In this document: positions 1 through 64,000 of the stretch, in pieces
Position numbering within the stretch: the first letter of the stretch is position 1
How the letters are laid out: each line of letters starts with the position of its first letter
Assembly: GCA_016235665.1 (NCBI GenBank)
Contig: JACRJI010000001.1
Location: 1-64,000, forward strand
Source: a candidate division TA06 bacterium
GTDB lineage: Bacteria; Edwardsbacteria; AC1; EtOH8
Length of the DNA stretch: 64,000 nt
Reading direction: 5' to 3'
The notes under the pieces: model-generated
What the model saw: the letters and a program-made list of their open reading frames with translations, nothing else
Database searches by the model: none
What the model was told of the DNA's origin: nothing
Program-made: the position numbers and the translations under genes

Positions 1-1075
<1,075 letters not shown>

Positions 1076-1234
1076 AAAAACAATATTAAAAACCAATAGT
1101 CATCAATCGCAGAATCCAATGACTATTATTCCAAGCTCTAAAGTGCTTATTACTTTTCTTTATTAATAAAGACCCTATTCAGTTTTCAAAGAACTAAGTA
1201 ATCCATCTTGTCCATAGTTTTTGCAGAGCTTTGT
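1076..1234 (-). ncRNA. 23S rRNA leader region
   Basis: The transcribed leader between the promoter and the 23S 5' end contains TTCTTTGAAAACTGAATA (minus strand, around 1172-1196), a sequence type typical of rRNA spacers/antitermination leaders. It also has an inverted repeat, AATAGTCAT at 1095-1103 with ATGACTATT at 1119-1127, that can form a 9-bp stem and may be a processing signal. No tRNA or protein gene is present. Confidence 0.5.
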
Positions 1235-1263
1235 ATTATAATAAAAAACGCCCCAAATGTCAA
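1235..1263 (-). promoter_or_regulatory. Promoter of the 23S rRNA gene
   Basis: Minus strand: TTGACA (1263-1258), a 17-base spacer, TATAAT (1240-1235). This is an exact sigma-70-type consensus. It would start transcription near 1228, giving a leader of about 150 bases before the mature 23S 5' end. The position immediately upstream of 23S, with no 16S between, indicates independent transcription. Confidence 0.85.
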
Positions 1264-1400
1264 GGGAAAAGTTAACGATATCCTAAAAAAGATGAAAATA
1301 GTTTGTATACCATTGCAATCATTAGTTATGCAGAACAAATATTCTTTTACAATAAACGCCATTTACAGGGCATTTTAGCGCCAATTTGCAAGGAAAAAGG

Positions 1401-2360
1401 TTAAATCACTGTCTGGATTATCTTTTTAAGCTCCCGGACTGCCTCCGGAGGACTGATGATCCTGGCCTCGGGGCCATATGATAACACCCATCGAGCTATC
1501 CATGCAAAGTTTTGGGCCATCAGGCTCAAGCTGGCCGAGCCGTCCTTGTTCTTGGTGGCCTGCGCATTGCGCTCCAGTATCCACCTGGCGATGGCCGGAG
1601 AGAACCACAGCACCACCTTCTGCTCGTTTCCGGTGGGCTTGAAGATGTGGCCCTGGGCGAACTTGTTGACGTCAAACCCTTCGGGTATCCGGTATTTTTG
1701 TTTAAGGAGTTTGGCCTGTTTTATCCGGCTGACCTTGAAGGTCCGCTGTTCCCGGCTCTTATGGCAGAAGGCCACCGCATACCAGGAACCGTTGAACATC
1801 ACAAAGCCGTAAGGCTCGATGGTTCTGGTAGAGCTCTGGCCCGAGGAGCCGCTGTAATATTCAATTTCCGTCTGGACATTTTGCTGCCGGGCTTTGCGCA
1901 ATGTTTCCAGGGCGCCGGGGTTGGAGGATTCGGAAGCCGCCGCCATTATCTTCTCATCCAGATGGTCCACCGCCAGGCGGTCCTGGGGCAGCAGGGCCTG
2001 GTCGATCTTGTCCAATATCCCCTTCACTGTTTTGCCGTATGGTCCGGAAGAACCGGCCAACAGCGGCAGCAACGACATCCTTAAGGCCATGGCCTCATCC
2101 GGCAGAAGGTGGAGGGGCGCCGCAAACTGCTCGGTGTAGGCCATCTCCAGACGGCCCTGTTCATCCACCGCCGCCATGAAGAGATCGTTGGGCCCAAAGG
2201 GCGGCGTGCCGTAAAGGCAGAGGCTGTCCAAATCTTTCAACAGCTGGGCCTGGGAGATCCCCAGCTCGGCGGCAATGTCCCGGACCGGCTGCCCCCGGCG
2301 GCTGTTAAGGAACGGGATCAGGGTCAGCAGCCGCTCCAGCTCGCCCGATGTTTTAGCCAT
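1401..2360 (-). CDS. WYL-domain transcriptional regulator (PafC-like)
   Basis: 319 residues. An N-terminal winged helix-turn-helix (about residues 5-60, with RDIAAELGIS) is followed by a WYL domain at about 160-235 (GSWYAVAFCHKSREQRTFKVSRI region; here W-Y-A) and a C-terminal WCX-type extension. WYL domains are ligand- or nucleic-acid-sensing modules in regulators. The gene lies downstream of a second WYL gene (129 bases apart, same strand). The arrangement resembles the pafB-pafC pair of Actinobacteria, which activates DNA-damage genes, but pafA/proteasome genes are not seen here, so function is only inferred from the family. It ends about 140 bases before the 23S promoter. Confidence 0.85.
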   Translation of the reverse strand: MAKTSGELERLLTLIPFLNSRRGQPVRDIAAELGISQAQLLKDLDSLCLYGTPPFGPNDLFMAAVDEQGRLEMAYTEQFAAPLHLLPDEAMALRMSLLPLLAGSSGPYGKTVKGILDKIDQALLPQDRLAVDHLDEKIMAAASESSNPGALETLRKARQQNVQTEIEYYSGSSGQSSTRTIEPYGFVMFNGSWYAVAFCHKSREQRTFKVSRIKQAKLLKQKYRIPEGFDVNKFAQGHIFKPTGNEQKVVLWFSPAIARWILERNAQATKNKDGSASLSLMAQNFAWIARWVLSYGPEARIISPPEAVRELKKIIQTVI

Positions 2361-2403
2361 ACACTGTACTCCGGTTAAATTGTTACTAAACCAAACGATG
2401 GTT

Positions 2404-2488
2404 ATCCGCAGATTACGCAGATAAAGCTTGTATGATCATTATTAATGAACCATAGAAAAATCTGCGAAAATCTGTTTAATCTGCGGAT
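2404..2488. repeat. CGCAGATT palindromic element, copy 1
   Basis: Between the two WYL genes. Terminal inverted repeats ATCCGCAGATTA (2404-2415) and TAATCTGCGGAT (2477-2488) are perfect over 12 bp. Internal repeats of the same type (ACGCAGATAAA, TCTGCGAAAATCTG) lie just inside. A related copy is at 3652-3725. Confidence 0.7.
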
Positions 2489-2489
2489 A

Positions 2490-3521
2490 TCAGGGTTTAT
2501 AAAGTTTAAGCACTTGCTGTAGCCGGGCCTCCACCTGCCGGGCCATTTCCTCCGGCTTCTCCACCCGCACTTGGTCGCAGTGGGCCGCGGCCCAGCGGAT
2601 GAAGGAATCTGTGTTACTGACCATTATGCTGACGCTGTCCGCTCCATTGTTCCAGACCGCCTGCGGGCCCAGTTCTTTTTTGACCAGCCAGACGTTTTCG
2701 GGTTTGACTTTCAGGGTAACCGGCACAACCAGGCCCCCGCCCAGTTCCCAAGCCTTACGGCCCAGGTATTTTGACTTGTCGAAATCTTTGGGCACATTGA
2801 ACCGGGGCTGGCCGTTAAGCAGTTTCAGTTCCTGGATGCGGGAGACCTTGAAGGTGCGGACCTCTTCTCTCTTGTGGCAGTATGCTATCAGGTACCACAC
2901 CCCGGCATTGTAGATCAGAAGATAGGGGTCGGCTTGCCGCTGGTCCCTGGCATCGCGCTGGATGCTGTGATAGCTGAACCGGATGGAGACTCCCTCCTTT
3001 ACCGCCTGCTGGATGCGTCCCAGCACTTTGGCTTCGGCGGCGGCCTCGGGCCGGGCATTGGCGCTGAGCCCGATCTCGGATCGCCGTTCATTTCCCCCGG
3101 GCTTCTGGCAGCCTATCTTTTGGGCCAGGCTGGCCAAAGCCTTGGCCTGGTCTTTGGCGGCCGGGGACTGCGGCCCGGCGCAGACCAGGGAGATTACCGC
3201 CCATTCTTCTGAAGTAAGGTCCAACCGGGGCAGGTAGTACTCTTCGTGGTCTATCAGGTACCCCAATTCCTGCGCCTCGTACTTGGCGGCCTGGGCGGGA
3301 TTGTCCACTTCTTCTCCGGTCTCTATGGAATAGACCTTGAGCGGCACCCCCAGGCTGCGCAGCTCCCTTTTATCCCGTTCAAAGGTCCGGTCAAAGCTGG
3401 AACCGGAAAGCCTTTGATAGTGGGGCAGTAGTTCCCTGATCTTGGGCTTGGGAACCGGGCGGCGGTGCTTTAAAAGCAGGGATACCAGTTCCAAAAGTCT
3501 CTCTGTCTTTTTCTGGGCCAT
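2490..3521 (-). CDS. WYL-domain transcriptional regulator (PafB-like)
   Basis: 343 residues. N-terminal winged helix-turn-helix (about residues 5-70), then a WYL domain around residues 175-240 containing the exact W-Y-L signature (GVWYLIAYCHKREEVRTF) and a C-terminal extension. It is the first gene of a two-gene WYL unit; a promoter with TTGACT-N18-TATCAT lies just upstream at 3563-3592. Similarity in layout to pafB supports a heterodimeric regulator with the downstream gene. What it senses and controls cannot be read from this sequence. Confidence 0.85.
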   Translation of the reverse strand: MAQKKTERLLELVSLLLKHRRPVPKPKIRELLPHYQRLSGSSFDRTFERDKRELRSLGVPLKVYSIETGEEVDNPAQAAKYEAQELGYLIDHEEYYLPRLDLTSEEWAVISLVCAGPQSPAAKDQAKALASLAQKIGCQKPGGNERRSEIGLSANARPEAAAEAKVLGRIQQAVKEGVSIRFSYHSIQRDARDQRQADPYLLIYNAGVWYLIAYCHKREEVRTFKVSRIQELKLLNGQPRFNVPKDFDKSKYLGRKAWELGGGLVVPVTLKVKPENVWLVKKELGPQAVWNNGADSVSIMVSNTDSFIRWAAAHCDQVRVEKPEEMARQVEARLQQVLKLYKP

Positions 3522-3562
3522 TGTTTGCCGGAATATTCAGTTCATATTTTAAGTGAAACATA

Positions 3563-3592
3563 ATGATAAGCCTTTGACCGGTTAAAAGTCAA
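3563..3592 (-). promoter_or_regulatory. Promoter of the WYL operon
   Basis: Minus strand TTGACT (3592-3587), 18-base spacer, TATCAT (3568-3563), about 40 bases before the start codon at 3521. The -35 overlaps the T tract of the preceding terminator. Confidence 0.5.
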
Positions 3593-3628
3593 TAAAAAAG
3601 GCCGGATCAATTATGTTTTGATCCGGCC
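3590..3628 (-). terminator. Rho-independent terminator of the zinc-ribbon gene
   Basis: Minus strand: perfect 11-bp stem GGCCGGATCAA / TTGATCCGGCC (3628-3618 and 3610-3600), 7-base loop, followed by TTTTTTATT. It lies downstream of the gene ending at 3760. Confidence 0.9.
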
Positions 3629-3651
3629 GGGGTAAGTAGCAAGATATTTAG

Positions 3652-3725
3652 GACGCAGATAAACGCAGATTTTATAAATTCAATAATATTGTCAGCGCAA
3701 TCAATTCCAATCTGCGGAAATCAGC
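3652..3725. repeat. CGCAGATT palindromic element, copy 2
   Basis: ACGCAGATAAACGCAGATT at 3652-3671 faces AATCTGCGGAAATCAG at 3709-3725. The arms are the same type as those at 2404-2488, but the middle differs. Confidence 0.6.
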
Positions 3726-3759
3726 ATCCGGTATATTCCCTGGAAGTTCCTGGAGGCTA

Positions 3760-4230
3760 CTATGCCGCCCGCAGTTCTGTCAGCAGGTCACTGAGATCTA
3801 TCTGCCCGGGATGCGATGGGCCTGCAGGCCCTCCGGCAAATTCGGAGTATAGTTGATAGAACTTTTCCCTGCTGCCCGACAGAACGCCCTGACAATGGCC
3901 GCAAACGCCCCACCAGCCGTTCCGGCCGCTTAAGGCGCCCCCTCCGGCCCCCAGAATGTAAACGGTCTCGCCACAGGCCGGGCAGGTCTCGGTCCATTTA
4001 TCCTGGTTCCAAAGGTCCAGCAGCCGGCCCAGGGCTATGGCCTTGGTCTTTAAATGAGGCAGACCGATGTAGGCGGTGTTCAGGCAGCATCCGGAAAGCC
4101 TGGGATCCTGGGTTATCTGCCGGCTGTTTTCCACCAGCAGGCCGATGTTCCGGGCCAACAACCGGACTTCCTCCCAGGCGTTGTTCCGGAGGGAAGGCTT
4201 TAAGCCGTTCTTGTTATCCGATCCGTTCAT
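3760..4230 (-). CDS. Zinc-ribbon protein of unknown function
   Basis: 156 residues, not recognised as a named family. The only clear motif is a C-terminal zinc ribbon: CPACGE near residue 84 and CGHC near residue 110, separated by a glycine-rich stretch. The N-terminal half is helical and without signal peptide or membrane segment, so the protein is probably cytoplasmic. It is a single-gene unit with a strong terminator 130 bases downstream. Confidence 0.65.
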   Translation of the reverse strand: MNGSDNKNGLKPSLRNNAWEEVRLLARNIGLLVENSRQITQDPRLSGCCLNTAYIGLPHLKTKAIALGRLLDLWNQDKWTETCPACGETVYILGAGGGALSGRNGWWGVCGHCQGVLSGSREKFYQLYSEFAGGPAGPSHPGQIDLSDLLTELRAA

Positions 4231-4361
4231 TTTTTAGTCCTCACCATTTCAGTTTTTTTATACGGGTTTATTTTATGTCCGGAGTTTACCCTGATGAATA
4301 GAAGGGTGCTTTTTGTAGCTGAAAAATTTTATTTAACCGCCCTAAGAGCGCTGGGGCTAAA

Positions 4362-4784
4362 TTACTGGTTTGATCCCGTTTCCGGGGTTTCTTTCTGGTC
4401 CTTCTTTTTGCCGGCCACTCTGGCGATCAGGCCGCCCAGCATCCGGGATATCTCACCCAAAAGTTTGAGCCTCTGTTCGGCCGCTTCCGGGGTCATATAG
4501 CCCATCCGGGCTATCTTGTGGTACCAGTCCTGGGTGGCAAAGGCGAAGCCCTTGGCCGCGCTCAGGCGGTAGCTGAACTCCTTCTGGCCTCCCCGGCCAT
4601 AGCCCTCGGCGATACTGGCGCCGATGGAGCCGGCGCACTTGACCACCTGGCCGGCCATTAAAAATGAGGCCTTGCCCTGGGGGAACCTTTCGGTGTCCTG
4701 GGCGGCCAGTTCAAATAGTTCCTCCGCTTTTTGCCAGACTATCAGGTCGGTAAAGCTGGCGGTTTTGCTGTTGGTTTGTTCCAT
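4362..4784 (-). CDS. Four-helix-bundle protein (S23/IVP family)
   Basis: 140 residues starting at an ATG at 4784 with an AAAGGAG ribosome site; the open frame extends further upstream but without a start of similar quality. The sequence has the family pattern: DLIVWQKAEEL near the start, a central AGSIGASIAEGYGRGG segment and helical remainder. The family (PF05635) was named from proteins encoded inside 23S rRNA intervening sequences and forms a small helical bundle, often pentameric; its role is unknown. Here it is a free-standing gene 3.3 kb from the 23S gene. A charged tail rich in K and E follows the bundle. Confidence 0.85.
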   Translation of the reverse strand: MEQTNSKTASFTDLIVWQKAEELFELAAQDTERFPQGKASFLMAGQVVKCAGSIGASIAEGYGRGGQKEFSYRLSAAKGFAFATQDWYHKIARMGYMTPEAAEQRLKLLGEISRMLGGLIARVAGKKKDQKETPETGSNQ

Positions 4785-4861
4785 GTTCACATTCTCCTTT
4801 TGTAAATACACATCACTTTTGGTTGTTTGTTTTTTGCCCGCGCTCTTTGGGGCCGGTTTGT

Positions 4862-4984
4862 TTATTGTTTGAAGTTTACTTGTGAGGGGTGACAGTTTTT
4901 GGCCTGGCTCCGGTTCTTGGCCTGGACCGCACAAGTACCCACGGCCAGGATCAGGAACATTACAGTGGCAGTTCTCCTGAACAT
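4862..4984 (-). CDS. Small putative exported peptide
   Basis: A 40-residue frame starting at ATG 4984 behind an excellent ribosome site (GAGGAGGTG, 6 bases away). Residues 2-4 are FRR, residues 5-20 are hydrophobic and end in AVQA, which resembles a signal peptide and cleavage site; only about 18 residues remain after it. It ends with TAA 77 bases before the four-helix-bundle gene, same strand. It could be a true small secreted peptide or the stump of a longer exported protein. No homologue is recognised. Confidence 0.4.
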   Translation of the reverse strand: MFRRTATVMFLILAVGTCAVQAKNRSQAKNCHPSQVNFKQ

Positions 4985-5092
4985 TTGAGACACCTCCTCT
5001 TAATTTATAAATACTGACTACCGTTGATTGACTGTATTTTAGTTTTAAGGGGTGACAAATTTCGTTTCCAAAAAGATATTTATCTCCCGCTA

Positions 5093-5121
5093 TTGATTTT
5101 GCGCTTCCCGCACCTTATAAT
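5093..5121 (+). promoter_or_regulatory. Promoter of the HAMP sensor unit
   Basis: TTGATT (5093-5098), 17-base spacer, TATAAT (5116-5121), about 55 bases upstream of the start codon at 5177. Confidence 0.6.
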
Positions 5122-5176
5122 TGTTAGATTGAGCAACCTCCAACAAATATATACAAACCTCAATGAAAGGACCTTT

Positions 5177-6004
5177 ATGGCTGGATGGTTCAAAAATCTC
5201 AGGATCAGGAACAAGCTCTTGCTCTCCTTCTTTATGGTGATACTGCTGGGGGCGATTGCCTTGACCCTTAACATTTCCTACATGATCAATGTCCGGGCCT
5301 CGACCGACCGGATGATAACCGAAACCCAGAAGATGACAGCCCTGCGGGAGTTTCAGAGCGTTTACTCCGCGGTGGAAATGTACGAGCGCAGTTATCTGCT
5401 GAGCGGGAACGAGGAATTCCTGGAGAAACGGGAGGAGTCCGAGATGGCGGCCGGAAAACTTTTGGAAAGAGCCCGGTCGCTGGCCCACGATGAGGAAAAA
5501 GAAGAATTCGCCAAGCTGGCGGAAATGATGGAGGGCGAGGAAGAGTTCAACCGGGTGGTGGCCCTTTACCAGTCCGGAAAACGCAAGGAAGCCATGGCCC
5601 TTACCCAGGAGCTTTACAGCGAGGTATTGGACGAAGCCGACGTGCAGATAAGCCGGATCATCAACAACGCCCAGCAGCTATTGGACCAGATAAATGCCCA
5701 GACCCAGCGCCAGGTGCACAAGACCGTGGCCACCGGGTTTATCGTAGCCCTGGCCTCGGTACTCTTGAGTCTGCTGATGGCGATCCTGCTGGCCGGAAGC
5801 ATCACCACCCCCATCGCTCATTTGCGGGACGTGGCCGAGAAGATCAGCCTGGGAGAGCTCAGCATCCGGGTGAATGTTGACCAAAAGAACGAGATCGGAG
5901 AACTCGGGGACTCATTTGAACGGATGGTGACCGCAGTGAAATTCTTTGCCGCTGAGGACGGGGAAGCCCAGGAAGACCAGGCCGGAAAGGAGGGCCAGAA
6001 ATAA
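5177..6004 (+). CDS. Membrane sensor with HAMP domain, no output domain
   Basis: 275 residues from the ATG at 5177, chosen because it has an AAAGGA ribosome site and places the first membrane helix near the N terminus. Order: short cytoplasmic N terminus, membrane helix about residues 14-35, an extracytoplasmic helical region of about 150 residues resembling the four-helix sensor domain of chemoreceptors, second membrane helix about 180-205, then a HAMP domain about 205-255 (SITTPIAHLRDVAEKISLGE, then EIGELGDSFERM). The protein ends about 20 residues after HAMP with an acidic tail; no histidine kinase, cyclase or methyl-accepting domain follows. The next gene overlaps its stop codon (TAATG), suggesting the partner supplies the output. 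Confidence 0.8.
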   Translation: MAGWFKNLRIRNKLLLSFFMVILLGAIALTLNISYMINVRASTDRMITETQKMTALREFQSVYSAVEMYERSYLLSGNEEFLEKREESEMAAGKLLERARSLAHDEEKEEFAKLAEMMEGEEEFNRVVALYQSGKRKEAMALTQELYSEVLDEADVQISRIINNAQQLLDQINAQTQRQVHKTVATGFIVALASVLLSLLMAILLAGSITTPIAHLRDVAEKISLGELSIRVNVDQKNEIGELGDSFERMVTAVKFFAAEDGEAQEDQAGKEGQK

Positions 6005-6225
6005 TGTTGTACGACAAAATACTGAATATCACCAAATATTATCTGGGCCCTGCCGCCGAACCTTTCCTGAACCGCCAGATAACCAGACACCTTAAGACCG
6101 AGGCCTCCATGCTGGAACCTCAGCATATTGGCGAGTTGGCCAGATGGTGCGGCATTTCCGGGGCCTTGATCATGGACAAAGCCAAAGCGCAGGAGTTCAG
6201 CCAGAGGATCCGGACCGTGGTCTGA
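6004..6225 (+). CDS. Small protein coupled to the HAMP sensor
   Basis: 73 residues, not recognised. Its ATG overlaps the stop of the HAMP protein by one base, so translation is probably coupled. The sequence is soluble and helical (LNRQITRHLKTEA, then HIGELARWCGISGALIMD), with no signal peptide or membrane helix. By position it is a candidate cytoplasmic partner or output of the sensor. A strong terminator follows 30 bases downstream. Confidence 0.65.
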   Translation: MLYDKILNITKYYLGPAAEPFLNRQITRHLKTEASMLEPQHIGELARWCGISGALIMDKAKAQEFSQRIRTVV

Positions 6226-6256
6226 TAGTTTTTTTAGTCTTATACTGGGAAACAGA

Positions 6257-6284
6257 AAAGCGCCAATCATTTGGCGCTTTTTTT
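6257..6284 (+). terminator. Terminator of the HAMP unit
   Basis: AAAGCGCCAA (6257-6266), loop TCAT, TTGGCGCTTT (6271-6280) continuing into TTTT: a 10-bp stem with T tract. Confidence 0.9.
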
Positions 6285-6424
6285 GTTGGGGTTTCCCGCA
6301 TTCCGGCAACGATCTTAAAAGAATGCTCCCTGTCAATTAATATCAGTGGAGCAACGTGCCGGTTCTTATCCTTCGCGAATAGATCTGGCCTGCCGTGAGC
6401 CCGGCCCCTTGCCTTACAAACGAA

Positions 6425-6500
6425 TGGTGGAGCTGATCGGATTCGAACCGACTACTTCCTGCTTGCAAAGCAGGCGCTCTACCAATTGAGCTACAGCCCC
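6425..6500 (-). tRNA. tRNA-Ala (anticodon TGC)
   Basis: 76 bases on the minus strand with full cloverleaf: acceptor GGGGCTG pairs CAGCTCC, D arm GTAGCTCAATTGGTAGAGC, anticodon stem CCTGC/GCAGG with loop TTTGCAA (anticodon TGC), T loop GGTTCGAATCC, and a 3' CCA encoded in the DNA. The 5' end (6488-6500) is duplicated twice upstream. Confidence 0.97.
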
Positions 6501-6650
6501 ACTTACTTACTTCCTTGCTGTGCCTGCCCCCCTTGCGCCCCGCCCTGAGCGGAGTCGAAGGGAGCTACAGCCCCACTTAAATGCTTTCGTGTTGTACTTG
6601 GCTGCCCCGTTTCCCGTCCCGAGCCTGTCGAGGGAAGCTACAGCCCCACA
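6488..6650 (-). repeat. Tandem copies of the tRNA-Ala 5' end
   Basis: The 18-base string GAGCTACAGCCCCACTTA (plus strand) occurs at 6488-6505, where it is the 5' end of the tRNA gene, and again at 6562-6579; a third, shorter copy (AGCTACAGCCCCAC) is at 6636-6649. Spacing is 74 and 73 bases. Each interval ends in a GC-rich sequence of the widespread CCTTCGACTCCGCTCAGGG / CCTCGACAGGCTCGGG type. The array lies between the tRNA and its promoter and would be transcribed as leader. Confidence 0.85.
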
Positions 6651-6658
6651 AAGACGTA

Positions 6659-6686
6659 ATTATAACAGATTTTTTAATTTTTGCAA
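6659..6686 (-). promoter_or_regulatory. Probable promoter of tRNA-Ala
   Basis: Minus strand TTGCAA (6686-6681), 16-base spacer, TATAAT (6664-6659). Transcription would begin at the outermost tRNA-fragment copy and read through the array into the tRNA. Confidence 0.6.
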
Positions 6687-6687
6687 G

Positions 6688-6727
6688 GCAAAAAGAAAGC
6701 GGCCCCGGTAAAACCGGGGCCGCTTTG
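6688..6727 (-). terminator. Terminator of the outer-membrane protein gene
   Basis: Minus strand stem GCGGCCCCGGT / ACCGGGGCCGC with a 3-base loop followed by TTTCTTTTT, 17 bases after the stop codon at 6744. Confidence 0.93.
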
Positions 6728-6743
6728 AACAAGTTATCTAAGA

Positions 6744-8069
6744 TTAGAATGTGTAGGTCATGCCGATGGAGGTGATGGGCTCAGTGTGGGACACACCGGC
6801 CATGCCGCCGTTGTCAATGCCGCTGAACATATAGCCCAGGGAATACGGGGCGTTGTTATTGACCTTGGTGTCAATGGCCAGTTTACCGAATTTGAAGCCC
6901 AGACCGAAGGCATAGAAATACGGGGCATCGGTGGACGAGTATTCTGTGGTGGCGGCGGTGGTCTCGTACTTGCCGGAGTTGCTCTGCAGCAGCTTGGCAG
7001 CGCCCGCCCTCAGGGTCAGCCACTTCAACAGGTCCACTTCCAGTCCGGCGCAGAATCCGGGGAAGGTAAAGGTGCTGTTCTCTTCGGTGTTGACGCCCAC
7101 CCCGAACACCCCCATGGTGTCTTCGATGGTCTCGGTGTACTGGCTGACCAGCAGACCGCCCACGATGGTGACGTTCTCGGCCGGCTTGTAGTTGCCTCCA
7201 AAGGCGCCGCTAAAGCCGAAGCTGCTGGTCTTGCCGCCCTCGGCGTGAATGGCGGTGTCAACATATGAGGTCTTGTAGGCCACCGAGTTCATGCTGATGC
7301 CGATCACCGGGATCAACGCAAAATTGTCGGCCATTCCGTAGCTGGCGCGCAGACCGATGTCCAGTCCCATGCCGCCGTCGGATTCGATGGTGGCTCCGTC
7401 CTGGGGCGGGGTGGGCCAGGTGTAATCGTACTTGCTGGAGAAGCTCTGCATCTTGAGAGAGAAGGCCAAATCGGCGCTGGTGTTCTCGTTGACTTCCATG
7501 GCCACGTTGCCGTTGATGTCCCAGATGCTGGAAGAGCCTTCGCCCTTTTCGGTGGCGGTGGCGGTGATGGTGTCGCTGTAATCATAGGAAGAGGATGAGC
7601 CGGCCCAGCCCACATGCAGTCCCAGACCAAGTTTATCCATCTTGCGGGCATAGAACATATGGAAACGATTGTCCGGGGCGGGAACCACCAGGTCGTAGCC
7701 CATCGGGGACAAAGCCGGCAGCGCGTTGGAGGTGTTGATGTTGTTGATGGCGTCGTTGAAGAAGTCCGCTCCCAGTATCTCGTGGTTGATGTCCAGCCCC
7801 ACCACGCCATAGGTCTGTTCGGCATTGGAGAACAGCACAGCAGCCGAACCGTAGGTCCAGCCGTAATCGCTGGTGACCGGGAAACTGTTGCCCATTTCGG
7901 CAGCGATCAATCGGGGATAGGATAACGCTGCTGCGGGCAGGAAATAGATATCGGTATAGTCATCAACGAAGATCGAGGCTGGGCCAAAAGTGGCCACCCG
8001 GGTCTCGGTGGCGGCTGCCATGCCGAACATGATCGCCATTAAAGCTAGTACCATTAGTGTTCTCTTCAT
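6744..8069 (-). CDS. Outer-membrane beta-barrel protein
   Basis: 441 residues with a clear signal peptide (residues 1-20, cleavage after AAA) and an AGGAGG ribosome site. The mature part alternates hydrophobic and polar residues in many short strands rich in Gly, Tyr and Phe, and ends in TSIGMTYTF, a C-terminal aromatic strand of the kind recognised by the BAM machinery. It is probably a porin or transport-type barrel of the OmpP1/UPF0164-like class; the substrate is unknown. It is a single-gene unit with its own promoter and terminator. A palindrome fills its promoter spacer, suggesting repression. Confidence 0.75.
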   Translation of the reverse strand: MKRTLMVLALMAIMFGMAAATETRVATFGPASIFVDDYTDIYFLPAAALSYPRLIAAEMGNSFPVTSDYGWTYGSAAVLFSNAEQTYGVVGLDINHEILGADFFNDAINNINTSNALPALSPMGYDLVVPAPDNRFHMFYARKMDKLGLGLHVGWAGSSSSYDYSDTITATATEKGEGSSSIWDINGNVAMEVNENTSADLAFSLKMQSFSSKYDYTWPTPPQDGATIESDGGMGLDIGLRASYGMADNFALIPVIGISMNSVAYKTSYVDTAIHAEGGKTSSFGFSGAFGGNYKPAENVTIVGGLLVSQYTETIEDTMGVFGVGVNTEENSTFTFPGFCAGLEVDLLKWLTLRAGAAKLLQSNSGKYETTAATTEYSSTDAPYFYAFGLGFKFGKLAIDTKVNNNAPYSLGYMFSGIDNGGMAGVSHTEPITSIGMTYTF

Positions 8070-8121
8070 GTGGTTGAAACCTCCTTAGTTATGTTGAGTG
8101 AGTATCTAGTTAATTACGGTA

Positions 8122-8151
8122 AAGATACCACAACATATTGTGGTTTGTCAA
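8122..8151 (-). promoter_or_regulatory. Promoter with palindrome in the spacer
   Basis: Minus strand TTGACA (8151-8146), 18-base spacer, TATCTT (8127-8122). The spacer contains CCACAA-TATG-TTGTGG (8143-8128), a perfect 6-bp inverted repeat, well placed to be a repressor operator for the outer-membrane gene. Confidence 0.6.
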
Positions 8152-8216
8152 TGATAAATTGACTTATTTTTAACATTTTTTAACCATTTGAAAATGATGT
8201 CAAACCGACGGTCGGC

Positions 8217-8248
8217 AATAAAAAAGAGCGCCTTTGTCCCGGCGCCCT
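8217..8248 (-). terminator. Terminator of the 238-residue barrel gene
   Basis: Minus strand GGGCGCC, 8-base loop, GGCGCTC, then TTTTTTATT, 25 bases after the stop codon at 8274. Confidence 0.8.
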
Positions 8249-8273
8249 TTTCCCTAAAGCCTGAAAATACCGG

Positions 8274-8990
8274 TTAAAATCTGATTCCCAGCACTAGGCC
8301 AACGGTTTGAAACCCAAAATCCATGGTGCTGGTCAATGGGTTCCTGGTGAAACCGGAGTAGGAAACCGTAACCCCGCCGTCGGTATAGGACTCGGACCAG
8401 GTGGTCTCGTCCTTGCCCTCGCTGGACATCTGTATCCCCAGTTGGTATTCCGCCCCCAGGCTGATGGCCTCGGTGATGAACCACTCGGCTCCCAGCAATG
8501 CCCCGCCGCCGAAATTGGTGCTGCTGCGCTCGGTCTTGGTGTTATAGACCCCGGTCATGGTCCCTCCGACCTCGACGTAATTTTCACCATATTCCCTGGT
8601 GTAGGAGCTCATGCCGAAGCCGAAGCCCAGCCCGCCATTGACGTTGACCGCTCCCTTGGTCAGCAGCGTCTTTTCCAGGGCCAGCTCCAGCCCAAAGCTG
8701 TTGGTGGAGGTCTTGTCATCTTCATAGGTGGTCTGAAAGCCGGCCACGGTGTCGATGTTCTCGTCCTTTTGGGTGGTGGAGCCCATATTGAAGGTGATCA
8801 CCGGGCGCAGGGCCAGGCCCTGGGAAAGATAATACTTCAGGCCCAGTCCTCCGTTGTAGGTTCCGGCATTGACGAAGGTGGCGTTGAACAGCAGGGCCTT
8901 ATCACCCGGTTCAATGCCTTTGGATGCGTCGGCCGCGTAGGCCGAGACGGCCATGGCCAGGACTGCCAGGATCAGCAGGACCTTCTTCAT
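8274..8990 (-). CDS. Outer-membrane beta-barrel protein, small
   Basis: 238 residues. Signal peptide at residues 1-20 (cleavage after AYA), then strand-rich sequence with a C-terminal GLVLGIRF strand ending in Phe. Length and pattern fit an 8-10 stranded barrel of the OmpA/OprF or porin-like superfamily. The first mature segment (KGIEPGDKALLFNATFVN) resembles barrels annotated only as outer membrane beta-barrel protein. No enzymatic motif. It follows the large surface-protein gene by 80 bases on the same strand, with its own AAGGAGG ribosome site, so it may belong to the end of that operon. Confidence 0.7.
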   Translation of the reverse strand: MKKVLLILAVLAMAVSAYAADASKGIEPGDKALLFNATFVNAGTYNGGLGLKYYLSQGLALRPVITFNMGSTTQKDENIDTVAGFQTTYEDDKTSTNSFGLELALEKTLLTKGAVNVNGGLGFGFGMSSYTREYGENYVEVGGTMTGVYNTKTERSSTNFGGGALLGAEWFITEAISLGAEYQLGIQMSSEGKDETTWSESYTDGGVTVSYSGFTRNPLTSTMDFGFQTVGLVLGIRF

Positions 8991-9071
8991 GTTGGTTGGT
9001 ACCTCCTTTTTAAATTTTGGTTGCCTGATTGGTTGGGTTGGGATAAGTATTATTGCTTGGATTCCGGAGGA

Positions 9072-12000
9072 TCACCGGATGACTATCATCTTCCCAATTC
9101 CCCGGCTATCTCCTGCCTGAAGCTTGAACAGATATACTCCGTTGGCCACCCGCTGGCCACTGTGATCTTTGAGATCCCATATTTTTGAATAATATCCGGC
9201 AGGCTGCTTTCCTTGGGTCAGGGTGGCCACCTTCTGTCCGGCAATATTGTAGATCTCCAGCCTTACAACAGCTTCGCACGGAAGCTGATAGTTGATGACC
9301 GTGGAGTGCCCGGCCGGGTTGGGCCGGGCCGGGCTAAAGGAAAAGACGGCTGGGAGGCCGGGCTTGACAGGCATGGGCGTGGCCAGGCTTCCTTCTGCCA
9401 GTACCTCCCCGTCTTTATCATAAAGGCGGTAGCTCAGGCTGACCGGTGTCTGTCCCTTGGTTTCGGAAAGACTAAAGCGGAAGAGTTCGCCGGTGGTCTT
9501 GGTGCCGCCAGGCCAAAGCGCGGCGCTGATCTCGGTCAGTCCCAGGGTCTGCCGGGTCAGGAACAGCTGCGGATTGCCCTCTGAGTTCCAGAGTTCGGAG
9601 GCGGTGACGGTGACGGTTCCGGCCGCGGGGTCAAACCTCAGGGAAACGTCCAGCGAACTGAATTCAATTCCGGGCCTGACCTTCACTAGCATCCCTCCGC
9701 CATCGGTGGCTGATTCCAGAGTTAAGGATCCGGGATCACCCTGCTTGGCCGGGGCGTATTTTGCGCTGCCGGATCGATTCCAGGAATAGATCAAGCCCAT
9801 CAGGTCCTCAAAATCCAATTTGGTGGAACTGCCGATGTAGATCCGCTGGTGGGGCCAGGTGCCGAAGTATGGCCCGGCCTCGAAATACCTGCTGTAATTA
9901 TACCAGCCCCAGGTAAACAAGGCCAGGTCGGGGCCGTTCAGCAGTCCGTCGGAATTATAGTCGCCGATGAACGAGGTCCGGAAGGTCATCTGGTAACTGT
10001 CGGTGGAATCGCCGCTGGCTGTCCCGCTGTTGTTGCCGTCCAGGGTGGTGCTGTTGGTAGAATCGCGCAGAGTGCCGTGAATGAAGACAGTGATGGTGTC
10101 GTTGGCGGCCAAAGCGGTGTCCGGGGCGACCATCAGGGTGCGGCTGGTGGCCTGCCAGGTGAAGGTGGACCTGACGATGGAGGTGTGCCGGCCCCGGACC
10201 TTGATATGGGTGGTGTCGATGAAACCGGTGTAGATGGGTTTGGTGAACTGGATCCAGACCGACTGGCTGGGGGCCCACAGCGCCCCGGTATCCGGGGTGA
10301 TCAACGCCACCTGCAGCAGGCCGGCGACGGTGACGGTGCGGTAGTTGCTGTAGGCCGACCAGTTGCCGGCCAAGTCGCGGCAGCGCACCCGCCAGTAATG
10401 AGTACCGTCGTTGAGGCCCCAGAGCGGACGGACCGCGGTGTCGGCCAGGGCCGAATCCATCTCCAGCGGCGAGAACGAAGTGTTGTTGGCCGCCTGCAGC
10501 CGGTATTGGATGGCCTGGGCCGACGTGTTCCAGATGAAGGCCGGCAGGTTGGTGGTCACCGTGCTGTTGTCCCCGGGATTAAGCAGCACCGGCACCGCCG
10601 GGGCCTTGGTGTCCACCGTGAATTTACGGCGGGCGGACCAGACAGACCAGTTGCCGGCGGCATCCCCGGACTTCACCTTCCAGTAATATGCGCTGTCGGG
10701 CAGTGTCACCTGGATGGTGTAGGCCGTGGTATCGGTTTCCTCATCCACTATGGTGCTGCCAAAGGCGCTGTCCGGGCTGACCGCCAGCCGGAATTGCACA
10801 GCACCCGTAACCGCGCCCCAGGTGAATTGCGGGGTATTGTCATTGATCAGACTGTCATTGCCGGGCAAGGCTAAAGCCGGAGCTGCCGGAGCCTGGGTGT
10901 CTATCCGCAGTATGCGGGCCGGCGACCAAACTGAAGTGTCGGACGCAGAATTCTGGCCCCGGACCCGCCAGTAGTACAGGGAATCTGTCAGGGTTATGTT
11001 GGCCAGGCTGTCGGCGGCTAGAAGCGTGTCCTTGACCACCGTGGCGAAATCGGAACGATACGAGCACTGCAGGCGCGATCCGGTCTGGGTGGTGGCTCGC
11101 TGCCACAGGAAGGCGTTGGAGGCGCTGTCGCTGATGGCCCCGTTGTAGGGAGAGACCAGGATGGGTGCGGTGATGGTGTTGTCCACCAAAGTGCTGCATT
11201 CGGCCACCCCGGCAAAAACTTCGGTGTTATTGGCTGAATCCCAGGCTGCCACTTCAAAGTAGTACTTGCTGCCCTGGACGCCGGCATAGGTGTAACTGTT
11301 GCCGGCATAATAGGTGTTCAGGTCGTTCCAGGTGCCGGAATTGACCTTCATCTTGATGTAATAATAGTCCTTGAGGCCCGAGCCGCCCTGGTCGGTTCCG
11401 TCGTTCCAGCTGACGGTAAAATTGGTGGTCCGGCTGAACTCATTGGAACGGGCAATGGCTCCGCTCGGCGGTATGGTATCGTAACGCAAGTTGACCGTGG
11501 CATTATTGCGGTAATCCAGGTTGCCGGCGTTGTCCCTGGCCCAGACGTAGAATGGCGTGACCCCCACGTTCTGGACCGCTGCAATTATCGGCAAGGTAGT
11601 GGAGTGATACCCATAACCGGTGGTATCATAATTCGATGATGGCGCGGAGCCGTACTTGTAATAATAACACTGGTTGCCCGAGCTGTCGAAAGGCGGAGTG
11701 AAGCTGACGTTGAAGCTGTTGTTCTTGGTCCAGAGAGATGGATTGGCGCCGTTGGCGGTGATGGCAGTTGGCGCACCCGGCGCCTGGGTGTCCAAACGGA
11801 AATATGTGCTGTCGGACCAGGGAGCCCAGTTACCGGCCAGGTCCCGGGCCCGCACATGCCACCAATGGCGGCCGTCTCCCAGGGCTGTCTGCAGGGTGCA
11901 GCCGCCTACCGATACCATTGTATCAATCTCTAACACGGTAAACGCCGAATCCCGGCAGACCTGCAACTGGTAGCGGAAGGCATCAGAGATGTCGGAGTAA

Positions 12001-13286
12001 TCAAAAGCTGGTTTCTGAGTATTGATCAACTGCCCCGGGTTGGGCAGTACGTGGGAGGTCTTGGACGGCGTCTGGGTATCAATGGTAAAGCGCCGGGCTG
12101 GGCTGTAATCTCCCCAGGTGCCGGCTCCAGCCCTCACCCTCCAATAGTGGTTAGCGTCCCCCAGGAAAGTGTCGCTCTGGCAGGATGATGCCGTAAGCAC
12201 AGTGTCGTATTCCATTGCGGCGAAAGAATCCGCCAAGGCCACGGCGTAAACCCGCGACCCGCCTTCGACATGGTTCACCGCCCGGGGATGGTAGGGGTCG
12301 CTTATGTTAAGCAGGAAAGACCCGCTGTACTCGCCACCGGTGATCAGGTAGTCGCCGCTTACGGCCACCTGGCTGAAATCGTAACCATACTCGGTGGTAT
12401 CGTAAAGGGCCACCTGGAAAGGCCCGGCCGGGTTGCTGATATTGACCACCCGCACCCCGTCGTAGCCGGCTCCGATGTAGGCGAAATTGCCCTTGACGGC
12501 AAGCTGCTGGTAGCTGCCGGGACCGGTATTCATGAAACCCACCTGGACCGGGGAGGCCGGATTGGAAACATCCACCACGGTCAGGGAGCCGCCATTTGTA
12601 AGATAGCAGTAATTCCCCGACAGGGCCATGTCGTCGCCGCTCACCGCCAGCGATCCGAGCAGGGTGGGGTTCCGCGGATCAGTTATGTTCACCGATTTCA
12701 GTGCCGCATCACCGACCAGATAAGCGATATTGCCGCTTATGGCCAGGTCCCTCACCCGGCTGGTGGTGTCGAACCTGGCGGCCAAAACCGGGTTGGCCGG
12801 GTCGGCAATGCTGTATATCCACATGCCGTAGTTCCCATCTCCGATATACAGGAAACTGTCCTTGACCACCGCGCAATAGTTGCTGACCGAAATGGTTTTC
12901 AACAGGAACGGATTGCGGGGATCGGCTACGTTGAACAACCGGACCTCGCTGTAGGACGAGGTCACGGCCAGGGTCTCGCTCAGGAAAATGTTATTGACGT
13001 AACTACCGGTTACGACCGGCCCGGACTGGAAACAGTTGGCCGTGTCGGACAAATTGAATATCTTCAACCCGTCATAATAGTTGGCCACGTAACCCCAACG
13101 GGTGCCCCGGGCCACCTGCAGCTGGTATTGTATAGCAGTGGGAACGTCGGCCCAGTCGAAGTCCGGGAAGCTGTCGTTGGTGACGGTGTCGGCCGGGGGG
13201 AAAGTGAGTGTAGGCACGGCAGGCTGGGCAACTGTTTGACTAAAGATAGCGGCTAGCGCCAGCGTCATCAATAAGATATTCTTCAT
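9072..13286 (-). CDS. Large secreted surface protein with sorting domain
   Basis: 1404 residues from the ATG at 13286, which has an AAGGAGGGCGG ribosome site. Order: signal peptide 1-20; start of an Ig/FnIII-like repeat 25-61; about 290 residues of LVIVD-type propeller repeats (each with I-x-N-x-S/A-D-P-x-N-P) at about 62-352; then at least five more Ig-like repeats with the phrase YQLQVCRDSAF or similar; a dockerin-like calcium segment (GDYNSDGLLNGPD) around residue 1165; and a C-terminal FlgD-like / type IX-type sorting domain of about 85 residues (YNIAGQKV, NGVYLFKL). The protein is therefore exported and probably anchored at or released from the cell surface. It is the last gene of an operon of exported proteins, overlapping the lipoprotein gene by four bases. 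Confidence 0.85.
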   Translation of the reverse strand: MKNILLMTLALAAIFSQTVAQPAVPTLTFPPADTVTNDSFPDFDWADVPTAIQYQLQVARGTRWGYVANYYDGLKIFNLSDTANCFQSGPVVTGSYVNNIFLSETLAVTSSYSEVRLFNVADPRNPFLLKTISVSNYCAVVKDSFLYIGDGNYGMWIYSIADPANPVLAARFDTTSRVRDLAISGNIAYLVGDAALKSVNITDPRNPTLLGSLAVSGDDMALSGNYCYLTNGGSLTVVDVSNPASPVQVGFMNTGPGSYQQLAVKGNFAYIGAGYDGVRVVNISNPAGPFQVALYDTTEYGYDFSQVAVSGDYLITGGEYSGSFLLNISDPYHPRAVNHVEGGSRVYAVALADSFAAMEYDTVLTASSCQSDTFLGDANHYWRVRAGAGTWGDYSPARRFTIDTQTPSKTSHVLPNPGQLINTQKPAFDYSDISDAFRYQLQVCRDSAFTVLEIDTMVSVGGCTLQTALGDGRHWWHVRARDLAGNWAPWSDSTYFRLDTQAPGAPTAITANGANPSLWTKNNSFNVSFTPPFDSSGNQCYYYKYGSAPSSNYDTTGYGYHSTTLPIIAAVQNVGVTPFYVWARDNAGNLDYRNNATVNLRYDTIPPSGAIARSNEFSRTTNFTVSWNDGTDQGGSGLKDYYYIKMKVNSGTWNDLNTYYAGNSYTYAGVQGSKYYFEVAAWDSANNTEVFAGVAECSTLVDNTITAPILVSPYNGAISDSASNAFLWQRATTQTGSRLQCSYRSDFATVVKDTLLAADSLANITLTDSLYYWRVRGQNSASDTSVWSPARILRIDTQAPAAPALALPGNDSLINDNTPQFTWGAVTGAVQFRLAVSPDSAFGSTIVDEETDTTAYTIQVTLPDSAYYWKVKSGDAAGNWSVWSARRKFTVDTKAPAVPVLLNPGDNSTVTTNLPAFIWNTSAQAIQYRLQAANNTSFSPLEMDSALADTAVRPLWGLNDGTHYWRVRCRDLAGNWSAYSNYRTVTVAGLLQVALITPDTGALWAPSQSVWIQFTKPIYTGFIDTTHIKVRGRHTSIVRSTFTWQATSRTLMVAPDTALAANDTITVFIHGTLRDSTNSTTLDGNNSGTASGDSTDSYQMTFRTSFIGDYNSDGLLNGPDLALFTWGWYNYSRYFEAGPYFGTWPHQRIYIGSSTKLDFEDLMGLIYSWNRSGSAKYAPAKQGDPGSLTLESATDGGGMLVKVRPGIEFSSLDVSLRFDPAAGTVTVTASELWNSEGNPQLFLTRQTLGLTEISAALWPGGTKTTGELFRFSLSETKGQTPVSLSYRLYDKDGEVLAEGSLATPMPVKPGLPAVFSFSPARPNPAGHSTVINYQLPCEAVVRLEIYNIAGQKVATLTQGKQPAGYYSKIWDLKDHSGQRVANGVYLFKLQAGDSRGIGKMIVIR

Positions 13287-14143
13287 TTTCCGCCCTCCTT
13301 CTTGCCGGTGACAGTGACATAACAATTATTGGGATATGTTATGCCGGCGATGGTATTGTTAAGGGTGTCGCGCACATCCGCCGAAACTATGTAAATGCTG
13401 CCGGAACTCTTGGCCTCCAGCTTGAACTTGCAGATCCGGCCACTGCCGGTGACTCCGGCCGGAGTGCCCCCGGCCACCCCCATGTTCAGGTCAAAATAAT
13501 ACTGGTAACTTGAGGTGCTGAAGAACGGCCCCAGCGGCGAACCTCCGTTCTTGATCCACATCATCCCGGTGTCGGCTCCGGTGCCGATGGTGTCCAGGGC
13601 GTAGGGGTAGGCGTAGATCGTCAGCTTGACCCCAGCCGCCGGGGTGGTCATATCCTCCAGTTCACACCACATGGTCACAGTGTCGCCGGCGGCCACGGTC
13701 TGACTAAGCGGATAGAGCATGATGGAGTTGTTGTACCGGTTCTTTATATAATGCCTGACCGCCACCTTAGTGGTGTCAAAATAACTTCCGTCGCCGCCGT
13801 CCCGGGCCAACACCATCACGGTATGGGAGCCCTCGCTGGCATTACTGATGATGGCGAAGGTGTCTGTTTTCCATCCGTGCCAGCCCATGTTGTCGATCTG
13901 CCAGTTGAATTCCTGGGCCGAGCCAACCCTGGTCCATCGGACGGTATCCACACTGCCGGTCAAGGTAGCGCCTTCCCCGGGATAGACTATGCTGGCGCCC
14001 GGAGCCAGAAAATTTGGGTTCAACAAATCGGCCGGGTTGGTGTGTTCCGGCGCCATGGGCTTGCTGCATCCTTCCAGGGACATGGTCAGCGCCAGGATCA
14101 GGACAGCAATAACGCTGGTCATATCATAAATGTTCTTTTTCAT
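13283..14143 (-). CDS. Lipoprotein of unknown function
   Basis: 286 residues with a lipobox (signal peptide ending LEGC, cysteine 26), so a lipid-anchored envelope protein. The first 100 residues after the anchor resemble an Ig-like domain (PGEGATLTGSVDTVRWTR); the C-terminal half is strand-rich and glycine-rich with no recognised motif, somewhat like a cohesin fold, but this is only an impression. It overlaps the downstream surface protein gene in an ATGA and follows the CsgG/PEGA gene by seven bases, so the three are co-translated. A partner role for the surface protein is likely from position. Confidence 0.7.
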   Translation of the reverse strand: MKKNIYDMTSVIAVLILALTMSLEGCSKPMAPEHTNPADLLNPNFLAPGASIVYPGEGATLTGSVDTVRWTRVGSAQEFNWQIDNMGWHGWKTDTFAIISNASEGSHTVMVLARDGGDGSYFDTTKVAVRHYIKNRYNNSIMLYPLSQTVAAGDTVTMWCELEDMTTPAAGVKLTIYAYPYALDTIGTGADTGMMWIKNGGSPLGPFFSTSSYQYYFDLNMGVAGGTPAGVTGSGRICKFKLEAKSSGSIYIVSADVRDTLNNTIAGITYPNNCYVTVTGKKEGGK

Positions 14144-14150
14144 ACTCGCC

Positions 14151-15482
14151 TCACCAGCTGTAGGTTAATAATAACGAGGTCTTGAGCCCACCGGTCTTGT
14201 CCGGCACGGGCGCGACCTTGAACTTGGGCTTGCCCGGAAAGAAAGCGATGGCGTCAATGAATTGGAAGGCCCACAGCCCAGCGGTGGCGTAAATGGCAGT
14301 CTTCATCTGCTTGTCCCTGTCAATGTACACACTGTATTTGCTCTGCCACTCGTCATAGGTACTGGAGGCAGCCACGGCGTTAGTGGCCTGCAGGTAATTG
14401 TTCTCAGCGTCGTCCGCATTCTTACGGGCATCCTCCCTGGCTCCGATACTGGCCCCGGTCCAGCCCACCCCCCCCATCCAGGCTACCAGGTATAGCGCGC
14501 CTATGGTCTTGCGGTCGGAATGCCACTGGCCCATTCCCGGGAAGAATAGAGAGGTGAACCCGGCCTTGACCCGGGATTTGCGCTTCAGATCCAGCTTAAG
14601 CGTATAGCCCTGGTCGCGGTCTATGGCCACCAGCCCCGAGACCGGATGGTATCCTTTGGCCTTGAACTTGAAGTTGTAAGTGCCGAACGGCAGTTTGACG
14701 GAGCAGGGCAGTTTGCCGACGTTGACGGTGTCCCCCAGCCAGACCTCGGCCCCGGGCGGGTTTCCTTCCAGGGCCACCTGGTATTCCTGCACCGAAAGCC
14801 GCACCTTCATGTCGTAGTCTTTGACCTCCTTCAATGACACCAAGCCTTCGTAGTCCTGATAACCCGGTTTTTTCAAAACCAATTTGTGGGTGCCCAAACC
14901 CTCATTCTCGATCTTGAGGTCGGTCTTGCCCACCTTGCGGGCATCCCAATAAACGTCGGCATCGGCCGGGATGGAGGAGACGAACAGGCTGGCCGAGGGC
15001 ACCAGCTTCCAGACCACCTTCTTCATCCCCCACTGCTGGACGTCCTCGATGGTGCCGGTGAAATCCTGGGAAACTTCGGTCTCGATCACACCCTTCTCCA
15101 CGTCTATCACCCGGGCCTGGACGGTATAGGTGTTGCCGATCTTGGAGATGGTGCCGCCCATCATCTTGGTGACGGCCATAAGCTGTCCCACTTTCACCAG
15201 GCAGGAGGCGTCGGAGCAGGCCCCGGTCAGCTGGAGCTTCTGCTCCCTCAGGATCTTGTCCATCTGCTCCCGCTCCAGCACGTTGAAGTGGTTGGTGGCC
15301 ACCAGCTCGGCCCGCAGGCGGTCGGACAGTATCACCGCCTCGGCCTGGCTGATGTTGCGGGGCTCGAACTGGAGCACGGCCACCGCGGTCTTCTCCGGGG
15401 CTTTGTCCTGGGCCGCTGCCGGAAGTATCGCCGCCAATACCGCCATCAGCAGAATGAAGATCAATTTTTTAATTGGGTACAT
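14151..15482 (-). CDS. CsgG-like / PEGA / DUF5683 envelope protein
   Basis: 443 residues. Signal peptide 1-24; a CsgG-like alpha/beta domain about 30-160 with a conserved CX4C pair (C89, C94); two PEGA-type beta domains about 165-230 and 235-300 (SSIPADADVYWDARKVG and GNPPGAEVWLG); then a DUF5683-like C terminus about 305-443 with hydrophobic helices (TSLFFPGMGQWHSDRKTIGALYLV). CsgG-like domains form periplasmic or outer-membrane assemblies; PEGA domains are surface or peptidoglycan-proximal beta modules. It overlaps the TlpA-like gene by 14 bases. Two genes at 17.5-20.6 kb share the same first two modules but have a different C terminus. Confidence 0.8.
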   Translation of the reverse strand: MYPIKKLIFILLMAVLAAILPAAAQDKAPEKTAVAVLQFEPRNISQAEAVILSDRLRAELVATNHFNVLEREQMDKILREQKLQLTGACSDASCLVKVGQLMAVTKMMGGTISKIGNTYTVQARVIDVEKGVIETEVSQDFTGTIEDVQQWGMKKVVWKLVPSASLFVSSIPADADVYWDARKVGKTDLKIENEGLGTHKLVLKKPGYQDYEGLVSLKEVKDYDMKVRLSVQEYQVALEGNPPGAEVWLGDTVNVGKLPCSVKLPFGTYNFKFKAKGYHPVSGLVAIDRDQGYTLKLDLKRKSRVKAGFTSLFFPGMGQWHSDRKTIGALYLVAWMGGVGWTGASIGAREDARKNADDAENNYLQATNAVAASSTYDEWQSKYSVYIDRDKQMKTAIYATAGLWAFQFIDAIAFFPGKPKFKVAPVPDKTGGLKTSLLLTYSW

Positions 15483-16026
15483 TTTTCACCTTTTTGCTTT
15501 TCTTGCCTTTAATTCCTTTCTTCAGCACCAGCTGGTCCAGCACTTTCTTGACATTAGCCAGCCCCTTCTTCTCATCAAAGCCTACCCCGGCGTAGCGCAG
15601 GATCCCATTGTTGTCAATGATGAACAGCGAAGGGAAACTTTTGACCCCGTACTTTTCCCCGATGGCGTTGAACTGGTCCAGCAGTACCGGATGGAAATAG
15701 GCGGCGGGGTTGAAATTGGCCAGCACGGTGTCCCTTTTCTCGCCCACGTCTATCAGCACCAGCAGCACCGAGTCCTTGGGGTATTGTTTTATCAGAGAAT
15801 CCAGCAGGGGCAGTTCCTTTTTGCAGGGCCCGCACCAGGTGGTAAAGAAGTCCAACACCACTGTCCTCCGACCCTGGGGGGCCATGTGCTCGGACAGGAA
15901 GAATTTGGAGCCGTCCAACGCCGGCAGAAAGAAAGTCGGGGCCGGCAGGCCCACTTTGACCGAATCCTGGGCCATAAGCGCCGCCGGTAACAGCAGGACC
16001 AGGGCCAGGTACTTTATGATCTTCAT
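15469..16026 (-). CDS. TlpA-like periplasmic thioredoxin
   Basis: 185 residues. Signal peptide 1-19, thioredoxin fold of the TlpA/ResA class with the active site WCGPC near residue 64 (FFTTWCGPCKKELP) and the cis-proline segment KSFPSLFII. It should act as a thiol-disulfide exchange protein in the periplasm. Its gene begins the operon with the CsgG/PEGA protein (which has a conserved cysteine pair), the lipoprotein and the large surface protein, so these may be its clients. The C-terminal tail is very lysine-rich. An AAGGAG ribosome site precedes the ATG. Confidence 0.88.
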   Translation of the reverse strand: MKIIKYLALVLLLPAALMAQDSVKVGLPAPTFFLPALDGSKFFLSEHMAPQGRRTVVLDFFTTWCGPCKKELPLLDSLIKQYPKDSVLLVLIDVGEKRDTVLANFNPAAYFHPVLLDQFNAIGEKYGVKSFPSLFIIDNNGILRYAGVGFDEKKGLANVKKVLDQLVLKKGIKGKKSKKVKNVPN

Positions 16027-16091
16027 ATCCGTCTCCTTAACAACTGTTCACAGTTCACCGTTTACTGTTTATCGTTCATTGTCAATTGATC

Positions 16092-17303
16092 CTATTTGTC
16101 CGTCAATGCCGCCACCCCCGGCAAAACCTTGCCCTCCAGGAACTCCAGGCTGGCCCCGCCACCGGTGGAGATGTGCGATATCTTGCCGGCCACCCCGGAA
16201 AGGTGCACAGCTGAAGCGGAATCCCCGCCTCCCACGATGGACTTGGCCCCGGTGGCCGCCACCGCCTTGGCCACTTCGAATGTCCCCCGGGCGTATTCCG
16301 GGGTCTCGAAGATGCCCATCGGGCCGTTCCAGACTATGGTCTTGGCGTTTGAGATTACCTTGTTATACTCGGCTATGGTCTTCGGCCCGATGTCCACACC
16401 GGCCATGTCTTTTGGGATCTCATTGACCACTTGGGGATTGACGAAATTGAAGGTCGGCTTGCCCTTCTTGTCCGGCTCGCCCTCCTTCTTCTCGGCCGCC
16501 ACATGGTCCGTGGGCAGGAGGAACTTGATGTTCTTGGCCTTCGACAGGATGTCTTTGGCCGTCTCCAGCTTGTCCTTTTCCACCAGGGAGGAGCCGACCT
16601 CCCGGCCCTGGGCCAGAAGGAAGGTGTAGGCCATGGCCCCACCGATCAGGATGGCATCGGCCTTGGGTATCAGGTTCTCGATCACTGCGATCTTGTCCGA
16701 CACCTTGGCCCCGCCCAAAATGGCCACGAAGGGATGCTCCGGCCTCTCCAAAACGGCCGAAAGGTAGTCGATCTCCTTTTCCATCAGGAACCCGGCGGCG
16801 TTCTTCTTGAAGTGCTTGGTGACCCCTTCGGTGGAGGCGTGGGCCCGGTGGGCCGTGCCGAAGGCGTCGTTGACGTAAAGGTCGCCCAGTTCCGCCAGCT
16901 GTTTGGCAAAAGCTGGATCGTTCTTCTCCTCCTCGGCGTGAAAACGCAGGTTCTCCAGCAGCAGCACCTGGCCGTCCTGCAGTTCTTGTGACTGCTTCAG
17001 CGTCTCGGGTCCGGTGCAGTCCGCAGCGAATTGGACCGGCTGTTTGAGCAGTTCCGAAAGCTTCTCGGCCACCGGTTTCAAAGTGAACTGCATATTCACC
17101 TGTCCGTCGGGCCGCCCCAGGTGGGACATCAGGATCACTCTGGCTCCGTGTTCAAGAAGATAGTTGATTGTGGGCAGTGCCCCCACTATCCGGGAGTCGT
17201 CCTTGATGGCCAGGGTCTTCTTGTCCTGGGGGACATTGAAATCGACGCGGACCAGGGCTCGCTTGCCCTTGAGGTCCAGGTCGCGAAAGTTAAGTTTTTT
17301 CAT
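16092..17303 (-). CDS. pgk: Phosphoglycerate kinase
   Basis: 403 residues, full length for bacterial PGK. It converts 1,3-bisphosphoglycerate and ADP to 3-phosphoglycerate and ATP in glycolysis. Family motifs are present: RVDFNVPQD near residue 20, [10 protein letters not shown] near 58, GGAKVSDK near 195 and the C-terminal nucleotide segment [10 protein letters not shown] near 360. The ATG at 17303 has an AAGGAG site. It lies 65 bases upstream of the TlpA-like gene on the same strand; co-transcription is possible but functionally unrelated. Confidence 0.97.
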
Positions 17304-17327
17304 ATTGTCTCCTTAATACTATATTAT

Positions 17328-17368
17328 GCCACAGAGCGTTGCCCTGAGTTTATCGAAGTGGCACAGAG
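17328..17368. repeat. CACAGAG / CCTGAGTTTATCGAAG repeat pair
   Basis: GCCACAGAG at 17328-17336 and GGCACAGAG at 17360-17368 flank a CCCTGAGTTTATCGAAG sequence. The CACAGAG motif recurs around the GxxExxY gene at 21.4-21.8 kb, and the TCGAAG motif at 6.5, 36.1 and 39.1 kb. Confidence 0.5.
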
Positions 17369-17519
17369 AAATATTACGATTCATAATTCAAGATTCACGG
17401 TTTGGCCCCGTGCCTTCGTGACAAGATAATTAGAAGAATGGGTTATCCTCCCGCTCGGCTTATATTGTAACAAAATAGGTAATACCTGTTCTGAAAAAAC
17501 ACTAATAAACAATGATTTC

Positions 17520-19016
17520 CTAATGTGTTTTAGGTTCCCATAATTTTTTCCCCTTTGCAACACGAAATCCTATGTCTCTGAAGCCAAAACCTGTCTCGCT
17601 ACTGTTCCGTTTTCCCGTGCGGCAGTAACTGTAATCGAGACCCCACGATCCACCACGATAAACACGAAAACCTGGGATGCCTGGACCTTGGGGGTTGCTA
17701 TCCGGTGGTGAACTACTGTAGTAGTTATCATCATAGTTGTCATGGCACCATTCCCATACATTGCCAATCATGTTGAAACAACCGTATGGTGAAACACCAG
17801 ATGGAAAACTGCTTACCGGAGATGTATAGGGATAATTGTCTCCGTTACCATTGCTATTGCATTTGGATTGATCCCATTTGTTTCCCCAGGTATATTTTCT
17901 ACCATCAGATCCCCTGGCCGCTTTCTCCCACTCGGCTTCGGTCGGAAGTCGAAGGCCGGCCCAATCACAATATGCTTTGGCGGCCTCCCAACTAACGTTT
18001 ACAACTGGGTAGTCAGGTTGGTTGTTAAAGCTGGGCTGTTCAGGCATTGTTCTGCCAGTAACATTGCAATATTTTTTAAACTGCCCTACTGTAACCTCAT
18101 ATTTTCCGATGTAGTATTTATCCAAATATACTGTATGCACGGGTTTTTCGTCATCTTGGTCATCTTTGCTTCCCATGGGAAAAATACCGGCAGGGATTTC
18201 TATAAGAACCGAGCCGTCTATTGGGTTTATACTCTCACCTATTCCATTTCCATCAATTGTAACCTTAGCTGCAATCGTTGAGACAGATGCTTGAGCCTTA
18301 TTATTAATTAATGTGGCAATAATGTTGGTGGTTAGGTCTTTACCTAAGACTACGGATGTATCGTATTGTTGATACCCGTATTTAATCAAACTAATTTGCA
18401 ATTCGCCAGTTTCAATTTTATCAAGCTTAGCTGGGGTTTCCCCCACTTCAACCCCTTCTATCAATATCTTGGCGCCACTCGGTTTGGAGGATATAGTAAT
18501 ATTACTGTATTCAATATTTCTCTTTAACGAAGTTACTTGGAGTTTGGGCTTCCATTTGCATAGTTCCTCGGCTGCTTCTTTCATTGCCCCTAACAGAACT
18601 GAGACATCCCCGGGGTATTGCCGGGAAAAGGCCCTGTCTATCTCCCCGGTTTTAATATCTATCATCCTTAGTTCTACTGCAAAAACATTTCCCATCTTAC
18701 CTATTGTTCCCCCGACAATCTTCTCTACGCCCAACATCTGCCCAGCTTCCACTAAGCAAGTGCTTTGGTCACAGGCGCCGCTCTGTTGGAATCCTTGTTC
18801 TTTCAATATCTCGTCACGTTTGGAACGCTCCACAATTTTAAATCTTCCCAACTTCACAAACTCATTGAGAAGTTTGTCTGTCAGCATTATTACTTCTTTG
18901 CCGGTTAACCCCTCGGTGACATTCAGATCCATCACGGAAACTGACAACTGTTGGGATGAGGACATTACTGGTGATAGCAGGACTAAAGTAAAAATAATGG
19001 AGAATAACAATTTCAT
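17520..19016 (-). CDS. CsgG-like / PEGA / FGE-sulfatase-fold protein, paralogue 1
   Basis: 498 residues. Signal peptide 1-21, CsgG-like domain about 25-150 with the CX4C pair C82/C87, a PEGA domain about 170-240 (SSKPSGAKILIEGVEVGETP), a linker, then a formylglycine-generating-enzyme (SUMF1/FGE-sulfatase) fold about 265-490 (IPAGIFPMGS, LPTEAEWEKAARG, NVWEWC, RGGSW, IGFRVAK). The two cysteines that form the FGE active site do not appear at the RGGSW segment, so it is probably a binding module rather than an enzyme. Adjacent to a 487-residue paralogue, indicating tandem duplication. Base composition is more AT-rich than neighbouring genes. Confidence 0.85.
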   Translation of the reverse strand: MKLLFSIIFTLVLLSPVMSSSQQLSVSVMDLNVTEGLTGKEVIMLTDKLLNEFVKLGRFKIVERSKRDEILKEQGFQQSGACDQSTCLVEAGQMLGVEKIVGGTIGKMGNVFAVELRMIDIKTGEIDRAFSRQYPGDVSVLLGAMKEAAEELCKWKPKLQVTSLKRNIEYSNITISSKPSGAKILIEGVEVGETPAKLDKIETGELQISLIKYGYQQYDTSVVLGKDLTTNIIATLINNKAQASVSTIAAKVTIDGNGIGESINPIDGSVLIEIPAGIFPMGSKDDQDDEKPVHTVYLDKYYIGKYEVTVGQFKKYCNVTGRTMPEQPSFNNQPDYPVVNVSWEAAKAYCDWAGLRLPTEAEWEKAARGSDGRKYTWGNKWDQSKCNSNGNGDNYPYTSPVSSFPSGVSPYGCFNMIGNVWEWCHDNYDDNYYSSSPPDSNPQGPGIPGFRVYRGGSWGLDYSYCRTGKRNSSETGFGFRDIGFRVAKGKKLWEPKTH

Positions 19017-19175
19017 TACTGAACCTCAAATGTATGATTAATTTGATCATTTTAGATCAAACACATAACACCCCAAACATATATTACTCAGTCCACCATA
19101 TGTGTATTGGCAATGAGGGTAATATTATGGATTACCATCATCTATCACAGGAAAAAATACGTTTATAAAATATTG

Positions 19176-20639
19176 TTACTTTGCCGGACGAAAACCGACA
19201 TTCAGGTAGTTTCTGCCTTCGTGCGCACCAAAACTACGGTAGGCAGTACGACAGTAATAATTCTGTAGTTTCCATGCACCGCCGCGCATTACCGAACCAA
19301 TGCCAGTTTGCGGCCCCGTAGGGCCGCTGCAAGGGGAACTGCAATAATATTTGTTGTTGTACCAATCATTACACCACTCCCATACATTACCTGCCATATC
19401 ATGACAACCATAGGGGGAAATCCCCAAAGGGAAACTACCCACTGGCGAGGTATAAGGATAATTGTCCCCGTTTTCACTACTATTACACATGGTGCTGTTC
19501 CATTCATTTCCCCAGGGATATTCTCTGCCCTCCGTTCCTCTTGCTGCTTTCTCCCATTCAGCTTCAGTCGGCAACCTAAGCCCGGCCCAATCACAGTACG
19601 CTTTAGCGTCACACCAACTAACATTTACTACCGGATGGTCCTCCCGGTTGTTCCAGTTTGGTTGCTCAATCATTGTTCTACCAGTAACATTGCAAAACTT
19701 CTTAAACTGTCCTACTGTCACTTCGTATTTGCCGATGTAGTATTTATCTAAATAAACCTTATGCACAGGCCTCTCTTCAGGGCTTCTATTGTTACTTCCC
19801 ATAGAAAAGTCGCCTGCTGCAACTTCCACCAGGATACTGCCATCCTTTTCGTTCCTAATTTCTCCCTTGCCGAGAGGGGAAAGGAGTACATTCTGAGGTT
19901 CAGCCTTTAGGTCAGGCGTTTGCGTTATGGGTGTCCTGGATAATAGGACATTAATGCTGGACGGAGATTCCTTGTCGATGGTTACAATAGTATCGTACTG
20001 TTGATACCCATACTTTATCAAACGTATTTGCCAAGCCCCTGCTTCTATTTTATCAAGCTGGGCTGGGGTTTTTCCCACTTCGACTCCGTCTAGTATTATC
20101 TTGGCGTCACTTGGCATGGAAACAACTTTAACGCTGCCATATTCTATTTTTGACTCAATAGCTGTAACAATTGCCCCCGGCTTCCATTTTGAGAATTCCT
20201 GGGCCGCATCCTTCATAGCGCCAAGCAATGCCGATATGTCACCGGCAAATTGCTGAGAAAAGGCTATGTCTATTTCGCCTGTTTTTATATCCATCATCCT
20301 CAATTCGACTGCATAAGCTTTGCCTAACTTTCCAATTGTTCCGCCAAACATTTTTTGAACTCCCAACATCTGCCCGGCTTCTACCAGGCAGACACCCTGG
20401 TCGCAAACTCCGGACTGTTGAAATCCCTGTTCTTTCAATAGCTCGTCTCGTTTGGTGCGTTCAATCACTTTAAAGGTTCCCGCCATTACTAACTCATTGA
20501 TCAGTTTGTCTGTCAACATTATTGCTTCTTTGTTGGGCAACCCCTCGGTTATATTCAAGTCCATTACCGATACTGTCATCTTTTGAGCACTAACGGTAAC
20601 ACCTATAACCAATACCAACAAGAAAACCATTTTATTCAT
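19176..20639 (-). CDS. CsgG-like / PEGA / FGE-sulfatase-fold protein, paralogue 2
   Basis: 487 residues, same architecture as its downstream neighbour: signal peptide 1-18, CsgG-like domain with C79/C84, PEGA domain (SMPSDAKIILDGVEVGKTP), FGE-sulfatase fold about 265-487 (VAAGDFSMGS, LPTEAEWEKAARG, NVWEWC, MRGGAW, VGFRPAK). The FGE catalytic cysteine pair is not evident. The linker between PEGA and FGE encodes LLSPLGKGEIRNEKDGS, which looks like a translated intergenic repeat rather than a domain. Together with the neighbour and the gene at 14.2 kb it forms a three-member family. Confidence 0.85.
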   Translation of the reverse strand: MNKMVFLLVLVIGVTVSAQKMTVSVMDLNITEGLPNKEAIMLTDKLINELVMAGTFKVIERTKRDELLKEQGFQQSGVCDQGVCLVEAGQMLGVQKMFGGTIGKLGKAYAVELRMMDIKTGEIDIAFSQQFAGDISALLGAMKDAAQEFSKWKPGAIVTAIESKIEYGSVKVVSMPSDAKIILDGVEVGKTPAQLDKIEAGAWQIRLIKYGYQQYDTIVTIDKESPSSINVLLSRTPITQTPDLKAEPQNVLLSPLGKGEIRNEKDGSILVEVAAGDFSMGSNNRSPEERPVHKVYLDKYYIGKYEVTVGQFKKFCNVTGRTMIEQPNWNNREDHPVVNVSWCDAKAYCDWAGLRLPTEAEWEKAARGTEGREYPWGNEWNSTMCNSSENGDNYPYTSPVGSFPLGISPYGCHDMAGNVWEWCNDWYNNKYYCSSPCSGPTGPQTGIGSVMRGGAWKLQNYYCRTAYRSFGAHEGRNYLNVGFRPAK

Positions 20640-20680
20640 TTTGTAAAAATCTTCCCTGTAAAATGATTAGATGCCTAAAC

Positions 20681-21322
20681 CTACAGAAACGGGTTCTCCT
20701 CCCGCTCGGCCCCGATAGTTGTCCTGGGCCCGTGGCCCGGCCGGACCGAGGTGGCATCCGGCAGCACCATCAGTTTTTCCTTGATGGACCTGATTATCTG
20801 ATCCTCGCTGCCACCCGGCAGGTCAGTGCGCCCCACCGAGCCGGCGAACAGTGTGTCTCCGGAGAAAAGCGTCCCGTCCACCAAAAGTCCGATGCCGCCC
20901 TGAGTGTGGCCCGGTGTGTGCAGCACCTTCATTTCCAACTTTCCCAGCATTATCACATCGCCGTCGCTTAACAGCCGGTCCGGCGGCGGTGAGACCAGGT
21001 CCATTCCGAACATCTCCGAACCGTTCTGCCGGGCCGAGGTCAGCATATCCGCATCATCGGCATGGATGCACAGCTTGGCCCCGGTCTCCTTGAGCAGGGC
21101 GCGGTTGCCGGCGATGTGATCTATGTGCCCGTGGGTGTTGACGATGTACTTTACCGAAAGACCGTGCTGCTGGATGATGTCCAGAATGGTCTGGACCTCC
21201 TTGGGGCTGAAGGCTCCGGGGTCTATCACCGCCGCTTCCTTGGTCTCGGGGCAGGACGCGATGTAACAGTTGGTTTCCACCAGCCCCTTGGCCACCACTG
21301 TTTGGTATATGCTGGGTTTCAT
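20681..21322 (-). CDS. MBL-fold metallo-hydrolase (glyoxalase II-like)
   Basis: 213 residues. Metallo-beta-lactamase fold with the metal motif THGHIDH near residue 64, a further histidine in HTPGHTQGG (near 137), SGDTLF near 155 and a late GHGP histidine. Length and motif order match the small glyoxalase II-like or persulfide dioxygenase-like hydrolases of unassigned substrate. No signal peptide; cytoplasmic. It is alone between the PEGA paralogues and the GxxExxY gene. Confidence 0.88.
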   Translation of the reverse strand: MKPSIYQTVVAKGLVETNCYIASCPETKEAAVIDPGAFSPKEVQTILDIIQQHGLSVKYIVNTHGHIDHIAGNRALLKETGAKLCIHADDADMLTSARQNGSEMFGMDLVSPPPDRLLSDGDVIMLGKLEMKVLHTPGHTQGGIGLLVDGTLFSGDTLFAGSVGRTDLPGGSEDQIIRSIKEKLMVLPDATSVRPGHGPRTTIGAEREENPFL

Positions 21323-21356
21323 AATCTAAAATCTATCAACTATAATTCATATATCT

Positions 21357-21374
21357 GCCACAGAGGACACAGAG
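21357..21374 (+). repeat. CACAGAG repeat, left of GxxExxY gene
   Basis: GCCACAGAGGACACAGAG. An inverted counterpart (GCCACAGAGAGCACAGAG on the minus strand) lies at 21760-21777, so the two face each other across the GxxExxY gene. Confidence 0.6.
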
Positions 21375-21377
21375 TTA

Positions 21378-21743
21378 TCACAAAGAAAACCTTTTGACCC
21401 CATCGATAAGTTTATTTTCACCAAAATTGATCAGTAATGCCCTTTTAAGCCTGGTGCTTTTAAGATACGATAACACCTGTGCAGTGAAGACATCTTCCAA
21501 TCTACGGACAGATTTTATCTCAACCACAACCTCATCACTTACCACTAAATCAATCCTTTGGCCCTTGATAATACTATCCTTATAGAATACCTTGACTTCT
21601 TTTTGCCTGTCAAAGGCAATACCCCTTAATTGCAACTCATGGCAAAGTGCTTCTTCATATATCGATTCCAGCAGGCCTGGCCCCAGAATACGATGAACCT
21701 CTATCGCAGCTCCAATTATTGCCTCTGTTAATTTATCTGCCAT
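21378..21743 (-). CDS. GxxExxY family protein
   Basis: 121 residues, full length for the GxxExxY family (PF13366). The name-giving motif is GPGLLESIYEEAL near residue 22; later RIDLVVSDEVVVEIKSV carries the D-(E)xK pattern of PD-(D/E)XK nuclease-like folds. Function is unknown; the family is often found between repeats. Here the coding region is bracketed by inverted CACAGAG-type repeats starting four bases beyond its stop and about 16 bases before its start. Confidence 0.88.
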   Translation of the reverse strand: MADKLTEAIIGAAIEVHRILGPGLLESIYEEALCHELQLRGIAFDRQKEVKVFYKDSIIKGQRIDLVVSDEVVVEIKSVRRLEDVFTAQVLSYLKSTRLKRALLINFGENKLIDGVKRFSL

Positions 21744-21759
21744 ATTCTTTTCTCGGTGT

Positions 21760-21777
21760 CTCTGTGCTCTCTGTGGC
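21760..21777 (-). repeat. CACAGAG repeat, right of GxxExxY gene
   Basis: Minus strand GCCACAGAGAGCACAGAG, continuing ACACCGAG; inverted relative to the copy at 21357-21374. Confidence 0.6.
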
Positions 21778-21790
21778 TATGGTATCTGGA

Positions 21791-22336
21791 TTAAGATCTC
21801 CCGGTCCAGGCCCCCGCGGCCAGCAGCGCCTTGCAGACGCAGGCGATGGTCATGTTGTCCCGGATGGAGCCGTTGAGCAGGGCTTTCTTATAGTCGTTAA
21901 GTTCCCACATTTTGCTTTTCATGTCGGCTTCGGAATGATCCCTCCGGGGCGGGGCAAAGGACAGGTCTTGGGCCAAAAAAAGATGGAAACGGTTGACCAC
22001 CGGATCGTTGGATTCGATGATGCCCAGCTGTTTCCATTTTTTGGCGCTGATCCCGGACTCTTCCAGCAATTCCCGTTTTGCGGCCTTGAGCGGGCTTTCA
22101 TTGCTGTTAATCCCCCCACAAGGCACTTCCCACACCCGTTTTCCCCAAGATGGACGGTACTGCTGGACCAGGCAGACGGCGTTGTCTTGCAGGGCCACTA
22201 TGCTGACCGCATCGCCCACCTCCACCACCCCGTAAATACCGGCTGACCCGTCAGGCCTAAGGACCTGGTCCTCATGGACGGCGATCCAGGGATTCTGGTA
22301 TATCTTGCGGCGCTTTATGGTCTGCCAATTTTTCAT
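21791..22336 (-). CDS. Nudix hydrolase (ADP-ribose pyrophosphatase-like)
   Basis: 181 residues from the ATG at 22336. The Nudix box is intact: GGINSNESPLKAAKRELLEE, positions about 75-97, with the REllEE metal-binding glutamates. The N-terminal region (IYQNPWIAVHEDQVLRPDG) and overall length fit the NudF/ADP-ribose pyrophosphatase branch, which cleaves nucleoside-diphosphate sugars such as ADP-ribose. Cytoplasmic. The substrate is inferred from family only. Confidence 0.85.
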   Translation of the reverse strand: MKNWQTIKRRKIYQNPWIAVHEDQVLRPDGSAGIYGVVEVGDAVSIVALQDNAVCLVQQYRPSWGKRVWEVPCGGINSNESPLKAAKRELLEESGISAKKWKQLGIIESNDPVVNRFHLFLAQDLSFAPPRRDHSEADMKSKMWELNDYKKALLNGSIRDNMTIACVCKALLAAGAWTGRS

Positions 22337-22378
22337 CAATAACCTACAGTTGCAGTAAAGGCCAAGTGAGGGTGTACA

Positions 22379-22455
22379 TACTGAATACTGAATACTGAAT
22401 ACCGAATACCGACTACTATTTATAGCTTATAGCTTATAGCTTAGAGCATAGAGCT
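22379..22455. repeat. Heptamer tandem array
   Basis: Eleven consecutive 7-base units. The first five are TACTGAA (three) then TACCGAA and TACCGAC; a TACTATT unit bridges to five units of TATAGCT (three), TAGAGCA and TAGAGCT. The period holds over the full 77 bases, between the Nudix gene and the next coding region. Confidence 0.85.
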
Positions 22456-22457
22456 CC

Positions 22458-23012
22458 TTAGTCCTTAGCCGCTTCCTTCTTCCCCTCGGCCTTCATGTCC
22501 AGGCTGAAATCCTTCCAGCCGGCCAGCTGGCTTCCCTTCATATACAGATTGATCACCAGATACTTGTCGTTAAGGTTTTCAAAATAGAGATGGGCGGTCC
22601 TCTGGACGTAATTGACCGTTTCCTGCATCATGTTTTTCAGATCGGCCTGAGGATAGCTGAATTTCCCGGCTCCCAGATAGCTGGCCCGTTCCTTTTCCTG
22701 TAGGTCAATGTAAGCGTTGATCACCAGCGAATCCGGCCAGGCGAAGCATTGCAGGGAATTGCAGATCAGCCTGGCGCTGATGCCCTGAGCCCGGCTGTTA
22801 TAGGCTGTCAGCTTCAGCGCGATGTAATCGGCCCGGGTGAACGAGGCCTGCTGGCCGGATTCTTCTGGCAGGTATTTGTATATCCCGGTGGAAACCGCTG
22901 ACTCTGGCTCTTGTTCGGTCTTTACGGGAGGTTTGACGTCCTTCTTGCCAGCCAGCGCCAGGTTGCCGGCGGTCAGTAAAATCAATATTGCTGACAATGT
23001 TTTTTTTATCAT
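22458..23012 (-). CDS. Periplasmic protein of unknown function
   Basis: 184 residues from the ATG at 23012 (GAGGA ribosome site), chosen because it begins the signal peptide MIKKTLSAILILLTAGN directly. After cleavage (LALAG) there is a charged linker and a folded domain about 60-175 with no recognised motif; one pair of cysteines is absent (only C near residues 84 and 89, NSLQCFAW). The tail is lysine-rich. It lies at the end of a run with the coiled-coil protein gene 126 bases upstream. Confidence 0.6.
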   Translation of the reverse strand: MIKKTLSAILILLTAGNLALAGKKDVKPPVKTEQEPESAVSTGIYKYLPEESGQQASFTRADYIALKLTAYNSRAQGISARLICNSLQCFAWPDSLVINAYIDLQEKERASYLGAGKFSYPQADLKNMMQETVNYVQRTAHLYFENLNDKYLVINLYMKGSQLAGWKDFSLDMKAEGKKEAAKD

Positions 23013-23137
23013 ATGAATCCTCACTTGTTCACTTTCCATTTGTTTATTTATTGTTTAGCCCTTTTCTAAGTGTCATCCTTAGGATAGCAACTTGCTCAGC
23101 TTCCTATTTACATTATTTCCTAATTCCCATATATTTT

Positions 23138-24820
23138 TTACTCAATCTCTTCCAGCAGTTTCTTCAGCAGGCCTGCGTCGTGCTTGATCCGCTCCGCCGT
23201 CCGGTCGCCGATCTTTTCCCGCAGGGCCATGATCTGAGGCGGGTATTTCTTGAGATTGACATTGGACCGGCCCACCATCTCCTCGTCGAAAATCAGCCGG
23301 CTGACTGTCTCGTAGATAGTTTGGACCTCGGTCCGTTTCTTGTCCCTTAGTTTTTTCAGCTCCCTCTGGGCGATCTCTTTCTGGAACTTGTCCCGGGCCA
23401 GCGATTCCTTCTTGCGCCACTCCATTTCGTCGGGCACGTATTTTGAGGCCAGGGGGGTCACTATCAGCCTTTTGACCGTCTGCATCTCCTCGTCCACCGT
23501 GGACTGCTGTTCCAGGATGGAAACTTCAGCTCCGCACACGGTCTCGGACTGTTCCTGTTCGTAGTTCCGGTGGTGGGCTATGTGCATCTGGGTCTCCTGC
23601 AGGTCGCCGATCACCTGGTCTATGGACTGGATCTCCAGCAGCTGGCCGGATTTGAGCTCGTGCAGCCAGAACTGGACGGTCTGAATGGAGGAATTCCTGA
23701 CAGCCTCCAGATAGATCTGGACGTGGAGCGGATTCTTGCTCAATAATCCCAGCACTTCCTCGTCGCTGGGGATCTCTCCCTTGGCCTTGCCCTTGTAGAC
23801 GCTGGAGGTGATCTCGAAGCCCTGCCCCAGACAGACATAGTCCTTGGTGTCGTTGAAGAACAGGCGGCCGATGAAATACTTCACCTCGTCGCCTGGCTGG
23901 AAGCGCAGTAGCACGTGGCTGCCTTCGCACAAGCCCTGTTCCCCCTCCTTTAACTTGAGGACCTCGGCCAGGTCGAACAGCCTGGGGTTGCCCAGCTCGT
24001 CGGAAAGTTTTGGCAGGCGCCGGGAATATTCCTGCTGCTGCTCAAGCGACAGGTCTTCCAGGTTGGCGGCCGGGCGCACCAGCATGGCCCGCTTGTTTAC
24101 GTCCCCGTACTCCTGCTTCAGGTTCTCCATCTCCTCGGAATGCTGGGCGATGGTGATGGTGTCGGAAAGCTGCTGGGCCAGCTGCTCCAGAGTGCGCTCC
24201 AGATCGGCCTTTTCTGCCTCTATCGACCTGACCGCCTCCTCCACCATCTCCATGGCCTCGCTGCGGGCCCGGGTCACCAATTGTTCCTTCTCGTTGTCGG
24301 AGAGGGTCTGCAGCCGGAACTGGTTGGCCATGGTGGCAAACTGAATGGATTTTCCCTTTTCGTTCTCGTACAGGGTCTTTAGCCTTGTGATGGCCGCCAT
24401 GTGCTCCCGCCGCTCTGTCTCCAGTTGTTTCAACCGGTCAGCGTAGACCTGGTTGGCCACTGTGATGGCCCGCTGTTTATCCCCGGAAAAGGCGTTGGGG
24501 GCGTAGTAGACCAGAATGTCCGTCTTGTACTGGCCCATCACCTCGATCTTGGAGCCGAAGGCCTCCTTGAGTACCTCGGAGAGGTCCACCATCAGGGCTT
24601 CCTTGGCGCTCATGATCATCTGGGGGCTGCCCCCGAACATCCGGAACACGGTCTTCTGCTTGTCCCGGATATCCTCGATGGTCATGATGGTGGAAGGCTC
24701 CATCACCCGGCCGTCGGGCATGATCACCATGATCTGCTTGCCGGAAGGCTCGATCACCTTGCCGTCGGGCATCAGCACCATGATCTTTTTGGGGGGAGTG
24801 TTTTTGTTTTCGGGAGGCAT
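23138..24820 (-). CDS. Coiled-coil protein with repeated N-terminal motif
   Basis: 560 residues, not recognised. The N terminus has a tandem motif: IMVLMPDGKVIEPSG is followed at once by IMVIMPDGRVMEPST. A globular part (about 45-115) precedes a long coiled coil (about 115-245, KLYENEKGKS to LAQQLSDTI), then a strand-rich domain about 270-340 (LLRFQPGDEVKYFIGRLFFNDTKD), and further charged helices to the C terminus. No signal peptide or membrane helix, so cytoplasmic. It has its own promoter and is not obviously part of an operon with an identified pathway. Confidence 0.65.
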   Translation of the reverse strand: MPPENKNTPPKKIMVLMPDGKVIEPSGKQIMVIMPDGRVMEPSTIMTIEDIRDKQKTVFRMFGGSPQMIMSAKEALMVDLSEVLKEAFGSKIEVMGQYKTDILVYYAPNAFSGDKQRAITVANQVYADRLKQLETERREHMAAITRLKTLYENEKGKSIQFATMANQFRLQTLSDNEKEQLVTRARSEAMEMVEEAVRSIEAEKADLERTLEQLAQQLSDTITIAQHSEEMENLKQEYGDVNKRAMLVRPAANLEDLSLEQQQEYSRRLPKLSDELGNPRLFDLAEVLKLKEGEQGLCEGSHVLLRFQPGDEVKYFIGRLFFNDTKDYVCLGQGFEITSSVYKGKAKGEIPSDEEVLGLLSKNPLHVQIYLEAVRNSSIQTVQFWLHELKSGQLLEIQSIDQVIGDLQETQMHIAHHRNYEQEQSETVCGAEVSILEQQSTVDEEMQTVKRLIVTPLASKYVPDEMEWRKKESLARDKFQKEIAQRELKKLRDKKRTEVQTIYETVSRLIFDEEMVGRSNVNLKKYPPQIMALREKIGDRTAERIKHDAGLLKKLLEEIE

Positions 24821-24890
24821 TTTTTACATGATTTATTTTTGTTAAAAACCGGCTGCCGGGACGCTGAAATCGCCTGAAATATAATATATC

Positions 24891-24919
24891 AATTTACCAT
24901 AAATTAAAATATTGGTCAA
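24891..24919 (-). promoter_or_regulatory. Probable promoter of the coiled-coil protein gene
   Basis: Minus strand TTGACC (24919-24914), 17-base spacer, TAAATT (24896-24891), 70 bases upstream of the start codon. Confidence 0.4.
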
Positions 24920-24946
24920 TACATTTTTCAATCTTTTATTTGCAGT

Positions 24947-24978
24947 AAAACCCCGGCCTTTTTAAAGACCGGGGTTTT
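24947..24978 (-). terminator. Terminator of the 167-residue protein gene
   Basis: AAAACCCCGG and CCGGGGTTTT enclose a CTTT/AAAG extension; with flanking T tracts on both strands it can work in either direction. It is 16 bases after the stop codon at 24994. Confidence 0.8.
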
Positions 24979-24993
24979 GTTTTGTATGTATTA

Positions 24994-25497
24994 TTAACGT
25001 ATTGTAAATTGATTTATTATTGCTCTTAGTTCTGGAGTGTTGCTTTTTATATGCCTTTTATACAAGCTAACGGCTTTCTTTTCTTCTTTTTTATGAGAGA
25101 AGTTTATGACCTGTTTGCATACTTTTGAATCAATACCAAATATGCTGTCTCCAAACAACATGTATAAATGCCCCAAATTCCAATCAACAAGCGGAGGTTT
25201 CAGCGCGCCGGTTTGTGAAACACAAAGTTTTACGAATTCATCCATAACTGAATTGTTGCCCAAGGTCGGCTTGAAGGAAGTATCGAAGTTAATATATTTG
25301 ATAAGAATATCATACCGACCATCAGAAGAACGCTGGATGTTGGCAGCAATAGTGTATCCCCTCTTCGCGGCTATCGCTTCCATGGCTGAGGCGACCTGTG
25401 TTGGCGTGTAAGAAGCGGCCTGTTTTCTTTGCTCGGCATAGGAAACTGTAACAAGAAATATTCCTGCTATCAATATCTTTAATATATTATAGTGCAT
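24994..25497 (-). CDS. Exported protein of unknown function
   Basis: 167 residues with a signal peptide (residues 1-21, cleavage after SYA). The mature part has no recognised motif; it contains two cysteines (CVSQTG and KVCKQV) that could form a disulfide, and a mixed strand/helix pattern. The gene is AT-rich relative to its neighbours and stands alone between two near-identical terminators. Its ribosome site is weak. Confidence 0.55.
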   Translation of the reverse strand: MHYNILKILIAGIFLVTVSYAEQRKQAASYTPTQVASAMEAIAAKRGYTIAANIQRSSDGRYDILIKYINFDTSFKPTLGNNSVMDEFVKLCVSQTGALKPPLVDWNLGHLYMLFGDSIFGIDSKVCKQVINFSHKKEEKKAVSLYKRHIKSNTPELRAIINQFTIR

Positions 25498-25545
25498 AAT
25501 ATTAATCTATCATTTATAAGACCTGTTGTTAAGTGTTTTAACAAT

Positions 25546-25576
25546 AACCCCCGGTCTTTTTAAAGACAGGGGGTTT
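25546..25576 (-). terminator. Terminator after the EF-G-like gene
   Basis: AACCCCCGGTCTTT faces AAAGACAGGGGGTTT with a short loop; one mismatch. Downstream of the EF-G-like stop at 25653 on the minus strand. It closely resembles the hairpin at 24947-24978. Confidence 0.65.
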
Positions 25577-25595
25577 GTTTCCTGGGGTCTTGTTG

Positions 25596-25648
25596 GGACA
25601 CGGCATGCCGTGTCCTTACATTATAGCTGGGCGATCAGCAGATCGCCC
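25596..25648. repeat. Two REP-like palindromes
   Basis: GGACACGGCATGCCGTGTCC at 25596-25615 is a perfect 20-bp palindrome. GGGCGATC-AGCA-GATCGCCC at 25629-25648 is an 8-bp hairpin followed by GCCCCTAC; the same layout recurs at 36317-36336. Confidence 0.75.
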
Positions 25649-25652
25649 GCCC

Positions 25653-27737
25653 CTACTTTTTCTCTTCTTTCTCCTTCTGGGCCTCGGCTATGATCTTCTG
25701 GGTGGTCTCATACGGCACGTCCTCGTAATGCGAGAACTCCATCTCGAAACTGCCCCGGCCCTGGGTCATGGAGCGCAGGGCGGTGGAATATTTGTACATC
25801 TCGCCTTGGGGCACGGTGGCCTTCACCACCTGCATTCCCTTGGCCGATTCCATCCCCTGGATCCGGCCCCGCCGGGAGTTAAGGTCGCCCATCACCTGGC
25901 CGGCGAATTCCTCGGGAGCCGTCACCTCCAGCTTCATCACCGGCTCTAAAAGCACCGGGCTGGCCTCCAGTACGCCCTGCTTAAGGGCGTGGACCGCCGC
26001 GATCTCGAAGCTGGTGCCGGCCGAATCCACCGGGTGGTAGGAGCCGAAATGCAGGGTGGCCTTGACGTCCACGATGTGATAGCCGGCCACGGCGCCTTCG
26101 TTCATGGCCGCCCTGACCCCCTTTTCCACCGAGGGGATGAAGTTGTTGGGGACCACCCCGCCCACGATGGCGTCCACGAACTCAAAGCCCGTTCCCCTGG
26201 GCAGTGGCTCCAACCGCAGCACCACGTGGCCGTACTGGCCATGACCGCCGGTCTGCTTTTTATGCTTGTATTCGGAACGTTCCACCTTTTTGGTGATGGT
26301 CTCGCGGTAGGGTATCCGGGGTTTCAGCAGGTTAACCTCCACATTGTACTTCCGCTTCAAACGGCCGACCATAAGATCCAGATGCAGTTCGCCCAGTCCG
26401 TTGATCAAGGTCTGCCGGATCTCGGGCACAAAGCCGTAGGTAAAGGTGGGGTCCTCGTCCCGGATCTTGGAGAGGCCGGTGGTCAGCTTGCCTTCGTCGT
26501 CCTTGGATTTGGGTTCCACCGCGATGGAGATGGAGGCCTTGGGCTGGATGATGGCCGGCAGGATCACGGGATGGGCCTTCTGGCCGATGGTGTCGCCGGT
26601 GCCGGAGTCCTTGAGCTTGACCGCGATCCCGATGTCTCCGGTGCCGATCTTGGCGGCGTCGGTCCGCTCCTTGCCCAGGGGATAGAACAGCTGGCCGAAT
26701 TTCTCGGCCTTGCTCCGGGAGCAGTTGTAAAGCTCAGTGCCGGTTTCAATGGACCCGGAATAGACCCGGAAGAAATTCAGGTTGCCGGCATGGGATTCGA
26801 TCGAAGTCTTAAACATGAAGGCCAGGGGCTGCCCGGCCGGATCGCACTTGACCTCCACCTGCTCGTCGGTTCCGGCCTTGACCGCGCTGACCGTTTTGAT
26901 GTTGGCGGCCGGGGGGAAGGAGGCGGTAACGATGGAGGCGAAGGCCTTGATGCCTATCTCAAAATATCCGTCTCCGGCGAACACCGGCACTATCTTCTGG
27001 CTGGCGATGCCGGCCTTCAAACCGTTGGCGATCTCGGTCTCGGTCAAAGTTTCTCCGCCCAGGTATTTTTCCATCAGGGCGTCGTCGGTCTCGGCGGCTG
27101 ATTCCACAAGCCGTTCCCGGAATTTCTTGGCCTTGTCGGCCAGCTCGGCCGGGATCTCGGCCTCGGTGGATTTGCCGTTCTCTTCGGCGTAAGCCTTCAT
27201 CCGGGTCAGGTCTATCACCCCTTTAAGACCGGCCTGCTCGCCCCAGGGCAGTGTCATGGCGGTCAGGTGATTGCCGAACATGTCCTGGGCCTGTTCCAGT
27301 GTCCGGTAAAAATCGGAATGCTCTTTTTTGATCCGGGTGATGAACAGGGCCCGGGGCAGGTTCATCTCGTCGGCGTACTTCCAGGTCTTGTCGGTGCCCA
27401 CCTCTATGCCGGAGACCGCCTGGGCCACTATCACGGCACAGTCGGCCACCCTTAAGCCCGCCTTGACCTCGCCGGCGAAGTCGGCGTAGCCCGGGGTGTC
27501 TATGATGTTGATCTTGTGATCCCCGTATTCGCAGGCCGCCAGGGCCGAGGAAATGGAGATCTTGCGGGCCACCTCGTCGGGATCGAAGTCGAACATGGTA
27601 TTGCCGTCATCCACCCGGCCCAGCCTTTCGGCCGGCCGTACCAGATGCATCAAAGCCTCGGCCAAGGTTGTCTTTCCGCAGCCGCCGTGTCCGGCCAGCA
27701 CTAAGTTGTGGATCTTTTCGGCAGTATAGGTTTTCAA
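25653..27737 (-). CDS. Elongation factor G-like GTPase (EF-G2 type)
   Basis: 694 residues, full length, with a TTG start at 27737 behind a GGGAGGA site. The domain order is that of EF-G: G domain (P-loop AGHGGCGKT residues 15-23, DTPGYADF at 80-87), domain II, III, IV and V (LHLDLMVGRLKRKYNVEV; MELTAPEEFAGQVMGDLNSRRG type segment near 600). It belongs to the EF-G-like paralogues rather than the main translocase. The fourth GTPase motif, NKxD or TKxD in relatives, reads T-R-I-K here (residues 134-137), losing the aspartate that selects guanine. A role in a specialised ribosome step or recycling is possible; it may not use GTP normally. Confidence 0.88.
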   Translation of the reverse strand: MKTYTAEKIHNLVLAGHGGCGKTTLAEALMHLVRPAERLGRVDDGNTMFDFDPDEVARKISISSALAACEYGDHKINIIDTPGYADFAGEVKAGLRVADCAVIVAQAVSGIEVGTDKTWKYADEMNLPRALFITRIKKEHSDFYRTLEQAQDMFGNHLTAMTLPWGEQAGLKGVIDLTRMKAYAEENGKSTEAEIPAELADKAKKFRERLVESAAETDDALMEKYLGGETLTETEIANGLKAGIASQKIVPVFAGDGYFEIGIKAFASIVTASFPPAANIKTVSAVKAGTDEQVEVKCDPAGQPLAFMFKTSIESHAGNLNFFRVYSGSIETGTELYNCSRSKAEKFGQLFYPLGKERTDAAKIGTGDIGIAVKLKDSGTGDTIGQKAHPVILPAIIQPKASISIAVEPKSKDDEGKLTTGLSKIRDEDPTFTYGFVPEIRQTLINGLGELHLDLMVGRLKRKYNVEVNLLKPRIPYRETITKKVERSEYKHKKQTGGHGQYGHVVLRLEPLPRGTGFEFVDAIVGGVVPNNFIPSVEKGVRAAMNEGAVAGYHIVDVKATLHFGSYHPVDSAGTSFEIAAVHALKQGVLEASPVLLEPVMKLEVTAPEEFAGQVMGDLNSRRGRIQGMESAKGMQVVKATVPQGEMYKYSTALRSMTQGRGSFEMEFSHYEDVPYETTQKIIAEAQKEKEEKK

Positions 27738-27793
27738 AATAGTTCCTCCCCTCAGTATAATATGTGAAAATTTTATTTGGCTAAAGAAATTTT

Positions 27794-27823
27794 ATTATAG
27801 CAGGCTTAAACCTTAAAAGTCAA
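27794..27823 (-). promoter_or_regulatory. Promoter of the EF-G-like gene
   Basis: Minus strand TTGACT (27823-27818), 18-base spacer, TATAAT (27799-27794), about 55 bases upstream of the TTG start. Confidence 0.7.
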
Positions 27824-27834
27824 TATCAAACACA

Positions 27835-27968
27835 AATAGGAAGTAACTAAATAAATGGGAAATGGGAACTTTATCCGTTCGCTACACTTCCCCTTTCCTA
27901 TTTACCTTTAGTTGGTACCACACCTCCCAATTCCTATTTGAATACTTACCATTCAGTGTACTTCCCAT
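27835..27968. repeat. Degenerate GGAAGT/AAATGGGAA repeats, left flank
   Basis: Repeated fragments of the type AAATGGGAAATGGGAA, CTTCCCATTT, CAATTCCTATTTG in both orientations, downstream of the broken four-helix-bundle gene. Matching material occurs on its other side at 28360-28430. Confidence 0.55.
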
Positions 27969-28358
27969 TTATTGCAAGTGTTTCCGGGCGGTTTCAACGC
28001 TTTTTCCCAGTATGTTCCTTATCTCCCTGGCTTCTTTGATCGCCTCGTCAATATCTTTGCCGGCAAGCAAGCCGCTGTCCTTGATCATCGACAATCAGTT
28101 ATAAGATTCCCAGGCCTCTTTAAAACAGATGCTTAGTTTGAAGGCGAAATCAGGCTTGGTGTAGGCTCCTCTTGCCTCTTCGTAGTTGCCGGAAATCGAC
28201 ATGGCAGCGCGCACTAATTGCTTTCCCAGCTCATATCCGGCAATACTTTTAGGCAACGTTCCCACTAACTTAATTATCCTAAGGGCAAACTTGTAAAACC
28301 GGTCTCCCAATTCCTGATTGCAGTTATTTCTTTTCTCATCAGTCGCCATGTGCATCAC
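27969..28358 (-). pseudogene. Four-helix-bundle gene interrupted by a stop codon
   Basis: The frame starting near 28358 (ATG options at 28358, 28349 and between) encodes the S23/IVP-type pattern (FYKFALRIIKLVGTLPKS, AAMSISGNYEEARGAYTK) and stops at TGA 28095-28097 in ...KEAWESYN. The same frame continues after the TGA for 42 codons with the expected last helices (IKDSGLLAGKDIDEA, REIRNILGKSVETA) to TAA at 27969. Relatives usually have Trp at the stop position, so a TGG to TGA change explains it. TGA is used as a normal stop by many genes here, so reassignment is unlikely. A sequencing error is the main alternative. Confidence 0.85.
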
Positions 28359-28359
28359 T

Positions 28360-28430
28360 TCCTATTTCCAATTTCATGACTTCCCATCTGGTTACTTCCC
28401 ATTTCCCATTTGATCACTTCCTATTTATTT
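28360..28430. repeat. Degenerate GGAAGT/AAATGGGAA repeats, right flank
   Basis: CACTTCCTATTTCCAATTT, TGACTTCCCAT, TTACTTCCCATTTCCCATTTG and CACTTCCTATTT follow one another, upstream of the broken four-helix-bundle gene and up to the stop of rseP. Confidence 0.6.
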
Positions 28431-29779
28431 TGCTCCTGTTGCTGTCCCTGGTCTTTCAGCGCCGAATGGCGGTTGAATATCCGCATGGAGTCGTTGAAAA
28501 TGGTCCAGGCAAAAAGCATGATGATGAACCCGAACCCGATCTGCTGGATCACCATCTGAACCTTGTTGGACAACGGTTTTTTGCGCAGGCCCTCCAGCAG
28601 ACAGAAGAAGATCACCCCGCCGTCCATGATGGGAAGCGGCAGCAGGTTTATCACCATCAGGCTGATGGACAGCACCGCCATCAGGAATAGCAGATCGGAG
28701 AAACCCTTTTGGGCGGTCTGGCCGGCCATCTGGCCGATCATCATTATTCCGCCCAGCTGTTTGGCGTTTTTGGGTTTGGTGGCAATATTCCCCAGCAGGC
28801 TGTAGGTCCGACCCACTATGCTGGAGGTGTTCAAAAAGGCCGCAGTCAGTGATTCTAACGGACCCAGCCGGATCTTATAACTGCCGAACTGGACCGGAGT
28901 CACCCCGATCACCCCCACCTTGCCGTATCCGGGCAGGTCCTGCTCTATCGGAACTATCTTCAGATCCAGGGTGTCACCCTGGCGCAGTACTTTTAAGCCG
29001 ACTTCCTTTTCGGCATTTTTGTAGATGGTAAGCCGCATCTCGTCCCAGCTGTTGACCGGCTGGCCGTTGATCGCCAGCACCAGGTCGCCCTTGGTAAGCC
29101 CGGCCTGATAGGCCGGCATGCCCAGGGTCACCTCGCCCAGCTGGGGCTGGATGCTGGGCTCCAGTCCGGCGTGCCAGGGCTTTTCTTTGGTGGAGGAAAC
29201 ATTGAGTTCGCTGGTCGCGCCCTCCCTTGCTATTCCCACGGTCAGAGCATCGGCAGATCTGAGTTTGGCCAGGCTGTCGGTAACGAGCTGTATCTGGTGC
29301 CAGGAGCTTATCGCCCGGCCCTGGATGGAGACAATGATATCGCCCGGCCGTATCCCCATCTGCTGGGCCGCCGTGCCGTCCTGGACCTTGGAGACCACCG
29401 GGGCAAAGTCCGGCACCCGGATCCCGGCAAAGCCGATCAGGATGAACAGCAGAAAGGCGAATATCAGGTTCACCGCCGGGCCCATGAAAGCCATGAAGAC
29501 CCTGCCCCACCAGGGCGCGGCCATGTAGTCGCCGGGCTGTACCTGGTAGTTGTCCTCAAAGGCCTCCTCGCCGGCCAGCTTGACGTACCCGCCCAGGGGC
29601 AGGGCCGAGAGAATGAACTCTGTGTCGCCTTTTTTGAAACCCGCCAGCTTGGGGCCGAACCCCAGCGAGAATTTAAGCACCTTTATCCCGACCTTCCGGG
29701 CCGCCCAATAGTGGCCCAGCTCGTGAACGAAGACCAGTACTCCCAGTACGAACAATGTTGCCAGAATGGTGATGATCAT
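28421..29779 (-). CDS. rseP: Site-2 zinc metalloprotease RseP
   Basis: 452 residues, normal for the family. It cleaves transmembrane substrates such as anti-sigma factors within the inner membrane. Visible features: first membrane helix with the zinc motif HELGH near residue 19, two PDZ domains (about 120-200 and 205-280; GIRPGDIIVSIQGR and GLTKGDLVLAINGQ), and the second active-site helix LLPLPIMDGG near 395 contributing the third metal ligand. Start codon has a GGAGAT site. Neighbouring genes encode outer-membrane proteins, consistent with an envelope-stress role, but no anti-sigma gene is in the window. Confidence 0.95.
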   Translation of the reverse strand: MIITILATLFVLGVLVFVHELGHYWAARKVGIKVLKFSLGFGPKLAGFKKGDTEFILSALPLGGYVKLAGEEAFEDNYQVQPGDYMAAPWWGRVFMAFMGPAVNLIFAFLLFILIGFAGIRVPDFAPVVSKVQDGTAAQQMGIRPGDIIVSIQGRAISSWHQIQLVTDSLAKLRSADALTVGIAREGATSELNVSSTKEKPWHAGLEPSIQPQLGEVTLGMPAYQAGLTKGDLVLAINGQPVNSWDEMRLTIYKNAEKEVGLKVLRQGDTLDLKIVPIEQDLPGYGKVGVIGVTPVQFGSYKIRLGPLESLTAAFLNTSSIVGRTYSLLGNIATKPKNAKQLGGIMMIGQMAGQTAQKGFSDLLFLMAVLSISLMVINLLPLPIMDGGVIFFCLLEGLRKKPLSNKVQMVIQQIGFGFIIMLFAWTIFNDSMRIFNRHSALKDQGQQQEQNK

Positions 29780-29792
29780 TTATATCTCCAGT

Positions 29793-30527
29793 TTAGTAAA
29801 TTATTCCGGTCAATCCCAAAACGCCCATTATATTAGTGGATTTTTCTTCGTCCCCAAGCTTCAGGTAATCCAGTCCGAAGGAGATGCCAAAGTGGGGCTT
29901 GGGCTGCAACAGCACACCGGCTCCTATCCTCATTGCATCCTCTTCGCCAAAGTCCGAGGTCAGAATGTCATATTCAAAAGATGCAAATGGCAGAACCTTG
30001 CTGTTTTTCTTCCCATGATAATAAGCCAGGCGTGGGCCTATCAAATTGACCGAGGTTCCAGAATTGCCAAAATAAGAAAAAGAATAATCCTCTTCATAAT
30101 CGGTTTCCCGCTTGGTGGACATGGACAATACCCCCAAGGTCCCTCCTATGGAAAACCCCTCGGCCACAAAATAATTTGCGTTAAATAGAACCGCATACAT
30201 ATAAGTTTTATATGTTATATCATATTCTATTGTAGTGCCTGAATACCAATCGTAATCGGTCCCTGTTCCAACGCTTTTATTGTAAAAATACAAACCGTTA
30301 CAAGAAAACAAATAGGCCCCGGCCAGGCTGTTAGCGTCTTTCATCTTCCTGACAGGCAGTGCCGGAGCGGTCTTGGACGCATTACTTTCAACTGCGATTG
30401 GCAGTTCCACGGCAGGGGCCGGAGCTTGAATGCTGTCGCCGGCAACGGGGACAGAGTCCGTCTGGGCCTGGACACCGGTGAAGGAAAACAACAGTATCAT
30501 TGAGCATAACGCGATGATGATTCTCAT
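29793..30527 (-). CDS. Outer-membrane beta-barrel protein
   Basis: 244 residues. Signal peptide 1-21 (cleavage after VQA), a proline/alanine-rich linker about 25-60, then eight or more amphipathic strands (SLAGAYLFSCNGLYFYNK, EGFSIGGTLGVLSMS, HFGISFGLDYLKLG) ending in GLTGIIY. The pattern fits a small porin-like or OmpW-like barrel; no substrate can be named. It follows rseP's upstream side by 13 bases on the same strand, and an AAAGGAG ribosome site precedes the ATG. Confidence 0.65.
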   Translation of the reverse strand: MRIIIALCSMILLFSFTGVQAQTDSVPVAGDSIQAPAPAVELPIAVESNASKTAPALPVRKMKDANSLAGAYLFSCNGLYFYNKSVGTGTDYDWYSGTTIEYDITYKTYMYAVLFNANYFVAEGFSIGGTLGVLSMSTKRETDYEEDYSFSYFGNSGTSVNLIGPRLAYYHGKKNSKVLPFASFEYDILTSDFGEEDAMRIGAGVLLQPKPHFGISFGLDYLKLGDEEKSTNIMGVLGLTGIIY

Positions 30528-30585
30528 TTCCCACTCCTTTTCGGCTTTGTTTTGTGTCTTATGTGCTTTATGTGGTTAAATAAAA

Positions 30586-32466
30586 TCATGGTATCATCAC
30601 TTCCAGCTGCATTCCCACCTCGGTCTTCCGGGTGGTCTCGTTTTCGTAATCCCTTATCTCCCGGGCCGCTTTCAGGTCCAGTTTGGCCCATTTCCCAAAA
30701 CCATACCTTAAGACCACTGCATCGCGGCGGCCCCGGCCCCAATAGCCATGGAAAGAGGCGTCGTTCAAAAGCTCCGGCTCGGAGGCGTAAAGCCGGGCGT
30801 CGTAGCCTTGGGTGTTGAACAGGACGCTTTGGCCCAACAGTGAGATATTTCGGCCGGCTTTGTATTTAAGCCCCAGGTCAAAACACTCGCCCCTCTCCCT
30901 GGTTTGCAGGAGAGGTATCCGGTAACCGGCCTGCTGGTAATGCCCGTAAAATGTATGCTTGCGGTTGATGTCCCAGGCCAGCGACAGTTTGTATGAGGTC
31001 TTGACCGCCAGGGCTTCAAAATCGTTTTCCCCATCGCTGGAATGGATCTCGTATTTGCCCTTTTGCCGCCAGCGCCAGGAAAGCTTCAAGTCTTTTATTA
31101 TATCATTTTCGGCGGCAAATTCCAACAAGTACCCCCCTTGTCCTTTGGCAACTTCCGCCCCGGCCGAAAGAGGGTGGAACAGGTAGCCCAGTCCGCTGAA
31201 CTTGTTCTTGAATGGTACTTTGACGGTGGAGCTGATCACAGCCCCCTGCTCGTCCCGGCCGCTGTAGTATTCCATGGCCCCGAACCTGGGCGCCTTGTAA
31301 CCTTCCCCATAGCGGTAATAGGCGAAATATGATTCGGCCGGGCCGCTGCGGAAACCCAGGGCGGCATTGGCGGCTGTCTGACCCGCGGTGGAACCGGCCA
31401 TTTCCGCCGCCAGCCATAACCCGGGAAACATCAGCCGGACATCAACCCCGGCATTGGCCCGGAAAAAAAGACTGTCGTTAAGGTTTGGAGAATAGCTCGT
31501 ATGACAGACCGTTGCTCCGATCTCAATTGGTTGATCCGGTTTCCAGCCCAACCGGACTGCCGCTATTCTTTCGCTGGATTTGTTCTTATTGGCATATTCG
31601 GAAGAATCGCGGTGGTAGCCGTCGGTGTAAATACCGGCGATATGTCCCAGGGAGTCAAGTTTGGCATCAATCCGCTTATGGGAAAAAAGCGCCAGAAGAG
31701 TGAGATCATACGGCAATTCCGTCTGACCGGCCAGTCCCCGCAAAAAAGCCGATTCGCTCCCGCTGTGATAGGGTTTGATCAATTGGGCCTGTTTAAGATT
31801 GGCCTGGGTCCATCCGGCCGAGACAATTGATCTCCCGCCGCCGCCCAGGATCAGCCCCTGGCCTATCCGCGAACTGAAATCGCCCGCCACCCAGGAATAA
31901 CGGCCATGGAGAGGGTTATAAAACAAATTGGCCGAATAAAAGTCTTTTAAACTGCCTTCGCCGGGATCCTTCTGGGCCTGGACAAACACTTCGTAATTTA
32001 GAAAAATATTTGTCGTAACTTTTTCCCTAAAGTCCCAGGGAGAGTTTACCTGGTCGCCCGAGGCCATTTCTTCTGCCAACGGCCAGGACCTTTTGGCCTT
32101 CAAGGCAGCTTTAACCAAAGGCTTTTTTGCCGCCAAGGTTCCGTCTATGCAGAGATATGGCAGGATAGCATCAAAACCACTTTGATCCAACACCGAATCC
32201 CGGACCAGCATTTCCGGCTGGCTGAGATTGGGGTTCTGTTTCAGGTAATCGCCGATCCTTAACGCCTGATAGGCGGTGATCCCCGGCAGCATCAGCAGTT
32301 GATCCAGCCCGGCATGATTCAGGTTGACCGGATGAGAACTCAGGTACGACAGCTCGTCGGTGTATTCCCGGATCAGTTCTTCGTCCTCTGTTTCCGGCAG
32401 ATCCTGGGAAAAGAGGACGGCGGAAGGCAACAGTAGCAAGAATATCAGTAGAAGGCGCTTGGGCAT
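30586..32466 (-). CDS. Helix-hairpin-helix / beta-barrel envelope protein
   Basis: 626 residues from the ATG at 32466; the open frame reaches 32496 but those ten codons are a TTTGCAATTTGCA-type intergenic repeat. Signal peptide about 1-20; a helix-hairpin-helix segment about 40-110 (VNLNHAGLDQLLMLPGITAYQALRIGDYL), then a long strand-rich region about 150-626 typical of a large outer-membrane barrel. HhH motifs bind DNA non-specifically. The upstream neighbour is also a barrel with HhH domains, 51 bases away, so the two are probably made together. No named family member is certain; HhH-containing barrels of this size are annotated as hypothetical in other diderms. Confidence 0.7.
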   Translation of the reverse strand: MPKRLLLIFLLLLPSAVLFSQDLPETEDEELIREYTDELSYLSSHPVNLNHAGLDQLLMLPGITAYQALRIGDYLKQNPNLSQPEMLVRDSVLDQSGFDAILPYLCIDGTLAAKKPLVKAALKAKRSWPLAEEMASGDQVNSPWDFREKVTTNIFLNYEVFVQAQKDPGEGSLKDFYSANLFYNPLHGRYSWVAGDFSSRIGQGLILGGGGRSIVSAGWTQANLKQAQLIKPYHSGSESAFLRGLAGQTELPYDLTLLALFSHKRIDAKLDSLGHIAGIYTDGYHRDSSEYANKNKSSERIAAVRLGWKPDQPIEIGATVCHTSYSPNLNDSLFFRANAGVDVRLMFPGLWLAAEMAGSTAGQTAANAALGFRSGPAESYFAYYRYGEGYKAPRFGAMEYYSGRDEQGAVISSTVKVPFKNKFSGLGYLFHPLSAGAEVAKGQGGYLLEFAAENDIIKDLKLSWRWRQKGKYEIHSSDGENDFEALAVKTSYKLSLAWDINRKHTFYGHYQQAGYRIPLLQTRERGECFDLGLKYKAGRNISLLGQSVLFNTQGYDARLYASEPELLNDASFHGYWGRGRRDAVVLRYGFGKWAKLDLKAAREIRDYENETTRKTEVGMQLEVMIP

Positions 32467-32517
32467 TTTTTGCAGTTTACAATTTGCAATTTGCATTTTG
32501 AAATCCAGCCTGTCCAG

Positions 32518-33798
32518 TTATTCTGCCGTGATCAGGTCCCTGATCTTCTCAAATGTCTTCCGGCCGATGCCCTTGACGTTCATGATATCCTCCGTCTGCT
32601 TGAAGAGCCCTTGAACACTGCGATATTCGATGATATCCGCAGCAGTGCCGGGGCCTACCTCCGGCAGGGCCTCCAGTTCCTTTTGATCAGCCGTATTTAT
32701 GTTGATCCTGGCCGCCGGCTGCTCCGGTTTGAATTTTAGATTGACGAAAGGCGCTACGTTTTCCAAGGTGCGCCGGGAGATGCCTTTGATGTTCCCCAGA
32801 TCGTCCAGAAAGACAAAGGCACCGGCGCTGTCCCGGAAGGCTATGATCTGCTCCGCTGTTTTGGCGCCGATCCCCGGCAGCATCTCCAGTTCCTTGGCCG
32901 TGGCGGTATTGATGTCCAGACTTTGGATGGATTTTTTAGGCAAGGGATCGGAGACCGCCGGAACAGTCTCCTCCGGCCAGACGGTTTGCCTTAAAATGCA
33001 GCTGACCGTCAAACAATGGCCCAGGCCCAGGGAGCTGTGGGTCTTTACGGCGTAGTCCAGCCTCAGTTTTTTCAGGAAAAGCCCCAGCCCGAAACTGAAG
33101 GAAGACGGCTGGCTGGAAAACCCGGCCCTTAAGGCCAGATGCCTGTTATGCCGGTACTCCTGGCCGAACCGCAACTGGGAATTGTATCCCCGCTGGGTCT
33201 GCAATTGGAAAGCAAATGTCAGCTGGTTCAGCAGGCGGTAAGAGACACCCCAGTCCAGCCATTGGGCGATCTCCTCATCAGAGCTGCCGATCCGGGGCCG
33301 GTTGAAGTTCCTTGCTACCGCCGCCATGGTCAGGTTTTCCAGGGGAGAACCGATGAGGCCCAGATCCAGACCCAGAGCGTTGGCCGAGCCGTAACTCTGA
33401 ATGGACAGGTTGTAACCCGAGATCCCCAGTCCGAATCCGGCCTGCTTGAAAGGCCTGAAGGATACCGCAGTTTTGATGGTGTTCTCCCTGTATAGAGCGC
33501 TGCCCATTGAGCTGAATCCTGCGGCCAGTCCCAGTTTTTCCTTTTGATATCCGGCCTGGGCCGAAACGGCTGTCAGGTCGGTCATACCGAACGGAATGGA
33601 GGTTCCGCTGCCGGCGGTCTGGACCGGGGCCAAGCACGGCAGGGCCGGGTTTTCCATTCCGGCTGAAAGATAGTCCGGCAAGGCGATCCCTGCTCCGCCC
33701 ATTCCCAGATTGCGGGCGTCGGTGGCGGTTTCCTCAAAGGCGGCAAAGCAGGCGGCAGAGATCAGCCACACCAAGATGAAGACCAACGTTTTTCTCAT
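32518..33798 (-). CDS. Outer-membrane barrel fused to two ComEA-type HhH domains
   Basis: 426 residues. Signal peptide 1-19, then a PorV/UPF0164-like barrel about 22-275 (ARNLGMGGAGIALPDYLSAGMENPA is the typical first segment). A short linker leads to two tandem ComEA-like helix-hairpin-helix domains, about 293-355 (LDINTATAKELEMLPGIGAK) and 363-426 (ININTADQKELEALPEVGPG). ComEA binds incoming DNA in the periplasm during natural transformation; here the module is physically tied to an outer-membrane barrel. Together with the next gene it may form a DNA-binding envelope complex. No other competence gene is in the window. Confidence 0.82.
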   Translation of the reverse strand: MRKTLVFILVWLISAACFAAFEETATDARNLGMGGAGIALPDYLSAGMENPALPCLAPVQTAGSGTSIPFGMTDLTAVSAQAGYQKEKLGLAAGFSSMGSALYRENTIKTAVSFRPFKQAGFGLGISGYNLSIQSYGSANALGLDLGLIGSPLENLTMAAVARNFNRPRIGSSDEEIAQWLDWGVSYRLLNQLTFAFQLQTQRGYNSQLRFGQEYRHNRHLALRAGFSSQPSSFSFGLGLFLKKLRLDYAVKTHSSLGLGHCLTVSCILRQTVWPEETVPAVSDPLPKKSIQSLDINTATAKELEMLPGIGAKTAEQIIAFRDSAGAFVFLDDLGNIKGISRRTLENVAPFVNLKFKPEQPAARININTADQKELEALPEVGPGTAADIIEYRSVQGLFKQTEDIMNVKGIGRKTFEKIRDLITAE

Positions 33799-33990
33799 AC
33801 AGGCAAAGCTCCCGGTTTATAAAAGCCGTGGAGATGGTTACAGACGATTATTTATTATACGAAATGTAAAAGCTCCGGGTCAAGGAAATTAAGCATTGGC
33901 AGGAAATAAATCCGCCCCTAACCTACCGGAGGCGGGGCGGGATGCTGACGGGTTCGGGGATGGTATTGGTTCTCAGGGCTGCCCGGATAT

Positions 33991-35094
33991 TCACTGGTCC
34001 CTGGCGCAGGATTTCTCCTCCTTCTTCAGTTCGGCCGAGCGCTTCAGCTCGGCCCGGGTCATAAAACCAACCGCGATCAGGATCAGGGCCAGCGAGATCC
34101 AATCCTCCGGCTTGGGATACCTCCCCTTGAAGAATACCGCGAACAGCAGGGTGGCCGCGGTTCCGGCCATCAGCGAGGTCAGCCGGTTAGACAGCCCGGC
34201 GAAGGTGGCGGTGCGGCCATGGAACATGAAAATGAAGACCGAAAAAAAGGCCACTATTCCATAAGCGGTCCCGGCCAGCACCTCGCCGGCCACATAGGGC
34301 GAAGGGGACCAGTAATTCTGCTGCAGGACCGAAAGCAGTTTTGACCCGGCTGCCGGCAGGACCATCACCGCCAGCAAAGCTGTGAGGATGGTGGCCGAGG
34401 CCGCCGCCTGTTCCACCCCAAAGAAGGCCTTGTTGTTCTGCCGGCACCCCCGGCCCCTGGTGTTCTTGTAATAGTTCATGATGTAGATCCGGATAAAATA
34501 CGCCAGCAGATAGCCTCCCAGCACCAGCATGGCCGGTACGTTGTGGAACAGGTCCGCCCCGCCGGCGTCCTTGACGAAGAACAGCTGGACGCAGACCGCA
34601 CCCACGGCGAATACCACCGCCGCCTCTTCCTCCCAGAATACCCTTTTGTGGAGTATCCTCTGTTTGATCTGAATGGCATCTATCAGCCGGGAGATGATGA
34701 TGATCGAGCCCCGCATGATCAGCATGGCCACCATCACCGAGCGCAGCAGGGTGTACATCAGGGTGGTAGTGGGAATGACCACAGCGGTGCAGATGCCCGA
34801 GGGGATGATGTACAGGTACTCGGCCGGGAATTTTAATTTTCCCCAGGTTATCATGTTGGCTGATTCCATCCGGGCCCATCGGCCGAAAAGCACCACCAAC
34901 AGGCAGATCAGGCTGCCGCCCACGGTGGAAAAGATCAGCAGTTCTATCTGGTCCACCCCGGGCAGGCCGTCCCTGGCCGGACCGGTCAGGTACTTGGTGG
35001 CCACGGTGTAAATGACGTAGAACAGGAAGTAGCCGCCGCAAAGTTCCAGCAGCCTCCCGGTGCTGCCTTCTTTTGATTTGAACATGGCAGTCAT
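33991..35094 (-). CDS. Multi-pass membrane protein (DMT/EamA-like)
   Basis: 367 residues with about ten hydrophobic helices spread over the whole length and a charged C terminus (RAELKRSAELKKEEK). The layout of two five-helix halves and segments such as TTTLMYTLLRSVMVAMLIMRGS recall drug/metabolite transporters, but the match is loose; the substrate is unknown. No recognisable ribosome site precedes the ATG at 35094, and an ATG three codons later is an alternative. It is separated from the barrel genes by about 190 bases containing only a weak GC-rich inverted repeat. Confidence 0.6.
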   Translation of the reverse strand: MTAMFKSKEGSTGRLLELCGGYFLFYVIYTVATKYLTGPARDGLPGVDQIELLIFSTVGGSLICLLVVLFGRWARMESANMITWGKLKFPAEYLYIIPSGICTAVVIPTTTLMYTLLRSVMVAMLIMRGSIIIISRLIDAIQIKQRILHKRVFWEEEAAVVFAVGAVCVQLFFVKDAGGADLFHNVPAMLVLGGYLLAYFIRIYIMNYYKNTRGRGCRQNNKAFFGVEQAAASATILTALLAVMVLPAAGSKLLSVLQQNYWSPSPYVAGEVLAGTAYGIVAFFSVFIFMFHGRTATFAGLSNRLTSLMAGTAATLLFAVFFKGRYPKPEDWISLALILIAVGFMTRAELKRSAELKKEEKSCARDQ

Positions 35095-35128
35095 ATTGAT
35101 ATGTTATATCGGATTACTTTTGGCAATG

Positions 35129-35207
35129 GCCACAGAAAGCACAAAATTCAAATACGTTTAACGTTTTTACGTAGTAACGTTATAACGTTTTATGTGCTTT
35201 TTGTGGC
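35129..35207. repeat. Dispersed ACGTTTAACG palindromic element, copy 1
   Basis: Outer arms GCCACAGAAAGCACA and TGTGCTTTTTGTGGC are inverted; the core ACGTTTAACG...GTTATAACG at 35154-35187 matches the copy at 62518-62551 at 32 of 34 positions. Confidence 0.8.
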
Positions 35208-35220
35208 AAAAATAGTTGGG

Positions 35221-35934
35221 TCAGGCCCGGATCGCGCCCAACCGGGCGAACACGTCATCCAGGGCCGGGCCCAGCTTGGCCGGATCGTCGGTCTTCTCCG
35301 GCATGTTGCCGAATACGACGAAGGGGACCCTGTGACCCTTGATCTCGAGCACCCCCTGCTCCATGCCGCCGGACAGCTTCTCCCAGTCGTTGATCTTGTA
35401 ATAGTATTCCATCTTGTCATCGGGCAGGGAATGGTAAAGCACGCTGTGCTCCTGGCCCTTCCGGGCCCGCTTTTTGTTCTTGCGCACCGATTCCTCGTAT
35501 GGGACATTGATGTAGACTATCCGGGCCTGTTCCAGTATTTCGCCCGACAGGAAGTTGAAAGCGTCCCGGAACCCGTTCTCCCCGCCCCGGGCGAACTCGA
35601 TGATGGCGGTGTGCTTTTCTATGAACCCCGGCTCGCCGTGCAGCCGCTTGGCGAAGGCGTTGTTGATCTTCTGGATGCAGACCTGCCAGGCGAACTCGTC
35701 CAGAAAGTAATAGTCAGGCCGAGTGTGCAGCCGCGGCTTGCCGTGCTTTTCCAGGAAATCGTCCTCCTCGAACCATTCCCAAATATAGGGAAAATCGTCG
35801 AACTCGGCCAGCTCGGCTATTTTGAACCGCTCCAGCCGCTCAGCCAGGGGAGTTTTCTTGAGGTAATCAATGACCTCGCTCTTGCCGGCCGCCGGCCTGG
35901 CGATCAGGATTATGACCGGGAAATGAATGTTCAT
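35221..35934 (-). CDS. P-loop NTPase, nucleotide kinase-like
   Basis: 237 residues. Walker A is ARPAAGKS at residues 12-19 directly after a beta strand (VIILIA), and a later IVYINVPYEESVRKNKKRARKG segment resembles the LID/arginine region of small kinases. Much of the rest (FPYIWEWFEEDDFLEKHGKPRLH) is acidic and aromatic without a known signature. Cytoplasmic. It could be a nucleoside, sugar or protein kinase-like enzyme; the substrate is not determinable. AAAGG ribosome site before the ATG. Confidence 0.65.
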   Translation of the reverse strand: MNIHFPVIILIARPAAGKSEVIDYLKKTPLAERLERFKIAELAEFDDFPYIWEWFEEDDFLEKHGKPRLHTRPDYYFLDEFAWQVCIQKINNAFAKRLHGEPGFIEKHTAIIEFARGGENGFRDAFNFLSGEILEQARIVYINVPYEESVRKNKKRARKGQEHSVLYHSLPDDKMEYYYKINDWEKLSGGMEQGVLEIKGHRVPFVVFGNMPEKTDDPAKLGPALDDVFARLGAIRA

Positions 35935-36160
35935 GTTGTGCCTTTATATTTGTTTGGCTAGACCTCTCCCTGGCCAACTTACGTAAGCAATCCTAAGTTG
36001 TTCCACTTAGTACAGGCTCTCCCCTGTGAGGGGAGTGAAACAAGCCTCCCACTCCTGCCGGGAGGGAGATATGCCAGCACTGAGCAGCGTCGAAGTGGGT
36101 CGGTCATAACTTTTAACAAATAATACAACTAATCATCACTAAAAGTCAACCAAAACCAAC

Positions 36161-36197
36161 AAAAAGCCTCATTCCATATTTTGGAATGAGGCTTTTT
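36161..36197 (-). terminator. Terminator of the division/cell-wall cluster
   Basis: AAAAAGCCTCATTCCA, four-base loop, TGGAATGAGGCTTTTT: a perfect 16-bp stem with T tracts on both sides, about 190 bases after the ftsZ stop. Confidence 0.92.
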
Positions 36198-36316
36198 GCA
36201 ATGAAGAAAAATCAAAACGGGAGAACCCCGGCAGCAAACGGAGGATCTGCTGCCGACAACAAACCTTGAAGACTCCCTAAAATTGGCCGTTTCAGGGTAC
36301 TCCATACCATGAGCCC

Positions 36317-36336
36317 GGGCGAGGTCCGCCTCGCCC
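36317..36336. repeat. REP-like hairpin GGGCGAGG
   Basis: GGGCGAGG-TCCG-CCTCGCCC followed by CTAC. Same design as 25629-25648 (8-bp arms, 4-base loop, CCTAC after). Confidence 0.7.
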
Positions 36337-36383
36337 CTACCAGCACAACACAAATCCCAAATTTCTGTTCCCAGTTCCCAAGG

Positions 36384-37538
36384 TTAGTCCATCAATCTCC
36401 GCATGTAGGTCGGGATCTCCAGATCGTCCTGCTTTACCACGCCTACCTGGCCCTTGGTGACCACGGTCTGGGTCTGTTCCTTGCGCTGGAAGCTGGACTT
36501 GGGGGCATTGTCCTTGCGGAAGATCTGGTTGAAATCTATCCGGTTGTCGCCGGGGATGTCCTTCTCCAGCTTGCTGACGGGGCTGCCCAGCCCGGTGGCG
36601 ATCACAGTGATGGTGATGTTGCCGTTGGAATTTTCGTCGATCACCGTACCGAAGATCAGGTTGGCGCCTTCGCCGGCGGCCTGGCGGATCTCCTTGGCGG
36701 CCTCGTCAACTTCGTGCATGGTCAGGTCGTCGCCGGCCGAGATGTTCAACAGCACTGCCTTGGCCCCGCTGATGGAGACGCCCTCCAGCAGGGTGTTGGC
36801 GATGGCTTCCTGGGCGGCCAGGATGGCCCGGTTCTCTCCCTGGGCCACGCCCACCCCCATCAAGGCGTCGCCCCGCTCCATCATCACCGAGCGGACGTCG
36901 GCGAAGTCCACGTTGACCAGGCCGGGAACGGTGATCAGGTCGGAGATGCCCCGGACCGCCTTCAGCAGGATGTCGTCGATGATCTTGAAGGACTCGGTCA
37001 GCTTGGCCTGCTTGCCAACCACCGTCAGCACCCTCTGGTTGGGGATGACGATCAGGGTGTCCACGTTCTCCTTGAGCTCCCGGATGCCTTCCTCGGCCTG
37101 CATCAGGCGCTGGCGGCCTTCCCACTCGAAGGGCTTGGTGACCACGCCCACGGTCAGGACCTGATTCTCCCGGGCCAGCTGGGCCACCATGGGGGCGGCC
37201 CCGGTGCCGGTGCCTCCGCCCATCCCGGCGGCCACGAACAGCATGTCGGTGCCCTTCAGGATCTCGGTGATCCTTTCCTTGTCCTCTTCAAAGGCCCGGC
37301 GCCCGATCTCGGGGTTGCCGCCCGAGCCCAGGCCCCTGGTCAGCTTGGTGCCTATCTGCACGGTCTGCCCAGCCTGGGATTTCTTCAGGACCTGCATATC
37401 GGTGTTGATCGCCACGAAATCCACGCCCTTCAGGCCGGCCTCGGCCATCCGGTTGATGGCGTTGCCGCCGGCCCCGCCCACTCCCACCACCTTGATGAAG
37501 CATTCGCCGGTGCTTACTTCTTCTTCGAATTCCAACAT
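36384..37538 (-). CDS. ftsZ: Cell division protein FtsZ
   Basis: 384 residues from the ATG at 37538, which has a GGGAGGA site at ideal spacing and gives the canonical start MLEFEEE before the GTPase core (IKVVGVGGAGGNAINRM). The frame stays open to an ATG at 37646 (GGGGGA site), which would add 36 charged residues. The tubulin signature GGGTGTG is present (AAGMGGGTGTGAAP), followed by the variable linker and the conserved C-terminal peptide DDLEIPTYMRRLMD, which binds FtsA. FtsZ polymerises with GTP to form the division ring. It is the last gene of the dcw cluster, and a terminator follows. Confidence 0.97.
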   Translation of the reverse strand: MLEFEEEVSTGECFIKVVGVGGAGGNAINRMAEAGLKGVDFVAINTDMQVLKKSQAGQTVQIGTKLTRGLGSGGNPEIGRRAFEEDKERITEILKGTDMLFVAAGMGGGTGTGAAPMVAQLARENQVLTVGVVTKPFEWEGRQRLMQAEEGIRELKENVDTLIVIPNQRVLTVVGKQAKLTESFKIIDDILLKAVRGISDLITVPGLVNVDFADVRSVMMERGDALMGVGVAQGENRAILAAQEAIANTLLEGVSISGAKAVLLNISAGDDLTMHEVDEAAKEIRQAAGEGANLIFGTVIDENSNGNITITVIATGLGSPVSKLEKDIPGDNRIDFNQIFRKDNAPKSSFQRKEQTQTVVTKGQVGVVKQDDLEIPTYMRRLMD

Positions 37539-37758
37539 GACCCGTCCTCCCTTTTTTGGTTTTTCTTCATTGTTTGTTATTTCCTGCTCCGGCTCGGCCA
37601 AAGCCAGCGCTATTTGCCGGTCCAAAAACTTTTTTTCTTCGCTCATTTTATTCCCCCGTATATTTGTTTGCCTTTTAGTGCTTATCATCAGGGTTCCCTG
37701 ATTGATCCCTGCCTTCCTGGTTTCATTATGTATGGAGAACCTGAACCGTGGCCGGATA

Positions 37759-38994
37759 TCACCCGTTGAACAGGTCGGAGAACCAGCCCTTCATCTTGCC
37801 CATCAGCGATTCGAACAAGTGTGATTCGTCGATGCCCGGCCCGTCCTTTTTGAAGCGCTTCTCGTAGCCGTAAAGCACCAGCCCCACCGCCGTGGCGTAT
37901 TTGGGATCGCGCACCAGGTCGGTGATCCCGCCCAGGCCCTTGGGCTCGCCCACCCGCACCGGCTGGTTGAAAACCTGCTCGGCCAGCACCGTGGCCCCGG
38001 CCATCTTGGCGCTGCCGCCGGTCAGCACTATCCCGGCCCCGATGGTCTCGCCGGCCTCGGCCCGCTTGATCTCGCGGTGGGCCAGGCTGAAGATCTCCTC
38101 CATCCGGGGCTCTATGATCTGGGCCAGCACCTGGCGGGAGATGGTCCGCTCCTCTCGCCCGGCCACCCCGGAGACCGCGATCATCTCATCCTCCTTGACC
38201 TCGCTGATGGTGGCGCAGCCGTATTTCTGCTTGATCAGTTCGGCCTGCTCGTAGGGGGTCTTTAAGCCGATGGCGATGTCATTGGTCAGGTTGTGCCCGC
38301 CCAGCCCGATCACCGCGGTGTGGCAGATGGCGTCCTCGTAGAACAGCGCGATGTCGGTGGTTCCGCCCCCGATGTCCAGCAGGGCCACTCCCAGCGCTTT
38401 CTCGTCCGGGGTCAGCACCGCGTAGCTGGAGGCCAGGGGCTGCAGCACCAGGTCGTTGACCTTGAGTCCGGCCCGCTTGATGCTTTTGTAGATGTTCTCG
38501 GCCGAGGTCACCGCCCCGGTCACGATGTGGACCTCCGCCTCCAGCCTCACCCCGGACATCCCGATGGGGTCCTTGATCCCCCGCTGGGTGTCCACTATGA
38601 AGCCCTGGGGAATGACGTGCAGCATCTCCCGGTCCATGGGAACGTAGACCGCCTGGGCCGCGTCGATCACCCGGTCCACGTCGGACTGGGTGATCTCCTG
38701 GCTGCCCCGGGCCACCGCGATCACCCCCCGGGAGTTGATGGAGCGGATGTGGTCCCCGGCAATGCCGGCGTAGACCGAGTCCACCTTGATCCCGGCCATC
38801 TGCTCGGCGTCGGAGACCGCCTTTTCAATGGCCTTGGCGGTCTTCTCCAGGTTGACCACCACCCCCCGGCGCAGGCCTTCGCTGGAGTTGCAAGTTCCCA
38901 CTCCCACTATCTTCAATTCGTCCCGGTCCACTTCGGCAATGATGCAGGCAATTTTAGTGGTTCCCAGGTCCAACCCCACTATGGTGTTCGCCAT
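37759..38994 (-). CDS. ftsA: Cell division protein FtsA
   Basis: 411 residues. Actin-like ATPase that anchors FtsZ to the membrane. Visible: phosphate-1 motif VGLDLGTTKIACIIAE at the N terminus, the FtsA-specific 1C domain (about 85-165), phosphate-2 LLDIGGGTTDIALF near 205, and a C-terminal amphipathic helix (SLMGKMKGWFSDLF) for membrane binding. It sits between ftsQ and ftsZ in the usual order. Confidence 0.97.
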   Translation of the reverse strand: MANTIVGLDLGTTKIACIIAEVDRDELKIVGVGTCNSSEGLRRGVVVNLEKTAKAIEKAVSDAEQMAGIKVDSVYAGIAGDHIRSINSRGVIAVARGSQEITQSDVDRVIDAAQAVYVPMDREMLHVIPQGFIVDTQRGIKDPIGMSGVRLEAEVHIVTGAVTSAENIYKSIKRAGLKVNDLVLQPLASSYAVLTPDEKALGVALLDIGGGTTDIALFYEDAICHTAVIGLGGHNLTNDIAIGLKTPYEQAELIKQKYGCATISEVKEDEMIAVSGVAGREERTISRQVLAQIIEPRMEEIFSLAHREIKRAEAGETIGAGIVLTGGSAKMAGATVLAEQVFNQPVRVGEPKGLGGITDLVRDPKYATAVGLVLYGYEKRFKKDGPGIDESHLFESLMGKMKGWFSDLFNG

Positions 38995-39075
38995 ATTATT
39001 TTCGGGCCTCCTTTATATTCATTCCCCAGATCGCGCCTGGGTAGATTCGTATTAACTTAGTTACTGTTTACGTAC

Positions 39076-39120
39076 CCTGAGCTGCCAGGCTGAGTTTATC
39101 GAAGCCGTGTCGAAGAGCTG
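39076..39120. repeat. CTGAG...TCGAAG repeat cluster
   Basis: CCCTGAGCTGCCAGGCTGAG, TTTATCGAAG and CGTGTCGAAG lie in sequence in the ftsQ-ftsA gap. Related to the motifs at 6541-6560 and 17343-17357. Confidence 0.45.
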
Positions 39121-39163
39121 TTTACCATTTCCAATTTCCCATTTTGCCATTTTGCCAATTATC

Positions 39164-39925
39164 TTACGGCTGTCCCGCCTGGTTCTGGGCCACCTGTCCC
39201 GACACAATCGCCTGGTCCTTGAACCTCAGGTCTATCTCCGCCGCCTTAAGGCCGTTGTTTTCCTGGTTCTTGAGGACCTCGGCCAGCCGGGAATATTTGT
39301 CGGAAAAATTCCCGTTGCCAAAATGAACCAGGGTGCCGTCAGCCATACGCAGTTTGATGTCTTCATCATCACCGGGGTCAACAAGGCATTCCCGGTCCAG
39401 GTTCGCAACCATTGTTATCAGATTGATGGCCCGATGCCGTCCGGGCTGGCTGGTGCCCAAGATCCTAAGCCTGGGCAGGTTTCCGGAAAAACTGTCGGGA
39501 AACACCACACCTTCTTCATCCATGGCCATCAGGGTGTCCGACTCCAGCACTGCCAGGGCCTGCCGTTCTTCCACCGTCAGCCTTAAGGTTCCCCAGGGCA
39601 GGGCTGTGACCGAGGTTTTTTTGATGGCCGGGTATCTTTGGGTCAGGCTTTTATTGATCCCTTTTCCATCCACCTTCCAAAATGGCCGCCCCATGATCTT
39701 CTGCGCCATGCCTGTAATGGCCTGGGCCGAGACCAGGCGCTGTCCGTATACTTCAATGGAGGTGATCTTCAAGGCCCCTTTTTTCAGGATCCAGGTCCAG
39801 CCGGCCCGCAAGCCAAAGGCCAACCCGGCCATCACCAGCAGCACTGCCAGCAGCCGGAAACGCTTTTTACGCCCTTCCCGCTTTCTGACCCTTAAGGCCT
39901 GCCCTCTGTCAAAATATTGTTTCAT
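39164..39925 (-). CDS. ftsQ: Cell division protein FtsQ (POTRA domain)
   Basis: 253 residues from the ATG at 39925. Short basic cytoplasmic N terminus (VRKREGRKKRFR), one membrane helix about 25-45, a POTRA domain about 55-125 (ITSIEVYGQRLVSAQAI; RYPAIKKTSVTALPWGTLRLTVEERQ) and the FtsQ beta domain. It recruits FtsB/FtsL and other division proteins in the periplasm. Position between murB and ftsA is canonical; no ddl gene lies here. Ribosome site is weak. Confidence 0.92.
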   Translation of the reverse strand: MKQYFDRGQALRVRKREGRKKRFRLLAVLLVMAGLAFGLRAGWTWILKKGALKITSIEVYGQRLVSAQAITGMAQKIMGRPFWKVDGKGINKSLTQRYPAIKKTSVTALPWGTLRLTVEERQALAVLESDTLMAMDEEGVVFPDSFSGNLPRLRILGTSQPGRHRAINLITMVANLDRECLVDPGDDEDIKLRMADGTLVHFGNGNFSDKYSRLAEVLKNQENNGLKAAEIDLRFKDQAIVSGQVAQNQAGQP

Positions 39926-40018
39926 TTGACCATTCAATCTTTTCAGGAATAGACAGGATTTACATGATTTTACCGGAGATATTTTTTTAACTTGTAAACG
40001 CTGTCAAAAGTCTCTTCG

Positions 40019-40924
40019 TTATTTCCCCAGGATCTTGACCTCGGGGATCAGCCTGATGCCCAGCCGCTGGTAGGCCTGGCTTTGGATCTTTTTTATCAGG
40101 GCCAGCACTTCGGCCGCCTTGGCCCCCCCCTGGTTGACTATGAAATTGGCGTGCTTGACCGAGACCGCCGCTCCGCCCAGCTTCTGGCCTTTCATCCCGG
40201 CCACCGCGATCAGCCTCTTGGCAGAATCGCCCGGCGGGTTCTTGAAGATGCACCCGGCCGAAGGCATGGTGAGGGGCTGGTTCTTCTTGCGTTTGGAAAG
40301 GTAGAGGGCCATGGCTTTTTCAATGCTGCTCCGGCGCCCCGGCTTAAGCTCCAACTCGGCTCCGGTGATCACAAACCCCTTGGGATAATTGGCCTGGCGG
40401 TAGGAAAAATTTATCTGTTGGGGGGAGAGTTTCAGTTTCTTTCCCTCCGGGGTCAGTCCCCAGACCTTTTTTACCGAGTCGGCAATCTGTCCGCCGTAGG
40501 CCCCGGCGTTCATCACCAGCGCCCCGCCCAGGGAGCCGGGGATACCCACCGCCCACTCCATCCCGGACAGGCCTTCCCTGGCGCAGTAATCCACCAGGGC
40601 CGGAAGGGAATATCCGCTGTCCACCGTCAGGCGGTTCCTGTCCCGGGAAAGATTCTTGAAACCCCTGGCGATCTTGATCACCACCCCTTTGTATCCCCGG
40701 TCTTCGGCCAGCAGGTTGGATCCGTTGCCCAGGACGTAGTAATTCAGTTTTTGTCTTTTTATTTTGACCAGCAATTCCGCCAGGGACTGCTCGCCATATG
40801 GAATGGCCAGCAGTTCCGCCGGCCCGCCGATCCGGAAGGAAGTGTGTCCGCTCAGCGGCTCGTTGAAAAGGAATTCCCCGGCCAGCCCCTGGGGCAGATC
40901 GAGTATCTTTGACGTTTTAACCAT
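40019..40924 (-). CDS. murB: UDP-N-acetylenolpyruvoylglucosamine reductase MurB
   Basis: 301 residues. FAD-dependent reductase forming UDP-MurNAc. Motifs: HTSFRIGGPAELLAIP near residue 28, VLGNGSNLLAEDRG near 65, GIPGSLGGALVMNAGAYGG near 125, and the C-terminal substrate motif KNPPGDSAKRLI with the catalytic serine, followed by GGAAVSVKHANFIVN. Overlaps murC by eight bases. Confidence 0.97.
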   Translation of the reverse strand: MVKTSKILDLPQGLAGEFLFNEPLSGHTSFRIGGPAELLAIPYGEQSLAELLVKIKRQKLNYYVLGNGSNLLAEDRGYKGVVIKIARGFKNLSRDRNRLTVDSGYSLPALVDYCAREGLSGMEWAVGIPGSLGGALVMNAGAYGGQIADSVKKVWGLTPEGKKLKLSPQQINFSYRQANYPKGFVITGAELELKPGRRSSIEKAMALYLSKRKKNQPLTMPSAGCIFKNPPGDSAKRLIAVAGMKGQKLGGAAVSVKHANFIVNQGGAKAAEVLALIKKIQSQAYQRLGIRLIPEVKILGK

Positions 40925-42278
40925 TCAAATATTCCTCCCCGGCCTTGTAGATATCGCCGGCTCCCAAAGTTATTATGATATCGCCGGGCCGGGCCATGGT
41001 TTTAAGCTCGGCGGCCACTTGCGACCTTTGTTCGAAGTATTGCACCTGACGGTGCCCCAGTTCCCGGGCGGCGTCGGCCACCAGTTTGCCGCTGACCCCC
41101 TCGATCGGCTGTTCCCGGGCCGGATAGATGCCGGTTACTATCAATAGATCTGCCTGATAGAAGGCCGAACCGAATTCCTTGTAAAAATCACGGGTGCGGC
41201 TGTAGAGGTGCGGCTGAAATACCGCGATCACCCGGCGGCCGAAGGCGTCCTTGGCGGCCTTAAGCGTGGCCTCGATCTCGGTGGGATGGTGCCCGTAATC
41301 GTCTATCACCAGGATGCCGTTCTTTTCCCCCTTGATCTCGAACCGGCGGTAAACCCCGCTGAACTCGTAGAGGGCCTGGGCGATGACGCTGAACGGGATC
41401 TCCAGGTCCAGGCCCACCGCCACCGCCGCCAGGGAGTTCTTGACGTTGTGCATCCCCGGCAGTTTCAGCCTGATCTGCCCGAACTCCCCCCGGCCGTTGA
41501 AGGCGGTGTAGGAGGTTTCCATTCCGTTGAACTTGACATCTTTGGCCTTGAGCTCGGCCTGGGGAGAAAAGCCGTAGGTGATGCAGCGCTTCTCCAGCCG
41601 GGGCAGGATGGCCTGGACCCCCTTTTCATCCAGACAGGCCACGATGGCCCCGTAGAACGGGACCTTGTTGGCGAACTCCACGAAGGCGTTCTTGATCTCG
41701 TCCAGGTCCTTGTAACAGTCCAGGTGCTCGGCCTCTATGGTGGTGATCACCGCCAGGGTGGGCGAAAGTTTTAAGAACGAACGGTCAAACTCGTCGGCCT
41801 CGGCCACCAGGTACTGGCCGGCCCCCAGCTTGGCATTGCTGCCCAGGGTCTTCACTTTGCCGCCGATCACCAGGGTGGGGTCCATCCCGGCCTTGGTCAG
41901 CACCTGCCCGATCATGGAGGTGGTGGTGGTCTTGCCGTGGGTGCCGGCCACCCCGATGCCGTATTTCATCCGCATCAGCTCGGCCAGCATCTCGGCCCGC
42001 CGGATCACCGGGATCTTGCGGTCCCGGGCGGCCCGGACCTCGGGGTTGTCGTCGTGGACGGCCGAGGAGGTGACCACCACCTCCACCTGGCCCAGGTTCT
42101 CGGGCCGGTGGCCCTCGGCGATCCTGGCCCCCATCTGCTGGAGGCGGTCGGTGACCTCGGACAGTTTCAGGTCCGAGCCAGAGACCTGGTAGCCCAGGTT
42201 CAGCAGGACCTCGGCGATGCCGCTCATTCCGATCCCGCCGATCCCCACGAAATGAATTTTTTTGATTTTTCCGAACAT
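40917..42278 (-). CDS. murC: UDP-N-acetylmuramate-alanine ligase MurC
   Basis: 453 residues. Adds L-Ala to UDP-MurNAc using ATP. N-terminal GIGGIGMSGIAEVLLN segment, P-loop GTHGKTTTTSMI near 110, then the central ligase domain (EADEFDRSFL) and C-terminal domain (YGHHPTEIEATL). Lies four bases after murG. Confidence 0.97.
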   Translation of the reverse strand: MFGKIKKIHFVGIGGIGMSGIAEVLLNLGYQVSGSDLKLSEVTDRLQQMGARIAEGHRPENLGQVEVVVTSSAVHDDNPEVRAARDRKIPVIRRAEMLAELMRMKYGIGVAGTHGKTTTTSMIGQVLTKAGMDPTLVIGGKVKTLGSNAKLGAGQYLVAEADEFDRSFLKLSPTLAVITTIEAEHLDCYKDLDEIKNAFVEFANKVPFYGAIVACLDEKGVQAILPRLEKRCITYGFSPQAELKAKDVKFNGMETSYTAFNGRGEFGQIRLKLPGMHNVKNSLAAVAVGLDLEIPFSVIAQALYEFSGVYRRFEIKGEKNGILVIDDYGHHPTEIEATLKAAKDAFGRRVIAVFQPHLYSRTRDFYKEFGSAFYQADLLIVTGIYPAREQPIEGVSGKLVADAARELGHRQVQYFEQRSQVAAELKTMARPGDIIITLGAGDIYKAGEEYLNG

Positions 42279-42282
42279 TTAT

Positions 42283-43380
42283 TTATTCTGAAAGTTTAAA
42301 TATTTTTCCGGCTATTTCCCGGGCCGCTTCCGGCCGGGCCAAATCTTTTGCAGCTTCGGACATTGCCTTATATTTTTTGCCGTCGAAAAGAATCTCAATT
42401 ATTTTCTGGGATAAAATCTGTCCTGTCAGTTCCCGGTCCAGAATCATCTCCGCGGCTCCGGCTTTTTCCAGGCTGCGGGCGTTGTACTCCTGATGGTTGC
42501 TGGCGGCGTAGGGAAAGGGGATCAGGATCGAGGGCAGGCCGCAGGCCAGAGTTTCCGAGACCCCGGCCCCGGACCTGCTGATGACCAGCTCGGCGGCCGC
42601 CATGGCATAAGGCATCTTGTCTATGTAAGCCAGCACTTTGACCGAAGCTTTTGAGTTTTGGCACTTCTCCGTTACCAAGCTAAGATCTTTTTGTCCGGTT
42701 TGAAAGATGATCTGAATGTCCTTCAGGTGTCCTGCCTGGTCCAGGTGAGCCAGGGAATCCAGCACTGCCAGGTTGATGCTGTGGGCTCCCTGGCTGCCCC
42801 CGAAGACCAGGATGGTCTTTTTGCCCTGTTCCAGGCCAAATTCTTTGAGCCCCTGTTCCCTTGAGATATTTCCCATCTCCCGGCGGATGGGGTTGCCGGT
42901 AAAAGATACTTTCGCCTTTTTATCCAGGTGCTGGGAGCATTCGGGAAAGCCGCCATATATCTCGCCGGCAAAACGGGACAGGAATCTTACGGCTTTGCTG
43001 GGCATCACATCCAGAGCCAGCAGGGACACCGGGATCCGCAGCATCCAGGCGGCCAGCACCGGCGGGGCCGAGACATATCCCCCGGTTCCCAGGACCGCAT
43101 CCGGCCTTTCGGCGATCATGTAAAAGAGTGACTGCAGGGTGGCGATAATGAAACTGAAGGGAAAAAGCATCTTCTGCCAATGGGATTTTCCCAGGTAACC
43201 TCCTATGGTGATATATTTCAGGCTGTAACCGGTTCCCGGCAGCACCCGGGCCTCAATGCCTTTTTTGGTGCCTATGAATTCCACTTTGTTCCCCGGAGAC
43301 AGTCTGGTGAACTCAGCGGCTACCGCCAGCCCGGGATAAAGATGCCCGCCGGTTCCGCCTCCGGCTATCAAAAGTTTCAT
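42283..43380 (-). CDS. murG: Lipid II synthase MurG
   Basis: 365 residues from the ATG at 43380 (GGAGGAAGG just upstream; the frame also has a GTG five codons earlier). Transfers GlcNAc to lipid I on the cytoplasmic face. Motifs: GGGTGGHLYPGLAVA near the N terminus, GTGGYVSAPPV near 90, and the C-terminal donor-binding segment SGAGVSETLACGLPSILIPFPYAA. The start lies within the 3' end of ftsW (68-base overlap). Confidence 0.97.
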   Translation of the reverse strand: MKLLIAGGGTGGHLYPGLAVAAEFTRLSPGNKVEFIGTKKGIEARVLPGTGYSLKYITIGGYLGKSHWQKMLFPFSFIIATLQSLFYMIAERPDAVLGTGGYVSAPPVLAAWMLRIPVSLLALDVMPSKAVRFLSRFAGEIYGGFPECSQHLDKKAKVSFTGNPIRREMGNISREQGLKEFGLEQGKKTILVFGGSQGAHSINLAVLDSLAHLDQAGHLKDIQIIFQTGQKDLSLVTEKCQNSKASVKVLAYIDKMPYAMAAAELVISRSGAGVSETLACGLPSILIPFPYAASNHQEYNARSLEKAGAAEMILDRELTGQILSQKIIEILFDGKKYKAMSEAAKDLARPEAAREIAGKIFKLSE

Positions 43381-44968
43381 CCTTCCTCCAATCACTGCCT
43401 GCGCCGGGCCGGTCGGCCCGGTAACGCGAAAGGTTCAGCATCAGGCCGGCCGCCGCCCCGTTGACCATCAGGGCCGAACCGCCAAAACTAAGGAACGGCA
43501 GGGGTATCCCGGTGATGGGGAAAAGCCCTGAAGCCACCATTATATTTATTGCCGCCTGAATGAATATCCCCAGGCTTAAACCCAGCATCAGATAAGATTC
43601 AAAGGCCTCCGGCATCTGGCGGGCCATTTTTATCCCCCGCCATAGGATCACCCAAAAAAGAACCAGCACCGCCGCTGCTATCAGCAATCCGCCTTCCTCG
43701 GCGATGATGGAAAATATGAAATCGGTGTGGGCTTCCGGCAGGAACAGCAGTTTTTGGCGGCTTTGCCCCATCCCCACTCCCAGCAGCCCCCCCGAGCCGA
43801 TCCCCAGGAGCGACTGGTAGGTCTGGCTGAGGGCGTTCTTGAATCCGCCCAGTTCCTGGGGCGAAGGGACATGACCGAGCATTTTTTGGAATTGCAGGGA
43901 AACCGCCGACTGAAAATCGGAACTGGGGAGCTGGAACAATGTGCTTAGTTCATCGGAACCCTGGGAAGCCCACCAGAATCCGGCCAGCCGGTTCTTAACG
44001 TGGCGGAACGTCAGCGCCAGGCCCACAAAACCAGCCATTCCCAGCCCCAGCACCGCGAACCAGGCCGGCTGGCTGACCCCGCCCAGGTAGATCAAGAGCA
44101 ATCCCAGAACCGCTATCACCAGGGTGCTGCCGAAATCAGGCTGCAGCAGCACCGCCGCGCATACCAAACCGATACAGGCCAGGACCGGAAAAAATCCCTG
44201 CTTAAAACTTTTCATCTTTTCCCCCCGGCGGGCCATGAAATCGGCCAAAAACAAAACTAAAAAAAGCTTGGCGAACTCGGCCGGCTGGACCCCCAAAAAC
44301 CAGCTCTTGGCACCGCGCACCGCCCGGGCCGCGAAAGGAGTGATGTACAGGATCACCAGCAGACCCATGAACACTGGCCCGATCAGGTGCCGAACCTTGC
44401 GGTAGTTGATCTTGAAGGCGGCAATGAAGACCAGGGCCGCCGCCAAAAAACGCCAAAATGTTCCCTGCAATATCCCCAGCCGGTAATAGAATGACCGGCC
44501 CCGGATCTCCCGGGGAAAGGCCGACTGCAGCAGCATTCTGTTCAGCTTCACCAGCTCCTCGCCTTCCGGGTTCTGGGCCAGCATCCCGGCTGCGGCCTTT
44601 GATACTTTCACATCCTTGAAGGCCTGGTCGTCGTAAATGGCCCCACCCAGCAGCAGCGGGTTAAGCGCTTCGGTCAAGATCTTCTTTAAACTGTCGGCGT
44701 CGACCTTTTTCAAACTGCCGTAATGCCCCAGCTGGTACAGGACCGAAGCCGTGAGCCGGCTTTTTATCAGGGCAGGAACCCCCTCCCGTGCCTGGGAGAT
44801 CTTTTGGGCCAGCGCGGCCGGCTGCTTGAAATCGCGGGACCGGAACAGGGCGGAATTGCCTGATATCAGATAATCGCTGACGCTGTAGCTCATCACAAAG
44901 CCGTAGCCGGCCAAAAGCAGCACCGCCACCAGCAGCAGATGGTCTATTTCCCCCTTACGGTAGTTCAT
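43313..44968 (-). CDS. ftsW: Septal glycosyltransferase FtsW with extra ectodomain segment
   Basis: 551 residues, well above the usual 370-420. SEDS-family membrane protein that polymerises glycan with FtsI. Family motifs are clear: GAKSWFLGVQPAEFAKL near residue 230, GSGGLLGVGMGQS near 392, PEAHTDFIFSIIAEEGG near 415 and the last segment TGIPLPFLSFGGSAL. Between membrane helix 1 (about 9-30) and helix 2 (about 170) lies an insertion of about 120 residues (36-157), rich in charged helices and presumably extracytoplasmic. A shorter extra stretch (about 30 residues) precedes the GSGGLLGVG motif. Overlaps murD by 14 bases. Confidence 0.93.
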   Translation of the reverse strand: MNYRKGEIDHLLLVAVLLLAGYGFVMSYSVSDYLISGNSALFRSRDFKQPAALAQKISQAREGVPALIKSRLTASVLYQLGHYGSLKKVDADSLKKILTEALNPLLLGGAIYDDQAFKDVKVSKAAAGMLAQNPEGEELVKLNRMLLQSAFPREIRGRSFYYRLGILQGTFWRFLAAALVFIAAFKINYRKVRHLIGPVFMGLLVILYITPFAARAVRGAKSWFLGVQPAEFAKLFLVLFLADFMARRGEKMKSFKQGFFPVLACIGLVCAAVLLQPDFGSTLVIAVLGLLLIYLGGVSQPAWFAVLGLGMAGFVGLALTFRHVKNRLAGFWWASQGSDELSTLFQLPSSDFQSAVSLQFQKMLGHVPSPQELGGFKNALSQTYQSLLGIGSGGLLGVGMGQSRQKLLFLPEAHTDFIFSIIAEEGGLLIAAAVLVLFWVILWRGIKMARQMPEAFESYLMLGLSLGIFIQAAINIMVASGLFPITGIPLPFLSFGGSALMVNGAAAGLMLNLSRYRADRPGAGSDWRKDETFDSRRRNRRASLSRAGGSR

Positions 44969-46328
44969 TCTTCTTCAATCCGGCCACAGCCTGTTTGAAC
45001 TGGTTGCCCCGGTCCTCAAAATCATTGAACATGTCAAAACTGGCGGCCCCCGGCACCAGCATCACCAGCTGGCCGGGCCGGGCCAGAGCCGAGGCCTGCA
45101 AAACCGCCTCTTTCATGCTTCCGGCCTTGTGAAGGTTCTTCATTCCCAGGTTTGAAAGCTCCCGCTCCATCCGGTCCCGGCATTCTCCTATCAACACCGC
45201 CGCCCCTGCCTTTTGGGCGATCTCCTTAAGAAAATCGGAAAGGTCGACGTTCTTCTCCTTGCCCCCGGCAATGACCACCATCTGTTCCCCGAAGGCCCGC
45301 AGCGAGCTGACCCCGGCCGCGGAGTTGGTGCACATGGAATTGTTGATGTAGCGGACGCCGTTCACCATCCCCGCTTCCTCCAGCCGGTGGGGTACGCCTT
45401 TGAAGGTTTCCAGCGCCTGTTTGATGGTGGCCGGTGAGATTTTCAGGATCAGGGCCGCGGCCGCGGCGGCCAGGGCATTTTGGACATTGTGCTGTCCGGG
45501 CACCGCCAGTTCAGAAGCCCGCATCAGCGGGACCAGTTCCTTGCCCTGCGCCCAGCACATCGTCCCCTGGTCAAGACAGGTCCCCCGCTCCACCCTGGGC
45601 AACAGGGAAAACATCATTTTTTGCAACCCGGCCCCCGAGGCATATTTCATCACCATCTCATCATCGGCATTCAAAACGGCATAATCGGCAGGGGTCTGGT
45701 TCTCCAGCAGCCGGGCCTTAAGTTTGGCGTAGGTCTCAAAATCCGGGTGCCGGTCCAGATGGTCGGGAGTGATGTTGGTGATGATGCCAATATGAGGTTT
45801 GAAATCCACGATGGATTCCAGTTGGAAGGTGCTGACCTCGGCCACGATGAAACTTTGGGGGCCGGCTTCCAGGGCCAGCTCGCAGACCGGCCGACCCGGC
45901 GCTAGGTTGCCGCCGATGTAGCAATCCAACCCGGCGGCCTGCAATATCCCGCCCAGCATGGAAGTGGTGGTGGATTTTCCGTTGGTGCCGGTGATCCCGA
46001 TGATTTTGGCCGGGGTCAGCTGATAGGCCAGTTCCATCTCGCCGATCAATGGAATGTTCTTTTTCCTGGCTTCCGCTAATATGGGCAGTTCCAGTCTGAC
46101 CCCGGGACTTATCACCACCAGATCGGCCTCCAAAACTTTTCCGGAATGTCCGCCGGTTTCATATTGTATGCCGGCCGCCTTTAAGTCTGATTCTGCCTGG
46201 GAGCTTAAAGATCTTCCCTCGGATAACAGTACCCTGGCTCCGTTCTTTTTCAACAGACGGGCCGCCGCCAGTCCGCTTCTTCCGGCACCGATCACCGCCG
46301 CTGTTTTATTTTTAAGTTCCAGCTTCAA
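44955..46328 (-). CDS. murD: UDP-N-acetylmuramoyl-alanine-glutamate ligase MurD
   Basis: 457 residues with a TTG start at 46328. Adds D-Glu. N-terminal Rossmann segment AAVIGAGRSGLAAARLL, P-loop ITGTNGKSTTTSMLGG near 110, NITPDHLDRHPDFETY near 180 and the C-terminal RLEEAGMVNGVRYINNS and GGKEKNVDLSDF segments. Between mraY and ftsW as usual. Confidence 0.96.
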   Translation of the reverse strand: MKLELKNKTAAVIGAGRSGLAAARLLKKNGARVLLSEGRSLSSQAESDLKAAGIQYETGGHSGKVLEADLVVISPGVRLELPILAEARKKNIPLIGEMELAYQLTPAKIIGITGTNGKSTTTSMLGGILQAAGLDCYIGGNLAPGRPVCELALEAGPQSFIVAEVSTFQLESIVDFKPHIGIITNITPDHLDRHPDFETYAKLKARLLENQTPADYAVLNADDEMVMKYASGAGLQKMMFSLLPRVERGTCLDQGTMCWAQGKELVPLMRASELAVPGQHNVQNALAAAAAALILKISPATIKQALETFKGVPHRLEEAGMVNGVRYINNSMCTNSAAGVSSLRAFGEQMVVIAGGKEKNVDLSDFLKEIAQKAGAAVLIGECRDRMERELSNLGMKNLHKAGSMKEAVLQASALARPGQLVMLVPGAASFDMFNDFEDRGNQFKQAVAGLKKNELP

Positions 46329-46353
46329 AATTTTGCTTTTTAGTGGTCTTTGT

Positions 46354-47439
46354 TTATCTGATCTTTAGGGTGCTCAATGCCACCAAAGCACAGATGAAGG
46401 CGATGATCCAGAACCGGACCACTATCTTCTGCTCGCTCCATCCTATCTTCTGGAAGTGATGATGGATGGGGGTCATCCTGAATATCCTCTTCCCGGTGGA
46501 CTTGAAGGAGGCCACCTGGAGGATCACCGAAAAGGCCTCCATCACGAACACCCCTCCCACCAGTCCCAGCAGGATCTCCTGCTTGATCAGCACCGAGACC
46601 GTTCCTATCACCCCGCCCAAGGCCAGTGAGCCGGTGTCCCCCATCATGATCTCGGCCGGGTGGGTGTTGTACCAAAGAAAACCCATGGCCGCTCCCACCA
46701 TCGCGGCGCAAAGCACCGTCAGTTCGCCCGAGCCCTTCATGAACAACAGGTTGAGGTACTGGGCCCATTTGAAGTTGCCGGTGATGTAGCACATTACGGC
46801 GTAAGCGGCGGCGGCGAAAAGAAAGACCCCTATGGCCAGGCCATCCAACCCGTCGGTCAAATTCACCGCATTGGAGGTGAACACTATCACCAGGGTCACA
46901 AAGGGAATGTAGAACCAGGCCAGGTCTATGAACACATTTTTAAAGAACAGCAGGCTGGTCTTGGTGGCGTATTCCGGATTGAGGGGAAAGAACCTGAGAT
47001 ATACGGCTATCAGCAGGGCCACTGCGAACTGCCCCAGCAGTTTTTTCCGGCCCACCAGTCCCTTGGGGTTTTTTTTGACCACTTTCAGGTAATCGTCATA
47101 GAAGCCGATCAGACCCAAAAGGATGGTGGCCGCCAGAGATATCTGAATGTACTGGTTGGAAAGGTCGGCCCACAAGAGCACCGGGATGATTATGGCCGCC
47201 AAGATTATCAGCCCGCCCATGGTGGGGGTGCCGACCTTGTTACGGTGTTCGTCCGGAAGGTCTTCCCGGCCGGTGTCCTTGATCTTGAGCTTCTTCAGCC
47301 AGCCGATGATCAGGGGTCCCAGCAGAAAGGAGATCAACAACGCCGTCACCAGGGCCGAGGCCGAACGAAAGGTGATATAACGGAACAGATTGAATAAGTG
47401 GACCTGCTCGGCCAGGGGATAAAACAGATAGTACAGCAC
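46354..47439 (-). CDS. mraY: Phospho-MurNAc-pentapeptide transferase MraY
   Basis: 361 residues, ten membrane helices, GTG start abutting the TAA of murF. Makes lipid I in the inner membrane. Family motifs: TPTMGGLIIL near 72, FYDDYLKVVKKNPKGL near 113, NAVNLTDGLDGLAIG near 195, GDTGSLALGG near 268 and the HHHFQKIGWSE loop near 327. Confidence 0.97.
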   Translation of the reverse strand: MLYYLFYPLAEQVHLFNLFRYITFRSASALVTALLISFLLGPLIIGWLKKLKIKDTGREDLPDEHRNKVGTPTMGGLIILAAIIIPVLLWADLSNQYIQISLAATILLGLIGFYDDYLKVVKKNPKGLVGRKKLLGQFAVALLIAVYLRFFPLNPEYATKTSLLFFKNVFIDLAWFYIPFVTLVIVFTSNAVNLTDGLDGLAIGVFLFAAAAYAVMCYITGNFKWAQYLNLLFMKGSGELTVLCAAMVGAAMGFLWYNTHPAEIMMGDTGSLALGGVIGTVSVLIKQEILLGLVGGVFVMEAFSVILQVASFKSTGKRIFRMTPIHHHFQKIGWSEQKIVVRFWIIAFICALVALSTLKIR

Positions 47440-48795
47440 TTATTGGATCCTCTTTATTGCTTCTAATACTTCTTCAAAATGCATGGAACGGGAAGCCTTG
47501 ACCAGGATCAGGTCTCCGGGCAGGAGCAGTCCGGAAAGGTTTTGAATCAGACTGGAGGTATCCTCGAAATGACGGGCCTCCACTCCCTGTTCTTTTGCTC
47601 CCCGGTGGATTTCCCCTGCCAGCGGCCCGGCGGAGAGCACCAGTCCGGCGGACTGAGCCGCCAGCCTTCCGGTATGCCGGTGCCGGTCGGAAGAAATCTG
47701 ACCCAGCTCCTTCATGTCCCCCAGAATGGCCACTTTTCTTTGGGCCGGAAGATTTTTCAGCACCGCCAGGGCCGCCTGCATGGACTGGGGGTTGGCATTG
47801 TAACAGTCGCTCAGTATTTTAAATCTTCCGGCCTCCATCATCTCCAGCCGCATCGAGGCAGGTTGAAAATCAGCCAAAGCCAGGGCCGCAGACTTGAGAT
47901 CTATTCCCCAAACCTCTCCGGCCGCCGCCGCCGCCAGGGCATTGTAGACGTTGTGCCTGCCCAGCACCGGCAGTTGGAACCGGACCCCTTTTAGGGTGAA
48001 CTTTATCCCCTGCTCCGTCAGATCAAGGTCTTCCGCCCGGTAATCGGAGCCGGATTCTATCGAGAATCCCAGCACCCTGGATCTGGCTTTTCCGGCATGG
48101 GCCTTTAAATTCCCATCGTCGTAATTGATGATGGCCGTGCCGGGACCCGGCAGGGCCTCCAAAAGTTCGGCCTTGGCCCGGGCCACGTTCTGAACGTCCT
48201 TTAAGAATTCAGTGTGGCCTTCGCCGGCATTGGTGATGATCCCCAGTTCCGGCAGCACCATTTGGCAAAGAGCTGTGATCTCCCCCAGACCGCTCATCCC
48301 CAGTTCCATCACCGCTACCTGGTGTTCCCTCTCAATATTAAAGAGCGAAAGGGGTATGCCATACTGGTTGTTTAGATTTCCGTGATTTTTAAGCACCCGG
48401 TATTTTTGGGATAATACTAAAGCCGTCATTTCCTTGGTGGTGGTCTTGCCGTTACTGCCGGTGACGGCCGTCATCTTCAGGGAGAATTTTTTGCGGTAAT
48501 ATCCGGCCAGCTGCTGCAGGGCCGCCGTGGTGTCGGGAACGGTGATCAGGGGAAAACCTTCCAAGCCCGGTTTGTCCTTGGAATTATGAGCCGAGACCAG
48601 GGCCGCTGCTGCCCCGCTCTGTCGGGCTGCGGCCAGAAAATCATGCCCGTCGAACTTCGGACCCTTGATGGCCGCGAACAATTGATCCGCTATCAGGGAA
48701 CGGCTGTCGATGCTGACGCCTGAAACATTCCGGTCCGGGCCCTGCAGACTGCCCCCCACCGCTCCGGCGACCTGTGACAGCAGCATGGGCTCCAT
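47440..48795 (-). CDS. murF: UDP-MurNAc-tripeptide-D-Ala-D-Ala ligase MurF
   Basis: 451 residues. Adds the D-Ala-D-Ala dipeptide. P-loop VTGSNGKTTTKEMTA near 112, NYQYG-type LNNQYGIPLSLF near 140, NAGEGHTEFL near 195 and DCYNANPQSMQAAL near 335 are diagnostic. Start overlaps the murE stop (TGATG). Confidence 0.97.
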   Translation of the reverse strand: MEPMLLSQVAGAVGGSLQGPDRNVSGVSIDSRSLIADQLFAAIKGPKFDGHDFLAAARQSGAAAALVSAHNSKDKPGLEGFPLITVPDTTAALQQLAGYYRKKFSLKMTAVTGSNGKTTTKEMTALVLSQKYRVLKNHGNLNNQYGIPLSLFNIEREHQVAVMELGMSGLGEITALCQMVLPELGIITNAGEGHTEFLKDVQNVARAKAELLEALPGPGTAIINYDDGNLKAHAGKARSRVLGFSIESGSDYRAEDLDLTEQGIKFTLKGVRFQLPVLGRHNVYNALAAAAAGEVWGIDLKSAALALADFQPASMRLEMMEAGRFKILSDCYNANPQSMQAALAVLKNLPAQRKVAILGDMKELGQISSDRHRHTGRLAAQSAGLVLSAGPLAGEIHRGAKEQGVEARHFEDTSSLIQNLSGLLLPGDLILVKASRSMHFEEVLEAIKRIQ

Positions 48796-50267
48796 CAGGC
48801 CTGCCCCAGTGAGCGGGATCCGATGGCTTCCAGCGCCACCTCCCGGTCGTCAAAATGTATCTTTTCGGCGCCGATGATCTGGTAGTCCTCGTGCCCTTTG
48901 CCGGCAATCATCACCAGGTCGCCTTTTTCTGCTTGGCCCACCGCCTGGAAGATGGCCTGACGCCTGTCCGCCACTATCTGATATTTACTGCCTTCAAGAC
49001 CCGGCAAAATGTCTTCTATTATCTTGGCGGGATCCTCTGTCCGGGGATTGTCAGAGGTAAGTATCACCAGGTCCGAATGACCGGCCACCGCCTTACCCAT
49101 CAAGGGGCGCTTGCCGCGATCCCGGTCGCCGCCGCAGCCGAAAACCGTGATCAGCCTTCCCTTGGTCAGCTGCCGGGCGGTGATCAGCACCCTTTCCAGC
49201 TCCTGCGGAGTATGGGCGTAATCCACCACCACCTCGTAGTCCTGCCCGGCCGAGACCCGCTGAAACCTGCCGGAGACCGAGGTCAGCGCTTCCAGGCCGG
49301 CCTTGACCGCCTTGAGACTGAGTCCGCCGGCCAGGCCCAGGCCGCAGGCAGTCAGGGCATTGTAGACATTGGGCTGCCCGGCCAGACCCAGGCTGACCTC
49401 GATGTTCCCTTCCGGGGTAATCAGCTGGAATTTTGTTCCCTGCAAACTGTATTCGATGTTGCGGGCCGTGATCTGGGCCGGCTTCAAAAGCCCAAAGGTC
49501 AAAAGCGCGGCCTTGGTGGCCTCAATGACATTTTTTGAGGCCGGATCGTCAATGTTCACCACGCAGCAGGCTTTTTCGCTTAAACCTTGAAACAGGCGAA
49601 GCTTGGCCTTAAGGTATTCATCCATGGTGCCGTGAAAGTCCAGGTGGTCCTGGGAGAAATTGGTGAAGGCCGCCGCCTTGAAATCTATCCCGGCCACCCG
49701 TTCCAGCTCGATGCCGTGGGAGGAAGCTTCCATCAGGACCGTGTCGGCCCCGGCTTCCAGCATTTCGGCCAGCAGTCTTTGCAGGTCCAGCGACTCCGGA
49801 GTGGTGTTGGGGGCGGGATAGCTTTTATCCATCACCCAGTAATTGATGGTCCCCAGCAGCCCCACTTTTTTGCCGGCGGCGGCAAAGACCGAGCGGGCCA
49901 GATAGGAAGTGGTGGTCTTGCCAGCCGTGCCGGTGACGGCCAGAAGTGTCATTTGGTCGGCCGGACGGCCGTAATACTCCGCCGCCATCAGGGCCATGGC
50001 CCGGCGGATGTTTTTTACTTTGACCACCGGAGCCGGGCCATACTCCTGGCCGCCCTCGGCCACTATGCCGGCCGCTCCCCGGGCCAGGGCCTGGTCCACG
50101 AATTTCCGCCCGTCGGTCTTGTAACCGGAGATGGCAAAGAACAGCTCGCCCGGCTTGATGCTCCGGGAATCGTAGCCCAGCCCCAAAACCTCAAGGTTTT
50201 GGGAAATATTGGCCACGGATGGTGTTTCTCCCGGTATGGCTTTCAGCAGCTGGTTAAGTTGTTTCAC
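48795..50267 (-). CDS. murE: UDP-MurNAc-dipeptide-meso-DAP ligase MurE
   Basis: 490 residues, GTG start. Adds the third amino acid of the peptide stem. P-loop VTGTAGKTTTSYLARS near 112, THLDFHGT-like QDHLDFHGTMDEYLKAK near 205, VVDYAHTPQELERVL near 350, and the specificity motif TSDNPRTEDP near 405, where DNPR indicates meso-diaminopimelate. This agrees with dapA at 60.7 kb. Confidence 0.96.
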   Translation of the reverse strand: MKQLNQLLKAIPGETPSVANISQNLEVLGLGYDSRSIKPGELFFAISGYKTDGRKFVDQALARGAAGIVAEGGQEYGPAPVVKVKNIRRAMALMAAEYYGRPADQMTLLAVTGTAGKTTTSYLARSVFAAAGKKVGLLGTINYWVMDKSYPAPNTTPESLDLQRLLAEMLEAGADTVLMEASSHGIELERVAGIDFKAAAFTNFSQDHLDFHGTMDEYLKAKLRLFQGLSEKACCVVNIDDPASKNVIEATKAALLTFGLLKPAQITARNIEYSLQGTKFQLITPEGNIEVSLGLAGQPNVYNALTACGLGLAGGLSLKAVKAGLEALTSVSGRFQRVSAGQDYEVVVDYAHTPQELERVLITARQLTKGRLITVFGCGGDRDRGKRPLMGKAVAGHSDLVILTSDNPRTEDPAKIIEDILPGLEGSKYQIVADRRQAIFQAVGQAEKGDLVMIAGKGHEDYQIIGAEKIHFDDREVALEAIGSRSLGQA

Positions 50268-50317
50268 CGGTCTTTCTTTTTCGTTGTTTGTTTTTATTGG
50301 CTTCCGGCAGTTGTTTT

Positions 50318-51802
50318 TTATCTGGCGGCCAGCAGATCCTGTCTGAGCCCTTTGGGAAGGCTGATTATCCTTTGCATTACATTGTGACAGACCGGAGCCG
50401 CCACCTCTCCCCCGAAAAATCTTCCCTGGGGTTCGTCGATTATCACCGCAACTAGAAGCCGTGGCGCCTCGGCCGGGACAAAGCCGATGAAAGAAGCCAC
50501 ATACTTATCCGAGGCGTAGCCTTTTTTGCCCTGCTCCTTTTTTTGGGCGGTTCCGGTCTTGCCGGCCACCCGCCAGCCTTCTATCTGGGCGGCCTGGCCC
50601 GTCCCTTCGCTGACGCAGCGCTCCAGCATGTTTATCATCTGGGCCGAGGTCTGGTCCGAGATCACCCGGCGCAGGGTATCGGGTCGGCATAATCCATTGA
50701 CGGCCTGACCGGCTGGGGCCAGGCCCTTGATCAGCCGGGGCCTTAAAAGATAACCCCCGTTGGCTATGGCCCCGTAAGCCATTGCCAGCTGCAGGGCGCT
50801 GACCGAAAGGCCCTGGCCGAAACTGATGTTGGCATGTTTGATCACCGGCCAGCCGTCCGGCTTGTCCATCAGGCCCGCCGCCTCGCCCGGACACTCGATC
50901 CCGGTCCGGGACCCGAACCCGAAGGCCCGGGCGCCCTGATACAGTTTGTCTTTGCCCAAAGCCAGCCCTATCTTGGCCAGACAGATGTTGCTGGAAAAGG
51001 CCAAGGCCTTGCTGACCGTGATCGGCCCGTACTTGTGGCCTTCGGCCTCGCCGATCCTGTGCCCGCCCACCGCGAAGCTTCCCTGTTCGCCGTCGAATAT
51101 CTCTGCGGTGTCTATGACCCTGGACTCCAGCCCCAGGGCGATGGTCACCGCCTTGAAGGTGGAGCCGGGCTCGAACTGGGCGGCCACCGCCCCAAAGGTC
51201 ATGGCCTGGCGGCCAAAATTTTCTGGTCGGTTGGGGTCGAACTCCGGGTAGCTGGCCATCCCCAGGATCTCGCCGGTGGATGGATCGGATATCACCACCG
51301 TTCCCCAGGCGGCCTTGAATTTATCCCCGGCTTTTATAAGTTCCTCGTCGGCGATGGCCTGGTATTCGGCATCTATGGTCAGTTGGAGAGAGTTTCCCGA
51401 ACGGGCCGTCTTGGAGGCGTATTCCAGCGAAGGCCTGATCCTTCCCCGGGCGTCACATTGACGGGTGGACCAGCCGGCCTCTCCCGAAAGTTCCTGGTCG
51501 TAATAAAGCTCCAGGCCCTCCAGGCCCCGGCCGTCCCGGCCTGTAAAACCCAGCAACTGCCCGGCCACCGTGCCATAGGGATAAGAACGCCGGTCGTCGA
51601 TTGATAATGCCAACGGCCGGCCTTGACGGTCAACTATCTGCCCACGCTCAGGAAGGATGCCGATCCGAAGCTGGTGCTGCCTTTGGGCCAGGTTCCGGTA
51701 ATGCCCGCCCTTGAATGCCTGCAACCACACCAGCCTTCCGGCCATCAAGGCCCATATAAAAAAACAGAAAACCGCAAGGGTTTTCGTTCGTTGTGACATC
51801 AT
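50318..51802 (-). CDS. ftsI: Septal transpeptidase FtsI (PBP3), shortened pedestal
   Basis: 494 residues; FtsI is usually 550-650. Membrane anchor about 9-30, short pedestal, then the transpeptidase domain with active-site S214-T-F-K217, S270-S-N272 and K415-T-G417, so it should be catalytically competent. In the pedestal, the RGQIVDRQGRPLALS segment (about 53-67) is followed after only a few residues by RRSYPYGTVAGQLLGF (71-86); the approximately 90 residues that normally separate these blocks are missing without any frame break. No C-terminal PASTA domains. ATGA overlap with ftsL. Confidence 0.95.
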   Translation of the reverse strand: MMSQRTKTLAVFCFFIWALMAGRLVWLQAFKGGHYRNLAQRQHQLRIGILPERGQIVDRQGRPLALSIDDRRSYPYGTVAGQLLGFTGRDGRGLEGLELYYDQELSGEAGWSTRQCDARGRIRPSLEYASKTARSGNSLQLTIDAEYQAIADEELIKAGDKFKAAWGTVVISDPSTGEILGMASYPEFDPNRPENFGRQAMTFGAVAAQFEPGSTFKAVTIALGLESRVIDTAEIFDGEQGSFAVGGHRIGEAEGHKYGPITVSKALAFSSNICLAKIGLALGKDKLYQGARAFGFGSRTGIECPGEAAGLMDKPDGWPVIKHANISFGQGLSVSALQLAMAYGAIANGGYLLRPRLIKGLAPAGQAVNGLCRPDTLRRVISDQTSAQMINMLERCVSEGTGQAAQIEGWRVAGKTGTAQKKEQGKKGYASDKYVASFIGFVPAEAPRLLVAVIIDEPQGRFFGGEVAAPVCHNVMQRIISLPKGLRQDLLAAR

Positions 51803-52188
51803 GGCTTGCTCCAGGCCGATGAGACCGGCCGGAAGATCCCGGCCAGGACATAGGCCAGCCCGCCCCGCTCCATAGCCGGGGATTTCAGCATCACCACCAC
51901 CTGGCTGTTGGAGGGATACTCAAAACCCAGGCCGGACGCCGCCCTGGATTCCAGACGGTTCCTGGCCTCCAGCTGCTGCAGTTTTACCAAAAGCTCCTTC
52001 TGCAGGGAGACCACTTCCCGGTTGTAGTTTTGGTCTTTTTCGATGGCGGCCAGCTGCTGGGAAAGGTTGAATTTCTGCCGGATGGACAGGAACATCACGG
52101 TGAACAGCAAAAAGACCAGGCCGGCAATGAACCAGCCGGTCCGGTTTTTCTGGAGCTTGATCTCTGTTTTATGTAAAAAGGTGTTCAT
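51799..52188 (-). CDS. ftsL: FtsL-like division protein
   Basis: 129 residues: short cytoplasmic N terminus, one membrane helix about 19-40 (WFIAGLVFLLFTVMFLSI), a periplasmic coiled coil about 45-85 and a C-terminal tail of about 45 residues. Identity rests on this layout and on the canonical position between rsmH and ftsI, with four-base overlaps at both ends. FtsL helps activate FtsW/FtsI. Confidence 0.8.
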   Translation of the reverse strand: MNTFLHKTEIKLQKNRTGWFIAGLVFLLFTVMFLSIRQKFNLSQQLAAIEKDQNYNREVVSLQKELLVKLQQLEARNRLESRAASGLGFEYPSNSQVVVMLKSPAMERGGLAYVLAGIFRPVSSAWSKP

Positions 52189-53105
52189 ACTTTTTCGGCC
52201 GCCCTTAATTTGGCGCTGCGGGCCCGGCTGTTCTCCGATATCTGCCGGGGCCCCGGAACCATAGCTTTTTTGGTTATTATTTTGATCACCGGCATTTTAC
52301 CGCAAACGCAGGACGGCAGGCGGGGAGGGCAGGTACAGGGTTCGGCCATTTGGCGGAAGGTCTCCTTGACCATCCGGTCTTCCAGCGAATGATAGGAGAT
52401 GACCACTATCCTGCCGCCGGAAGCAAGCATTTCCACTCCGGTCTTCAGGCCCTGTTCCAGTTCGCTCAGTTCATCATTGACCTTGATCCTGATGGCCTGA
52501 AATATCCGGGCCATGGTCTTGGCCGGCATCTGGGGCCGGGTCTCCTTTATCACCCGGGCCAGCTGTCCGGTGGTCTCTATCGGATTGTTGATCCTGGTCT
52601 CAGCTATGGCCCGTGCGATCTTTCTGGATTTCTGCTCCTCGCCATACTGGTAAAAAATATCGGCCAGTTCCTTCTCTCCGGTGTTATTCACCAGGTCCCG
52701 GGCCGAGACCCCGTTCAGCCCCATCCGCATGTCCAGCGGACCGTCGCCCATGAAACTGAAGCCGCGCTGTGAATGGTCTATCTGGGGGGAGGACAGCCCC
52801 AGGTCAAATAGTATCCCGTCGATTTTCAGATCCCTGCCCCAGTTCATCTCGTCCATCAGGCTGAACTTGAGGTTGACCGCAGTGAACCTTTCTTTGTAAT
52901 CAGACAATCTGGCGGTGGCGGCCTCGATGGCCCGGGGATCGCGGTCCAGCCCGATCAGCTTGCCCGAGGGACCGTTCCTTTTCAGTATCCCCAGCGCGTG
53001 CCCGCCTCCGCCCAGAGTGGCGTCGATGTAGTTCCCCCCGGGCCTGACGTTTAAAAGATCTATTGCTTCTTCCAGCAGAACCGGCTGATGCCGGAATTCA
53101 TCCAT
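52185..53105 (-). CDS. rsmH: 16S rRNA (cytosine-1402-N4)-methyltransferase RsmH
   Basis: 306 residues. SAM-dependent methyltransferase modifying C1402 in the ribosomal P site. Motifs: HQPVLLEEAIDLL near the N terminus, DATLGGGGHALGIL near 30, GLDRDPRAIEAA near 54, DLGLSSPQIDHSQRGFSF near 102 and VVISYHSLEDRMVKETF near 245. Standard member of the dcw cluster. Confidence 0.97.
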   Translation of the reverse strand: MDEFRHQPVLLEEAIDLLNVRPGGNYIDATLGGGGHALGILKRNGPSGKLIGLDRDPRAIEAATARLSDYKERFTAVNLKFSLMDEMNWGRDLKIDGILFDLGLSSPQIDHSQRGFSFMGDGPLDMRMGLNGVSARDLVNNTGEKELADIFYQYGEEQKSRKIARAIAETRINNPIETTGQLARVIKETRPQMPAKTMARIFQAIRIKVNDELSELEQGLKTGVEMLASGGRIVVISYHSLEDRMVKETFRQMAEPCTCPPRLPSCVCGKMPVIKIITKKAMVPGPRQISENSRARSAKLRAAEKV

Positions 53106-53187
53106 AGTTCACCTTGTGTTTATTGTCTGATCCGCCTGAACCCCGAACGATCCCCAATCATCAAATGACAAATGCCAAATGACTCGG

Positions 53188-53562
53188 TCAGGCCACCGCG
53201 GTCAGCGGTTTGCGCTCCTGGCGCTGGAACAGGTCGCACTGCACCGGCTCCCGGGTGGAGGCGATCTCAAAGGCCTCGCCGGCCCCGGCCATCTGCAGGA
53301 TGTTGATCAGGTATGGGGACAGACCGTGCAGGATCAGGTCGCCGCCGTAGCTTCTCAGCCGCTCCGCCCGTTTGACCAGTATCTCCACCCCCCGGTAATC
53401 CATGTGCTTGACCCCGGACATCTCCATCTCCAGCTTGAAACAATTCTTCTTCATGATCTTCAAGATCGCCTCTTCGATCTGAAAGAAGCCCTGCAGGTTG
53501 ATCATTCCGTTCACTTCCAGCCTGACGCTGTTGTCGGCCGCAGGGATGGCTTGGATTCTCAT
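53188..53562 (-). CDS. STAS-domain protein in the dcw cluster
   Basis: 124 residues of a single STAS domain (anti-sigma-factor-antagonist fold) about 5-105: EVNGMINLQGFFQIEEAI, the strand ELEMSGVKHMDYRGVEILV, and GGDLILHGLSPYLINILQMAG. In signalling STAS proteins the loop reads D-S-S-G with a phosphorylated serine; here it is D-Y-R-G, so phosphoregulation of the usual kind is not expected. It lies between mraZ and rsmH on the same strand, where dcw clusters normally have nothing, which suggests a link to division or envelope control. Confidence 0.85.
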   Translation of the reverse strand: MRIQAIPAADNSVRLEVNGMINLQGFFQIEEAILKIMKKNCFKLEMEMSGVKHMDYRGVEILVKRAERLRSYGGDLILHGLSPYLINILQMAGAGEAFEIASTREPVQCDLFQRQERKPLTAVA

Positions 53563-53613
53563 GATTTATCTTCCTCTTTTGATTGCTGTTTCAGGTATCC
53601 GGTTTTTTCAGGG

Positions 53614-54048
53614 CTACAGTTTCTTGATCAGCTCCTGGTGGAGCCCGCTGTTCTGGTCCAAAAGTTTCTGGTAGGAATCAGGATTCCAGATCTCCATCTT
53701 GTCGCTGACCCCGACAATCACCGCTTCTTTGACCAGCCCGGTCTCCTGCAGGAATTTGGCCGGGATCATGATCCGCCCCTGGGCGTCCAGTTCGGCCAAA
53801 ATACTCTCGGCCGCGAATATCCTCAGGGCGTTCCGGTTCTCCTCGGTCCGGGGCTGCGATTCCAGCTCGGCCATGATCTTGGTCCAGTTGTCCTGGGGAT
53901 AGACGAAAAGACAGCCGCCCTTCAGGCCCTTGGTGATCAAAAGCTGGCCGGCCGATTCGTTGGATATCTGCTTCCGTAATTGGGCCGGCAGATTGAGCCT
54001 TCCCTTGGAATCAAGATTATGGTGGTATGTGCCGAAGAAATATGCCAT
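53614..54048 (-). CDS. mraZ: Transcriptional regulator MraZ
   Basis: 144 residues from the ATG at 54048 (GGAG site), which gives the canonical MAYFFGTYHHNLDSKGRLNLP. Two SpoVT/AbrB-like halves each carry the D-x-K/Q-GR-x-x-x-P motif (LDSKGRLNLPAQ near 14 and LDAQGRIMIPAKF near 93). MraZ binds repeats in front of its own gene and controls the dcw operon; such repeats are present at 54141-54180. Confidence 0.96.
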   Translation of the reverse strand: MAYFFGTYHHNLDSKGRLNLPAQLRKQISNESAGQLLITKGLKGGCLFVYPQDNWTKIMAELESQPRTEENRNALRIFAAESILAELDAQGRIMIPAKFLQETGLVKEAVIVGVSDKMEIWNPDSYQKLLDQNSGLHQELIKKL

Positions 54049-54140
54049 GGTAGCGCTCCAAAACACCTTATTTTACGGTGTTTCTAGAATTTTCCGGGAT
54101 TATTGTTTTTTTACTGAAAAAGGCCATAAAAATATGGGAT

Positions 54141-54180
54141 TTTAACCATGTTAAACCACTATCCCCCACTTTAACCCACT
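54141..54180 (-). promoter_or_regulatory. MraZ box (operator)
   Basis: Minus strand direct repeats with exact 10-base period: AGTGGGTTAA (54180-54171), AGTGGGGGAT, AGTGGTTTAA, CATGGTTAAA (to 54141). Matches the known MraZ operator type of GTGGG repeats one helical turn apart. It lies just downstream of the -10 element. Confidence 0.9.
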
Positions 54181-54187
54181 GGTCACC

Positions 54188-54216
54188 ATTTTAGTGTTTT
54201 TTAGCCCCATTGTCAA
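54188..54216 (-). promoter_or_regulatory. Promoter of the dcw operon
   Basis: Minus strand TTGACA (54216-54211), 17-base spacer, TAAAAT (54193-54188). Predicted start about 54181, so the MraZ box covers +1 to +40. Confidence 0.88.
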
Positions 54217-54271
54217 GCAAAAAATGACTTTTTTTTGACTTATTTTTTAGTCGCCTGCCAGACCTCGGGGA
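54217..54271. other. Spacer between dcw promoter and queA terminator
   Basis: T-rich sequence with CTTTTTTTTGACTTATTTTTTAG and no coding potential; probably upstream promoter DNA for mraZ (A/T-rich UP-like region on the minus strand). Confidence 0.4.
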
Positions 54272-54306
54272 AATAAAAAAAGCAGGCAAAATTTGCCTGC
54301 TTTTTA
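54272..54306 (-). terminator. Terminator of queA
   Basis: AGCAGGCAAA (54281-54290) and TTTGCCTGCT (54292-54301) form a 10-bp stem flanked by A and T tracts, so it can act in both directions. It lies about 75 bases after the queA stop. Confidence 0.88.
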
Positions 54307-54377
54307 GGTTTTTTTGATACAAATTTGAGTTTATTTATATACCGGGATTCTGTATTTTTTACTAAAGATTTCAGGTC

Positions 54378-55397
54378 TTAGACGACCATCATGGCATCGC
54401 CGTAACTGAAAAAACGGTACCTATTCTCTATGGCCTGCTGATAAGCATTCATTACATTCTCCCTCCCGGCCAGGGCCGAAACCAGCATGATCAGGGTAGA
54501 TTTTGGCAGGTGGAAATTGGTCACCAGCGAGTCCACTATTTTAAATTGGTATGGCGGGTAGATGAATATTTCTGTCCAATCGGACAATTTTCCACTTTGC
54601 CCGAAACTCTCCAAGGCCCTGCTGGTTGTGGTACCCACAACAACTATTTTTCGATTTTCCAATTTCCCATTTTTTATTTTTTCTGCAGCTTCCCTGCTTA
54701 TCTTGTAGTACTCCGCGTCCATCTTATGCTCCCGGATATCATCGGACTCCACGCTTTTGAAGGTTCCCCAGCCCACGTGCAAGAGTATTTCCAGGACCTC
54801 CACCCCTTTGTCCTTGACCTTTTCCATCAACTCCGGGGTGAAATGCAGGCCGGCGGTGGGGGCGGCCACCGCGCCTTCCTCCTTGGCATATATTGTCTGG
54901 TAGCGGTTTTTGTCTGCCTCCATTGGTTTACGGTCGATGTATGGCGGCAGCGGCACCTGTCCTACTTTTTCCAATATTTGGTAAAAGTCGCCCTGATGCG
55001 TGAATCTGACCAGGCGCTGCCCGCCTTCCCGGTGTTCGACGATCTCCGCCTCCATCAAGCCGTCTTTAAACTCAACCCGGGCCCCGGGCATCAGCCTCCG
55101 TCCCGGCCGGACCAGGCAGTTCCACAAATTTTCGGATTCATGCCGAAGCAACAAGATCTCCACCTCCCCGCCGGTCTGTTTCTTGTGCCCGATCAACCGG
55201 GCCGGGATGACCTTGGTATTGTTGAGCACCAAGATGTCTGAAGGCTTAAGATATTCAACGATATCGCTGAACCGGCGGTGCTCGATATGGCCGTCGTTGC
55301 GGCGCAACACCATCAGCCGCGAGGAATCACGCTTTTCCGCCGGGCTTTTGGCAATGAGCTCCGGTGGGAGATTATAGTCAAAGGAGGAGAGTTTCAT
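54378..55397 (-). CDS. queA: S-adenosylmethionine:tRNA ribosyltransferase-isomerase QueA
   Basis: 339 residues from the ATG at 55397 (canonical MKLSSFDYNLPPELIA). Transfers the ribosyl part of SAM to preQ1 in tRNA, giving epoxyqueuosine. Motifs: SRLMVL near 28, DILVLNNTKVIPARLIG near 55, EGAVAAPTAGLHFTPELMEK near 175, VLEILLHVGWGTFKSV near 200 and TNFHLPKSTLIMLVSALAG near 295. queH, the next enzyme, lies 5 kb away on the other side of the nickel module. Confidence 0.97.
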   Translation of the reverse strand: MKLSSFDYNLPPELIAKSPAEKRDSSRLMVLRRNDGHIEHRRFSDIVEYLKPSDILVLNNTKVIPARLIGHKKQTGGEVEILLLRHESENLWNCLVRPGRRLMPGARVEFKDGLMEAEIVEHREGGQRLVRFTHQGDFYQILEKVGQVPLPPYIDRKPMEADKNRYQTIYAKEEGAVAAPTAGLHFTPELMEKVKDKGVEVLEILLHVGWGTFKSVESDDIREHKMDAEYYKISREAAEKIKNGKLENRKIVVVGTTTSRALESFGQSGKLSDWTEIFIYPPYQFKIVDSLVTNFHLPKSTLIMLVSALAGRENVMNAYQQAIENRYRFFSYGDAMMVV

Positions 55398-55428
55398 TAA
55401 GAATATATCCTGTTCTTTAATTTGAACA

Positions 55429-55457
55429 ATTATAGCACAGCTGGTTTTTGCCTGCAA
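55429..55457 (-). promoter_or_regulatory. Promoter of queA
   Basis: Minus strand TTGCAG (55457-55452), 17-base spacer, TATAAT (55434-55429), about 30 bases before the start codon. Confidence 0.6.
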
Positions 55458-55487
55458 CCGGAGGACATGATTTATTTGATTTACAGA

Positions 55488-55518
55488 TCAATAGCCCAGG
55501 CATTAATGCCTGGGCTAT
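55488..55518. terminator. Palindrome after cbiO
   Basis: AATAGCCCAGGCATTAATGCCTGGGCTATT, a 15-bp-arm palindrome 22 bases after the cbiO stop (arms at 55488-55502 and 55503-55517). It lacks a clear T tract on the minus strand, so its terminator role is probable rather than certain. Confidence 0.6.
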
Positions 55519-55539
55519 TGACAAAACCAAATCTGCTCT

Positions 55540-56295
55540 TTATTTCGTCCCACCGCATACCGGACAATTCTGCAGGCTCATCGGCACCTCCAGCCCGGCC
55601 TCCTCCATCAGTTTTTTATCGGTTATGATATCCTTGGTTGGACCATCGGAAATTATCCGCCCGTCTTTGATGATTATTGTTCTCTGGCACAATTCCAGCA
55701 CCATGTCCAGATCATGCGAGGTGATTATCTTGGTATGTGCAAAGCCTTTCAGGGTGTCCATCAGACGCCGCCGGGACCTTGGGTCCAGCGACGAGGTCGG
55801 CTCGTCCAGGATCAGGATGTCCGGAGACATAGACAGTACCGAGGCTATGGCCGCCGCCCGCTTTTCCCCGGCCGAAAGATGGAACGGCGCCCGATCCTTG
55901 AGCTGAACAATTCCGACCTGTTCCAGAGCAGAGGTTACCCTCTGCTTCACCTGGGTTTCGTCAAGTTTGAGATTGCGGGGCCCGAAGGCCACATCGTCAA
56001 ATACCGTGGTCATGAAAAGCTGATCGTCCGGATTCTGAAACACCATGCCCAGCCTCTGCCGGATCATGTTTATAGTATCTTTGTTCAGTTTGACCTCGCC
56101 TATTATGACCTCCCCCCGGGAAGGTGTCAGTATGCCGTTCAAAAGCATCAACAGCGTAGATTTTCCCGCCCCGTTAGCGCCTATGACGCCGACCGATTCC
56201 CCGTGATGAATGCGAAAAGATATCCCGTTGAGCGCCTGATGGCCGTCGGGATATGCGTAAAACAAATCTTTCGCTTCGGTTATATGATGGCTCAT
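55540..56295 (-). CDS. cbiO: Nickel/cobalt ECF transporter ATPase CbiO
   Basis: 251 residues from the ATG at 56295. ABC ATPase: Walker A GANGAGKST near 38, Q-loop MVFQNPDDQLF near 82 (the FQNPDDQ form is typical of ECF ATPases), signature LSAGEKRAAAIA near 136, Walker B ILILDEPTSSLDP near 158 and the switch histidine ITSHD. It energises metal uptake with CbiQ and CbiM. The C terminus adds a CPVCGG segment not usual for CbiO. ATGA overlap with cbiQ. Confidence 0.94.
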   Translation of the reverse strand: MSHHITEAKDLFYAYPDGHQALNGISFRIHHGESVGVIGANGAGKSTLLMLLNGILTPSRGEVIIGEVKLNKDTINMIRQRLGMVFQNPDDQLFMTTVFDDVAFGPRNLKLDETQVKQRVTSALEQVGIVQLKDRAPFHLSAGEKRAAAIASVLSMSPDILILDEPTSSLDPRSRRRLMDTLKGFAHTKIITSHDLDMVLELCQRTIIIKDGRIISDGPTKDIITDKKLMEEAGLEVPMSLQNCPVCGGTK

Positions 56296-57101
56296 TTTAC
56301 GGAACCAATAAGAATATTGCCCAGCCATAGGGGAAGGTTGACCGCCCGTGAAGCGGCAATGAATGCCCCCCAGCCGGCCACGAACAGATAATCGCCGAAC
56401 CCAGGACTGGTATTTTTCCCGGTGTTATATTCCCCGTTAAAACCCCTCAGGCACATGGCACCATAGACCCTTTGGGCCTGGTCCAAAGTTCTTAAAAGGA
56501 TCTGCCCCAGCAAGGGACCCCACACCTCCCGCTTGAGGCCCTTTGGATCAAAGGCCCTAAGCGAATAAGCCTGAATGATGCGGGCGGCCTCCTCCAGCAG
56601 AACCGTTATATACCGGTAGGTCAGCATCAACTGGAGGACGAATATTTTCGGGACCTTTAGTTTTCTCAACGACAAGGCTATCCCGTCCATCCCGGTGGTG
56701 GCCATCAGGATCAGGGCCGAGGTTACCGCCAGGCTTCCCTTGATGACGATGGAGATGAGTATCAACCAACCGGAGGATACAGAATATCCCAAAATGCCCG
56801 TTGTGCTCCGGTCAAACAGGGGGTTTAAAAGCCCCACGCAAATGATCATCGGTTCGATATACAGCAGCCGCTTCAGGATCGGGCCGGCCGGTATCCGTCC
56901 CGCCGCCGCCATGAACACCGGAAAGATCAGAAAAGGCATCAGGGCAATGGTGGCGTACTTATCATAGGATACCAGCACCACCGTATAAATCAGCGTGGCC
57001 AGTAGTTTCGCCAGGGGGTGCAGGCGGTGTATGAATGAATCCTGCCGGGCCAGTTCATCAAACCGTCTGATGTTATATGTGGCGTTTACTAAATTGGGCA
57101 T
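56292..57101 (-). CDS. cbiQ: ECF transporter transmembrane protein CbiQ
   Basis: 269 residues, five to six membrane helices; the coupling motifs for the ATPases are visible in the cytoplasmic region (AARIIQAYSLRAFDPKG and RVYGAMCLRGFNG, both with the A-R-G/A-F type pattern). It couples CbiO to the substrate component. Seven bases after cbiM and overlapping cbiO. Confidence 0.92.
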   Translation of the reverse strand: MPNLVNATYNIRRFDELARQDSFIHRLHPLAKLLATLIYTVVLVSYDKYATIALMPFLIFPVFMAAAGRIPAGPILKRLLYIEPMIICVGLLNPLFDRSTTGILGYSVSSGWLILISIVIKGSLAVTSALILMATTGMDGIALSLRKLKVPKIFVLQLMLTYRYITVLLEEAARIIQAYSLRAFDPKGLKREVWGPLLGQILLRTLDQAQRVYGAMCLRGFNGEYNTGKNTSPGFGDYLFVAGWGAFIAASRAVNLPLWLGNILIGSVK

Positions 57102-57108
57102 TTAGTAT

Positions 57109-58149
57109 CTATGTCTTTTTGCCTGTTCTATTTTTCATGTTTATCACGAAGCCCATGAAAGCCGCCAGCAACAGGGTCATCGAACCGCCCACCAGGCCGG
57201 AGACGGTTGTCCCGGCACTGACTGCCGGCCATTTTTCACTTTGTCCCTTGGTTGGTGATTCGTCTCCAGAAACCTTGAATCCGTAGTCCGGCAGGAACGC
57301 CGTCTCCTCCTGCACTGCTGCCATTTTTTTATGAGCGGGATCGGTGGACTCCAATTCTTCCCGGCCCGAGGTCTTGAATATGGACCACTCCAACCCGTCG
57401 GGGTGGGACGAAGCGAACCAGGAAAGCACTGCGCCGGCAAACACCGCCATAACGGCCAGACCGATCATAACCTTTTTAATGGACAAGTTGCCCAATGCCT
57501 GATTCAAAGCGGCTTTCTCCATGATCTCCGGCCGGGCCTTCCAGACAAAGGATACCACGGCTGCCGTCACCAACCCCTCCACGATCCCGATGGCCAGATG
57601 GATCGGTTGCATCAGCAGCACAAAGGCCCTGAATGGCAGCTCGGTCTTCCCGGATAATACCGTCTCCAGCACCACCCCGAAAGCTCCCAGCTGAAGTCCC
57701 ACAATAGCAGAAACCATTGACGCGGTCATTTTCCGTTTAGCGCTGAATTCCCGGCCGATTATTTTTTTGTAGATCAGCGGGTAAGCCAGAAAACAGGTAA
57801 AGAAACCGAGGTTGAAAATATTTGCTCCCAGGGCCAGCAGTCCGCCGTCGGCAAAGAACAGGGCTTGGATGGTCAGAATGGAGGCCATGGTCAGAAATCC
57901 GGCATAGGGTCCAAGCAGGATGGCTAAAATAAGCCCCCCGCCCAAGTGTCCGCTGGAACCGGTGCCGGGAACGGAAAAATTTATCATCTGGGCGGCAAAG
58001 ATGAAAGCTCCCATTACGCCCATCAGGGGAACTTTTTTCTGATCAATGTCGCTTTGGACCTTTTTTATGGAATAGGCGGCCACGCCTGCAGTAGCGGCCC
58101 ACATTGCCCCTCCCACCACCGGAGATATCAGGGCGTCTGCCATGTGCAT
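57109..58149 (-). CDS. cbiM: Nickel/cobalt substrate component CbiM fused to PDGLE domain
   Basis: 346 residues from the ATG at 58149. This start is chosen over an upstream TTG because it gives the N-terminal Met-His (MHMADALISP) whose amino group and histidine bind metal in this family; GGAGG lies nine bases upstream. CbiM part about 1-215 with seven hydrophobic helices; PDGLE domain about 225-346 (SSHPDGLEWSIF, final membrane helix) corresponding to CbiN/NikN, here as a fusion. Specific for nickel or cobalt; the NikR context favours nickel. Confidence 0.92.
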   Translation of the reverse strand: MHMADALISPVVGGAMWAATAGVAAYSIKKVQSDIDQKKVPLMGVMGAFIFAAQMINFSVPGTGSSGHLGGGLILAILLGPYAGFLTMASILTIQALFFADGGLLALGANIFNLGFFTCFLAYPLIYKKIIGREFSAKRKMTASMVSAIVGLQLGAFGVVLETVLSGKTELPFRAFVLLMQPIHLAIGIVEGLVTAAVVSFVWKARPEIMEKAALNQALGNLSIKKVMIGLAVMAVFAGAVLSWFASSHPDGLEWSIFKTSGREELESTDPAHKKMAAVQEETAFLPDYGFKVSGDESPTKGQSEKWPAVSAGTTVSGLVGGSMTLLLAAFMGFVINMKNRTGKKT

Positions 58150-58188
58150 TGTCAAAGCCTCCGATTTATCATGTCACCAATTATTTTT

Positions 58189-59055
58189 TTAGCGAAGTGC
58201 TTCCCGCAGCACCTCCAGGTTCTTCTCCATGGCCTTAAGGTAGGCATCGGGCTCCATCGGGCCGGTGACCGCCGGATCCAGGGTGAACACCTTGGCCCCG
58301 GTCTCCCGGGCTATGGCCTCGGCCGACTTGGCCGGATACTGGGGCTCGGCAAAAATGGCTTGGACCTTGTTTTTCCGGATGATCCCGATGGTCCGGGCCA
58401 GCTCCCCGGCGCTGGGTTCGGATCCCGGCTCCCTTTCTATCACGGCCAGGATGTTCAGTCCGAACTCCCGGGCGAAATAGGGAAATGCTTCGTGAAAGGT
58501 TATGATGTCTCGGTTCTTGATGTCCTTGAGAGCCAGGTGCATCCTGTTTTTCAGAAAATCCAGCCGGGCCAGATAGATCCCGGCATTTTTGCGGTATTGT
58601 TTGGTTTGCGTCGGATCGGCTTTTTCCATTCCGGCCTCGATGTTTTGCACCTGGGCCATGGCTCCTGAGATGCCTGCGAATATGTGAGGATTGGTGGTTC
58701 CCTGATATACGATCAGATCGATGCCCCGGCTGGCATCTATCACAGTCAGCTTTGGGTTTTGGCTGGTGACCTTGGCCAGGAATGACTCCATCCCCGCGCC
58801 GTTGGCCACCAGGACATCGGCCCGGCCCAAGGTCTTCATGTCCTGCGGGGTCATCTGATAATCGTGCAGACAGCCGGAAAAAGGCGGGGCCAGGTTGACC
58901 AGTTCGACCCCGGGAACATCCTTGACGATGTTGGCCGCCATGATGTACATGGGATAAAAGGAGGTGACCACGGTCAGCCGGGCCGGTTGCTCCTTCTTCA
59001 GGCAGCCGGACATTGCCATGGCCACGGCCAGCAGGGCAGTTATTTTGTTTTTCAT
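58189..59055 (-). CDS. ZnuA/TroA-type metal-binding lipoprotein
   Basis: 288 residues with lipobox MSGC (C18). Cluster A-I metal-binding protein; likely ligands H64 (in CLHDYQMTP), H124 (NPHIF), H188 (TFHEAFPYF) and an aspartate in LDPAVTG. Such proteins deliver zinc or manganese to ABC importers; no cognate permease or ATPase is next to it. Instead it heads the cbiMQO genes under a palindromic operator with nikR upstream, so nickel is a reasonable alternative cargo. Confidence 0.88.
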   Translation of the reverse strand: MKNKITALLAVAMAMSGCLKKEQPARLTVVTSFYPMYIMAANIVKDVPGVELVNLAPPFSGCLHDYQMTPQDMKTLGRADVLVANGAGMESFLAKVTSQNPKLTVIDASRGIDLIVYQGTTNPHIFAGISGAMAQVQNIEAGMEKADPTQTKQYRKNAGIYLARLDFLKNRMHLALKDIKNRDIITFHEAFPYFAREFGLNILAVIEREPGSEPSAGELARTIGIIRKNKVQAIFAEPQYPAKSAEAIARETGAKVFTLDPAVTGPMEPDAYLKAMEKNLEVLREALR

Positions 59056-59075
59056 TTTCCGCTTACTAAAAATAA

Positions 59076-59110
59076 AATCGTGCTACGAATTTAAAAATTG
59101 TAGCACGATT
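59076..59110. promoter_or_regulatory. NikR-type operator
   Basis: Perfect 11-bp inverted repeat AATCGTGCTAC (59076-59086), 13-base spacer, GTAGCACGATT (59100-59110). The GTGCTAC/GTAGCAC halves resemble NikR boxes of other phyla. It overlaps the -10 element and start region of the promoter, as expected for a repressor. nikR is 500 bases upstream. Confidence 0.8.
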
Positions 59111-59125
59111 TATGACGGATGTCAA
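59097..59125 (-). promoter_or_regulatory. Promoter of the nickel uptake operon
   Basis: Minus strand TTGACA (59125-59120), 17-base spacer, TACAAT (59102-59097), about 40 bases before the lipoprotein start. Confidence 0.85.
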
Positions 59126-59169
59126 GGATATTTTTCACCCCGGAAGATCTTTGCCTTCCATCCCCCGAG

Positions 59170-59595
59170 CTATATCTTACCATTTTCGGGGCTGACTGCC
59201 TTTCCCTCCCCCAGCTCGCCCGGTGAATAGCAGGTGGGGCTGATCAAATACCGCCGGCCTCCCAGCAGCACCACGAATGCGATCACGCTCAGGATGATGT
59301 CCAGTGAGGTCAGGTCTGGTTTGAGCATCTTTCTGGCTATCACGAAGGCTAAAAGTTCCAGCACTGCCGAAAGGCTGTGGGTGACCAGCATCCTGACCAG
59401 CTCCAGGCCTATCACCAGCAGCAGAACCCTGTATATTAGCTCATAAAATGTTTCCTTCGCGGTCCAGTCCATCTGAGACATGGTGATCCCGCCGTTTACG
59501 GCCGCGAGCAGGACACCAGCCAGCATTGCCAGGGCCAGACCCCTCTCCATCCAGCGGACCGCAGGACTGTAGAACAGGTTGACATTCCATTTCAT
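59170..59595 (-). CDS. PsiE-like membrane protein
   Basis: 141 residues with four hydrophobic helices (about 17-37, 52-68, 75-90, 98-112) and the PsiE-type segment FYELIYRVLLLVIGLELVRMLVTHS. The family is named for phosphate-starvation induction in Escherichia coli but its function is not known. It lies 23 bases after nikR with a GGAGG ribosome site, so is probably co-transcribed with it. The polar C-terminal tail lies next to the nickel promoter. Confidence 0.85.
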   Translation of the reverse strand: MKWNVNLFYSPAVRWMERGLALAMLAGVLLAAVNGGITMSQMDWTAKETFYELIYRVLLLVIGLELVRMLVTHSLSAVLELLAFVIARKMLKPDLTSLDIILSVIAFVVLLGGRRYLISPTCYSPGELGEGKAVSPENGKI

Positions 59596-59618
59596 TCGCT
59601 ATCCTCCATGATCGTATT

Positions 59619-60044
59619 TCAGTGCAGCACCCGGCAGCTGGTCTTGGAAAGCAGGCACTGCCCCACCCCCTTTAAGGCTCCGATCTTTCCCTGCAGGGCC
59701 TCCAGCTTATCCGTCGGGCCTTTGACGATGATGGTCTCCATGCAATGGTGATGGTCCAGGTGGACGTGCTGCGAAGCGATGATCTTGGCGTCGGAGTCAT
59801 GCTGTAGGGCCAGCAGCTTTTCCACCAGGCGGGGGTGGTGATGGTCGTAGACTATCAAAATGGACCCCACCATCTCCTTACCCCTTTCGGCCTCTCCCTC
59901 GGCCAAGACGTTCCTGACAATGTCCCGGAAGGCCTCGGAGCGGTTGGTGTAGCCCTTCTTTTCGATCATCCGATCGAACTTCTCCATCAGGGAAAGCTCT
60001 ATGGATACCCCGACCCTGGTCAACTGTTCTTTGTTCTGGCTCAT
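59619..60044 (-). CDS. nikR: Nickel-responsive regulator NikR
   Basis: 141 residues. N-terminal ribbon-helix-helix about 8-50 (RVGVSIELSLMEKFDRMIEKKG, NRSEAFRDIVR) and C-terminal ACT-like nickel domain. All four high-affinity ligands are in register with the Escherichia coli protein: H82, H93, H95 and C101. It should bind the palindrome at 59076-59110 when loaded with nickel and shut off uptake. Start abuts the queH stop. Confidence 0.96.
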   Translation of the reverse strand: MSQNKEQLTRVGVSIELSLMEKFDRMIEKKGYTNRSEAFRDIVRNVLAEGEAERGKEMVGSILIVYDHHHPRLVEKLLALQHDSDAKIIASQHVHLDHHHCMETIIVKGPTDKLEALQGKIGALKGVGQCLLSKTSCRVLH

Positions 60045-60599
60045 TTATTCTGGTATTTGATTTCTGTTTTTGTTTTCTGCTTTTTGGTATCTGTCCCTCT
60101 CGCTGAAGATGCAGCCGCAGTACTTCTGGCGGTACAGGTTTTCCTCCATCGAAATTTTGCGCCCCTCCTCCCAGCCGGTCCGGAAATCGCGGTAGAAGAA
60201 ATCCACTCCGTACTTTTTGCCGATCTCCGTTCCCAGATCCCGGATCAGGTCGTGTTTCTGGTATATGCTGTAGAGCAGGGTGCTGGAGAAGGCCTGAAAC
60301 CCTAAAGCCCGGGCCTGACGGGCGGTCTCATCCAGCCGAAGCCGGTAGCAGCTCTGGCAGCGCTCCCGGGACAAAAGCTCCAGCGTCTGCTCTAGGGGAT
60401 AGTCGTCACGGAATACCGCCGGCATTTTGTGTTCCCGGGCGAAATCCCTGACCGACTGGAGCCGGGCCTGGTATTCCTTATAGGGATGGATGTTGGGGTT
60501 ATACCAGAAGCCAGTAAAATCGACATTTTCAGCCGACAGCACCTGGTAAGGGTGGCACAGGCAGGGGGCGCAGCAGATATGCAGCAGCAGTCGGGACAT
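60045..60599 (-). CDS. queH: Epoxyqueuosine reductase QueH
   Basis: 184 residues. Reduces epoxyqueuosine to queuosine in tRNA, the non-cobalamin alternative to QueG. Family cysteines are all visible: HICCAPC near residue 7, ERCQSCYRLRL near 80 and YCGCIF near 160, which hold the iron-sulfur cluster and second metal. It is followed directly by nikR; queA is on the far side of the nickel module. Confidence 0.95.
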   Translation of the reverse strand: MSRLLLHICCAPCLCHPYQVLSAENVDFTGFWYNPNIHPYKEYQARLQSVRDFAREHKMPAVFRDDYPLEQTLELLSRERCQSCYRLRLDETARQARALGFQAFSSTLLYSIYQKHDLIRDLGTEIGKKYGVDFFYRDFRTGWEEGRKISMEENLYRQKYCGCIFSERDRYQKAENKNRNQIPE

Positions 60600-60717
60600 A
60601 ACGATTGAACAGGGTTGGGGGCTTTGTTGCTGTCAGGACAATTTAAATTTATCCCTCGTTTTCGATATTCCGTGTTTCCGCGGTAAAGGTATCGTCTAAA
60701 AAAGTTCCGTGATTGGG

Positions 60718-61602
60718 CTATTGCTTCAGCAGGCCGTATTTTTTCAGTTCTGCCTTCACCGCTTTCCGGGTTTCATCGGATACGTCCACCAGAGGCATCC
60801 GCATCTCGGCGTGGCACAGACCCAGCAGGTTCAAGGCGGCCTTGATCGGACCGGGACTGGTCTCGGCAAACAGGGATTTGGTCAGGGGAAACTGTTTCAG
60901 GTGTATCTGGCGGGCCTCGTCGATCTTGCCGTTCAAAAAATAACCGACCATTTTGGAAACGTCCTTGGGAGCCACGTTGGCCAGCACCGAGACCACGCCC
61001 TTGGCCCCTACCGCCAGCATGGGCAGGGTCAGCAGGTCGTCGCCGGAGAAGACCGCGATCCGGTCTCCGCACAGGGCCATGATCTGGCTGGCGTTGTCTA
61101 AGTTGCCAGAGGCTTCCTTGACCGCCACTATGTTCTTGAGCTCAGCCAGCCGGGCAATGGTGGGGGGCTCCAGGCTGACCCCGGTGCGGGATGGCACGTT
61201 GTAAAGCATGATGGGAAGTTTGGTGGCCGAGGCTACCGACTTGAAGTGCTGGTACAGCCCCTCCTGGCTGGGCTTGTTATAATATGGAGTGACCACCAGG
61301 GCTCCGTCCACTCCAAGTTTCTCGGCCTCCTGAGTGCGGGTGATGGTCCGCAGGGTGTCGTTGCTGCCGGTGTAGGCCAGCACCTTGAACTTCCCCTTGC
61401 CTTTTTTCATGGTCATGGTCATGATCCTGAGATATTCATCCGGCAGGATGGTCGGGCCCTCCCCGGTGGTGGCACAGGGAACCACTCCCTGGGTGCCGGC
61501 TGCGATCTGATAATCCAAAAGCCGTTCCAAAGCCTGCTCATCCAGAGCCCCGTTGCGGAACGGCGTTACCAAAGCTACAAAGGATCCCTTCCAGTCAATC
61601 AT
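60718..61602 (-). CDS. dapA: 4-hydroxy-tetrahydrodipicolinate synthase DapA
   Basis: 294 residues, full length. Condenses pyruvate with aspartate semialdehyde in lysine/DAP synthesis. Motifs: GTQGVVPCATTGEGPTI near 38, YNVPSRTGV near 135 (catalytic Tyr) and VAVKEASG near 160 (Schiff-base Lys). AAGGGG ribosome site. It supplies the DAP used by MurE. Confidence 0.96.
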   Translation of the reverse strand: MIDWKGSFVALVTPFRNGALDEQALERLLDYQIAAGTQGVVPCATTGEGPTILPDEYLRIMTMTMKKGKGKFKVLAYTGSNDTLRTITRTQEAEKLGVDGALVVTPYYNKPSQEGLYQHFKSVASATKLPIMLYNVPSRTGVSLEPPTIARLAELKNIVAVKEASGNLDNASQIMALCGDRIAVFSGDDLLTLPMLAVGAKGVVSVLANVAPKDVSKMVGYFLNGKIDEARQIHLKQFPLTKSLFAETSPGPIKAALNLLGLCHAEMRMPLVDVSDETRKAVKAELKKYGLLKQ

Positions 61603-61739
61603 AGCGGTATCCCCTTTTTTGTGATTGATATATATGTTTCTGTTAAACCATAATCATCAAACTCTAAACAAATAACAATGTCCCAAATATCTAAACCACA
61701 ACACTGTTAGTATTAAAGTTTGTCCGGAGATCACCTCTA

Positions 61740-62447
61740 TCACTCCGGGAGCAAATTCTGCTCCTTGGCTTCAACTGGTTTGGGTTTCTTTTTGTCCTTT
61801 TTGGTGCCGGCCGGAACGTAATAGCGGGTACCGGGATGCGGCTGGCAGATCTTCTGCACCAGGTCATCAAAATCCTCGGGATGGTTGACCAAATCTATCT
61901 GGTTGACGTTGACCACCAGCAGCGGGGTCTCGGTATAATTGAAGAAGAAATGATTGTAGGCCTCGGACAGTTCGGCCAGGTAATCCCGGGACAGGTTATG
62001 CTCAAAGGGACGCCCTCGTTCCTTGATCCGCTTAGATAATAGATCTATCTCGGCCTGGAGGTAGACCACCAGATCGGGCTTGACGATCCCCGGTTCTAAA
62101 AGTTTCCACAGGTTCTCGTACAGGGCGATCTCATTCTGATCCAGATTGAGATAGGCGAACACTTTATCCTTGGCAAACAGGTAATCGGATACCATCTGCT
62201 GTCCGAACAGGTCCTGCTGCAGGATCCCCTGCTGCTGCTTGTAGCGGGAGAGCAGGAAGAATATCTGGGTCTGGAAGGCGTAGGCCCGGCGGTCGGAATA
62301 GAACTTGGAAAGGAAGGGGTTGGCCTCCACCTCTTCGTTCACCCGCTTGGCGTGAAACCGCTCGGCCAGCATCTTGGCCAGCGTGGTCTTGCCCACGCCG
62401 ATCACGCCTTCTATGGCCACGTATCTGGGAATTCTTGAATCCATCAT
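61740..62447 (-). CDS. Deoxynucleoside kinase
   Basis: 235 residues (two adjacent ATGs, 62447 and 62444). P-loop IEGVIGVGKTTLA near 13, EEVEANPFLSKFY near 38, the substrate segment SDYLFAKDKVFA near 88 and LID-like RIKERGRPFEHN near 140 place it in the dCK/dGK family, which phosphorylates deoxynucleosides for salvage. The C terminus has a lysine-rich tail of about 25 residues. Preferred base is not predictable. Confidence 0.93.
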   Translation of the reverse strand: MMDSRIPRYVAIEGVIGVGKTTLAKMLAERFHAKRVNEEVEANPFLSKFYSDRRAYAFQTQIFFLLSRYKQQQGILQQDLFGQQMVSDYLFAKDKVFAYLNLDQNEIALYENLWKLLEPGIVKPDLVVYLQAEIDLLSKRIKERGRPFEHNLSRDYLAELSEAYNHFFFNYTETPLLVVNVNQIDLVNHPEDFDDLVQKICQPHPGTRYYVPAGTKKDKKKPKPVEAKEQNLLPE

Positions 62448-62484
62448 GATACAAATTATTAGGGCTTTATGGTTTTAAGGAATG

Positions 62485-62571
62485 GCCGCATAATGCACAT
62501 AAATCACAAATACAAACACGTTTAACGTTATTACGTAGTAATGTTATAACGGTATATGTGCCTTTTGTGGC
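62485..62571. repeat. Dispersed ACGTTTAACG palindromic element, copy 2
   Basis: Outer arms GCCGCATAATGCACA and TGTGCCTTTTGTGGC are inverted; core 62518-62551 matches copy 1 (35154-35187) at 32 of 34 positions. Located in the gap between folK and the deoxynucleoside kinase gene. A partial arm (TATGTGCTTTATGTGG) also occurs near 30558. Confidence 0.8.
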
Positions 62572-62586
62572 AAAAGGTAAACCGAT

Positions 62587-63111
62587 TTAAAAATTGGCCG
62601 TCTCCATCTTTTTGACATCCCCCTTGGTCCGGGGGACCTTTTTGAGCAGAACCTTCACCTTCTGCCGGCTGGCGGGATCCTCGAAGTCGGGGATCAGGTC
62701 GCAGAGGGGCACCAGCACGAACCCCCGCAGGGAAAGCTCCGGGTGAGGCACCTTCAGGTCCGGGGTGTTTATCACCTGGCTGCCGAAATAAAGGATGTCC
62801 AGGTCTATCACCCGCGGCTCCCACTTCACTTGGCGCACCCGGCCCATATGGTGTTCGATCCGCTGCAGGGATTTCAGCAGCACCGCCGGTGCCAGGCTGG
62901 TCTCCAGCTCCACCACCGCGTTCAGGAATTTCGGCTGGTCGGGGTTGCCGAAGGGCTCGGTCTCGTAGACCGCAGACATCCTCAGCACGGAGGATCCCGG
63001 CATCTGGCCCATGGCGGCCAGGGCAAAGCGGATGTTGCCCAGCCGGTTTCCCAGGTTGGAACCGAGCCCGATGTAGGTTTTGGCCTTTTTATTTTCGGAG
63101 GTCTGTTTCAT
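62587..63111 (-). CDS. folK: HPPK, folate pathway pyrophosphokinase FolK
   Basis: 174 residues. Transfers pyrophosphate to 6-hydroxymethyl-dihydropterin. Motifs: YIGLGSNLGNRLGNI near 12, SAVYETEPFGNPDQPKFLNAVVELET near 46 and WEPRVIDLDILYFG near 96 with the magnesium-binding DLD. Start directly follows the TAG of the deaminase gene. Confidence 0.95.
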   Translation of the reverse strand: MKQTSENKKAKTYIGLGSNLGNRLGNIRFALAAMGQMPGSSVLRMSAVYETEPFGNPDQPKFLNAVVELETSLAPAVLLKSLQRIEHHMGRVRQVKWEPRVIDLDILYFGSQVINTPDLKVPHPELSLRGFVLVPLCDLIPDFEDPASRQKVKVLLKKVPRTKGDVKKMETANF

Positions 63112-63600
63112 CTATGGCTTTAGCAGCTCTGTCTTCAGTTTGGCTTCCTTCAATATGTCCTGCGACATCTGGTCGGGATACCCCTGGGAATAGACGATCC
63201 TTTTGATCCCGGCATTGATGATCATCTTGGAGCAGAGCACGCAGGGGAAATGGGTGATGTAGATCGAGGCTCCCTGCAGCGGCACCCCGAAGGTGGCCGC
63301 CTGGATGATGGCGTTCTGCTCGGCATGAATGGCCCGGCAAAGTTCGTGTTTCTCCCCGGACTTGACCCCCAGCTTCTGGCGCAGGCATCCCAGCTCGGCG
63401 CAGTGTTTCAGGCCCACCGGCGCCCCGTTGTAGCCGGTGGACAAAAGCCTCTTGTCCTTGACGATCACCGCCCCCACCTGACGGCGGAGACAGGTGGTCC
63501 GGCTGGACACCAGCAAGGCTATCTCCATGAAATAGCGATCCCAGCTGGGACGCAGATGTTCCGTCCCGGCCGGTTGTGTTTTCTTCGGGGCTTTGCTCAT
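63112..63600 (-). CDS. dCMP deaminase family protein
   Basis: 162 residues. Zinc deaminase fold with HAEQNAII near 90 and [14 protein letters not shown] near 113, supplying the zinc ligands. Converts dCMP to dUMP for dTTP synthesis; ComEB-type proteins are close relatives. ATGA overlap with the preceding gene. Confidence 0.93.
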
Positions 63601-64000
63601 CCTTTGTCGGCCAGGGTCAGCCCCGGCTCAAACGAAAGCTCGGCATCCTTGGCTGAAAGGCTCTGGGCCAGGATGCTCATCTGATGGATGGCCAGCACTT
63701 CCTCTATCCGCTGCCTGGTGATCAGTCCCATTTCCACCAGGATGTCGCCGATTCGTCCGCCTTTGGCCTTCTGGGTGGCGATGGCCCTGTCCAAATCTTC
63801 GGTGCTGAGGTGGCCGCCGGCGGTCAGTATCTCGCCCAGCAGTTTTTTGCGCTCGGCCGAGGAAAAGCCCCCGATGGACCCGTTCTTGAACTCCACATAT
63901 TCGGTGTATTCCGGGTTCTCGATGGTCAGCACCCCGGACCAGCGCTCCTTGAGGGCCTTGGTGACCACCTCGCCGAACTGGACCCGGCCCAGGTTGATTT
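63597..64000 (-). CDS. DUF4388-like protein, 5' end outside window
   Basis: Partial: the frame stays open to the right edge, so the true start is beyond 64000. The visible 134 residues begin [28 protein letters not shown], which resembles a DUF4388/PATAN domain, followed by a helical C-terminal region ([22 protein letters not shown]) of the type seen in MshEN-like modules. Such proteins are linked to type IV pilus and motility signalling in other bacteria; that link is inference only. Confidence 0.7.

Follow-up and report, generated by a model that had tools for sequence, protein, structure and literature searches.

Why would a PorV-type outer-membrane barrel carry ComEA-type helix-hairpin-helix (HhH) domains, and why should it be encoded next to a second, larger barrel with an HhH head of its own? 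The question is raised by two neighbouring genes, here called P1 and P2, on the minus strand of the window, a stretch of 64,000 nucleotides from a candidate division TA06 bacterium of the Edwardsbacteria. The first-pass annotation had proposed that the two proteins tether DNA at the outer membrane.

Anatomy of the two barrels

P1 (32518-33798, minus strand, 426 aa) begins with a signal peptide (residues 1-20, ...ACFA/AFEE, 33739..33798), which is read from the sequence; the N-terminus is of low confidence in the AlphaFold model. This model, based on an alignment of related proteins (pLDDT 83.7), contains a 14-strand beta-barrel of the PorV/FadL type at residues 59-271 (32986..33624), a low-confidence linker at 275-290 and two four-helix HhH units at 292-354 and 362-424. 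Foldseek returns PorV (6h3i_F, E 9e-11) and FadL as top matches in the PDB. The curated PorV/PorQ family NF033709 scores 39 bits (6.8e-10), below its cut-off of 90; P1 is of a related fold but is no member of this family. The barrel had been described as PorV/UPF0164-like, and the PorV half of this label holds by structure and by the sub-cut-off score, while P1 has no match to UPF0164.

The first ComEA-type (HhH)2 domain comprises residues 292-354 (32737..32925) with the hairpins LPGIGAKTA and IKGISRRTL, and the second residues 362-426 (32521..32715) with the hairpins LPEVGPGTA and VKGIGRKTFEKI. PF12836 (HHH_3) matches both stretches with 5.3e-39, the ComEA repeat TIGR00426 reaches 107 bits over a cut-off of 53, and phmmer connects the second domain to the ComEA structures 8dfk/8dss (3e-12). 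The comE model TIGR01259 scores 126.7, below its cut-off of 152.35, P1 being fused to a barrel. The proposed order of signal peptide, barrel in the N-terminal half and two ComEA-type domains is therefore upheld by domain models, AlphaFold and Foldseek.

P2 (30586-32466, minus strand) has its likely start at ATG 32466, 51 bases from the P1 stop. A signal peptide read from the sequence (32407..32466) is followed by an N-terminal (HhH)2 domain at residues 46-106 (32149..32331) and a large beta-barrel at residues 118-625 (30592..32115). HHH_3 matches the N-terminal domain once, with 23.7 bits and below the cut-off of 27, and in a profile search this domain hits ComEA structures. The AlphaFold model, again from an alignment of related proteins (pLDDT 76.5, pTM 0.76), predicts a helical head and then about 24 strands, counted as strands of eight or more residues. 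Against the PDB, only the HhH is matched by sequence, and only generic large barrels are matched by fold (AlgE, the ushers PapC/FimD). Signal peptide, HhH region and strand-rich region are thus all present as first annotated, with the qualification that the HhH is degenerate: GxG is found at either hairpin in none of 58 members of the P2 family. Because GxG is missing at both hairpins throughout these 58 members, ComEA-like DNA binding is not expected of P2.

Both ends of such outer-membrane barrels normally face the periplasm. The C-terminal HhH domains of P1 and the N-terminal HhH of P2 are therefore expected on that side of the membrane, in agreement with the placement assumed initially. 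Both P1 domains are (HhH)2 domains with GxG hairpins, and the hairpin glycines are kept in nearly all P1 family members, as binding of DNA would demand; in the window copy, one hairpin per domain is relaxed (IKGIS and LPEVG). In ComEA of B. subtilis, four lysines have been tested, and K199A nearly abolishes transformation (PMC9747964). In the second P1 domain, K, K and R align with K193, K197 and K199, as read by eye from the phmmer alignment, and in the first domain, likewise read by eye, only the position of K193 is basic among the four. Neither domain has a basic residue at the equivalent of K164. The HhH tails of P1 are net acidic (pI 5.1), and the HhH of the ComEA encoded in the same genome has a pI of 9.8. 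DNA tethering by the pair is plausible, if unproven.

Distribution of the pair and of the HhH fusion

Nine of the ten genomes of the Edwardsbacteria family carry the fused pair, with P1 and P2 adjacent in all nine; G006, which is 88% complete, has no match. The pair usually lies between ftsZ and rseP, but on the pieces read for G001, G003 and G004 part of the flanking gene content is different. A further gene of the window, between P2 and rseP (29793-30527, minus strand), encodes a protein of 244 aa that has a signal peptide, looks strand-rich, is kept in relatives at 33-64% identity and matches no family. A 4-bp overlap of the P1 and P2 genes, which suggests coupled translation, is present in five of the eight Edwardsbacteria loci that were measured and in many loci of the phylum to which genome G054 belongs.

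A contig search with the single P2 sequence gave nothing, and it was the profile search that found the P2 family. Unfused pairs, with a PorV-type barrel followed by an HhH-headed barrel, occur in Parabacteroides, Tannerella and other Bacteroidota and also in G010. A DUF4294 gene (L097:6378-6989) is divergent from the pair in Parabacteroides and relatives. In the G054 phylum, the P2 profile matches 81 of 82 genomes, in a few of them through the HhH part alone. Among the best 30 loci there, a PorV-type gene is directly upstream of the P2 gene in 29, and the thirtieth lies where its contig ends; one of the 29 upstream genes is truncated by a contig boundary, which leaves 28 complete. A DUF6913 gene lies downstream of the pair in this phylum. 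We conclude that the pair is conserved across several phyla and is no local oddity.

One fused HhH is carried by seven of the 28 complete P1-like partners in the G054 phylum, and these tails are mostly basic, unlike the acidic tails of P1. In a tree of the barrel part, the Edwardsbacteria form a single fused clade. Since this tree needs seven fusion changes, at least four of them forced by well-supported branches, the sequences point to repeated gain or loss of the HhH fusion to the PorV partner, in two phyla. This recurrence, with its at least four gains or losses, is a hint that ComEA-like domains may work together with the pair. DNA holding by HhH domains cannot, however, be what the family as a whole primarily does, because most pairs are without the fusion.

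Competence genes and a paralogous pair

The pair had been thought to act without the usual secretin-associated receptor, which does not agree with the gene content. The genome encodes a 144-aa ComEA followed by genes judged by sequence to be PilB- and PilT-like, a PilQ-like secretin (at 274 bits slightly short of the cut-off of 284) and ComEC, the latter on a different contig from the pair. The pair is therefore an addition to a conventional ComEA/type IV pilus/ComEC set and no replacement of the usual receptor. A neighbourhood with comEC or pilQ, which had been suggested as a check in relatives, was also not found: neither com genes nor pilQ lie beside the pair at any locus inspected. Presence of ComEC (57 of 61 genomes) or of PilQ-like proteins (58 of 61, E 0.001) is too common to serve as a discriminator, and absence of PilQ from the pair-bearing G054 phylum cannot be claimed, since none of 81 genomes there passes the cut-off and 57 of the 81 have matches below it.

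A second pair is encoded in the same genome (L021:5125-8495), and its PorV-type partner carries no HhH. It belongs to a cassette (L021:381-13541, contig C8 of G000) in which a surface protein of 1113 aa, with domains of the Big_5, OB-fold and DUF5689 types, is followed by the PorV-type barrel, the HhH-headed barrel, a barrel of the FadL type and a 5'-nucleotidase. Comparable gene sets containing OB-fold/DUF5689 or LTD proteins were found in G005, G012, G016, G034 and G039, and all except that of G016 include the nucleotidase or a protein related to it. By its gene content, the cassette looks like one for extracellular nucleic-acid use; the match between its first protein and the ExeM/NucH model is confined to the N-terminal part of the latter, which leaves nuclease activity putative. 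In Riemerella anatipestifer, a DUF5689 protein and the barrel encoded beside it are required for transformation (PMC8459023). This parallel is the best hint that such barrels may handle nucleic acids, but it concerns the paralogue.

Possible roles in type IX secretion or DNA holding, and relation to known systems

Several features hint at a link between the pair and type IX secretion (T9SS): the PorV-type fold, a porD neighbour in the G054 phylum and co-occurrence with SprA. PorD is matched by the divergent neighbour of the pair in 24 of the 30 loci from that phylum, and porD is also adjacent in G010. Six wider regions from different families have PorD and the pair in common amid flanking genes that mostly vary. 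PorD is a component of the SprA/Sov extended translocon, to which it binds via SprE/PorW (PMC10994853, PMC8754138). In a domain-wide sample, SprA is present in all seven lineages that carry the barrel and in 10 of 52 lineages overall (P about 9e-7, assuming independent lineages); shared ancestry may explain part of this co-occurrence. In the Edwardsbacteria genomes G001, G004, G005, G007, G008 and G009, as in G000 (L022:6189-12001, contig C15), a ComEA gene follows the SprA gene; in G000 it lies 5 bases downstream of SprA and lies upstream of the PilB/PilT-like genes.

The best reading of these data, to which we commit only tentatively, is an outer-membrane pair derived from T9SS parts that holds DNA under the membrane where HhH domains are fused. 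P1 and P2 would be co-expressed as an old module of Bacteroidota and related phyla, in which a PorV-type 14-strand barrel sits beside a barrel of about 24 strands with an HhH-shaped periplasmic head, resembling PorV with the giant SprA. In Edwardsbacteria, the two ComEA-type domains of the PorV-type partner would hang into the periplasm, where they most likely would hold double-stranded DNA arriving at the inner face of the outer membrane and stop it from sliding back, as ComEA does, during uptake or degradation. Contact between P1 and P2, the binding of DNA, any passage through P2 and the direction of transport are all suppositions of this model. For DNA holding we count the fold and domains, the P1 hairpin glycines, the K/K/R of the second domain, the 4-bp overlaps, fusion in two phyla, the paralogous cassette and DUF5689 in Riemerella. 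Against it we count the acidic P1 tails, the non-basic K164 equivalent, the first domain with one of four lysine positions, the P2 HhH without hairpins, the lack of an adjacent competence gene, the existing ComEA/type IV pilus/ComEC set and the porD neighbour in the G054 phylum.

Several of these points would suit a type IX accessory, with P1-type proteins as PorV-like carriers or anchors of cargo, P2 as partner barrel and HhH domains as protein-binding or plug-like spacers. We hold this to be only slightly less probable than DNA holding. The PorV fold, PorD as a divergent neighbour among otherwise mostly varying genes, SprA in every barrel-bearing lineage and the degeneracy of the P2 HhH everywhere are all consistent with it, as are the FlgD_ig/CHU_C C-terminal domains of the surface proteins that precede the paralogous pair. 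It leaves the repeated joining of ComEA-type HhH with intact hairpins to the partner unexplained; moreover, no PorD is recognisable in Edwardsbacteria, the pair has no obvious cargo gene as a neighbour in the window, and the SprA co-occurrence may reflect ancestry. A broader version of the preferred DNA-holding reading, in which the pair, built from T9SS parts, is an outer-membrane DNA gate throughout Bacteroidota-like phyla and fused ComEA-type domains, where present, act as the periplasmic ratchet, appears unlikely to us. Least probable is scavenging, in which the pair would serve nutrition by binding and importing DNA fragments or nucleotides, as the paralogue appears to do: the OB-fold/LTD surface proteins, FadL-type barrel and 5'-nucleotidase near the paralogous pair (own genome and G012, partly G034 and G039) favour it, but the window pair has no nuclease or nucleotidase nearby and the ExeM/NucH match is partial.

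Each part of the pair belongs to a known fold family, and the combination and the paired module are undescribed as far as our searches reach; in the open-access literature searched, we found no description of a PorV-HhH fusion or of an HhH barrel, in line with the initial statement that no such system is known. P1 shares with PorV and the FadL family the 14-strand barrel and a larger barrel encoded beside it, and differs from PorV by the sub-cut-off score, the C-terminal HhH tails and a 24-strand HhH-headed partner instead of SprA. The large barrel with a PorV-type partner recalls the SprA-PorV translocon, but P2 has about a third of the length of SprA and no relation to it in the searches here. 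With ComEA, P1 shares HHH_3 domains with hairpin glycines and the expected periplasmic location; it differs by its barrel tether, two tandem domains, overall acidity and the lack of competence neighbours, in a genome with a separate ComEA. The Riemerella proteins RA0C_RS04920/04915/02645 are alike in comprising a surface DUF5689 protein, an outer-membrane barrel and an HhH protein needed there for transformation; they are separate proteins, and the barrel is described with a carboxypeptidase-regulatory domain (PMC8459023).

The route of DNA across the outer membrane is unsettled for transformable Bacteroidota such as Riemerella, and several proteins essential in the Riemerella transformation screen bear no resemblance to any part of the well-known uptake machinery (PMC8459023). 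The two-barrel module, near-universal in the G054 phylum, linked to T9SS by gene order and repeatedly fused to ComEA-type domains, is a concrete candidate, with DNA or protein as its putative cargo. G038 has 29 matches to P1, most of them in the HhH region and many within large open frames, which amounts to an expansion of HhH proteins, and in G027 (L037, contig C47) multi-HhH proteins of 291 aa (three HHH_3) and 220 aa are encoded near a ComEC-like gene.
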